NCBI GenBank assembly: GCA_026989685.1 | Contig: JALSIV010000289.1 | Span: forward strand, 1-40,522 | Length of the DNA stretch: 40,522 bases | Direction: 5' to 3' | Source of the DNA: Pirellulaceae bacterium | Lineage (GTDB): Bacteria > Planctomycetota > Planctomycetia > Pirellulales > Pirellulaceae | Part shown: piece by piece, positions 1 to 40,522 of the stretch | Numbering within the stretch: the stretch's first letter is position 1 | Layout: each line of letters opens with the position of its first letter | Program-made: the position numbers and the translations under genes | Notes under the pieces: model-generated | Seen by the model: only the letters and a program-made list of their open reading frames with translations | Databases searched by the model: none | Told to the model about the DNA's origin: nothing

Positions 1-1
1 G

Positions 2-1534
2 ATCCTGGAGGACACCGACGGGGATGGAATCCACGATCGCCGCGTCAACCGCGATCGCATCGAGTTGGCAACTTCCGGATATCAAGGGCGGCACGCACCC
101 GATTTTCTGTTCGCCAACTCCCTCTGGTTCCGCGGTGTGTCTCTCGAATACGGCCCCGACGGCGATGTCTATCTCAGTGACTGGAGTGACTACGGCGAGT
201 GCCATGACCACGACGGCGTCCACCGCACCAGCGGCCGTATCTACAAGATCTGCTACGGATCCCCTCGATCGGTCCAGGTCGACCTCGGCACCGCCGATGC
301 TCGGCAGCTCGTCGACTTCCTTTCTCATCCCAACGCCTGGTATGCGCGGCATGCCCGTCGCCGGCTGCAAGAATTGGCAGGCGGCGGACAAAAGAGCTCC
401 ATCCCCGTTGCTCGGCTGACAAGAATGCTGTCACAGGACGCCAAGCCGCAAGCCACGCGTCCGAACCCGGAAAGCGGCACGGCGAATTCTGTTCCAAGCA
501 CGAAGACGATTCGAGATCGCCAGTCTACGTTGGTGCGCTTGCGAGCGATGTGGACTCTGTACAGCATCGGCGAGTTGGACAACCGGACGTTGCTTGACAG
601 TCTGCGCGACCCGAGCCCTCACGTGCGCAAGTGGGCCGTACGATTGATCGTGGACAAGACCAAAGTCGACTCCGAAGAACGCAACGCGTTGATCGCAACC
701 GCACGCCACGAACCGCACATCGCCGTACGGCTGCACCTGGCGTCGGCTTTGAGCCGGATCCCGCCGGCCGATCGCTGGCCGCTGGCACTGTCGCTACTGG
801 CCAACCCCAAAGCAGACTCCGATGACAACCCCTTCGGACTGATGTTGTGGTATGGGATCGAACCGGCCGTGGCTGCCGACCCGATGACGGCGATCGAACA
901 GCTTTCCGGTTTGCCCGCGGGGCGGCTTCGCCGATTCGTTGCGCGGCGGATCGCCGAGAACTGGCCGTCCGACTCCACGATCGAGCTCTCGGAGCGGGAG
1001 CGAGCTGCGTTCGCGTTGCTATCGGCTGCCGCATCTTCATCGGATGCAGGTCTGCAGCAGGACGTGCTCGAGGGAATCACCGCCGCGCTGGCCGGTCGCG
1101 TCCGTCTTCGAGCGGCTGACCAATGGAACGATTGGCACCGTAAGCTGGCCGATTCCCCGGCACCTCGAGTCCGCTTGCTGGCTGGTGAGCTCCATCAGCG
1201 CCTGGCCAGCGCTCCCAGCGCCGAGACGCTCCGGCGCATCGTCCTCGATAAGTCTGTCGCTACGCCGAACCGTCGCCAGGCACTGCGCACGCTCGCGCGG
1301 GCCCACGCTCGCGACGCCGCCGAGTTGCTACCGAAGATCGCGGCGGACAAGCTGCTCGAAGCGGAGGTCATCCTCTCTCTGCGAACCGTGTTCGATCGCG
1401 AGCTGTTCCAACACATCGTCCGGCGTTATCCGTGGATCAAGCACGAGTCTCGACAAGCGTTGATCGAGACGGCCGCAAGTCGCCCCGAGTACGCTCGGAT
1501 CTACCTTCAAGCAATGGCCCTCAGCAACGGATAA
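2..1534 (+). CDS. PVC-type membrane-bound dehydrogenase/HEAT-repeat protein, C-terminal part (5' truncated by window edge)
   Basis: Frame is open from base 2 (ILEDTDGDGIHDRRV... matching the ILEDTDGDGRADKV segment of the next gene) to the TAA at 1532-1534; contains FANSLWFRGVSLEYGPDGDVYLSDWSDYGECHDHDGVHRTSGRIYKI and HEAT-like repeats. No CxxCH in the visible part. Confidence 0.8.
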   Translation: MLEDTDGDGIHDRRVNRDRIELATSGYQGRHAPDFLFANSLWFRGVSLEYGPDGDVYLSDWSDYGECHDHDGVHRTSGRIYKICYGSPRSVQVDLGTADARQLVDFLSHPNAWYARHARRRLQELAGGGQKSSIPVARLTRMLSQDAKPQATRPNPESGTANSVPSTKTIRDRQSTLVRLRAMWTLYSIGELDNRTLLDSLRDPSPHVRKWAVRLIVDKTKVDSEERNALIATARHEPHIAVRLHLASALSRIPPADRWPLALSLLANPKADSDDNPFGLMLWYGIEPAVAADPMTAIEQLSGLPAGRLRRFVARRIAENWPSDSTIELSERERAAFALLSAAASSSDAGLQQDVLEGITAALAGRVRLRAADQWNDWHRKLADSPAPRVRLLAGELHQRLASAPSAETLRRIVLDKSVATPNRRQALRTLARAHARDAAELLPKIAADKLLEAEVILSLRTVFDRELFQHIVRRYPWIKHESRQALIETAASRPEYARIYLQAMALSNG

Positions 1535-1558
1535 TCGCCCATTCCTCAGAGAAAGCCC

Positions 1559-4500
1559 ATGATCCACCCACCGCATGATCTTGACTGCCGCTTTCACTGC
1601 CACGCGCGGAGCCAGCGCCGACTTCTGGTGGTACTGCTGCTGACGTCCTGGACCGCGTTACCGGGCTCGGCAGTTGGACAGACGACTCCCGAAACGACGC
1701 TGCAGCAGATTCAGGTAAAGCAACCGGAAGCGACCGTCTCGCTGTTCGCGGCGGAGCCGATGGTACAAAACCCGACCAGCATCGCCGTCGATTCACGCGG
1801 GCGCACCTGGGTCGCCGAGGGCCTGAATTACCGGTTGTGGGTCAAGTTCCAACAAGGAAAATTCCAACGGGTACCGGGAGCCGATCGAATCAAGATCCTG
1901 GAAGACACCGATGGCGACGGCCGAGCAGACAAGGTAACGGTCTTCGCTGAAAACATTTTTCCCGTCCCCATGGGACTGGCCATCGAAGAGCGGTGGGAAG
2001 GCGGAACCTATCGAGGATGCCGTGTCTACGTCGGCAACTCGCCGCACTTATTGCTATTGGAAGACCGCGACGGAGACGACCGTGCCGATCACCGGGAACC
2101 ACTTCTGAGCGGCTTTCGCGGCGTCGACAGCGATCATGGCATCCACGGGCTGCAATTGGGAATCGACGGTTGGCTCTATTTCACCGTGGGGGACACCCGT
2201 TACGGTGTCCACCACAACGGCCCCGACCAGCCGACGTTCGACGTGACCGACCGTTCGGGAAGGCGGTTGGTCAGCGCTCGCTACGGAACGGTGTGCCGCG
2301 TGCGCCCCGACGGAACGCAGATGGAAGTGCTGGGGTACCGATTGCGGAACGATTACGAAGTCTGCACCGACAGTTTCGGGCACCGGTTCCTCTCCGATAA
2401 TGACGACGATGGGCAACAAGGATGCCGCGTTTGCTGGGTCCTGCCCGGCGGCAACTTCGGCTACCGCATGCCGGGCGCCCGCCTGCACAACGCGGAGGAA
2501 ATGCCGGGCACCGTCCCCAAGATCGCCGGAACCGGAAATGGGTCTCCCTGCGGGTTGTTGGTCTACGAGGGAACGCTGTTTCGTTTCGGCTGCGATTTGC
2601 CGCTGCTGGAAGTCGATGCGGGAACGCGGCAAATCAATCTGTTTCCCTTGCAGGTTCACGGCGCCGCCTTCCGCACCGACTACCAGACGTGGCTTTCGGG
2701 AAGCGACGACTGGTTTCGTCCGATCGATCTCGACGTCGCACCCGATGGTTCGATCTACCTGTGCGACTGGTACGATGCCGGCGTGGGGGGCAACCGGGTC
2801 AGCGATCAGACGACGGGGAGAGTCTACCGGATCGCCCCGCCGGGCCATGCGGCAGCGGTTCCCCCGTGGAATGCCGCCACCGTCGACGGAGCGCTGACGG
2901 CGCTGCGGTCGCCCAATCGTGCCACTCAATGGGCCGGCCGTTCCCTGTTGTTGCAGCACGGCGAGTCGGCTCGGCCGGCACTGGCTCGCCTGGCGAGCGA
3001 GGGCCGCTTGATCGACCGCGCCCGAGCCCTCTGGGTACTATTCGCCCTGGACGGCGACCATCCGCAAGAGGTTCTCGACTCGCTCGACGATCGATCGCCC
3101 CTGATTCGCGAGTTGGCGGTCAAGATTCTCACGGAGGATGCCATCCGCGATTCGGTAATCTCCTGGCCCGACGGAAAACCGGCTCCGCCGCGCGCCGAGC
3201 GGTGGCTGTCCAAGGTGCTCCCCCTCCGATCCGATCCCAGCCCACTGGTGCGCCGTCAACTGCTGACCGGTTTGCGCGCAGTCGACACGAAGTCGGCGGG
3301 AGATGCGCTGATCCGGCTGGCGCTTGGCTGGGACGGCCAAGACCGGTACTATCTCGAGGCATTGCGGTTGGCACTGGTCGATCGCGAGGCGGACTTCCTG
3401 AGATCGCTGTTTGCTCGACTTCGCGAGAGAATCGTCGCAGCTTCCGCCACAGACGGGGTCCGCATCCGCGATCCACTGGCCATTCCTCCCTACTATCCGG
3501 TCTCGGCCAACAACGCGTTTTTCCGTCCGTCCGACCGCCTGCCACCCGCCTCTCCCACGACCCGACTCGCCGGAGTCGCCTGGGCACTCCAGCGATCGGA
3601 GGCCGTGGAAGCACTGCGCAGCGCTTATCGGAGCGGCTCTCGCACTCAGGACGAGCGCACCGCCATCGAGCGAGCCCTGTCGCGGATCGCGGATCCGCAC
3701 GCGGCGTTGGTCGTCCTGGAAGCACTCGAGCGGTCGACGGACCCGGCTGAGCGAGTGCGGCTGTTCCAGTTGCTGACCCGCCACGTCGACGGCGTGTGGA
3801 AGGAAATCCGCCGGCATCCCCGGCTGCGCGACTTGGTTCGCGAGTCGCTCCAAGACAGCGACCTGCATGTGGCCGCCGTCGAGCTGATCGCTGCGGCTCG
3901 CCTGTCCGATTTCCAGCCACGACTGCGGCAATGGGCGAGCGACACGGATGTGGCACCTTCACTGCGAGCGGCTTCTCTCAAGGCGCTGGCCATGTTCGAC
4001 CCGGCGACGGCCACTCGGCTGGCGAAAGGCGTCATCGAGGAGGCGATTCGGGGCGACTCCGACCCGGTTGTGGTTCCCGTCGCGTTGGAACTGGTGGGCC
4101 GGCGAGGCAAGGAGGGGGAATCGACGCTGGTACGAATGCTGATCGACGAGTCGCTGTCCGGCGAACTGCGCCGCCGAGCTGCTCTGATTCTGTCCTACTC
4201 GCCGCACGGAGCCCGGCGGCTGCTCGAGCTGGTCCAGCAGAAGAAACTCGATGATCAGTGGTCGCGCACGCTGCTGGCTCTGATGGCCAACCATCCCGAT
4301 GTCAAGCTGCGAAAACAGGCTCGCCAGCAGCTTCGGCAGCTCGGCGGCATCCAGCACCGCCTGGTCGACTTCGACGCCGTGCTGGCCCGACCTGGTAGCG
4401 CCGCGGCCGGACGAAGAGTCTTTTTCGCCTCGAGTGCCGGCGGAACGGCGTGCGGAAGTTGCCACCGAGTCCAGGGGATCGGCGACGTCGTCGGCCCCGA

Positions 4501-5311
4501 CCTGTCGACCATCGGAACCAAGTACGGCAAACGGGAACTGCTGTTCCACATCACGCAGCCCAGTGCCGTTATCAATCACAACTACACCGGCGAAGTGCTC
4601 CAACTGGAAGATGGGCGCGTCGTCAGCGGTATCGTGGTGGTCGGCGGAGACGGAAACGTCGTACTCAAGACCACTCAAGCCGAGCGGTTGAAGCTGGCCG
4701 AAGACGAAATCGTGGCTCGTAAGACACTCGACGAATCGGTCATGCCCAACAACCTTTGCGATACGCTCAGCGACCAGCAATTGGCCGATCTCCTGGCGTT
4801 TCTCGCCCAGCTCCGAACCCCCGTCATCGAAGTCCGCCTGGCCCGGGTACTCGGCCCGGTCTCTCCGCACGTCACCCTCGCCGCGCCGCCGCCATTCGAC
4901 TTTTTGCGTCCCGTGTCGGACCCGGCCGGTGCCAAACGCCACTGGCACACGGTACAAGGCGACCGCGACGGGCGCCTGCGACTGCCGCCGCCCGAGCCGA
5001 CCGCTGCGCAACAATATGCCTGGCTGGCCGTGGAACTCGAAAGCGATGTGGAACAGGAAGTCCGACTGACGCTTTCCGCTGCAGGGGCCGTCGAGGGTTT
5101 TCTCAACCGGAGCCACATTCCCATCCGCCACCACGGTTGGCTGCCTCCCAAGACGGCGTCTCGTTCGTGGGAAGATGCTCGCCAAGGGACCTTTGTAGCT
5201 CCGCGAGGCCGTTCCATCCTGTGGCTGCGCATGACGCTGCAACCAGAGCCGCGTCAACTCTCGCTGACACTGGTTCCCACTCGCCCCCATCAGTTGAAGG
5301 TGCGGGAATAG
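1559..5311 (+). CDS. PVC-type membrane-bound dehydrogenase with HEAT repeats and C-terminal heme-binding (CxxCH) domain, exported
   Basis: 1250 aa ORF; N-terminal hydrophobic segment; beta-propeller-like EDTDGDGRADKVTVFAENIFPVPMGLA; HEAT region; CGSCHRVQGIGDVVGPDLSTIGTKYGKRELLFHITQPSAVINHNY typical of the Pirellula/Verrucomicrobium-type heme domain. Confidence 0.88.
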   Translation: MIHPPHDLDCRFHCHARSQRRLLVVLLLTSWTALPGSAVGQTTPETTLQQIQVKQPEATVSLFAAEPMVQNPTSIAVDSRGRTWVAEGLNYRLWVKFQQGKFQRVPGADRIKILEDTDGDGRADKVTVFAENIFPVPMGLAIEERWEGGTYRGCRVYVGNSPHLLLLEDRDGDDRADHREPLLSGFRGVDSDHGIHGLQLGIDGWLYFTVGDTRYGVHHNGPDQPTFDVTDRSGRRLVSARYGTVCRVRPDGTQMEVLGYRLRNDYEVCTDSFGHRFLSDNDDDGQQGCRVCWVLPGGNFGYRMPGARLHNAEEMPGTVPKIAGTGNGSPCGLLVYEGTLFRFGCDLPLLEVDAGTRQINLFPLQVHGAAFRTDYQTWLSGSDDWFRPIDLDVAPDGSIYLCDWYDAGVGGNRVSDQTTGRVYRIAPPGHAAAVPPWNAATVDGALTALRSPNRATQWAGRSLLLQHGESARPALARLASEGRLIDRARALWVLFALDGDHPQEVLDSLDDRSPLIRELAVKILTEDAIRDSVISWPDGKPAPPRAERWLSKVLPLRSDPSPLVRRQLLTGLRAVDTKSAGDALIRLALGWDGQDRYYLEALRLALVDREADFLRSLFARLRERIVAASATDGVRIRDPLAIPPYYPVSANNAFFRPSDRLPPASPTTRLAGVAWALQRSEAVEALRSAYRSGSRTQDERTAIERALSRIADPHAALVVLEALERSTDPAERVRLFQLLTRHVDGVWKEIRRHPRLRDLVRESLQDSDLHVAAVELIAAARLSDFQPRLRQWASDTDVAPSLRAASLKALAMFDPATATRLAKGVIEEAIRGDSDPVVVPVALELVGRRGKEGESTLVRMLIDESLSGELRRRAALILSYSPHGARRLLELVQQKKLDDQWSRTLLALMANHPDVKLRKQARQQLRQLGGIQHRLVDFDAVLARPGSAAAGRRVFFASSAGGTACGSCHRVQGIGDVVGPDLSTIGTKYGKRELLFHITQPSAVINHNYTGEVLQLEDGRVVSGIVVVGGDGNVVLKTTQAERLKLAEDEIVARKTLDESVMPNNLCDTLSDQQLADLLAFLAQLRTPVIEVRLARVLGPVSPHVTLAAPPPFDFLRPVSDPAGAKRHWHTVQGDRDGRLRLPPPEPTAAQQYAWLAVELESDVEQEVRLTLSAAGAVEGFLNRSHIPIRHHGWLPPKTASRSWEDARQGTFVAPRGRSILWLRMTLQPEPRQLSLTLVPTRPHQLKVRE

Positions 5312-5394
5312 CGTTGCCGGTCGAATGACGCGCGCATAAGAGAAAAGGGATCTTACGGAGGCACTGCGACACGGAGGAGAAGGGATCGAATCTC

Positions 5395-5573
5395 TTAGAG
5401 CCTGTAACGAAACCCGCCGCGCCGCTTTCCGGCCTCGGGCGTGTTGCTTGCGGCATGGAGTTTTGTGACAGCCTCTTAGTTCGCAACATCTGTGCGCCGT
5501 GCGCAGATCGTGCACGGGCGTTCGGCTGTCACGTCCACCCCGACCGCCTCCAGCCTGCCGCCTCCAGCCTGCT
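5395..5573. repeat. Dispersed intergenic repeat, copy 1 (imperfect inverted arms 5395-5413 / 5460-5478, plus tail)
   Basis: TTAGAGCCTGTAACGAAAC...GTTTTGTGACAGCCTCTTA; core GCCGCGCCGCTTTCCGGCCTCGGGCGTGTTGCTTGC shared with the copy at 7412; tail of pyrimidine-rich CCTCCAGCCTGCCGCCTCCAGCCTGCT. Confidence 0.8.
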
Positions 5574-7374
5574 ATTCGATGCGTTCCATCAATACCCAAC
5601 GGACATCGATGGCCGATGGTCCCGGAATCTGCACAGCGCGCAGGGTCAACGTGGCCCTGCCTTGAGAGAGTTCCATCTCGGGCATTTCCAGGGGCCGGAA
5701 GTCCTTGACCAGCGATTCGCCTCCCCGCGCTGCGCGGTCGGCTTCCGCGCCGACGAGCGGGGGCTCATGAGCTTTCCGCACCGTCACTTGTGCCGCCACG
5801 TCGCCGACCGACAGTTCGATCCGGCAACCGACATTTTCCGGTGCGCAGGTGTAATACAGTACCGGCCGATAGCGGCCTGCCTTCATGACTTCCACATCCC
5901 AGGTGATGCGGTCGTCGGTCGATCGCCAGTTGGTGAAGTACGAGCAGTTGGGAGCTCGAGCACTGCGGCGAACATTGCCGTGAGGCCGGCCGTCGCGAGC
6001 CGGCAACCACGTCAGCCGGTGCCCTGCCCCGATGGGAAATGGACGGGAGTCCTCCGGCATCATCTCCGAGAGTACCTCCTGTTTCCACCGCGCGACTTCC
6101 CGCCGCAATGCTTGAGCGATCTTCGGGAATCGGCTCGCCACGTCGGTGGTCTGGCCGGGATCTTCGACCATGTCGAACAGGGCGCCTCGCGGATCAAGTC
6201 GATACCGCTGAGTCCTCACGCTGACGCGCCCGCGCCAGTGCGAGAAGATCCGCCGTCGCTGCAGCGAATCCGGAACCGGTTTGTCTTCGAGCAGTGCCGT
6301 CAGATCACATCCGTCGAGCGGTTTGCGAGTATTGCACGGAATTCCGGCGAGCGACGTCAGGGTAGGCAACAGGTCGATCGCCGCGGCAATCCGATCCGTC
6401 TTTCGGCCGGCCGGTAAGCTTCCGGGCCAGCGGATGAAACAGGGCACCCGCACTCCACCTTCGTCGACCGAGCCTTTCCGTCCTTTCATTCCCCCGTTGT
6501 AACGCCAACTGTTGGGCCCGTTGTCGGAGAAAAACACGACGATCGTATGGTCGGCAATCTCCAGCCGGTCGAGGCACTGCAAGATGCGACCGACGTTCCA
6601 GTCGATGTTCTCGTTCATCGCCAACACGCACCGCGTCTTCTCGAGGCTCTCCTTGTTCGGATCGCGGTGCCGCAGTTTGATCTCGGCATCTTTGAACTTG
6701 TCGTAGAACCGATCGGGCACTTGAAAGGGTGAATGGGGAGTATTCATCGGCAAGTAGCAGAAAAACGGCTGTCCGCGATGTTGCTCGATGAAGGCGATCG
6801 CGTGGCTGGTCAGATCGTCGATGATGAATCCCTTGCCTCGTGTGAGCTGGTTGTTGTGCTCCAGAATGGGATCGAAATAGTGCCCCCAGTGTCCCGATGT
6901 AAAGCCGTAATACTCGGTGAAGCCTCGAGCGTTGGGATGGTAGGGGAACTGCGTGCCGTTGTGCCATTTTCCGAACGCGCCGGTGGCGTAACCGGCTTGG
7001 TGAAACAGGTCCGCGATCGTTTGTTCATCGAGGTCGAGTCGTTCGCCGCCCGAGGTCACGTTGCGCACGCCACCTCGCGGGTGATAGCGGCCGGTCAGGA
7101 ACTCGGCGCGAGTCGGCGAGCAGACCGGGCATACGTAGAATCGATCGAGCGTGACTCCTTGGCGGGCGATCGAATCGATGTTGGGGGTGTGCAGATTCGT
7201 GTTCCCGGTGCAACTCAAGTCCCCCCAGCCCATGTCGTCGGTCAAGATGACGACGACATTGGGAGGCCGCCGCAATTCGGCCTTCCGCGTCTCCGCAGCC
7301 GGCGCGTGCGGCCCGATGGCAGCCAACCCAAGGAAAAGGAGCATGATCCGATGTGTGCGAGTCGACATGGCCAC
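5572..7374 (-). CDS. Sulfatase (arylsulfatase A-like), exported
   Basis: 600 aa; [20 protein letters not shown], sulfatase signature [61 protein letters not shown]-terminal signal-like segment. Confidence 0.95.
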
Positions 7375-7411
7375 GGTTCCTGTTGGATGAACTGGAGGAC
7401 GGATTAGATTC

Positions 7412-7599
7412 TTCGAATCTGTAACAAAATCCGCCGCGCCGCTTTCCCGCCTCGGGCGTGTTGCTTGCAGCTCGGAGTTTTGTGACAGCCTCTTACTTTA
7501 TCACATCTACGCGCCGTCCACGCATCGTGCACTGGTTTTCGGTTGTCACCACCACCCCTACGGCCTCCGGTCTCCCGCCTCCAGCCTTGCGGGCGCAGC
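7412..7599. repeat. Dispersed intergenic repeat, copy 2 (full length: arms 7412-7430 / 7477-7495, plus tail)
   Basis: TTCGAATCTGTAACAAAATCCGCCGCGCCGCTTTCCCGCCTCGGGCGTGTTGCTTGCAGCTCGGAGTTTTGTGACAGCCTCTTA then a tail ending GGCCTCCGGTCTCCCGCCTCCAGCCTTGCGGGCGCAGC. Confidence 0.85.
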
Positions 7600-7620
7600 C
7601 CGCGTGAGGGAAACCTCGGA

Positions 7621-8775
7621 CTATTCGACTGCCTCGAGCTTGGCGGTGAGGGTCACGAACCGTCGACCGCGACGCACAGTCAGTTTGACGGTATCGCCGA
7701 TCTTGTGAGCTTCAAACGCATCGAGCAGATCATTGAGCGACTTGACAGGCTGATCGTCGACCGCCGTCACAATATCTCCCACGATGATCCGCCCGAATTC
7801 GTCGCGCATGGTGGGGCGCAATCCGGCTTTGGCAGCGCTGCTGCCGGGAGCCACGTTGATCACGAGCACACCTTCCACGTTGATCCTCCAGCGGCGCAGC
7901 AAACCGTCGGGAGCCCAGTCCACATTGAGTCCGGGCCGGATCAGGTGACCGTGATCGATGAGCTGCGGTACCACTCGGCGGACGGTGTCGACGGGAATGG
8001 CGAAACCGATCCCGGCATAGGCTCCCGAGGGACTGAAGATCGCCGTATTGACGCCGATCAGCCGACCGGCGCTGTCAAGCAGCGGGCCTCCCGAATTGCC
8101 CGGATTGATCGCGGCATCGGTCTGGATCACGTTGCGGATCCTCCTCCCCGAGTCCGATCGGATGACTCGACCGACCGCACTGACGATGCCGGTGGTCAGC
8201 GTGTAGTCGAGACCGAACGGATTGCCGATGGCAAACGTTTTCTGACCGACCCGCAGGTCGGCCGATGTTCCGAGAGGAAGTGGCACCAGTGCGGACAGCT
8301 TGGCGGCCGGCGCCTTGAGTCGCAGCACGGCGAGGTCCTTGTCAGGGGCCGCTCCGATCAGATCGGCCTCGAACACGGAGTGATCGGAGAGCCCCACCAC
8401 AAAACGGCTGCCTTCCTTGACCACGTGGAAATTGGTGACGACGTGCCCCTGACTATCCCAAATGAAGCCGCTGCCCGTGCCGGTCTCCACCTCCCGCAGA
8501 TCGAGAAAGAAGTCCCGCTGCAGAGCATGCGTCGTGATGTGGACAACGGCGGGAGAAGCATGTTCGAACAACTCGATCGTCGCTCGTTCGTCCTCGGCCA
8601 GGTCGCCTCGGGGAACCACGGGAGGCGGAGGCGCCGCTGGCGGACGAACGACTCTGAGCCGATTGACCAGCACGACCGCTGCCACCAGCAGACCCAGCAG
8701 CAGGATATATCCCGGCCACGATCTTCGCGTTGGTTGGCGAGGCGACGGTGGTGAAACGTAGACAGGAGAACTCAT
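7621..8775 (-). CDS. HtrA/DegP-like trypsin serine protease with PDZ domain, single N-terminal TM anchor
   Basis: TGSGFIWDSQGHVVTNFHVV, DKDLAVLRLK, QTDAAINPGNSGGPLLDSAGRLIGVNTAI, C-terminal PDZ. Likely ATG start at 8775 (MSSPVYVSPPSPRQPTRRSWPGYILLLGLLVAAVVLV); the ORF track start at 8937 is probably too far upstream. Confidence 0.93.
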   Translation of the reverse strand: MSSPVYVSPPSPRQPTRRSWPGYILLLGLLVAAVVLVNRLRVVRPPAAPPPPVVPRGDLAEDERATIELFEHASPAVVHITTHALQRDFFLDLREVETGTGSGFIWDSQGHVVTNFHVVKEGSRFVVGLSDHSVFEADLIGAAPDKDLAVLRLKAPAAKLSALVPLPLGTSADLRVGQKTFAIGNPFGLDYTLTTGIVSAVGRVIRSDSGRRIRNVIQTDAAINPGNSGGPLLDSAGRLIGVNTAIFSPSGAYAGIGFAIPVDTVRRVVPQLIDHGHLIRPGLNVDWAPDGLLRRWRINVEGVLVINVAPGSSAAKAGLRPTMRDEFGRIIVGDIVTAVDDQPVKSLNDLLDAFEAHKIGDTVKLTVRRGRRFVTLTAKLEAVE

Positions 8776-9051
8776 GCTTTCTGTGACAATCCCGCAAGTC
8801 CCGATGATCCGCATGGTCGCCCCGACCGACGTGAGGCCACCAACTGCGCTCGCCATTGTAGTGACCAACACCCTGGTGCGGGATGCGGGGGCAGGCTCTC
8901 CCCAAAATCCGCCGTCGTGGTTTGACACACCGCACATCGCAACGCAAGGTTGAGCATCACGGGGCTAATCCAGCGAAGTTGGCCGCGGGAATGGGGCAGT
9001 CGAAACGGTGTGCGGCAGCGTAGCTGCCATTGTGGATGAGGTGCATACGAT

Positions 9052-10560
9052 ATGGGCGCGACTGTCTTGCTTTCCTACGTGCTGGTGGCCGTATTCTTCG
9101 GGGCCTGTGGCCTCACGGCCGGATTCTGGTTAAGCCGCCAGAAGAAGAATGTTCCCTGCCGTTCCACCGAAGAAAATGATACCGCCAAAGAAGCATTGAA
9201 GCGGATCCAGCGGATTGCCGAGACGATGGCGGGCAACTTGCAAAGCCATCAGTCGGCGATTTCCGACGTCGATGGCAAACTGCAGAGCATCGATGTCGAG
9301 CACGACGGCGTCGACGCCGTCGTGGCCATCGTGGCGGAGCTGGTGGAGCACAACGCGACGATCCAAAGCCAACTGGCCGAGGCTCAATTCCGCGTGGATG
9401 AACTGGCTCGTGAAATCGAATCGCAGCATCAAGAGGCTCGCACCGACGCTTTGACCGGCTGCGCCAATCGCCGAGCGTTCGATGAGACACTCGACGCACT
9501 GCATCAGGACTATCTCAGCGGCCAGTTCCCCTACGCTCTGATCATGTTCGACATCGATCATTTCAAGCAGGTCAACGACCAGCATGGTCATGCAGCCGGA
9601 GACGAAGTGTTGAGAATGGTCGGGCGCGTGCTGCGCAATCACGTTCGCGGCGCCGACACGGTCGCTCGCTACGGCGGTGAAGAATTCGCCGTGCTGATGC
9701 CCGGCGTTTCCGTGCAGCAAGCCTGTTTCCTGGCCGAGTCGCTTCGGACGATCGTTGCAGCCCAGCTCGTTTCCCACGCCGACGGGGCATTGAAGGTCAC
9801 CGCCAGTCTCGGCGTCGCAGCCGCTCTCGGACAAGAGAACTCCGGCCAACTGAAGGAACGAGCTGACGCAGCCCTGTACGCCGCCAAGAACAGTGGCCGA
9901 AACTGCGTCTATTGGCACGATGGAAGCCAATGCCTTCCAATCGACGGATTGCAGTTGGTGGAGAGCGAGACGAGCGAGGAAGACACCTCGGGGCTACCCA
10001 CGATCGAGCTTTCCGGGGAGAACAGCGATCTGCCGATTACTGTCAGTAGCGAATCGCTCGACCCTCAGGACTTCGATCGAGAGATCCTCTACAACCTGCC
10101 CACCAAGACGGAACTCTGCCAGGACGTCAGGCGACGAATCGCCGAGTGGCAACGAGGCGGCCCCACCATTGCCGTCACGCTGGTGGAGCTGGTCAACCGC
10201 GACAAGATCGAAGGACGCTACGGAGCTCAAGCCGTCACCGCCGTTCTGGGAGCTGTCGCCAACGCCATCCGCCAAACGATTCGCGACATGGACAGTCTGG
10301 CCCGCTACACGCCGACGACGCTGGCCATTCTCATGCCGGGCGTCCGCCAGCAAGACGCCGTCTTCGTCGCCGAGCGCATCCGCAAGACGGTTCAAAAGAC
10401 CGAGGTGCGTCTGTTCGGGGAGCGTATGCCACTGGACATTCACCTGGCCTCGGTGGAAGTCGTTGACGGCGACGATATGCAAAAGCTGCTTTCCCGAGCC
10501 AGCGAGGGTCTGGCCGAAAGCCGAGCAGGGATCTCGGCGACGCGGGGGAGCACTGCATGA
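9052..10560 (+). CDS. Tandem GGDEF-domain protein (diguanylate cyclase): GGEEF domain followed by degenerate GGDEF domain
   Basis: N-terminal TM; DALTGCANRRAFDETLD...RGADTVARYGGEEFAVLMPG (GGEEF with RxxD I-site), then a second related domain LPTKTELCQDVRRRIAEW...IRDMDSLARYTPTTLAILMPG. Confidence 0.9.
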   Translation: MGATVLLSYVLVAVFFGACGLTAGFWLSRQKKNVPCRSTEENDTAKEALKRIQRIAETMAGNLQSHQSAISDVDGKLQSIDVEHDGVDAVVAIVAELVEHNATIQSQLAEAQFRVDELAREIESQHQEARTDALTGCANRRAFDETLDALHQDYLSGQFPYALIMFDIDHFKQVNDQHGHAAGDEVLRMVGRVLRNHVRGADTVARYGGEEFAVLMPGVSVQQACFLAESLRTIVAAQLVSHADGALKVTASLGVAAALGQENSGQLKERADAALYAAKNSGRNCVYWHDGSQCLPIDGLQLVESETSEEDTSGLPTIELSGENSDLPITVSSESLDPQDFDREILYNLPTKTELCQDVRRRIAEWQRGGPTIAVTLVELVNRDKIEGRYGAQAVTAVLGAVANAIRQTIRDMDSLARYTPTTLAILMPGVRQQDAVFVAERIRKTVQKTEVRLFGERMPLDIHLASVEVVDGDDMQKLLSRASEGLAESRAGISATRGSTA

Positions 10561-10576
10561 GGCCCGGATGTCCCGT

Positions 10577-11326
10577 TCACGCTTCCCGTGAATGCCGCTT
10601 GGCTAGCTCGTCTCGCAACTGAGCCGCCAATTCGTATTGTTCCTTGGCCACCGCCTCGGCCAACTGTTCCTCAAGTGTCAAGCCGATGTCGAACGTCTCC
10701 CGCAGCGACTCGCGAACCTCCACCAGCCGACTGACCAGCTCGTCGTCATCGAACGACTCTTCCGCCTGGTACTCGGCGAAAAACGTCTTCAGCCGGCGCA
10801 GACCCCGGTTGACTTCGGCGATCGCTGTTTCCGGTCCGGTCGATTCCAGCGCGGAGAGCGCCGCCGCCTGAGTCCGATGGAACAGGACGAAGGGACGATA
10901 TTGCTCATGGGAGAGGATCCACTCTTCGTCGTCGCTATTGAGTCGGCAAAAGTCCATCAAGGCCAGCGTATGGTCGGCGTCTTCCAAGGCTCGTTCGTAT
11001 TCGTGCAGCCGGAGCCAGCAGACGCGACGGTGATAATACTGCACGAACTCTCGATCGATCTCCATGCAGTCCCTCTCGGACAACTCGAAGTCGTCCACCA
11101 TCATCGACTCATTCAGCAGGTGCTCGTAGTAGGTCTCGCAACCGTGCGGCTGTTCGCCGTCCGGTCGTCCGGTGGTCTCGAGTTGGAGGACCCCCATCTC
11201 GATCCGCATCTGCAGTAATTCACGGCCGTCGGCCCCCTCCACACGGCGGACCGTGATCGCCTCGCTGTCATGGGCCCAACTTTGGAGAATATGGTCGATA
11301 TGGTCCGGGTTTCGGTCAAAGGACAT
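10577..11326 (-). CDS. UvrB/UvrC (UVR) motif-containing protein
   Basis: C-terminus LEEQLAEAVAKEQYELAAQLRDELAKR matches a UVR motif; probable ATG at 11326 (MSFDRNPDHIDHILQSWAHD). Confidence 0.75.
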   Translation of the reverse strand: MSFDRNPDHIDHILQSWAHDSEAITVRRVEGADGRELLQMRIEMGVLQLETTGRPDGEQPHGCETYYEHLLNESMMVDDFELSERDCMEIDREFVQYYHRRVCWLRLHEYERALEDADHTLALMDFCRLNSDDEEWILSHEQYRPFVLFHRTQAAALSALESTGPETAIAEVNRGLRRLKTFFAEYQAEESFDDDELVSRLVEVRESLRETFDIGLTLEEQLAEAVAKEQYELAAQLRDELAKRHSREA

Positions 11327-11591
11327 GATCGCGCATCCTGTCGAATAGTTCCTGCGTTGGCCGTCGGGGTGGATCGGGCCACCACGGGTATTATACCAGG
11401 ATTCCACCCCGTTGGCATGTCTCCCGGTGGTCCGATTCGTCGCCCTCCCCGCTCCGCGGTCCGGTCTTGTCAGGGGGGCGAAATACGAGGCGTCCCGTGG
11501 AGCGCCCCCTTTCGCCGGCACGTCGCCCGCCTATCATGGTCGCATCAGTTTCGATCGGCGTATCGACGGGTCCACGGTGAACGAGAGGCGA

Positions 11592-13358
11592 ATGCGGATG
11601 GACGAGCGGCGCGAACAGCAAATGGCCGAGGCGGAGGAGATTCTGGCGGACAGCCTAGAGAAACCCAGCTTCGTCAAAGGGTTTTCCTTCGGCGAGTTCC
11701 GCGCGGACTTGCTGCCGCCCTACCCCGATTTCTCGCGGTACGAAGGATTGGCGGCGCGCGTCGACCAGTTGCAGTCGTTCGCCCGGGAGTCGATCGATGC
11801 GGCACAGATCGACCGCGACGCGGAGATCCCCGACTCGGTGGTACAAGGCCTGGGCAAGCTGGGCGTGCTGGGAGCCTGCCTACCGCAGTGGGCCGGTGGG
11901 CATGGCTTGTCGCAAGTAGAGTACTGCCGACTGCTGGAAGTACTCGGTGGACACTGCGCCTCCACGGCCCTGTTTGTCAACGCTCATCATTCGATTGGTC
12001 CTCGAGCCATCGTGCTGTTCGGAACGAGGAAGCAGCAGGAGCGGTACTTGCCGAAACTGGCCAGTGGCGAGTGGATCAGCGCCTTCGCCTTGACCGAACC
12101 GGAAGCCGGCAGTGATGCCGCCAACGTGCAGACTCGAGCCGAGCCGTCGCCTGACGGCAAGTACTTCACCATCAACGGCGAGAAACGGTGGATCACCAAC
12201 GGCTCGATCGCCCAGGTCCTGACGCTGATGGCACGCACGCCGCTGGCCGACCAACAGGGCTCGGCAATCACCGCGTTCATCGTCACGCCCGATATGCCCG
12301 GTTTTGAAGTGACGGAAGCCAGGATGGACAAGTGCGGCGTTCGCGGCACCGTCACCAGCCGGTTGGCTTTCCACAACATGAAGGTGCCGGCCGAGAACGT
12401 ACTGGGGCGCATGGGGAAGGGTCTCAAGGTAGCCCTCACGGTACTCGATTTCGGCCGCACGACCTTCGGAGCCACATGCACAGGCGTCGCCAAAGAGTGC
12501 CTGCGGCTGGCAACGATCCATGCCAGCGAGCGCGTACAGTTCCAACAACCGATCGGGCAGTTCGAGCTGGTCAAGGAGAAGATCGCTTTCATGCGGGCCA
12601 TGTCTTTCGCCATGGAGGCCTGTACTTATCAGACGGCCGCCCTGATCGACGCCGGCACGGGCGATTTCATGTTGGAAACGGCCATGTTGAAAGTCTTTGC
12701 CACCGAGGCATTGTGGCGGATCATCTATGACACGTTCCAGATCTACGGAGGTATGGCCTACTTCACCGACCAGCCGTTGGAACGCATGATGCGCGATGCC
12801 CGTATCAACTCGATCGGCGAAGGAGCCAACGACGTGTTGCGCGCATTCGTGGCCCTGGTGGGAATGCGCGACGTGGGCATGGATCTGGAAGCCACGCTGC
12901 ACGCCCTGTTTCGCCCTGTTACCGGAATCGGTGTGATCAGCCGCTTCGCCGCCCGCAAGATCAGTTCACTCGTCCTCCCTCCCTCGATCGAATACCGCTC
13001 AAGCGCACTGGAAAAAGACGCCGGCGAACTGGCCGCACTGATCGGCAGCTTCGGCAGTCACGTGGAACGGCTGCTCCGCATCTACCAGACCGACATCGTG
13101 GACCGTCAGTATCAACTGGGACGCATTGCCGATGCGGTGATCGAACTCTACGCCTCGACGTGTGTCCTCCGCCGTTTGGACCACATCCTGGCCGACCATC
13201 ACCTTGACGAGTCCGCCAAACAGCGGCAGCTCAAGATCGGCCGCTATTACCTGCTTACAGCTCGCCGGCGTATTCGGCAGTCGCTCAAGCAAACACGAGA
13301 GAACGACGACGAAGCGACGACCGCGATTGCCGATCTGGTGTTGCGAGGAGAAGGGTGA
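11592..13358 (+). CDS. Acyl-CoA dehydrogenase, long C-terminal (VLCAD/ACAD9-like) type
   Basis: FALTEPEAGSDAANVQTRAE, FGRTTFGATCTGVAKECLRLA, IYGGMAYFTDQPLERMMRDARINSIGEGANDVLRAF; extended C-terminal helical region. Start could also be GTG 11577. Confidence 0.93.
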   Translation: MRMDERREQQMAEAEEILADSLEKPSFVKGFSFGEFRADLLPPYPDFSRYEGLAARVDQLQSFARESIDAAQIDRDAEIPDSVVQGLGKLGVLGACLPQWAGGHGLSQVEYCRLLEVLGGHCASTALFVNAHHSIGPRAIVLFGTRKQQERYLPKLASGEWISAFALTEPEAGSDAANVQTRAEPSPDGKYFTINGEKRWITNGSIAQVLTLMARTPLADQQGSAITAFIVTPDMPGFEVTEARMDKCGVRGTVTSRLAFHNMKVPAENVLGRMGKGLKVALTVLDFGRTTFGATCTGVAKECLRLATIHASERVQFQQPIGQFELVKEKIAFMRAMSFAMEACTYQTAALIDAGTGDFMLETAMLKVFATEALWRIIYDTFQIYGGMAYFTDQPLERMMRDARINSIGEGANDVLRAFVALVGMRDVGMDLEATLHALFRPVTGIGVISRFAARKISSLVLPPSIEYRSSALEKDAGELAALIGSFGSHVERLLRIYQTDIVDRQYQLGRIADAVIELYASTCVLRRLDHILADHHLDESAKQRQLKIGRYYLLTARRRIRQSLKQTRENDDEATTAIADLVLRGEG

Positions 13359-13397
13359 GAGGCCAACCGCCTGCGGAAGGAGCACGCCAATTCAGTA

Positions 13398-13422
13398 GCG
13401 GCAGGTTCGCCGAACCTGCCGC
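13398..13422. other. Perfect hairpin, 11-bp stem / 3-nt loop
   Basis: GCGGCAGGTTC-GCC-GAACCTGCCGC, 40 nt after the acyl-CoA dehydrogenase stop; no T-tract follows. Confidence 0.85.
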
Positions 13423-13629
13423 GGCCCTACTAACCCGTGTTCCACTGCCCGGCGCCGCCAACCAATTCTCCACCACGCCATCGGCCTCCTGCAACACATC
13501 GGTCTCCTCCACCCCGTAGCCCTCATTTCGCGGGAAATGAAGCGGCCTCACCAACCCGTTTACCATCTCGCTAGGCCGCTTCCCTTGCGCATCCCGACCG
13601 AAACTTGTGACAACCTGCTTCACCGGTCG

Positions 13630-13654
13630 GCTCGCGGCTCATCGAGCCGCGAGC
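13630..13654. other. Perfect hairpin, 11-bp stem / 3-nt loop
   Basis: GCTCGCGGCTC-ATC-GAGCCGCGAGC; same architecture as 13398-13422, different sequence. Confidence 0.85.
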
Positions 13655-13687
13655 TACCTTCCCGAACTTGCCACGACAGCATCCAAT

Positions 13688-13745
13688 CCATTCCCCATTC
13701 CCCATTCCCCATTCCCCATTCCCCATTCCCCATTCCCCATTTCCC
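13688..13745. repeat. 7-bp tandem repeat (CCATTCC / GGGGAAT) array
   Basis: Seven CCCC tracts each separated by ATT (13693-13738), then degenerate CCC/TTTT units; minus strand reads (GGGGAAT)n. Confidence 0.95.
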
Positions 13746-13956
13746 ATTTTTCATTTTTCATTCCTCCCTCCTCCGTTCCCTCACAATCGGCGCCACCGGC
13801 ACGATGCGTACGTCCCTCCGAGTTTCTCGGGTTTTGTTTTGGACAATTGCCCGCCGCGACGTAAGTTTTGATGAGCTTTCTGCATAGATGCCGCTGAGCG
13901 GGGGCGTTGGCATTCCGGCGGCACCTGGCGAACCCAAAGGTAACACGACAAGCAAC

Positions 13957-15447
13957 ATGGGGACCGCACCGCCACGCATACACGTTTCCCGATGGTGGCT
14001 GCTGACAGCGGCCATTGTGATGTCGCTGGTACTGAGTATCGGTGAAGCGATCTGGTTGCGCGCCGGGGGCTTGGGCGTGGCTTTGATCGTCGCGTCCCAC
14101 CTGGCGGGAGCCGGATGTTTCCTGGCCGTACTCCTGGCCTGGCGCGGCATGGCTTCTCGCGAGTTGTGCGAGCGGGTCCGTTTGCTGGCATCCGAGGACT
14201 TGTCGCGGCTATCGCCGCAGGAAGCCGGCGGCTTGAGCGCGTTTGCCGGACCGACGCAATGGGAGGAGGTGGTGGTCCGTCTGCGAGAGTTCGTGGTCGC
14301 GGCGGCTCAGAAATTGGAGGATGCCGGGCAGGCGCAAGCCAGTTCGGAGATTCGCGCTCGCCGGGCTCGAGCCGAGCGGGATCGGCTGGCGGTCATCCTG
14401 GCCGGACTCCCCGACCCGCTGCTGGTGATCAACGACTACGAGGAGATCGTGCTGGCCAACCTCTCCGCCGCCAGCGTGTTCGGCGTCGACGTCCAACAGT
14501 TTGGCAGCGACGTTCAAGTGAAGGTCGACCAGTCACTCGATTGCCCGGCCGCCGTGAAATTATTGAAGGATGTGGTGCGCCGCAGGACCTTGACGCAACG
14601 CACGGCGGAGTTTTCCTGGCGGGACGGGTTCGGCCACGAGCGATGGTACCGGGTCATCTGCCGCAATCTGGATGTCGCCGCCGAAAGTCCTCATGGCATG
14701 CGAGGCGCGGTCGCCATTTTCAACGACATCACGGTGCAGAAGGCGATCCAGCGTCGCAACGCCGAATTCGTCTCTTCCGTCAGCCACGAAATGAAGACAC
14801 CGCTGTCAGGAATCAAGGCGTACGTCGAACTGCTGGTCGACGGCGATGCCGAGACGCCGGAGGAGCGGGAGGAGTGTTTGGAGGTCATCAACGGGCAGAC
14901 CGATCGATTGCAGCGTCTGATCGACAACATTCTCAATTTGGCTCGTATCGAATCGGGAGTGGTCGACGTCCGCAAGGATCGCCATTCCCTCAACGAGATC
15001 CTGGAAGAAGTGCACGGCATCGTGTTGCCTCAAGCCGAACAGAAGGAAATCGACTTCCAACTCGACCTCAGCCCGATGTACCTGGGAGTGATTGCCGATC
15101 GCGATCTGCTGCTGCAGGCGGCGATCAACCTGGCATCCAACGCGGTCAAGTACACGCCGGTGGGCGGCAAGGTCGTGCTCCGCAGTCGTTTGGCGGCTCA
15201 AGAGGTCTGTTTCGAGGTCGAGGATACGGGAGTGGGCTTGAGCGAAGAGGATTGCCAGCGGATCTTCGACAAGTTCTACCGAGTCAAGAAGGACCAGCAG
15301 ATGGCCAGTGGAACCGGGCTGGGACTGCCGCTCGCCAAGTACATTATCGAAGACGTTCACGGTGGGCGACTGGAAGTGCGAAGCCTGATCAACGTCGGTA
15401 GTACGTTCAGCGCCGTGCTGCCCGGTGCCGGCGCGATGAGTGAATGA
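13957..15447 (+). CDS. Membrane sensor histidine kinase (2 TM, PAS, HisKA, HATPase), PhoR/VicK-like
   Basis: PAS-like GLPDPLLVINDYEEIVLANLSAASVFG; H-box FVSSVSHEMKTPLSGIKAYVELL; N-box AAINLASNAVKYTP; G-boxes VEDTGVGLSEEDCQRIFDKFYRV, GTGLGLPLAKYI. Start at 13957 or upstream 13888. Confidence 0.93.
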   Translation: MGTAPPRIHVSRWWLLTAAIVMSLVLSIGEAIWLRAGGLGVALIVASHLAGAGCFLAVLLAWRGMASRELCERVRLLASEDLSRLSPQEAGGLSAFAGPTQWEEVVVRLREFVVAAAQKLEDAGQAQASSEIRARRARAERDRLAVILAGLPDPLLVINDYEEIVLANLSAASVFGVDVQQFGSDVQVKVDQSLDCPAAVKLLKDVVRRRTLTQRTAEFSWRDGFGHERWYRVICRNLDVAAESPHGMRGAVAIFNDITVQKAIQRRNAEFVSSVSHEMKTPLSGIKAYVELLVDGDAETPEEREECLEVINGQTDRLQRLIDNILNLARIESGVVDVRKDRHSLNEILEEVHGIVLPQAEQKEIDFQLDLSPMYLGVIADRDLLLQAAINLASNAVKYTPVGGKVVLRSRLAAQEVCFEVEDTGVGLSEEDCQRIFDKFYRVKKDQQMASGTGLGLPLAKYIIEDVHGGRLEVRSLINVGSTFSAVLPGAGAMSE

Positions 15448-15485
15448 CGGGAGTTGGTCTGCATGGGCAAGAGGAGCTGATCACG

Positions 15486-15899
15486 ATGGCGACCCATTCA
15501 TCCGGCGAAGGAAAGTGCATCCTGCTGTGCGACGACGAATTCCACATCCTCCGCGCTGCCGAATTCAAGTTCCGCCGAGCCGGCTTCGAAGTGTTGTGCG
15601 CAGCGGACGGGATCGAGGCGCTGGAGCGGATCGAGGAACGGGTTCCCGACGCAATCGTCACCGACTGCCAGATGCCTCGCATGAATGGGCTCGAGCTGAT
15701 TGCACGTCTGCGCGAAGATGAGCGGACGCGGCGCGTTCCCATCTTGATGTTGACAGCCAAAGGGTTCGAGTTGGCCGCCGATGAGCTGTGTGATCGGTTC
15801 CATGTGGCCGGTGTCGTGGCCAAGCCGTTCAGTCCGCGAGAGTTGCTCCGGCGGGTCGAAGATCTCGTCTCGACCGCCCTGTTGAATGAATCGACCTGA
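15486..15899 (+). CDS. Single-domain response regulator (receiver only)
   Basis: CDDEFHILRAAEFKFRRAGFEV...PDAIVTDCQMPRMNGLELIARLR...VPILMLTAKG...VVAKPFSPRELL; likely ATG 15486 (MATHSSGEGKC); the longer ORF starts at 15444. Confidence 0.92.
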   Translation: MATHSSGEGKCILLCDDEFHILRAAEFKFRRAGFEVLCAADGIEALERIEERVPDAIVTDCQMPRMNGLELIARLREDERTRRVPILMLTAKGFELAADELCDRFHVAGVVAKPFSPRELLRRVEDLVSTALLNEST

Positions 15900-15919
15900 G
15901 TGCGGGGAGAGCGGGAGCG

Positions 15920-16246
15920 ATGAAGTTGCCGAGCGAAGTCTTCGGGCAGGTTGTGGTCGTGCATACTCCCAAGGAGATGCACGAGGACAATGCCGACTTG
16001 ATCGAGAGTTTCCTCACCACGATCGATCAGACCAAGATCGTCCTGGACATGGACGGCACCGAGACGATCGACAGCAGCGGCCTGGCCATGCTGCTCGACG
16101 TGCAGGAGATCCTGCAAGGGCGAGACGGCCAGTTGAAGGTGTGCACCGCCAACCACTCCAACCGCAAGATTCTGGAAATCACTCGGCTCGATGAGCACTT
16201 GGAAGTCTACGAGAGCGTGATCGACGCCGTCCGAAGTTTCGCTTAG
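15920..16246 (+). CDS. STAS-domain protein (anti-sigma factor antagonist-like)
   Basis: 108 aa; IVLDMDGTETIDSSGLAMLLDVQEILQGRDGQLKVC typical STAS with conserved DSSG serine. Confidence 0.88.
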   Translation: MKLPSEVFGQVVVVHTPKEMHEDNADLIESFLTTIDQTKIVLDMDGTETIDSSGLAMLLDVQEILQGRDGQLKVCTANHSNRKILEITRLDEHLEVYESVIDAVRSFA

Positions 16247-16264
16247 GCCCAGGAGTCTCGCTCG

Positions 16265-18010
16265 ATGACGACCTCCGTCACCACGCCTCGCCGCCTCGGC
16301 GATCTGTTGATCGAACGGGGCTACATCACCGCCGAGCAGCTTCAGCAGGCGCTGCAGCATCAGGCCGAGGCGGGCAATGTGCGGCTGCTGGGCGAGATTC
16401 TGGTCGACCTGGAGGTCTGTAGCGAAGACGAGATCACCGAGTGCCTGGCGATCGAGTTCGGCATTCCCTATGCGAAACTCGAGCCGCGGTTGCATGACCC
16501 GAAGGTGGTCGATCTGCTGCCTCGCGAGTTCATGGAAAAGCACGTGGTGCTGCCGTTGTTCTGCGTCCGCGACGTGCTCACGGTGGCGGTCGCCGAGCCG
16601 GCCAACGTATTCCTGCTGGATGAACTGCGCCAGACGAGCGGCAAGCAGGTGCAAGTGGTCGCCGCCACCGCTCGCGATATCCGCCGCATGTTCACCACGC
16701 TGCCGGACTCGAAGGTGTTCGTGATCGACGACATCATCGAGGATTCGGAGCAGGCCGAAGTCACGTTGGTGGAAAACGCCATCGAGGATATCGGCGACGT
16801 GGAGGAGATCGCCGGCCAGTCTCCCGTGATCCGGCTCGTCAACTACATCATCTACCAGGCCGTGTCGGAAGGCGCCAGCGATATCCACATCGAGCCGGCC
16901 GAGCGCTGCGTGCGGGTGCGCTACCGGATCGATGGGAGGCTGTACAAGGCGTTGGAAGTTCCCAGTCACCTGCTCGGCGCCGTGACCTCGCGCATCAAGA
17001 TCATGGCGTCGATGGACATCAGTGAGCGCCGCTTGCCCCAGGACGGCCGCGTTCACGTGTTGCTGCAAGGTCGCAAGATCGACTTGCGCGTCAGCACGTT
17101 TCCCGGAAATCGCGGCGAGAAGACAGTGATCCGAGTGCTCGATACCCGCAGCGTGTCGCTGAATCTGCGGGATCTCGGTTTTGCCGAGGACATCCTGTCG
17201 ACGTTCCAGGAATTCGTCCACGCCCCCAACGGCATCGTGCTGGTCACGGGACCGACCGGCAGCGGCAAATCGACGACTCTCTATGCGGCGCTCAACGAAG
17301 TGGCCACCATGGAGAACAACGTCTGCACGGTGGAAGATCCGATCGAATACCACCTCTCGATGATCAACCAATTCCAGGTTCAAGAGAAGATCGGGATGAC
17401 CTTCTCCAAGGCACTGCGGACGCTGCTGCGTCAGGATCCCGACGTGATCATGGTCGGGGAGGTGCGCGATGAGGAAACGGCTCGCACGGCCATCCAGGCT
17501 GCGCTGACCGGACACCTCGTCTTCAGCACGCTCCACACCAACGATGCCTGCTCGGCGATCACCCGGTTGATCAACATGGGCGTCGAACCCTATCTGATCA
17601 GCGCGGCGCTCAACATGGTATTGGCCCAGCGTCTGGTCCGCCGCATCTGTGCCCGCTGCCGCCAGCCGTACGATCCTCCCAGGAAACTGAAACGCGCCCT
17701 GGAGCGGCTGGGGGGAGAATCGGTCGAGACCTACTACCGCGGTGTCGGATGTCGCCGGTGCCGCAACACCGGATATGCGGGCCGAATCGCCATTCACGAA
17801 TTGCTGGTGATCGACGATCTGCTGCGGGACGCCATCGTGGCGGGCAAAAGTGTCACCGTCCTACGGCAAATGGCCGAACAGCGAGGCATGATCACGCTCA
17901 AGTATGACGGATTCCGCAAGGTCAAGGAGGGAATCACCACGGTCGATGAAGTCCTGCGAGTCGCCGGGGACGCGCTGATCAGCGCCAGCTTGATGCACGG
18001 GGGAGGCTGA
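16265..18010 (+). CDS. Type II secretion/type IV pilus assembly ATPase (GspE/PilB family)
   Basis: N-terminal GspE_N-like domain; Walker [70 protein letters not shown]...CRRC zinc motif. Confidence 0.96.
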
Positions 18011-18015
18011 CCATC

Positions 18016-19209
18016 ATGGCATTCAGTTACACGGCCAAGGATGCGGGAGGCAACACGCTCGGAGGCACCATCGAATCCGAAGACCGGGAAAACGCCCGGC
18101 TTCGACTCTCCCGGGAAGGACTCCACGTCCTGGAAATGGATGCGGACGTCCAGGAATCGACATTGATTCCCAAACGAGTCCGCAAGAGTGACATCATCTA
18201 CGCCACCAGCCAGTTGTCGGTGATGATCGATACGGGGATCAGCCTGGCCGAAGCACTCGACGGCATTGCGCAGCAAGAAGCCAACCCGACTTTGCGGCGG
18301 GTGCTGACGGAGGTGAAGGAGCGCGTCGGCAAAGGAGAGGATTTCTCCTCCGCGCTGGCTCAGTTTCCCCGCTACTTCGATGCCACCTACGTGGCACTGG
18401 TAACAGCGGCGGAACAGAGCGGAACGCTGGCGGAGATGCTCGACCGCATCTCCCACTACATGCGCGGCGAGCTGGAAGCGCGAGGCAAAGTGCGAGCGGC
18501 GATGGCCTACCCGGCGGTCATGGGCTTGTTGGCAATCGGAGTCACCGTATTCCTGCTGACCTTCATCATGCCCAAATTCACGCCCCTGTTCAGCCGGCGC
18601 GGCGTGGAACTGCCGATGGTGACTCGAGTGATGATGGATCTGTCCCAGAACATGACCCACTACTGGTATGCCTGGCTGGGGGGCGCCGCGTTGGCCGCCG
18701 GTTTCTACGTCTACGCCCGTCGCACTATCTGGGGCCGCCGTTGCCTCGACGGCGCCAAGCTCCGCCTACCGCTGTTGGGCAAGATCTTCCGCAAAACAGC
18801 GCTCTCGCGAAGTATCCGTACGCTGGGCACGATGATTCAAAGCGGTGTACCCATGTTGGAAGCCATCCGCCTCTCCTCCGATGTGTCGGCCAACTTTCAC
18901 TACCAGCAGGTTTGGGAGGAAGTGGAGGAGCAGGTGACGCAGGGAAACCGAATTTCCGACGTGCTGGCTGAGAGCCCGCTGTTTCCCAGCACACTGGTGC
19001 AAATGATCCGGGCAGGTGAGGAAACGGGAAAACTCGATGTGGTACTGCAGAAAGTGAGCCTGTTTTACGACCGGGAAGTCGAAATGACGCTCAAGGCTAC
19101 CACCAGCTTGATCGAACCACTGCTCATCTGCGTGATGGGGGCGGTGGTCGGCACCATCGGCCTTTCGATCCTGCTACCCATTTTCTCGCTCAGCCGCGTG
19201 CCCCACTGA
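18016..19209 (+). CDS. Type II secretion/type IV pilus inner-membrane protein (GspF/PilC family)
   Basis: MAFSYTAKDAGGNTLGGTIESE; two T2SSF domains, LSVMIDTGISLAEALDGIAQQEANPTLRRVL and IRTLGTMIQSGVPMLEAIRLSSDV; C-terminal TM. Confidence 0.95.
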   Translation: MAFSYTAKDAGGNTLGGTIESEDRENARLRLSREGLHVLEMDADVQESTLIPKRVRKSDIIYATSQLSVMIDTGISLAEALDGIAQQEANPTLRRVLTEVKERVGKGEDFSSALAQFPRYFDATYVALVTAAEQSGTLAEMLDRISHYMRGELEARGKVRAAMAYPAVMGLLAIGVTVFLLTFIMPKFTPLFSRRGVELPMVTRVMMDLSQNMTHYWYAWLGGAALAAGFYVYARRTIWGRRCLDGAKLRLPLLGKIFRKTALSRSIRTLGTMIQSGVPMLEAIRLSSDVSANFHYQQVWEEVEEQVTQGNRISDVLAESPLFPSTLVQMIRAGEETGKLDVVLQKVSLFYDREVEMTLKATTSLIEPLLICVMGAVVGTIGLSILLPIFSLSRVPH

Positions 19210-19213
19210 CCGG

Positions 19214-19411
19214 CTATCGCCGAGCCAACATGCGAGCTCGGCGGGATCGCTGTTCGGCCCGCAGTCGGGCCCGGCGACGAATCTCGCTCGGCTTCTCGTA
19301 ATACTCGCGTCGCCGCATTTCTCGTTTGATGCCGCTTCGCTCTACCAACTTGCGAAAACGGCGAACCGCCTCCTGAATGGACTCCTTCTCCCGTACGATT
19401 AACTTGACCAT
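19214..19411 (-). CDS. rpsU: 30S ribosomal protein S21
   Basis: 65 aa [65 protein letters not shown]. Confidence 0.95.
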
Positions 19412-19661
19412 CGTCCCTCCAACCCTGCCAAATCCAACACGATTTCCAACCTCCTTCGATTCTCGAAGCCAACGTTTGTCTGATTCGATGGTGACGCACC
19501 GGCCGAGGCGGCACGGTTGTCCAGTGCCTGTGCGAGGCGCTGCGGCCGTTCACCGGATGTCTCACCCCGGCGTCCGCTTCCCATCATTCGTCTTGTGCGG
19601 ACCGCCTAGTGTAGCGGAAATCAAAACGGGTTGTCCAGGCGAAGGGCGGCCGGTTTTTTTT

Positions 19662-19744
19662 TCGAGCCCGTAACAAAACCCGCGGTGCCGCGTTCCGGCC
19701 TCGGGCATGTCGCCAGCGGCATGGAGTTTTGCGACAGCCTCTTA
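19662..19744. repeat. Dispersed intergenic repeat, copy 3 (arms and core only)
   Basis: TCGAGCCCGTAACAAAACCCGCGGTGCCGCGTTCCGGCCTCGGGCATGTCGCCAGCGGCATGGAGTTTTGCGACAGCCTCTTA; tail not recognisable. Confidence 0.8.
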
Positions 19745-19958
19745 TTCCTTTTCGGCTGCCCGCGCTCCCGCCAAACCCTCCCCGGCTTGCCTAACCCGGT
19801 CCCGATCGCGGCGCCTGGTGCCGGGCGCCCGTCGCGCCGATGGATCTAATCGGCAAAGGAGCACTCGACAGGCCACCGGTCGCCCTGCCCCGTTGTCCCG
19901 CCTCACCACGTCCGTCGCCCCGACCGGCAAACCCTGCACCCGCAATATTGGGGGACCC

Positions 19959-20126
19959 ATGATTCGCCCAGCCCACGATTCGCCCCTCGACGTGGCTCGT
20001 ATCGACGAGCTGGAAGCTCTGCAAGACGATGTGATGACGGAGCTCGATCGACTCAATGAACAGATCGAGGCACTCCTTCGAGAGCACGCGGGCGGGCGAG
20101 GGGAGCCGAGCAGGATGGCGTCCTGA
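19959..20126 (+). CDS. Small coiled-coil hypothetical protein (55 aa)
   Basis: MIRPAHDSPLDVARIDELEALQDDVMTELDRLNEQIEALLREHAGGRGEPSRMAS; GGGGGA upstream of ATG; heptad-like pattern. Confidence 0.45.
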   Translation: MIRPAHDSPLDVARIDELEALQDDVMTELDRLNEQIEALLREHAGGRGEPSRMAS

Positions 20127-20169
20127 GGCCGCCCTTTCTCTCACCGCGCGGGCGTGCTAGTTTACCGTC

Positions 20170-21003
20170 ATGCCCCAACAGCCACTCGCAATCACGGTCG
20201 GACTCATCGGTCTGGGACAGATGGCTCGAGCCCTCGCCGAGGGCTGGGCGGGACAGTTCGATCCGCCGCCGACTCTGGTGGGCTTCGACCCCGACGAACA
20301 AGCCTGCCGTGAAGCTCGGCGACGCGTGCCCGCATTGCAGTTGGCCGCCGACGAAACCGAAGTGGCAATGAAGGCCGAGGTGGTCGTGCTGGCCGTGAAA
20401 CCTCACGTGGTGCCGGCGGTCGCTGGCCGCATCGCCTGCTTTGTGGGAAACCGAAGTCGACTCGTGGCGTCGATCGCGGCAGGGGTCCGGCTGGGCGAAC
20501 TCCAGCGAGCGTTGTCTTCGGACCGAATCATTCGCATCATGCCCAACACTCCGTGCCTGGTCGGCGCCGGCGCGGCCGGCATGGCGGCGGCGGCCGGCGC
20601 CGCCAGCGAAGACCGCGAGCTCGTCGAACGATTGGTGTCGGCGGTGGCCCGCTGCCACTGGCTCGACGAAGAATTGCTGGATGCGGTCACCGGCCTGTCC
20701 GGCTCGGGACCCGCCTATGTTTTCCTGCTGATCGAGGCTCTGGCCGATGGCGGCGTCCGCATGGGGCTGCCTCGAGACGTGGCTTTGTCCCTGGCCACTC
20801 AGACCATGCTGGGCTCGGCTAAACTGTTGTTGGCCCAGTCGTGCCACCCGGCCGAGCTGAAGGACCGGGTAGCCAGTCCGGGCGGCACGACCATGGCCGG
20901 CCTGGAGGCTCTGGAACGGCATGGCGTCCGCGCCGGCATGATGGCCGCGGTCGGCGCGGCGACACGTCGAGCGGCCGAATTGCGCGAGTCCGCCGATCCA
21001 TAA
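20170..21003 (+). CDS. proC: Pyrroline-5-carboxylate reductase
   Basis: VGLIGLGQMARALAEGW; VVVLAVKPHVV; IRIMPNTPCLVGAGAAGMA; AVTGLSGSGPAYVFLLIEALADGGVRMGLPRDVA; VASPGGTTMAGLEALE. Confidence 0.96.
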   Translation: MPQQPLAITVGLIGLGQMARALAEGWAGQFDPPPTLVGFDPDEQACREARRRVPALQLAADETEVAMKAEVVVLAVKPHVVPAVAGRIACFVGNRSRLVASIAAGVRLGELQRALSSDRIIRIMPNTPCLVGAGAAGMAAAAGAASEDRELVERLVSAVARCHWLDEELLDAVTGLSGSGPAYVFLLIEALADGGVRMGLPRDVALSLATQTMLGSAKLLLAQSCHPAELKDRVASPGGTTMAGLEALERHGVRAGMMAAVGAATRRAAELRESADP

Positions 21004-21055
21004 CCGTCTCCAATAGACAGTGCTGTAGTGAATTGACCTCCGTCGAGAAGCAATC

Positions 21056-21289
21056 ATGCCGTCGATCTTTTGCGTGGTAGATGACAAGCACGTTCCACTT
21101 TACCGAGTGATCTGGGTATCCGATTTGCCTCACTTTTGCGGCGACGACGAGTGTGAGTGCGAGGGTCGTTACGAAGTCCGGCTGGAGCAGGGCGAGTCGG
21201 TGTGGGGAAGTCGTGAGGATCGCGACCGAGTACTGAGAGCCATCGAGGCCTGGCAGGGTGGCCTGGCCGAGGATGAAGACTGGCCCTAG
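21056..21289 (+). CDS. Hypothetical small acidic, Cys-containing protein
   Basis: 77 aa ORF MPSIFCVVDDKHVPLYRVIWVSDLPHFCGDDECECEGRYEVRLEQGESVWGSREDRDRVLRAIEAWQGGLAEDEDWP, co-directional between proC and efp. Confidence 0.6.
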   Translation: MPSIFCVVDDKHVPLYRVIWVSDLPHFCGDDECECEGRYEVRLEQGESVWGSREDRDRVLRAIEAWQGGLAEDEDWP

Positions 21290-21320
21290 CAGCAGCGGCC
21301 CAGGAAGAAACGGCCTCACC

Positions 21321-21815
21321 ATGTCCCTATTCGAAGACTCCCGGTATCAGTGGCGGGAAACCTATTTCGTGGTCTTTCCCCGCTCCCGCCGGCCCGATCA
21401 TCGGTCGACCACCGAGCTGCTGCAACGATTGGCCGGCGATTACGAGGTCACCAATCAGCGGTTGGATGCTCAGGGCCGCATCGAGTCCTTTACGCTGATC
21501 TCCACCGCCAACGCGGCCGCGATGGACGTTTGCTACCTGGCCGGGCCGGATGTGACCGAGCAGATCGAGCAATTCATTCGAGAGATTTCGGGCCAGCCGC
21601 TCGCGGCGCCCGACCAACAACGGGTCGACGAGCTGCGAAACTGTGACGCTCGCTTTGAGATCTTCCACTTTCAACGCTGCGAACTGACCGTCTCCGCGGA
21701 GGATGACAATGAAGAATGGCTCGACCCTACCGCGCTGTTCGACGTCATGCGCATCCTCAGCGATGCCTGCGGAGGCATCGGGATGGACCCGCAATCGGGA
21801 ACCTTTGTGGGATAG
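21321..21815 (+). CDS. Hypothetical protein
   Basis: MSLFEDSRYQWRETYFVVFPRSRRPDHRSTTELLQRLAGDYEV...; 164 aa with balanced composition, co-directional just upstream of efp. Confidence 0.72.
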   Translation: MSLFEDSRYQWRETYFVVFPRSRRPDHRSTTELLQRLAGDYEVTNQRLDAQGRIESFTLISTANAAAMDVCYLAGPDVTEQIEQFIREISGQPLAAPDQQRVDELRNCDARFEIFHFQRCELTVSAEDDNEEWLDPTALFDVMRILSDACGGIGMDPQSGTFVG

Positions 21816-21863
21816 CCGGAACGTAGGCTGGGACAACCGTGACTGCCGGAGGAGCCCATTCTC

Positions 21864-22427
21864 ATGTTGGCCAAGGAAATCAAGCCGGGGGCCGTCGTCG
21901 TCTACCAAGACGCGCCGGTGCTGATTCTCAAGGTGACGGTGCAAACCCCGTCGGCTCGAGGCGCATCGACCCTCTACAAGATGCGCGGCCGCAACCTCGT
22001 CACTCGGCAAAAGACCGACATCACGCTCAAAGGTGGCGAATCGCTCGAGCAGGCCGACTTCCAAAAGCGGCCGGTCAAGATGATGTACACCGACCCGACC
22101 CACCTCCACCTGCTCGACCAGGAAGACTTCAATCAGTACAGCGTGACGCTGGAAGACGTTGCCGAACAGTTGCCGTACGTCACGGAGGAACTCGAGGGAA
22201 TGACGGCGTTGATCTACAATGACGAGTGCGTGGGAATCCAACTGCCGGTCGCTGTCACGCTGAAGGTCGCCCAGTGCGACCCTTACGTCAAAGGAAACTC
22301 GGCCACCGGACGAACGAAGCCGGCGACGCTGGAAACCGGCCTGGTGGTGCAGGTTCCCGAATACCTGTCCCAAGGCGAGCGGATCAAGGTCGACACGCGC
22401 ACCGGTGAATTCCTCTCGCGCGCCTGA
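21864..22427 (+). CDS. efp: Elongation factor P
   Basis: 187 aa; AKEIKPGAVVVYQDAPVLILKVTVQTPSARGASTLYKMRGRNLVT...DQEDFNQYSVTLEDVAEQLPYVTEELEG...GNSATGRTKPATLETGLVVQVPEYLSQGERIKVDTRTGEFLSRA. Confidence 0.96.
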   Translation: MLAKEIKPGAVVVYQDAPVLILKVTVQTPSARGASTLYKMRGRNLVTRQKTDITLKGGESLEQADFQKRPVKMMYTDPTHLHLLDQEDFNQYSVTLEDVAEQLPYVTEELEGMTALIYNDECVGIQLPVAVTLKVAQCDPYVKGNSATGRTKPATLETGLVVQVPEYLSQGERIKVDTRTGEFLSRA

Positions 22428-22464
22428 CGTCGTGCGGCCGCGACGGCCGTCGGTGAGCCCTGCC

Positions 22465-22587
22465 CGCTTGCGTTACAGTCTCATTTCGCAACGTCTGCGC
22501 GCCGTGCCCGCATGCTGCCCTGGCTTTCGGTTGTCACCACCAGTCCTACAGCCTCCGGTCTCCCGCCTCCGGCCTTGCGGGCGCAGC
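22465..22587. repeat. Dispersed intergenic repeat, copy 4 (tail; inverted-arm head lost or degenerate)
   Basis: TTCGCAACGTCTGCGCGCCGTGCCCGCATG...CTTTCGGTTGTCACCACCAGTCCTACAGCCTCCGGTCTCCCGCCTCCGGCCTTGCGGGCGCAGC, nearly identical to the tail of copy 2. Confidence 0.8.
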
Positions 22588-22623
22588 TCACGTTGGGATG
22601 GTCTCGAGCCCACGCCCCGAGAA

Positions 22624-22860
22624 CTACCCCAAACGCTTGCCGATCGCGTCCACCACTGCCTGTTCATCGGGAAACGAACCCGTCTCCAGCTTGGAATAGA
22701 CGAGTTCGTCACCGGCGGTGACTTCGAAACAGCCACCGGTTCCCGGTTCGAGCTCCAAGGAGCTGATCTGCTGCTTATACGTAGAGAGGATCTTTTCCGC
22801 CAAACTGACGGCTTTGGGTTCGTAGTTTCAAACAGAGCAGTAACGCAAATGGATTTTCAT
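22624..22860 (-). CDS. SelW/Rdx-family (SelT/SelW/SelH) selenoprotein with in-frame UGA read as selenocysteine
   Basis: Minus strand ATG 22860 to TAG 22624: MKIHLRYCSV(U)NYEPKAVSLAEKILSTYKQQISSLELEPGTGGCFEVTAGDELVYSKLETGSFPDEQAVVDAIGKRLG. UGA at 22828-22830 falls exactly at the Rdx CxxU position (YCxxU), and the downstream PGTGGxFEV...L.YS...G.FP is Rdx-like. AGAAGGAG Shine-Dalgarno upstream. Absent from the ORF track because UGA splits it. Confidence 0.9.
22800..22817 (-). promoter_or_regulatory. Candidate bacterial SECIS stem-loop just downstream of the UGA
   Basis: Minus strand CCAAA-GCCGUCAG-UUUGG: 5-bp stem, 8-nt loop beginning with G, stem starting 10 nt after the UGA. Short, and an alternative fold GCCG/UGGC exists. 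Confidence 0.4.
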
Positions 22861-22901
22861 CCTCAACACTCCTTCTCGACTCTTGGTGGAGACACACCAG
22901 T

Positions 22902-23075
22902 CTATTTCCGGGTCTTCTTTTTTGCCGATTTGGTCGTCTTGGACGCCTTCTTGGCCTTGGCCGACCCCGACTTCTTGGCCGTTACGCTCTTGGCCTTCCG
23001 TTTGCGTTTACCGCCGAAAGCCGCTTCCCAGCCCGCTGCATACTTCTGATTCGTACCAACTCGCACAATCGTCAC
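22902..23075 (-). CDS. Small Lys/Ala-rich basic protein (57 aa)
   Basis: GTG start at 23075 with AGGGGAG upstream: MTIVRVGTNQKYAAGWEAAFGGKRKRKAKSVTAKKSGSAKAKKASKTTKSAKKKTRK; ends 41 nt before the SelW-like start, same strand. Confidence 0.65.
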   Translation of the reverse strand: MTIVRVGTNQKYAAGWEAAFGGKRKRKAKSVTAKKSGSAKAKKASKTTKSAKKKTRK

Positions 23076-23196
23076 GATTCCGACTCCCCTTGATTGCAGT
23101 CGACGATTCACACTCACACGCACCCCAAGGAGCGGTCCCGCCCTCGTTGCCTCACGGCGGCGCTGAAAGGAAGGGCGCGGCGACCACAACGTGGAA

Positions 23197-23222
23197 GGAG
23201 CCGTGGCAAATGACACGGCTCC
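23197..23222. other. Perfect 9-bp hairpin (8-nt loop), possible terminator or leader structure
   Basis: GGAGCCGTG-GCAAATGA-CACGGCTCC between two minus-strand genes; no clear T-tract. Confidence 0.5.
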
Positions 23223-23302
23223 CAAGAAATGAACCTAGACGATCGCCCCGTGGCGGTCAAGCGGCCGCCCGCGGGACGGGGCCGGTGAGAGAAGGAGGTC
23301 GG

Positions 23303-23854
23303 CTATTTCTTCTCTTTGCGGCCGCCCACTCGCGGCAGCGCCATGAATTCTCGCACCGACTTGGGTCCCGATTTTTCCGCGGACTTCGGTTTGCTGCCCG
23401 AGCCGGGCAACCAGCCGGTCAGAGAAAACGCCGACTTCTTCTTCTGGGGACGGCTTGACGGCGCGGAAGCCGCCTTGCCTTTCTTCCACGGCATTAAGAA
23501 CGACGTCGTCTTGTCGACGAAATTCGACGTCCCGCGCTTGACTCGGCTCCACGTGGACACGTTGGGCCTGGCGGGGTGCTTGTGAGCCGTCGAACGAGTC
23601 GTCTTGCTGGTCGAGACGAACGGCACCTTGGGGGCGGGGAGCTGCCACTTGGGAAGCTGAAACGTAGGCAGGCTCCAACCGGCCGACTTGGTCGATGACT
23701 GTGGAGGCTCGTCACCGACGCGAGCGGTCACGCGCTTGCTCGACTTGCCTCGCTTCTTGGAAAGACCCGGCAGTTGGAATCCATCGGCCGTGTTCGGCAT
23801 CAGGAGGGCAACAGCCAATGCTGTGCTCAACAAACGGATTACGTTACGTCGCAT
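23303..23854 (-). CDS. Exported basic, low-complexity hypothetical protein
   Basis: MRRNVIRLLSTALAVALLMPNTADGFQLPGLSKKRGKSSKR...; signal-peptide-like N-terminus, Lys/Ser/Pro-rich; 183 aa from ATG 23854. Confidence 0.6.
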   Translation of the reverse strand: MRRNVIRLLSTALAVALLMPNTADGFQLPGLSKKRGKSSKRVTARVGDEPPQSSTKSAGWSLPTFQLPKWQLPAPKVPFVSTSKTTRSTAHKHPARPNVSTWSRVKRGTSNFVDKTTSFLMPWKKGKAASAPSSRPQKKKSAFSLTGWLPGSGSKPKSAEKSGPKSVREFMALPRVGGRKEKK

Positions 23855-24248
23855 CGTCTTGACTCCCTCGAAACCACGCGCCCGGCGGTTTCGCCTGCTT
23901 GTCCGTGCATCCCGGGAGACCGCCACGCACTCCGGCCTCCAACGCGGCGGGAGTGTCTCAAATCCCCGACACCGTGTCCAGGTCGGTTTGCAATTCGGCC
24001 GTCACGCCCGGCGACGATCCAGCATGGCACACCGCGCCCGCTCGGTCCGCTGCGTTCGCCGGGTCCACCTGGTCCACTCCCACCACCCACCCAGAGGAAC
24101 TCGCCGCCTTCGTTGAACGGAGTCCGGCCGTGCCCTACAATCGAAGAGCCCTCGGCCGAGTCGCCGCACTGCCACCTCGGTCCCCTGCCAACCGCTCCGT
24201 GGGCCCCGTTCGAGTGGACGACGCTTCCCTTCGCCTTTTCTCCTCGCT

Positions 24249-26180
24249 ATGACGATTGACCTGATTCTGGGAACGGCCGGTCACATCGACCACGGCAAGA
24301 CGTCGCTGATTCGAGCGCTCACGGGCGTCGACACCGACCGCCTTCCCGAAGAAAAGAAACGCGGCATCACCATCGAACTCGGTTTCGCCGAACTGGTGGT
24401 CGGTCCCTACCGGCTGGGCATCGTCGATGTTCCGGGGCACGAGCGTTTCGTGCGCAACATGCTGGCCGGCGCCACGGGCATGGATCTGGCGATGCTGGTC
24501 GTGGCCGCCGACGACTCGGTCAATCGCCAGACTCGCGAACACCTCGACATCCTCCGCATGCTCGATCTGCCCGCCGGCGTGTTGGTCATCACCAAATGCG
24601 ATCTGGTCGAGCCTGGTTGGACCGATCTGGTGGAAGAAGAGATCCGCGAGCTGGTCGAGGGGACGTTTCTTCAAGATGCGCCGCTGGTCCGCACCAGCGC
24701 GGCGCAAGGGGAAGGCATCGAGCAGCTCAAGGAAGTCCTCCAGCAGCAAGCCGCACAGGCAGCTCAAGTCCGTTCCCATTCGAGGGGCCCCTTCCGCATG
24801 GCCATTGACCGCTGCTTCACCATTGCCGGGCACGGCACCGTGGTCACCGGGAGTGTCGGAAGCGGGAGGGCCGCCGTGGGGGATGAGCTGGTGGTCGAGC
24901 CGGGTGGAATCGCCGTGCGCGTGCGAGGCATCCACAATCACGATCGCCCGGTGGAGGAAATCAGACGAGGGCAACGCGCTGCCATCAACCTGGCAGGCAT
25001 CCACCACGAACAGGTCCGACGCGGCCATGAACTGGCGTCCCCCGGCCACCTGCGGCCCGCTCGCTGCCTCACGGTGAAACTCGACCTGCTGGCCGACGCC
25101 GTGCGCCCTTTGAAAAACCGAAGCCGCTTGCGGCTCCACCTGGGAACCGCCGAAATGATGGCAACAGTACGCCTGCTCGACCGCGATACCCTGGCGCCGG
25201 GCCAGACCGGTTTCGCCCAAATGCTGCTCCGCTACCAGGTCGCCGCCACCTGGAATCAACCGTTCGTCGTTCGTACCGAGTCGCCCGTGGTGACGATCGG
25301 CGGTGGTCGCGTCGTCGATCCCGATGCCCGACTGCTGAAACGGCCATCGGCCCTCGACTTGGAATACCTGAAGCGGCGGGCCACCGGCGATTCGCGAGAG
25401 CGGACTGAAGCCGCTCTGTACTTCGCCGATCTCAACGATTTCCCCCTCGAGTCGCTGGCCTGTACCGCCGGCGTTTCCGATGCAGCCGCTGCCATCGACC
25501 AACTGAAGTCGGAACGCGTGCTTCGCGAAGTTCCGCTCACGGCAACCCACGTCTTTCGCATCCACCAAGCCCGGCTGGAACAACTGGCCGACCGGATCGC
25601 CGAACGAATGGCGAAATTGCACGAGACGCATCCGCTTCGCTCCGTGCTCGACCGGCAACTCGTGCTCCAGCCCTTCGCCCGCACGGTGCCCCTGCCGGTC
25701 CTGCATGAAGCCATCCGGGAACTGAAAAAGCGGGAAAAGGTGCGGGAGACGCCTCGAGGCTTGTCGCTGGTGGGACACGCCCCCAAACTCTCGCAAAACG
25801 AAACTCGGCTGCTGGAGTGGATCTGCCAACGTTATCGGGAAGCCGAACTCCAAGTTCCGCGTGTCGCCGAACTCAAGAACGAAGTCAGCAAAAACCAACA
25901 GTCGATTCCCCAACTGGTGGCCATCGCTGTCGCCGACGGCGATCTGGTGGAACTGGCCGACGATCTGGTCATTCACCGCCAAACCCTCCGACAGATTCAG
26001 CAGCGCTTGCGCGACGAGTTGGCCGGATCGCAAGGTCTCACGCTGAGCCAGATCCGGGAAGTCCTGGGAACGACCCGCAAATACGCCGTTCCCCTCTGCG
26101 AATATCTCGACAGCACCGGATTCACTCGCCGAGAAGGCGACTTGCGGTTCCTGGCTGCGAACGAGAACGGGGACTCGTAA
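24249..26180 (+). CDS. selB: Selenocysteine-specific translation elongation factor SelB
   Basis: [92 protein letters not shown]-terminal winged-helix region ending [41 protein letters not shown]. Confidence 0.96.
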
Positions 26181-26218
26181 CTTGCTGGCCGATTTGCGCC
26201 CCAACAAGGAAAACACCA

Positions 26219-28144
26219 GTGCCCACTTTGCTCTTCCCCAATCGGCAAGTATGGCTGCCGGTGGCATTCGTGGCAACGATGTTGCCGCTCCTGGCGGCGC
26301 CTGCTGTCACCGCGCACGCTCAGCGAGTCATCCGGGCGACGGACCGCATCACGGTGGCAGGGCGGATTCGGTCGATCGGGCCGGGGCGTATCGAAATCGA
26401 AGATGAGTCCGGGAAGGTGCGATTGTGCCGTATCCAACAACCCGGTGAAGACGGCTTGGCTCTGCAAGGGGCCGCCGTGCGGTTTCCCGCCAAGATCGAA
26501 GTCCGAGGAGAACAAAGCCCTCGCGTATTGACTCGAGGCATGTTGGTGGAGTTCGACGTGAAGACCGGCTCCAGCGGGCGAGTCCGCGAACCGGTGACCA
26601 CATTGCGTTGGCTCGACGGCCTCGAGCCAACCGTGGAAGTCCTCCAACAACCCCAGCGGCGCGGCCAGGGCGGCACCTACCGAATTGTGGCGGCCGTCGT
26701 GCAGTTGCGCGCCGGCAAGCTGACGGTGGCACTTCCATCCAATCGGGCCATCCGCCGCAGCAAGCTCACGGTGCCGCTGGACGAAAACGCATCGGTAACG
26801 GTGCGGCTGACCGACCTGAAGCGTGTGCGCGAAGGAGCCACCGTAGAACAAGCGTCGCTCGTAAAATTCGATACCGGTGACTGGGCCGTCGAGTCGATCC
26901 GCATCCTGTTGCCGGAGGCTTCCAAGGTCGACACGGCTCGCAGCAAAAGGAAGCGAGGCGGCAGCCCGGCGACTGCCGAAGACCGTTATGGATACCTCTC
27001 CGATCAGCCGAGTCCGCCTCGCGATGTTCGCTCCAGCCATTTCGTACTGCACACCGACCTCTCCGATCGTCAAGCCAAGATCCTGCTCGACCGCTTGGAA
27101 ACCATGTACGGGTTGCTGGCCCGCTACTTCGGCAGTCGCCCCATGCGGCCGATCGAGTGTTATGTCGTGCGCGATCTGAGCCAGTGGAGCAGCCGATTGC
27201 CCGAAGCCGGAGCCGCCAAGATTGCAGCTCGAGCCGGAGTGACCATCTCGACCCGATTGGGAAAACAGACCCGAGCCGTCGTCTACGCCTGCGACAAGCC
27301 GGGAGTGGTCCAACACGAGGCCGTCCACGCCTTCTGCGCCCAGACCTTCGGCTCCACCGGGCCGACCTGGTATGCCGAGGGAATCGCGGAGGTGGGAAAC
27401 TACTGGAAGAATGACAATCCCCAGGTCGATGTCCCGGCGGTGGTGATCACCTACCTCAAGACCACTCAGCGAAAACCGCTGTCCCAGATCGTGGCCCCCG
27501 GACAAATCACCGGCGACTCGTGGCAAGCCTACGCCTGGCGATGGGCGCTGTGCCATCTGCTGATGAACAACCCCAACTATGCGCCCCGCTTCCGCTCGCT
27601 GGGCGTGCGACTGATGCGAGGCGAAAAGGGAGTCAGCTTCGAGTCGGTCTACGGCCCGGTGGCGTCTCAGCTTTCCTTCGAATACGACTGGTTCACTCGA
27701 CACGTGGACAACGGCTTCCGAGCCGACTTGTGTGCCTGGGACTGGAAACGTCGCTTTCGGCCGATCTCGTCCAAGCCGCTGAAAGTCACCATCGAGGCTC
27801 GCAGAGGGTGGCAGCCCTCCGGAGGAACCGTCGATGCCGGCCGCAGCTACGCCTACACGGCCACGGGAACGTGGAAACCCGACTCGGGAGGGGCCGTTCC
27901 CGCCGATGGGCGGCCCGATGGTGTCGGAAGACTGGTGGGCATCATCCTTTCCGATTCGGGAGAACTGAGCCGGCCGTTCGATCTGGGAGAGCAGGGTCGT
28001 TTCCGCCCGCCGACCAGCGGCAAACTCTACCTCCGCTGCCGCGACGACTGGACTCGCATCGCCGACAACAGCGGGGCCATCCGGGTCGAACTGGTCCGAA
28101 GCCCCAGCGACTCCTCCCCGAAACCCTCGCCCTCGCCCCGTTGA
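26219..28144 (+). CDS. Exported DUF1570-like gluzincin metalloprotease with C-terminal LecA/PA-IL-like beta domain
   Basis: GTG 26219 (AAGGA upstream), signal peptide MPTLLFPNRQVWLPVAFVATMLPLLAAPAVTAHA; VVQHEAVHAFCAQTFGSTGPTWYAEGIAEVG (HExxH...E); C-terminal W-x-DSGGAVPADGRPDGVGRLVGII...LYLRCRDDWTRIADNSGAIRVEL. Confidence 0.75.
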   Translation: MPTLLFPNRQVWLPVAFVATMLPLLAAPAVTAHAQRVIRATDRITVAGRIRSIGPGRIEIEDESGKVRLCRIQQPGEDGLALQGAAVRFPAKIEVRGEQSPRVLTRGMLVEFDVKTGSSGRVREPVTTLRWLDGLEPTVEVLQQPQRRGQGGTYRIVAAVVQLRAGKLTVALPSNRAIRRSKLTVPLDENASVTVRLTDLKRVREGATVEQASLVKFDTGDWAVESIRILLPEASKVDTARSKRKRGGSPATAEDRYGYLSDQPSPPRDVRSSHFVLHTDLSDRQAKILLDRLETMYGLLARYFGSRPMRPIECYVVRDLSQWSSRLPEAGAAKIAARAGVTISTRLGKQTRAVVYACDKPGVVQHEAVHAFCAQTFGSTGPTWYAEGIAEVGNYWKNDNPQVDVPAVVITYLKTTQRKPLSQIVAPGQITGDSWQAYAWRWALCHLLMNNPNYAPRFRSLGVRLMRGEKGVSFESVYGPVASQLSFEYDWFTRHVDNGFRADLCAWDWKRRFRPISSKPLKVTIEARRGWQPSGGTVDAGRSYAYTATGTWKPDSGGAVPADGRPDGVGRLVGIILSDSGELSRPFDLGEQGRFRPPTSGKLYLRCRDDWTRIADNSGAIRVELVRSPSDSSPKPSPSPR

Positions 28145-28172
28145 CCCGCCAGCCCGGCCCGGCTAAGCTATC

Positions 28173-28187
28173 ATCGAAATTGCCGAT
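28173..28187. promoter_or_regulatory. Candidate LysR-type (T-N11-A) operator
   Basis: ATCGAAATTGCCGAT: ATCG-N7-CGAT dyad with T-N11-A spacing, 74 nt upstream of the LysR ATG, in a locally AT-rich stretch. Confidence 0.35.
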
Positions 28188-28260
28188 ACAGAGATTTGGC
28201 ATAATCGATATTGCTTATTGTTTTCGTTTCTGCGATGAACCGAGGCGGAGTTGGTCGCTG

Positions 28261-29223
28261 ATGCACTTGCGAGCGCTTGAGATCTTTTGCGACGTGGTGA
28301 GTCGCCGCAGCTTTTCTCAGGCTGCGCGCGAAAACGGAATGTCGCAATCGGCGGTCAGTCAGGCCGTGCATCAGCTCGAGACGGAGTTGGGGGTGCAGCT
28401 CCTCGACCGCTCGAAGCGACCCTTTGTGGTGACTGCCGAGGGCAAGGTCTATTACGACGGTTGTCGCAAACTGCTGCGTCGGTGGCGGGCCTTGATCGAC
28501 GACGTACGGACGCTGCACGAGGAGGTCTCGGGGCGGGTCCATGTGGCCTCGATCTACTCGGTGGGGCTCAGCCACATCAACACGGTGGTCCAGCGGTTCA
28601 TGATGCGCTATCCCAAGGCGAACGTGCGGGTCGAGTACCAGCATCCCGACCGGGTCTACCGGCTGGTCGAAGACGACCGCGTCGACATTGGCCTGGTGAG
28701 TTATCCTCGCGCTTCCCGGCAGATCAAGGTCACTCCGTGGCGTGAGGAGACGATGGTAGCGGTGTTGGCCCCCAATCATCCTCTGGTCGCTTCTCCCTGG
28801 ATCGAGGCGAACGATCTGGAGGGTCGGGCGATGGTCGGCTTCGATCGCGACTTGAAGATTCGCCAGGAGATCGACCGGGAGTTGGCGGCGCGGGACATTC
28901 ACGTCGACATCGTGATGGAGTTCGACAACATCGAGACCATCAAACGGGCGGTGGAGATCAATGCCGGCTTGAGCCTGTTGCCGGCTCCGACGGTGGTACG
29001 GGAGGTGGCGGCCGGGTCGTTGGTGGCTCGTCCGCTGGCCAATCTCTCGTTGACCCGACCGCTGGGCATGATTCGCCGGGCGGGTGGCACGTTGTCGGCC
29101 ACGGCTCGGCGGTTTGTCCAATTCCTCAGTGAGCAAAGTCAAGTGGCATCGATTCCCGGGCTCAAGACCGCATCGGTTCTTCTCGCCCGGACCGGCCAAC
29201 CTGCATCGGGAGTACTGGAATAG
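28261..29223 (+). CDS. LysR-family transcriptional regulator
   Basis: [61 protein letters not shown]; substrate-binding domain follows. The ORF track start (27520) reads through the previous gene and is too long. Confidence 0.93.
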
Positions 29224-32200
29224 TGACGACCCCACATCGCGGCCGCTGGACGCGGCGTCCCTCTTCAATCGGCTTGTACGACCCGGCTTACGAAAAAGAG
29301 AGCTGCGGCGTTGGTTTCGTGGCGCATATCAAGGGCCACCGCAGCCACCAGATCGTGCTGGATGCCGACACGATCCTGCGCAACATGGAGCATCGGGGAG
29401 CATGCGGATGCGAACCGAACACGGGAGACGGCGCGGGGATCTTGACGGCGCTGCCGCATGAGTTTTTGCAGCGGGTCGCTCGGGAACGTTTCGGAGAGTC
29501 GTTGCCTCGAGCCGGCGAGTTCGCTGCCGGTCTGGTGTTTCTCCCCACCGACGCCGGCGAGCGGGCCTACTGCCGAGAGCGGGTGGAGCAGCGGGTAGCC
29601 GAATCGGGACAGCGGCTGGTCGGTTGGCGTCCGGTTCCGACCTGCGCCGAGCAGGCGGACTTGGGTCCGACGGCTCGCGCGGCCGAGCCGGTGATCGAGC
29701 AGTTGTTCGTGGCTGCCGAGGGGGACTTGTCGGGAGACGCTTTCGAACGACGGCTCTATGGGATCCGCAAGAAGGTGAGCAACGAGCTGCGCCGCGATCG
29801 CCGCTTGTCGCAGCGCGAGATGTTCTATGTCTGCAGCCTGTCGACGAAGGTGTTGATCTACAAAGGAATGCTGACGCCCGACCAACTGCTCCCCTATTTC
29901 CCCGATCTGGCGGCCGAGGATTACACCACTCACTTGGCCATGGTTCACTCGAGGTTCTCCACCAACACCTTTCCCAGTTGGGACCGGGCGCAGCCCAACC
30001 GTTTCATGGCCCACAACGGCGAAATCAACACGCTCCGCGGCAACATCAACTGGATGCGGGCACGGCAGGGGGTGGTGCAGAGCCATCTGTTCGGCGACCG
30101 GCTGGCAGATCTGTTTCCGGTCGTCGAGCCCGACTGCTCCGACTCGGGAACGTTCGACAATGTACTCGAGTTTCTGCTGATGACGGGGCGCACCTTGCAA
30201 GAGGCGATCATGATGATGATCCCCGAGGCGTGGCAGAAACACGAGTCGATGCCGGAGGCCAAGCGGGCGTTTTATGAGTTTCACTCCTGTCTGATGGAAC
30301 CGTGGGACGGTCCGGCATCGATCGCCTTCACCGACGGCCACTACATCGGCGCGGTACTCGACCGCAACGGCCTGCGACCCAGCCGTTACTACGTCACCTC
30401 GGATGATCGGGTGATCATGGCGAGCGAGGCCGGGGTGCTGCCGATCGATCCCGACAAAGTCGTGCACAAGGGACGCCTGCAACCGGGCAGGATGTTCCTG
30501 ATCGACTTCGAACAGGGACGATTGATCCCCGATGAGGAACTCAAGGCCGACTTGGCTTCCCGGCGTCCCTACGCCCAGTGGCTGCGCGAGCAGCGGATCG
30601 AGTTGAGCGAACTGGGGCTCAACCGCGAACCCCACGGTTTCGATCCCGACACCTTGTTGCCTCGCATGAAAGCCTTCGGCTTCACCACCGAAACGCTGCA
30701 ATTCATGTTGATCCCGTTGATCCACGAAGAGCGCGATCCGTTGGGCTCGATGGGGAACGATTCGGCGCTGGCTTGTCTGAGCGACCAGCCGCGGCTGGTG
30801 TACGACTACTTCAAACAGCTCTTCGCCCAGGTCACCAATCCGGCCATCGATTCGATCCGGGAAGAGGTGATCATGTCTCTGGAGTGCTATATCGGCCCGG
30901 AGGCCAACCTGCTGGAAGTCTCCCCGCAACACGGACACCGGTTGCGGATTCCCCATCCGATTCTCACCAACGAGGAACTGGCGGCGCTGAAGCACATCGA
31001 TCACCGGGGTTGGACCTCCCGTACGATCGACATCACCTACCGTCTGGACGATCCCGAAGGGGGACTGGTCCGGACGCTCGATCGGATCTGCCGCGAGGCG
31101 GAAGAGGCGATCGATGCCGGTCGGAGCCTGGTGATCCTGTCGGATCGCCGGGTGGGGCCCGACCGCGTCCCGGTCAGTGCGCTGCTGGCGTGCGGCGCGC
31201 TGCACCAACACCTGGTCCGCGTCGCCAAGCGGACGCGGATCGGCATCGTGGTCGAATCGGGAGAGGCTCGGGAAGTCCAGCACCACTGCCTGCTAATCGG
31301 CTACGGCGCCGATGCCGTCAACCCCTACCTGGCATTCGAGTCCCTCTGGCAGGCGCGGCGCGACGGACTCTTGGAGGAGCAATACGACACCGACGACAAG
31401 ATCGTCGCCGCCTATCGCAAGGGCGTCGCCAAAGGGATGCTCAAGGTGATGGGAAAGATGGGCATCTCCACCCTCCAGTCCTACAAAGGGGCTCAGATCT
31501 TCGAGGCGGTGGGACTCAACGATCAAGTGATCGAGCGCTGTTTCACGGGGACGGCCAGTCGGGTGCAAGGCGTCGGGTTCGACGTCCTGGAAGCCGAAGG
31601 GCTGCGTCGGCAGGCCCTCGGTTATCCGCCTCCAGGCCGAGCCGCAGAGGAAGGACTGCCCAACCCGGGCGAGTTTCACTGGCGAGTGAACGGGGAGCGG
31701 CACGGCTGGGAGCCCGAAGCGATTGCCAATTTACAGATTGCCGCTCGCACCGACGATCGCGAAGCCTATCGCCGTTTCGCCCGGCACGTCAACGAAGACG
31801 CGCATCGCCGTTGCACGCTGCGGGGGCTGCTGAAGTTCAAACCCGGCGCCGCCGGCGGCCCGATCCCGCTGGACGAAGTCGAGCCCGCCAGCCAAATCGT
31901 GAAGCGGTTTTGTACCGGCGCCATGAGCTTCGGTTCGATCTCGGCGGAGTCGCACGAAACGCTGGCGGTGGCCATGAACCGGATCGGCGGCAAGAGCAAC
32001 ACGGGAGAAGGGGGCGAAGACCCGACTCGTTTCCAGCCTCTCCCCAACGGCGACTCCAAGCGTTCCGCCATCAAGCAGGTGGCATCGGGACGATTCGGCG
32101 TCACCATCTGGTATTTGGCGAACGCCGACGAGCTGCAGATCAAGATCGCTCAAGGCGCCAAGCCGGGCGAAGGGGGAGAATTGCCCGGGCGCAAGGTCGA

Positions 32201-33794
32201 CGAGAACATCGCTCGCATCCGCTATTCCACTCCGGGTGTCGGTCTGATCAGCCCGCCTCCTCACCACGACATCTACTCGATCGAAGACCTGAAGCAACTG
32301 ATCCATGATCTGAAGAACGCCAATCCCTCGGCCCGCATCAGTGTCAAACTGGTCGCGGAGATCGGAGTCGGCACGATTGCGGCGGGGGTGGCCAAGGCGT
32401 TCGCCGACCACATCGTGATCGCCGGCGATGTGGGAGGTACCGGCGCGTCGCCGTTGACGAGTATCAAGCATGCCGGCTTGCCGTGGGAATTGGGGATCGC
32501 GGAAACGCAGCAGACGCTCGTGATGAACGACCTCCGCAGCCGCGTCGTGCTGCAAACCGACGGCGGACTCAAGACCGGCCGCGACATCGTCATCGCCGCG
32601 CTGTTGGGAGCCGAAGAATTCGGCTTCGCCACCGCCCCCCTGATTTCCCTCGGCTGCATCATGATGCGCAAGTGCCATCTCAACACCTGTCCCGTCGGGA
32701 TCGCCACCCAAGATCCCGAACTGCGAGCCAAATTCAAAGGCCAACCGGAGCATGTGGTGAATTACTTCTTCATGGTCGCCGAGGAAGCTCGCGAACTGAT
32801 GGCCGAGATGGGATTCCGCAGCTTCGATGAAATGATCGGGCGGGTCGACTGTCTGGAAACCGACGATTGCATCCGGCATTGGAAGGCCGACGGGCTCGAT
32901 CTTTCGGGATTGCTCACCCCGGCACCCCGGCCGCACGATCGGGTCGAGGTCCGTTGCATACGGACTCAAGATCATGGCCTGGACAAGGCACTCGACCGGA
33001 AACTCATCGAGTTGGCGCAAGGGGCCATCGAGGACGGCAAGCCGGTCCGGCAATCCCTGGAGATCGTCAACACCAACCGAGCCGTCGGAGCGACCTTGAG
33101 TCACGAACTGGTGAAACGCTGGGGGGAAGACGGACTTCCCGACGACACCATCCACTTCCGCCTGAGCGGGTCGGCCGGACAGAGCTTCGGCGCATTCCTG
33201 GCTCGAGGCATCACGCTGGAACTGGAAGGGGACGCCAACGACTACGTCGGCAAGGGCCTCTCAGGCGGACGGATCGTGATCCGGCCACCACAGCAGTCTC
33301 CGTTTCCACCGGAAGAGAATATCATCGTGGGGAACGTGGTGCTGTACGGGGCGACTCGCGGCCATGCGTTTTTCCGTGGCCGAGCCGCCGAGCGGTTCGC
33401 GGTGCGCAACAGCGGCGCGTGGGCCGTGATCGAAGGAGTCGGCGATCACGGGTGCGAATACATGACGGGCGGACGAGTGGTGGTGCTCGGTGCCACCGGA
33501 CGCAACTTCGCGGCCGGGATGTCGGGGGGGATTGCCTACGTCTGGGACCCCGACGCCAGCTTCCTGACGCGATGCAACCTGGGCATGGTCGAGTTGGAAC
33601 GCGTCGAACAAGACGACGATATCTCCGAGTTGTTCGAGTTGATCGAGCAGCACCGTCATTGGACCGGCTCCACCGTGGCCGATCGCGTACTCGATGCGTG
33701 GCCCAAGATCCTCCGCGAATTCGTCAAGGTCATGCCGATCGACTACAAACGTGTGCTGGAGGCGCAGAAGGCGGCCATGGAAACATTGACTTGA
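29223..33794 (+). CDS. gltB: Glutamate synthase, large subunit
   Basis: 1523 aa; [121 protein letters not shown]; GltB C-terminal beta-helix [19 protein letters not shown]-type. Confidence 0.98.
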
Positions 33795-33811
33795 AGCGCA
33801 AGATACCGCAG

Positions 33812-33874
33812 CAGGCTTCAGGCTTCAGGCTTCAGGCTTCAGACTTCAGACTTCAGACTTCAGGCTTCAGGCTG
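33812..33874. repeat. 7-bp tandem repeat array (CAGGCTT/CAGACTT), 9 units
   Basis: Units: CAGGCTT x4, CAGACTT x3, CAGGCTT, CAGGCTG; lies in the gltB-gltD gap. Confidence 0.97.
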
Positions 33875-33919
33875 AAAAACCGACTCCCCAGTCTTCGCCG
33901 ACGGAAAGGCTCGTCCATC

Positions 33920-35362
33920 ATGGGCAAACCCACTGGTTTCAAAGAATACCCGCGACATACGGTTCCGTACCGTGCCGCCGAGGAGCGAATCGGCGATTAT
34001 GCCGAGATCCAGACGGCGGCCGACGCGTCCGACTTGGTGATCCAAGGAGCGCGGTGCATGGATTGCGGCGTCCCCTTCTGCCAGTCGGCCACCGGCTGTC
34101 CCGTCGACAACTTGATTCCCGAGTGGAACGACCTGGTCTACCAGGGACGTTGGCGCGACGCCATCGCTCGGCTGCACCGCACCAACAACTTCCCCGAGTT
34201 CACCGGCCGGGTCTGTCCTGCGCCGTGCGAGGGCGCGTGTGTGCTGGGAATCATCGAGCCGCCCGTGACGATCAAGAACATCGAGTGCACGATCGTCGAT
34301 CGAGCCTGGCAGGAGGGCTGGATCGAGCCGCAGCCGCCGGCCGTGCGAACGGGCAAACGCGTAGCCGTCGTGGGGTCGGGGCCGGCCGGCTTGGCGGCCG
34401 CGGATCAACTCAATCGAGCCGGTCACGAGGTGACGGTTTACGAACGGGCCGATCGGATCGGGGGATTGTTGATGTACGGCATTCCCAACATGAAGCTGGA
34501 CAAGCAGGTCGTCCAGCGCCGCATCGACTTGATGGCGGCCGAAGGTGTGAAGTTCGTCACCGGGGCCGATGTGGGGAAGACGGTCGACGCCCGCGAAGTC
34601 TACGAGAACTGCGATGCCCTGTTGCTGGCGACGGGAGCCACCCGGCCTCGAGATTTGCAAGTGCCGGGGCGCGAGTTGGCGGGCATCCACTTCGCAATGG
34701 ATTTCTTGACCGCCAATACCAAGTCGCTCCTCGACCACGGTGATCCGTCGGCGACGCCGATCCACGCCGGTGGCAAGGACGTGGTGGTGATCGGCGGCGG
34801 AGACACGGGAACCGACTGCCTGGCGACGGCCGTTCGCCACGGCTGCCGCAGCCTGGTCAACTTCGAACTGTTGCCGAAGCCACCGGCCGAGCGAGCGCCC
34901 GACAATCCCTGGCCTCAATGGCCTCGCATCTACCGCGTGGACTACGGCCACGAAGAGGCTCGAGAAAAATTCGGCCGCGATCCTCGCGAATTCTGCATCT
35001 TGACCAAGGAATTTCGCGGCGACGCGGAAGGACGCGTGTGCGAGATCGTCACGGTGGATGTGGAATGGACGCGCGAAGGGGGGCGATGGCAGATGACGGA
35101 AGTGGCCGGCAGCCGGCGAAGTTGGAAGGCCGATCTGGTGCTGCTGGCGATGGGCTTTCTCGGGCCGGAAGATTATCTTGCCCACTCCCTGGGACTGGCT
35201 CGCGACGATCGGTCGAATATCGAAGCTCCCTACGGGAAGTACGCGACCAGCATCGACCGGGTCTTTGCAGCCGGGGACTGCCGGCGCGGACAGTCGCTGG
35301 TGGTGTGGGCCATTCACGAGGGACGTGGAGCGGCCGCGGCCATCGACGCATTCCTGCGCTGA
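33920..35362 (+). CDS. gltD: Glutamate synthase, small subunit
   Basis: [137 protein letters not shown]. Confidence 0.97.
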
Positions 35363-35373
35363 AGGGAACCGAG

Positions 35374-35390
35374 GGCGGCGCTTCGCCGCC
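35374..35390 (+). terminator. Hairpin after gltD (possible terminator or boundary element)
   Basis: GGCGGCG-CTT-CGCCGCC, 12 nt after the gltD stop; no strong U-tract. Confidence 0.35.
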
Positions 35391-35532
35391 GGCTTGCAGC
35401 GGGAAAGGTTTTACATGACGGCACCCATGAGTTTCATGCCGGCCGCCTCGGCGATGCGGCGTCGCCGCACGAAGCGACGCAACGCACAGCGTGGCTGCTC
35501 GGGGTAGGCTGCTCCGTTCCTCACCGCCGCCA

Positions 35533-38388
35533 TCACGGTTTCGTCTCGGCCACCTTAACGGAGAGGCCGACATCGGCGGCTGGCGATGCCGGGCTGCTCG
35601 ACCGGGTGAGTCGCGCCCTCAGGCGCCAGCGGCCGACGAAGTCGTGGATCTTGAACAACAGCCGGTTGTCGCCTTTCTTCAGGCGAATGGGGACGACATC
35701 CTTGTCGTACTCGAACGGCTGCGGTACCAGTCGCTGCACGACCTTCTTCCCGTTGACGATGACTTCGAACATATCGTCGCCACTGACTCGCAAGTAGACC
35801 GTCTGCTCGCGGGGCGATTCAATGGTGGTGTAGGCGAAACCGGTGACGGAGTCGAGTCGGCCGAAGTGGGCTTCCAGGTCGAGGATTCCCGTGGGATTGT
35901 CGAGTGTGACGCTTTTCCAGACGGCCTTCCGCTTCCCCTTGCCCCGATAGCTGGCTTGCAAGTCGATGGTCTGCTCAGGCGGAAGGACGGTGCGGATTCC
36001 GGCTCCGCCGCTGTTGTCGAACGGACCGCAGATCTTCCAGTTGCGAATCAGTCCGGCCTGCGTGGTGATCTTGGCCAAGTGGGAGGCGATCAAATCGACT
36101 TCTTGCGGCTTGATCCAGTTCGCCCGCTTGGCGGCCATCTCGTCGACGGTTTCCTTCCACTGCGGGGGCGTCTTCCGCTGGGCCAGCACCCGCGACAAAT
36201 CGTGGCACTCGCTGCAGCGGATCTCCGCGGCGGCGACGGCATCGGTTTGCAGCGGAAGGATTTTGCGGTCGTGTTCGCGGGCCAGCTTGGCACTCTCGGC
36301 TCGGCTGTAACTGGGATACTCGTCTTTGCCGGGAAGGTTGTCCCATTGGGCTCCCAGGTCGACCCACAGAGCGAACAGCGATTTCTCCTCATCGCTCAGC
36401 GGTGTGTCGGGAGGACACTGATTGACGGGAGCATCATAGAGGAAGCTGTGGCCGTACAGACGCCAGATCAGGGGAGACTTGCGAGCGAATCCCGGGTAGA
36501 TGAATTTGCCGAGTTTGGCATTGGCCGCCGCGCTGAGATTCAAATAGGCCCGATTGAAGACAGCCGCGCGAATCGCCGATGCTCCGGTACTGCGCACGGC
36601 TGTGCGCTGGTAGACCAGTTCGTTGCCGTGCGACAGATCCAGTCCGCCGGCGGGTTCGCGATCGTTGTGGCAACGGACGCATTTCGACTCGATCAGCGGC
36701 GTCAGGTCGCGGCGAAAGTCGACCGTGCGTCGCTCTTCGGGAGGCGGATCGAGTTGGACGGGACCGGACCGCGCGGCCAACGGCACTGCCGACAGATCGG
36801 GAATCGTCGTGCGGTGTTCATGGCAACCAATGCAGACCCGCCGCTCGCCCGGACGGACCCAGGCCCATGTCAGGGCGTCCTGCAGTGCCATGCCGTTTTC
36901 GTCGAGTGTCTGCCAGTGCAGCACCGTGTCGGCCGGCACTTCGACGTAAAATGAGCCGTCTTCTTCGACCGGGACCTCGCCGACGACACGCTTCTGTTCG
37001 AAGTTGCTGATCGAATTCGACGAAGAACCGAACGAAGAGTAGCCGATTCCCGGAGGAAAGGTGCGGAAGAACGGGTCTTCATCGTTGATGCCGAAGCCCT
37101 CGATAATCCGTACCTTCTTGATTTGTCCCGGTTGGATAAACGCCTCCTTGTCGAGCTGGCCCAGATAGGCGTTGAGGCAGAGCAGCGTACCGGTCTTTTT
37201 TTCCGGTTCGATCCCGTGGTCGGGGACAATGCGAGGAACCGGGCGGGGTTCGACGAAGATCGGGTTGAGCGACTGGTAGCGCTCATCGTTGTAAACGGGC
37301 TGGCCTACCTTGCGGCGGTCCAGATCGAACCAGTAGATGCCGTATTTGACCATCGGTCCGTCCGGATTGCGGTATCCACTCCAGGCGGGCTTGGGAGACC
37401 ATACCACCAGCAGTCGACCATCTTCGGTCGGATAGGGATCGCGGTAGCGGCCGCCCGGTGAATCGGGGCCGTATTTCTTCACATCGGGAGTCAACACATC
37501 CAGCGTTTTCGGATCGTCGGGGTCGCCGGGAGTGATCATGGCCAATTGGCCGCCACCGTAACAGTGGTGAAACACGCTGTCGATGAACACGATCCGGCCA
37601 TCGGGCATTTCCCGTTGCTTCCAGCGAAAGCCACCGCGATGATTGCCCCAGAAGTCGATAAAGCCCGTTCCGTCGGGGTTCATGGTGAAGAAGGCGGAAG
37701 CTCCCGAAGTATGGAAACGCATGCCATGATGCTGCCAACTCTGAAAGAGCAGCCGACCGTCCCGCATGACGATGAATTCCGAGTCGGAACTTACGTTGAA
37801 CGTGATCTGTTCGACGTGCGATCCATCGGCGTTGCAGCGGTGAGCCAGGCGAGCATGGTCGCGATCGTATTCATCCCGGTTGCGCTCCGGTGTCATCGCC
37901 ACGTGCCGCGTGGAGGAAAAAACGATCCGTCCATCGGGCAGATAGTGAGGCGAACAGACGTCGGCCATGCCGCGAGTGATCTGCCGTTTCCCCGAACCGT
38001 CGATGTTCATTTCCCATACTTCCCAACCATCCTTGGCCGTCTTCTTGCCGGCGAACACGATCTTCTTGCCGTCCCAGGAGAGTTCCGGTTCCTCCACGCC
38101 GAAGAAATCCTCGGTAAGGACGGTGAGTCTGCCATTGGGCGCCGGAGGCGCGAGTCGAACGATTTGCGATCCGCGGACGTGAGCCGAACGGCCGAAATGG
38201 TACATGAACGGTTCGTAGTAGATCCCCGGCTGCCCGTCGGGCTTGTTGGGAATGCGGACGAAAATCACGGACTCGGCGTCGTTGCCCATCGCCGAGCTGA
38301 GGTCCCCGGCGATCAGGACTCCCAGGATCATCATTGTCAGCACGATGAAGTGCTGGTTTCTGCGACAAGCGTGAACGGGCGTCTTCAT
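35533..38388 (-). CDS. Exported multiheme (3x CxxCH) beta-propeller protein, HzsA-related
   Basis: 951 aa; PD40-like repeats (ELSWDGKKIVFAGKK, SPHYLPDGRIVFSSTR); CIGCH, CVRCH, CSECH heme motifs; C-terminal beta domain. Resembles planctomycete proteins usually labelled HzsA-related/PD40. Confidence 0.8.
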   Translation of the reverse strand: MKTPVHACRRNQHFIVLTMMILGVLIAGDLSSAMGNDAESVIFVRIPNKPDGQPGIYYEPFMYHFGRSAHVRGSQIVRLAPPAPNGRLTVLTEDFFGVEEPELSWDGKKIVFAGKKTAKDGWEVWEMNIDGSGKRQITRGMADVCSPHYLPDGRIVFSSTRHVAMTPERNRDEYDRDHARLAHRCNADGSHVEQITFNVSSDSEFIVMRDGRLLFQSWQHHGMRFHTSGASAFFTMNPDGTGFIDFWGNHRGGFRWKQREMPDGRIVFIDSVFHHCYGGGQLAMITPGDPDDPKTLDVLTPDVKKYGPDSPGGRYRDPYPTEDGRLLVVWSPKPAWSGYRNPDGPMVKYGIYWFDLDRRKVGQPVYNDERYQSLNPIFVEPRPVPRIVPDHGIEPEKKTGTLLCLNAYLGQLDKEAFIQPGQIKKVRIIEGFGINDEDPFFRTFPPGIGYSSFGSSSNSISNFEQKRVVGEVPVEEDGSFYVEVPADTVLHWQTLDENGMALQDALTWAWVRPGERRVCIGCHEHRTTIPDLSAVPLAARSGPVQLDPPPEERRTVDFRRDLTPLIESKCVRCHNDREPAGGLDLSHGNELVYQRTAVRSTGASAIRAAVFNRAYLNLSAAANAKLGKFIYPGFARKSPLIWRLYGHSFLYDAPVNQCPPDTPLSDEEKSLFALWVDLGAQWDNLPGKDEYPSYSRAESAKLAREHDRKILPLQTDAVAAAEIRCSECHDLSRVLAQRKTPPQWKETVDEMAAKRANWIKPQEVDLIASHLAKITTQAGLIRNWKICGPFDNSGGAGIRTVLPPEQTIDLQASYRGKGKRKAVWKSVTLDNPTGILDLEAHFGRLDSVTGFAYTTIESPREQTVYLRVSGDDMFEVIVNGKKVVQRLVPQPFEYDKDVVPIRLKKGDNRLLFKIHDFVGRWRLRARLTRSSSPASPAADVGLSVKVAETKP

Positions 38389-38481
38389 GGCGGGGTCCTC
38401 ATTCTTCGCTGACAGGTGGCACCGTCGGTTGCTCCGGCTTTTTGGCCTGGGGCCGTACGGGTACGCCGGCGCGTCACGGAT

Positions 38482-40314
38482 TCAAAGTGACTTCAGATAC
38501 TCGACGAGATCACGCAGCTCGGCTTCGGACAGGTCGGAAGTCGAGCCGTGCTCGTCCTCGGGATTGAATCTGGTAAAGATCTCCATCAGAGTTCGGGCTC
38601 GGCCGTCGTGCAGGTAGGGCGGACTGTCCCACACACCAAGCAGTTGAGGCACATCGAACTCGTCAGCCGCGATCGTTTCGCCATTCGGCAGTACGAGATC
38701 GCCTGGTCGGCCTCGACCGAGTCCGACCGAGACGCGTTCGCCGGAAGTGAAGCGGCCCGGCGTGTGGCACTCGGCACAGCCCGCTCGCTCTTCGAAGATC
38801 TTCTTCCCGCGCAAAGCGGCTTGGCTGAGTCGGCCGTCCGGGCCGCGGTAGGGGTTGGGCAGGAGCGGGGTTTCATGGACAAACCTGGCCAGTGCCTCCA
38901 AGTCGGGAGGACTCAACGGCTGCCCGCGCATCGCGCCGCTTACGGTGGGCCCGCATTCATTGGCGCCGATTTCGGCCGCCTCGCCCTGCCAGCGGAAGGG
39001 AGCGGTCCCTTTCACTCCCCGAAAACTGCGGATGTTCTTGGGGTTTCCCAGGCCGTCGTCCTCCAGATCCCAACTGAGACCCGTGGTGTGGCCTTCGGGA
39101 TGGCAACTGGCGCAGGAGAATTGACGTTGGAAACAGATGGTGGCCGAATGGAACAGGATTTCTCCCCGTCGCAGCGTCGACAACTCGGCAGCATGGCCTA
39201 CGTCGATCGTTGAGATGACCTCGCGAGCGGCCACGTCGATGGCACTCACCGAATTGCCCAGATGGTTGGCCACATAAACCCGCTTACCGTCGGCGGAGAT
39301 GGCGATTCCATAGGGGTTCGTGCCGACGGGAATCCGAGCCGCGATGAACTGGCGACTGAGACTGAGTCGCCGGCGGAGGTCGCCTCGCTTGTGCGGAGCG
39401 GTCTTTCGGACGAGTTGCAGCGCCTTCTTCAGGTCGATCACGACGACTTCGTTCACGCCGCCGCACGTGACGAAGGCCCAGCGGCCATCGGGTGTCACGG
39501 CGATGTCATAGGGATTGGCATAGTAGGTGGTGAACTCGTCCAGCAGCAGCATGACCTGGCGGGGCTCACGGCCGTCGAGAAACACGAAACTGAAACCGTT
39601 CGCGTTGACCCACCCCTGCTGGACCTGAGTCAGCGGTGTGAAGGGATTGGGATTCAGGTGAGCAACCATCAGGACCTTGGGGGAAACCTGAGCCATTCCC
39701 CGCAGATTGCTCGTCATTTCCATCGGAATGCGGTCGACCACCTTGCGACCGGCCAGATCGATCACATCGACCCACCGCGTCGGCGAATAGGCGTCGCAGG
39801 TGACGAACAACTGCTGGCCGTCGGCGCTGACGAGCAGATGGCGAGGATTGGGATCGACGGGAACCGTCGCCACGACCGAGAGCGACTGAGGATCGATGAG
39901 TTGGACGGATTCGTCCTTGCCCAGACACGATACGAAGATCGTGCCGCGCGGACCGACAGCCACGTCATAGGGTTGATTGGCGGTCGCCACCGACCCAAGC
40001 TTCTTGCCCGAGGCGGCATCCATTACCGAAAGCGTGTCGTCGAGTCGATTGGCGACATACACGCGCTTGCCATCGCGACTGACCGCAATGCCCACCGGTC
40101 CCTTCCCCGCGGGAAACTCGCCGGCGACCCGTCCCTGCTTGACATCGATCCGGGAGACCGTGTCGGCCGTCCGGTTGGCGGTATAGATCCACATTCCGTC
40201 GGGACTGACGGCCAGTTGGTACGGACTGCGGTCGACTTGGGCCATGGCCGAGCCCACCGCCAGCGAGCAAGTCAACACCGCCCACCCGATACAGCCGCAT
40301 GCGAATCGGTTCAT
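38482..40314 (-). CDS. YVTN beta-propeller protein with diheme cytochrome c peroxidase/MauG-like C-terminus
   Basis: Signal peptide; repeats DGKRVYVANRLDDTLSVMDA, DGKRVYVANHLGNSVSAIDV; CASCHPEGHTTGLSW and CAECHTPGRFTSGE; SPPYLHDGRARTLMEIFTRFN. Confidence 0.9.
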   Translation of the reverse strand: MNRFACGCIGWAVLTCSLAVGSAMAQVDRSPYQLAVSPDGMWIYTANRTADTVSRIDVKQGRVAGEFPAGKGPVGIAVSRDGKRVYVANRLDDTLSVMDAASGKKLGSVATANQPYDVAVGPRGTIFVSCLGKDESVQLIDPQSLSVVATVPVDPNPRHLLVSADGQQLFVTCDAYSPTRWVDVIDLAGRKVVDRIPMEMTSNLRGMAQVSPKVLMVAHLNPNPFTPLTQVQQGWVNANGFSFVFLDGREPRQVMLLLDEFTTYYANPYDIAVTPDGRWAFVTCGGVNEVVVIDLKKALQLVRKTAPHKRGDLRRRLSLSRQFIAARIPVGTNPYGIAISADGKRVYVANHLGNSVSAIDVAAREVISTIDVGHAAELSTLRRGEILFHSATICFQRQFSCASCHPEGHTTGLSWDLEDDGLGNPKNIRSFRGVKGTAPFRWQGEAAEIGANECGPTVSGAMRGQPLSPPDLEALARFVHETPLLPNPYRGPDGRLSQAALRGKKIFEERAGCAECHTPGRFTSGERVSVGLGRGRPGDLVLPNGETIAADEFDVPQLLGVWDSPPYLHDGRARTLMEIFTRFNPEDEHGSTSDLSEAELRDLVEYLKSL

Positions 40315-40522
40315 ACCTGGTTCTCCTTCATTGACGAGTGTGCGTGTCCGGTCGGTTCGTGACTCGAGTCGACTCGTAACGGAGAAGACTCGTCTCCGTG
40401 GACGCGATAGAGAAACGCTCCCAAAGTCTCGCCGTCGTGGCGCGCCCGACGGTAATGCGTCAGCAGGGGACGCAGCGTGGGGATGATGTCTTGGCGAGGG
40501 ACCAGGTCGCGATAAAGACGGT
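40311..40522 (-). CDS. C-terminal fragment of a ferredoxin-nitrite/sulfite reductase-like protein (runs off window end)
   Basis: Minus strand from the window edge: RLYRDLVPRQDIIPTLRPLLTHYRRARHDGETLGAFLYRVHGDESSPLRVDSSHEPTGHAHSSMKENQV-stop; pattern typical of the NirA/Sir C-terminus. TGA overlaps the next ATG (ATGA). Confidence 0.55.
   Translation of the reverse strand, partial: RLYRDLVPRQDIIPTLRPLLTHYRRARHDGETLGAFLYRVHGDESSPLRVDSSHEPTGHAHSSMKENQV

Follow-up and report, generated by a model that had tools for sequence, protein, structure and literature searches.

A well-supported SelW-like selenoprotein gene with an in-frame UGA codon in a Pirellulaceae bacterium

Introduction

In bacteria, selenocysteine (Sec) is placed at UGA codons by SelB acting together with Sec-tRNA-Sec and a hairpin; the SECIS element of eukaryotes is located in the 3' UTR, unlike that of bacteria. 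Descriptions of bacterial SelW-like selenoproteins with the CxxU motif go back to 2005-2006 (PMC1088965; PMC1794560), with the first of these papers also stating an interaction of SelW with glutathione and the second reporting that Cys forms are few or absent in Sec-using organisms. The SelW-like family has been placed among the most widespread marine selenoprotein families (PMC2398784), it is listed with PF10262 as 'predicted with high confidence' (PMC13188914), and a missed SelW annotation was noted earlier in Epsilonproteobacteria (PMC4607533). No naming of SelW in Planctomycetes was found in the main texts of the literature searched, and SelW does not appear in the main text of the planctomycete selenoprotein paper PMC4807772.

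The gene described here is located in a 40,522-nt window (the whole stretch of DNA analysed, contig JALSIV010000289.1 of the Pirellulaceae assembly GCA_026989685.1). It shares with the bacterial SelW-like family the CxxU motif with UGA at its last position, the family profile, the thioredoxin-like fold, a SECIS whose small apical loop contains a G and the scarcity of Cys forms among Sec-using bacteria. No essential difference from that family was found, apart from the lineage not being named for SelW in the main texts of PMC1088965, PMC1794560, PMC2398784 and PMC13188914, and from the location, the present copy being near selB and those of relatives near tRNA-Sec. Since such proteins have been known in bacteria for that long, the gene is regarded as a well-supported further member of the family.

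The selW frame and its product

The SelW-like (Rdx family) gene occupies positions 22624-22860 on the minus strand, with an ATG at 22860 and a TAG at 22624-22626, and codes for a protein of 78 aa. This frame was proposed in a preliminary description made from the sequence alone, and its exact translation with TGA taken as U reproduces the peptide printed there base for base; the 79 codons counted in that description include the stop. The translation contains a single U at codon 11 (TGA 22828-22830) and is closed by the TAG. A ribosome-binding-like AAGGAG is found 8 nt 5' of the ATG, and a scan for sigma-70-type promoters found none.

With the TGA read through, the product matches the Pfam Rdx family PF10262 with 77.2 bits against a cut-off of 22.6, and the alignment covers profile positions 1-72 of 74, extending across the UGA to near the end of the profile, so the match downstream of the UGA on which the preliminary description depended is present. 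When all six frames of the genome were searched with the Rdx profile, this was the sole locus obtained (69.1 bits, with '1 TGA' inside). The NCBIfam model TIGR02174 'CXXU_selWTH' is matched at 69.5 bits, where the cut-off is 34.2; the score for NF041051 SelTWH_Campy is 80.5 bits, below its equivalog cut-off of 88, and the frame is therefore not assigned to this narrower Campylobacter equivalog. The redox motif following the first strand is C8-S-V-U11, which puts the UGA at the last position of CxxU, that is, on the catalytic Sec position to which it had been attributed. Standard ORF calling misses the gene, as had been stated, and yields instead a 59-aa post-UGA piece with a TTG start (22624-22803) and an overlapping frame at 22473-22736.

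The structure predicted by AlphaFold2 from an alignment of 30 sequences, with Cys substituted for Sec, has a pLDDT of 93.8 and the strand and helix order of thioredoxin-like proteins, and it superimposes on 3dex, 2obk, 2oka, 2fa8, 2ojl and 2p0g with a TM-score of about 0.9 and an rmsd of about 1 Å. Every one of the best PDB matches is a SelW/Rdx protein, and the sequence profile retrieves the same set. The claim that the fold continues in frame after the UGA is borne out by the Rdx match across this codon. Fold and family are common to the present protein and the Cys-type Rdx proteins, represented by 3dex, 2obk, 2oka, 2fa8 and 2p0g and by a second paralogue in relatives (L015-L020), but the paralogues of relatives have CxxC with a RWLLRAAWMAQELL helix and no UGA and constitute a separate subfamily. 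Mouse selenoprotein W (2npb) has the CxxU motif and the fold in common with the present protein and is detectably similar in sequence (E = 1.3e-7), although it is more distant in structure (TM about 0.69).

Conservation of the UGA codon

The codon was followed in 40 genomes (the genome itself and 39 relatives) and in a class sample of 399 genomes. A SelW-like protein is encoded in 20 of the 40, each full-length copy containing exactly one TGA, and the TGA form is listed in 120 of the 399. In all 30 aligned copies, which come from many genera, the TGA occupies the codon corresponding to 22828-22830 (minus strand), and the relatives continue past it rather than ending there, which would have counted against the preliminary description. 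Invariant in the 30 sequences are C8, position 11, Y13, A17, L20, G42, G43, F45, S56, K57, F63 and P64. In several homologues a second TGA, located after the recoded one, is the real stop, from which it follows that TGA is still a stop codon in these organisms.

The 59-aa ORF mentioned above could be taken to mean that translation restarts past the UGA, at TTG 22803 or similar, producing a short Rdx fragment devoid of the CxxU strand. This is scarcely credible given that the part preceding the UGA (M-x-x-x-L-x-YC) is as conserved as the remainder of the protein and holds the first strand of the fold together with its redox Cys.

After the UGA, comparison with the copy from the same genus gives dN = 0.064 and dS = 1.78, i.e. 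a dN/dS of about 0.04, with dS being near saturation; the post-UGA frame is under strong purifying selection. These values, together with the position of the UGA at one codon in every aligned copy and the co-occurrence of the UGA form with tRNA-Sec considered below, make it extremely improbable that the gene is a pseudogene or the product of a sequencing error in which a former Cys codon has become a real stop and the product is truncated, even though standard ORF calling does stop at the UGA and the window belongs to a fragmented assembly of 462 contigs.

A Cys codon had been expected at this position in close relatives, but none was seen, the close relatives retaining UGA. Cys forms of the SelW subfamily are very rare and are represented by one Myxococcales MAG, the single Cys relative returned when 85,488 species genomes were scanned with a Cys-for-U pattern, and by locus L090 in the class sample. 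As there is only one Myxococcales Cys relative, the nucleotides following its Cys codon say little about loss of the hairpin. L090 (G203:C84:4617-4838) reads YCAECGYEPQ, lies near the SelW subfamily and comes from a genome with tRNA-Sec; it is possibly a Sec-to-Cys replacement. A separate full-length Cys-type Rdx protein (CxxC, about 100 bits) of a different subfamily is encoded in 6 of the 40 genomes.

The SECIS-type hairpin

A bacterial SECIS-type hairpin, CCGUC-AGUUU-GGCGG, is located at 22797-22811 on the minus strand and was assessed by minimum free energy (MFE), RNAalifold, pair counts and silent sites. Its apical loop AGUUU lies 21 nt past the UGA; counting the loop as AGUUU or GUU gives a distance of 21-22 nt and a stem of 5-6 bp. 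The G at loop position 2 is invariant in the 30 sequences, as is the closing A-U pair, which, if counted as a pair, leaves GUU as the loop. The bSECIS model of PMC13188914 has a loop of 3-9 nt located 16-37 nt past the UGA, a stem of 4-16 bp and a G within the first two loop positions, and the hairpin conforms to this shape; in most of the 30 sequences a U comes directly after the loop G, which is the pattern of that paper.

RNAalifold, applied to the ungapped alignment of the 30 sequences, gave this hairpin only. In its six-pair form 90.6% of cells are paired, compared to 86.4 +/- 0.6 in shuffles and 24-44% in slid versions, and two pairs are altered on both sides, i.e. show compensatory changes. 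Silent sites are also constrained: Ser is encoded by AGT at 27 of 29 sites in the hairpin versus 11 of 143 elsewhere (p = 2e-20), and Val by GTC at 21 of 24 versus 46 of 108. The hairpin thus imposes silent-site conservation, the sites being frozen inside it and free outside.

The MFE is -7.2 kcal/mol for segments of 36-48 nt and -7.5 kcal/mol for those of 54-60 nt, where the pairing is different; at -7.2 kcal/mol the hairpin is narrowly outside the published search threshold for bSECIS elements, MFE <= -7.5 kcal/mol, which 26 of the 30 sequences pass at 45 nt. Compared to shuffles the energy is not unusual (z = -0.10), and the case for a SECIS therefore rests on conservation and covariation. 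In segments taking in sequence 5' of the UGA, the predicted pairing probability of the hairpin is 0.3-0.74.

Selenocysteine machinery and co-occurrence

The genome codes for a complete Sec machinery (selA, selB, selC and selD); the absence of selA, selC and selD would have counted against the preliminary description, and all three are present, with selB found within the window itself. The latter gene, located at 24249-26180 on the plus strand with its start 1.4 kb from that of selW, codes for a selenocysteine-specific elongation factor of 643 aa (TIGR00475, 364.8 bits, cut-off 242) with a SelB winged-helix domain (PF09107 SelB-wing_3, 60.3 bits, and also PF25461). The gene selA (510 bits) is split over two contig ends, lying on C175 and continuing at the beginning of C349, and selD (394 bits) is on contig C38 and has a Sec-UGA of its own. 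The gathering-threshold Rfam scan and ARAGORN detected no RNA genes in the window; tRNA-Sec is on another contig, C330 (63.5 bits), with the anticodon tca (UCA) according to ARAGORN.

In the 40 genomes, where tRNA-Sec was counted when scoring above 60 bits, 19 have both the UGA form and tRNA-Sec, 3 have tRNA-Sec without the UGA form, 1 has the UGA form without tRNA-Sec and 17 have neither (p = 4e-7); the corresponding numbers for the 399 class genomes are 106, 81, 14 and 198 (p = 1.6e-29), with both p-values ignoring shared ancestry. Matches to RF01852 of 45-54 bits, mostly about 85 nt long, were interpreted as other class II tRNAs and left out of the tRNA-Sec count. Several of the 14 class genomes with the UGA form in which tRNA-Sec was not found are incomplete assemblies. 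Genome G003 was rejected as a case of the UGA form without selB, since its contig C42 ends at the place where G378, of the same genus, has selB, which makes a gap at the contig end the simplest reading. In G378, selB, selW and tRNA-Sec are all within 11 kb on one contig.

The frame is open under any reassignment of UGA and could in principle be decoded with another amino acid, either through a general code change (for instance UGA = Trp or Gly) or by near-cognate read-through. There is, however, hardly any likelihood of this, as homologues terminate at a second, real TGA, tRNA-Sec with its UCA anticodon is present along with SelA, SelB and SelD, the site is the redox residue of CxxU/CxxC, and the SECIS-type hairpin is conserved.

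Gene neighbourhood and other loci

An elongation factor P-type gene (21864-22427, plus strand) is arranged tail to tail with selW; this order is kept in L131, L132, L133 and L135, and in L136 the EF-P gene is near selW. Directly upstream of selW, at 22905-23075 on the minus strand, there is a CDS coding for a 57-aa mini-protein with the pattern V/MTIxRVGSTxKYAxNWxxAFG and a basic tail, which has no Pfam or NCBIfam match. Matches to it, many of them weak, were obtained in 33 of the 40 genomes, and most of the loci searched for it have it close to selW. Between selW and selB lies a 207-aa basic, low-complexity ORF (23303-23926, minus strand) with no family match.

On contig C38 (L012:1396-3099), selD is followed by a UGA and then, in the same frame, by a peroxiredoxin-like gene (PF13911/PF00578) with a UGA in RHLA-U-IPC (UxxC), which is likely to be a third selenoprotein gene. 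A fusion of SelD and peroxiredoxin was considered and rejected, as genome G001 of the same genus has two separate adjacent matches, the second of which, peroxiredoxin-like, also contains one TGA. Because of these separate matches the middle UGA on C38 is most likely the stop of selD.

Discussion

The Rdx match across the UGA, the continuation of the relatives past it and the presence of the Sec machinery uphold the SelW-like selenoprotein reading, and with a probability of about 0.96 positions 22624-22860 hold a functional gene for a selenoprotein from the Rdx family's SelW-like branch, with UGA read as Sec. SelA and SelD would charge tRNA-Sec(UCA), and SelB would bring the Sec-tRNA-Sec to the ribosome and, while bound to the hairpin, place it at the UGA, where Sec would be inserted in place of termination. 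In the resulting 78-aa thioredoxin-fold protein, Cys8-x-x-Sec11 would form a redox couple of thiol and selenol; its exchange partner is most likely glutathione or a thioredoxin-type protein, which agrees with the account of the family in PMC1088965. The role of the protein in the cell is probably in thiol redox; that the SelW branch instead reports on or regulates selenium supply or Sec decoding, and is not a general antioxidant, seems unlikely. The branch is nearly obligately Sec-containing in this lineage and has a loose conserved neighbourhood of selB, tRNA-Sec and EF-P.

The gene opens no new kind of biology; its gene model, split by standard ORF calling, is now corrected. Judging by about 400 genomes of the class, the SelW-like protein is a common selenoprotein of the lineage with the Cys form almost absent, and the combination of a compact covarying SECIS with a protein of only 78 aa makes it well suited to testing Sec insertion in the lineage.
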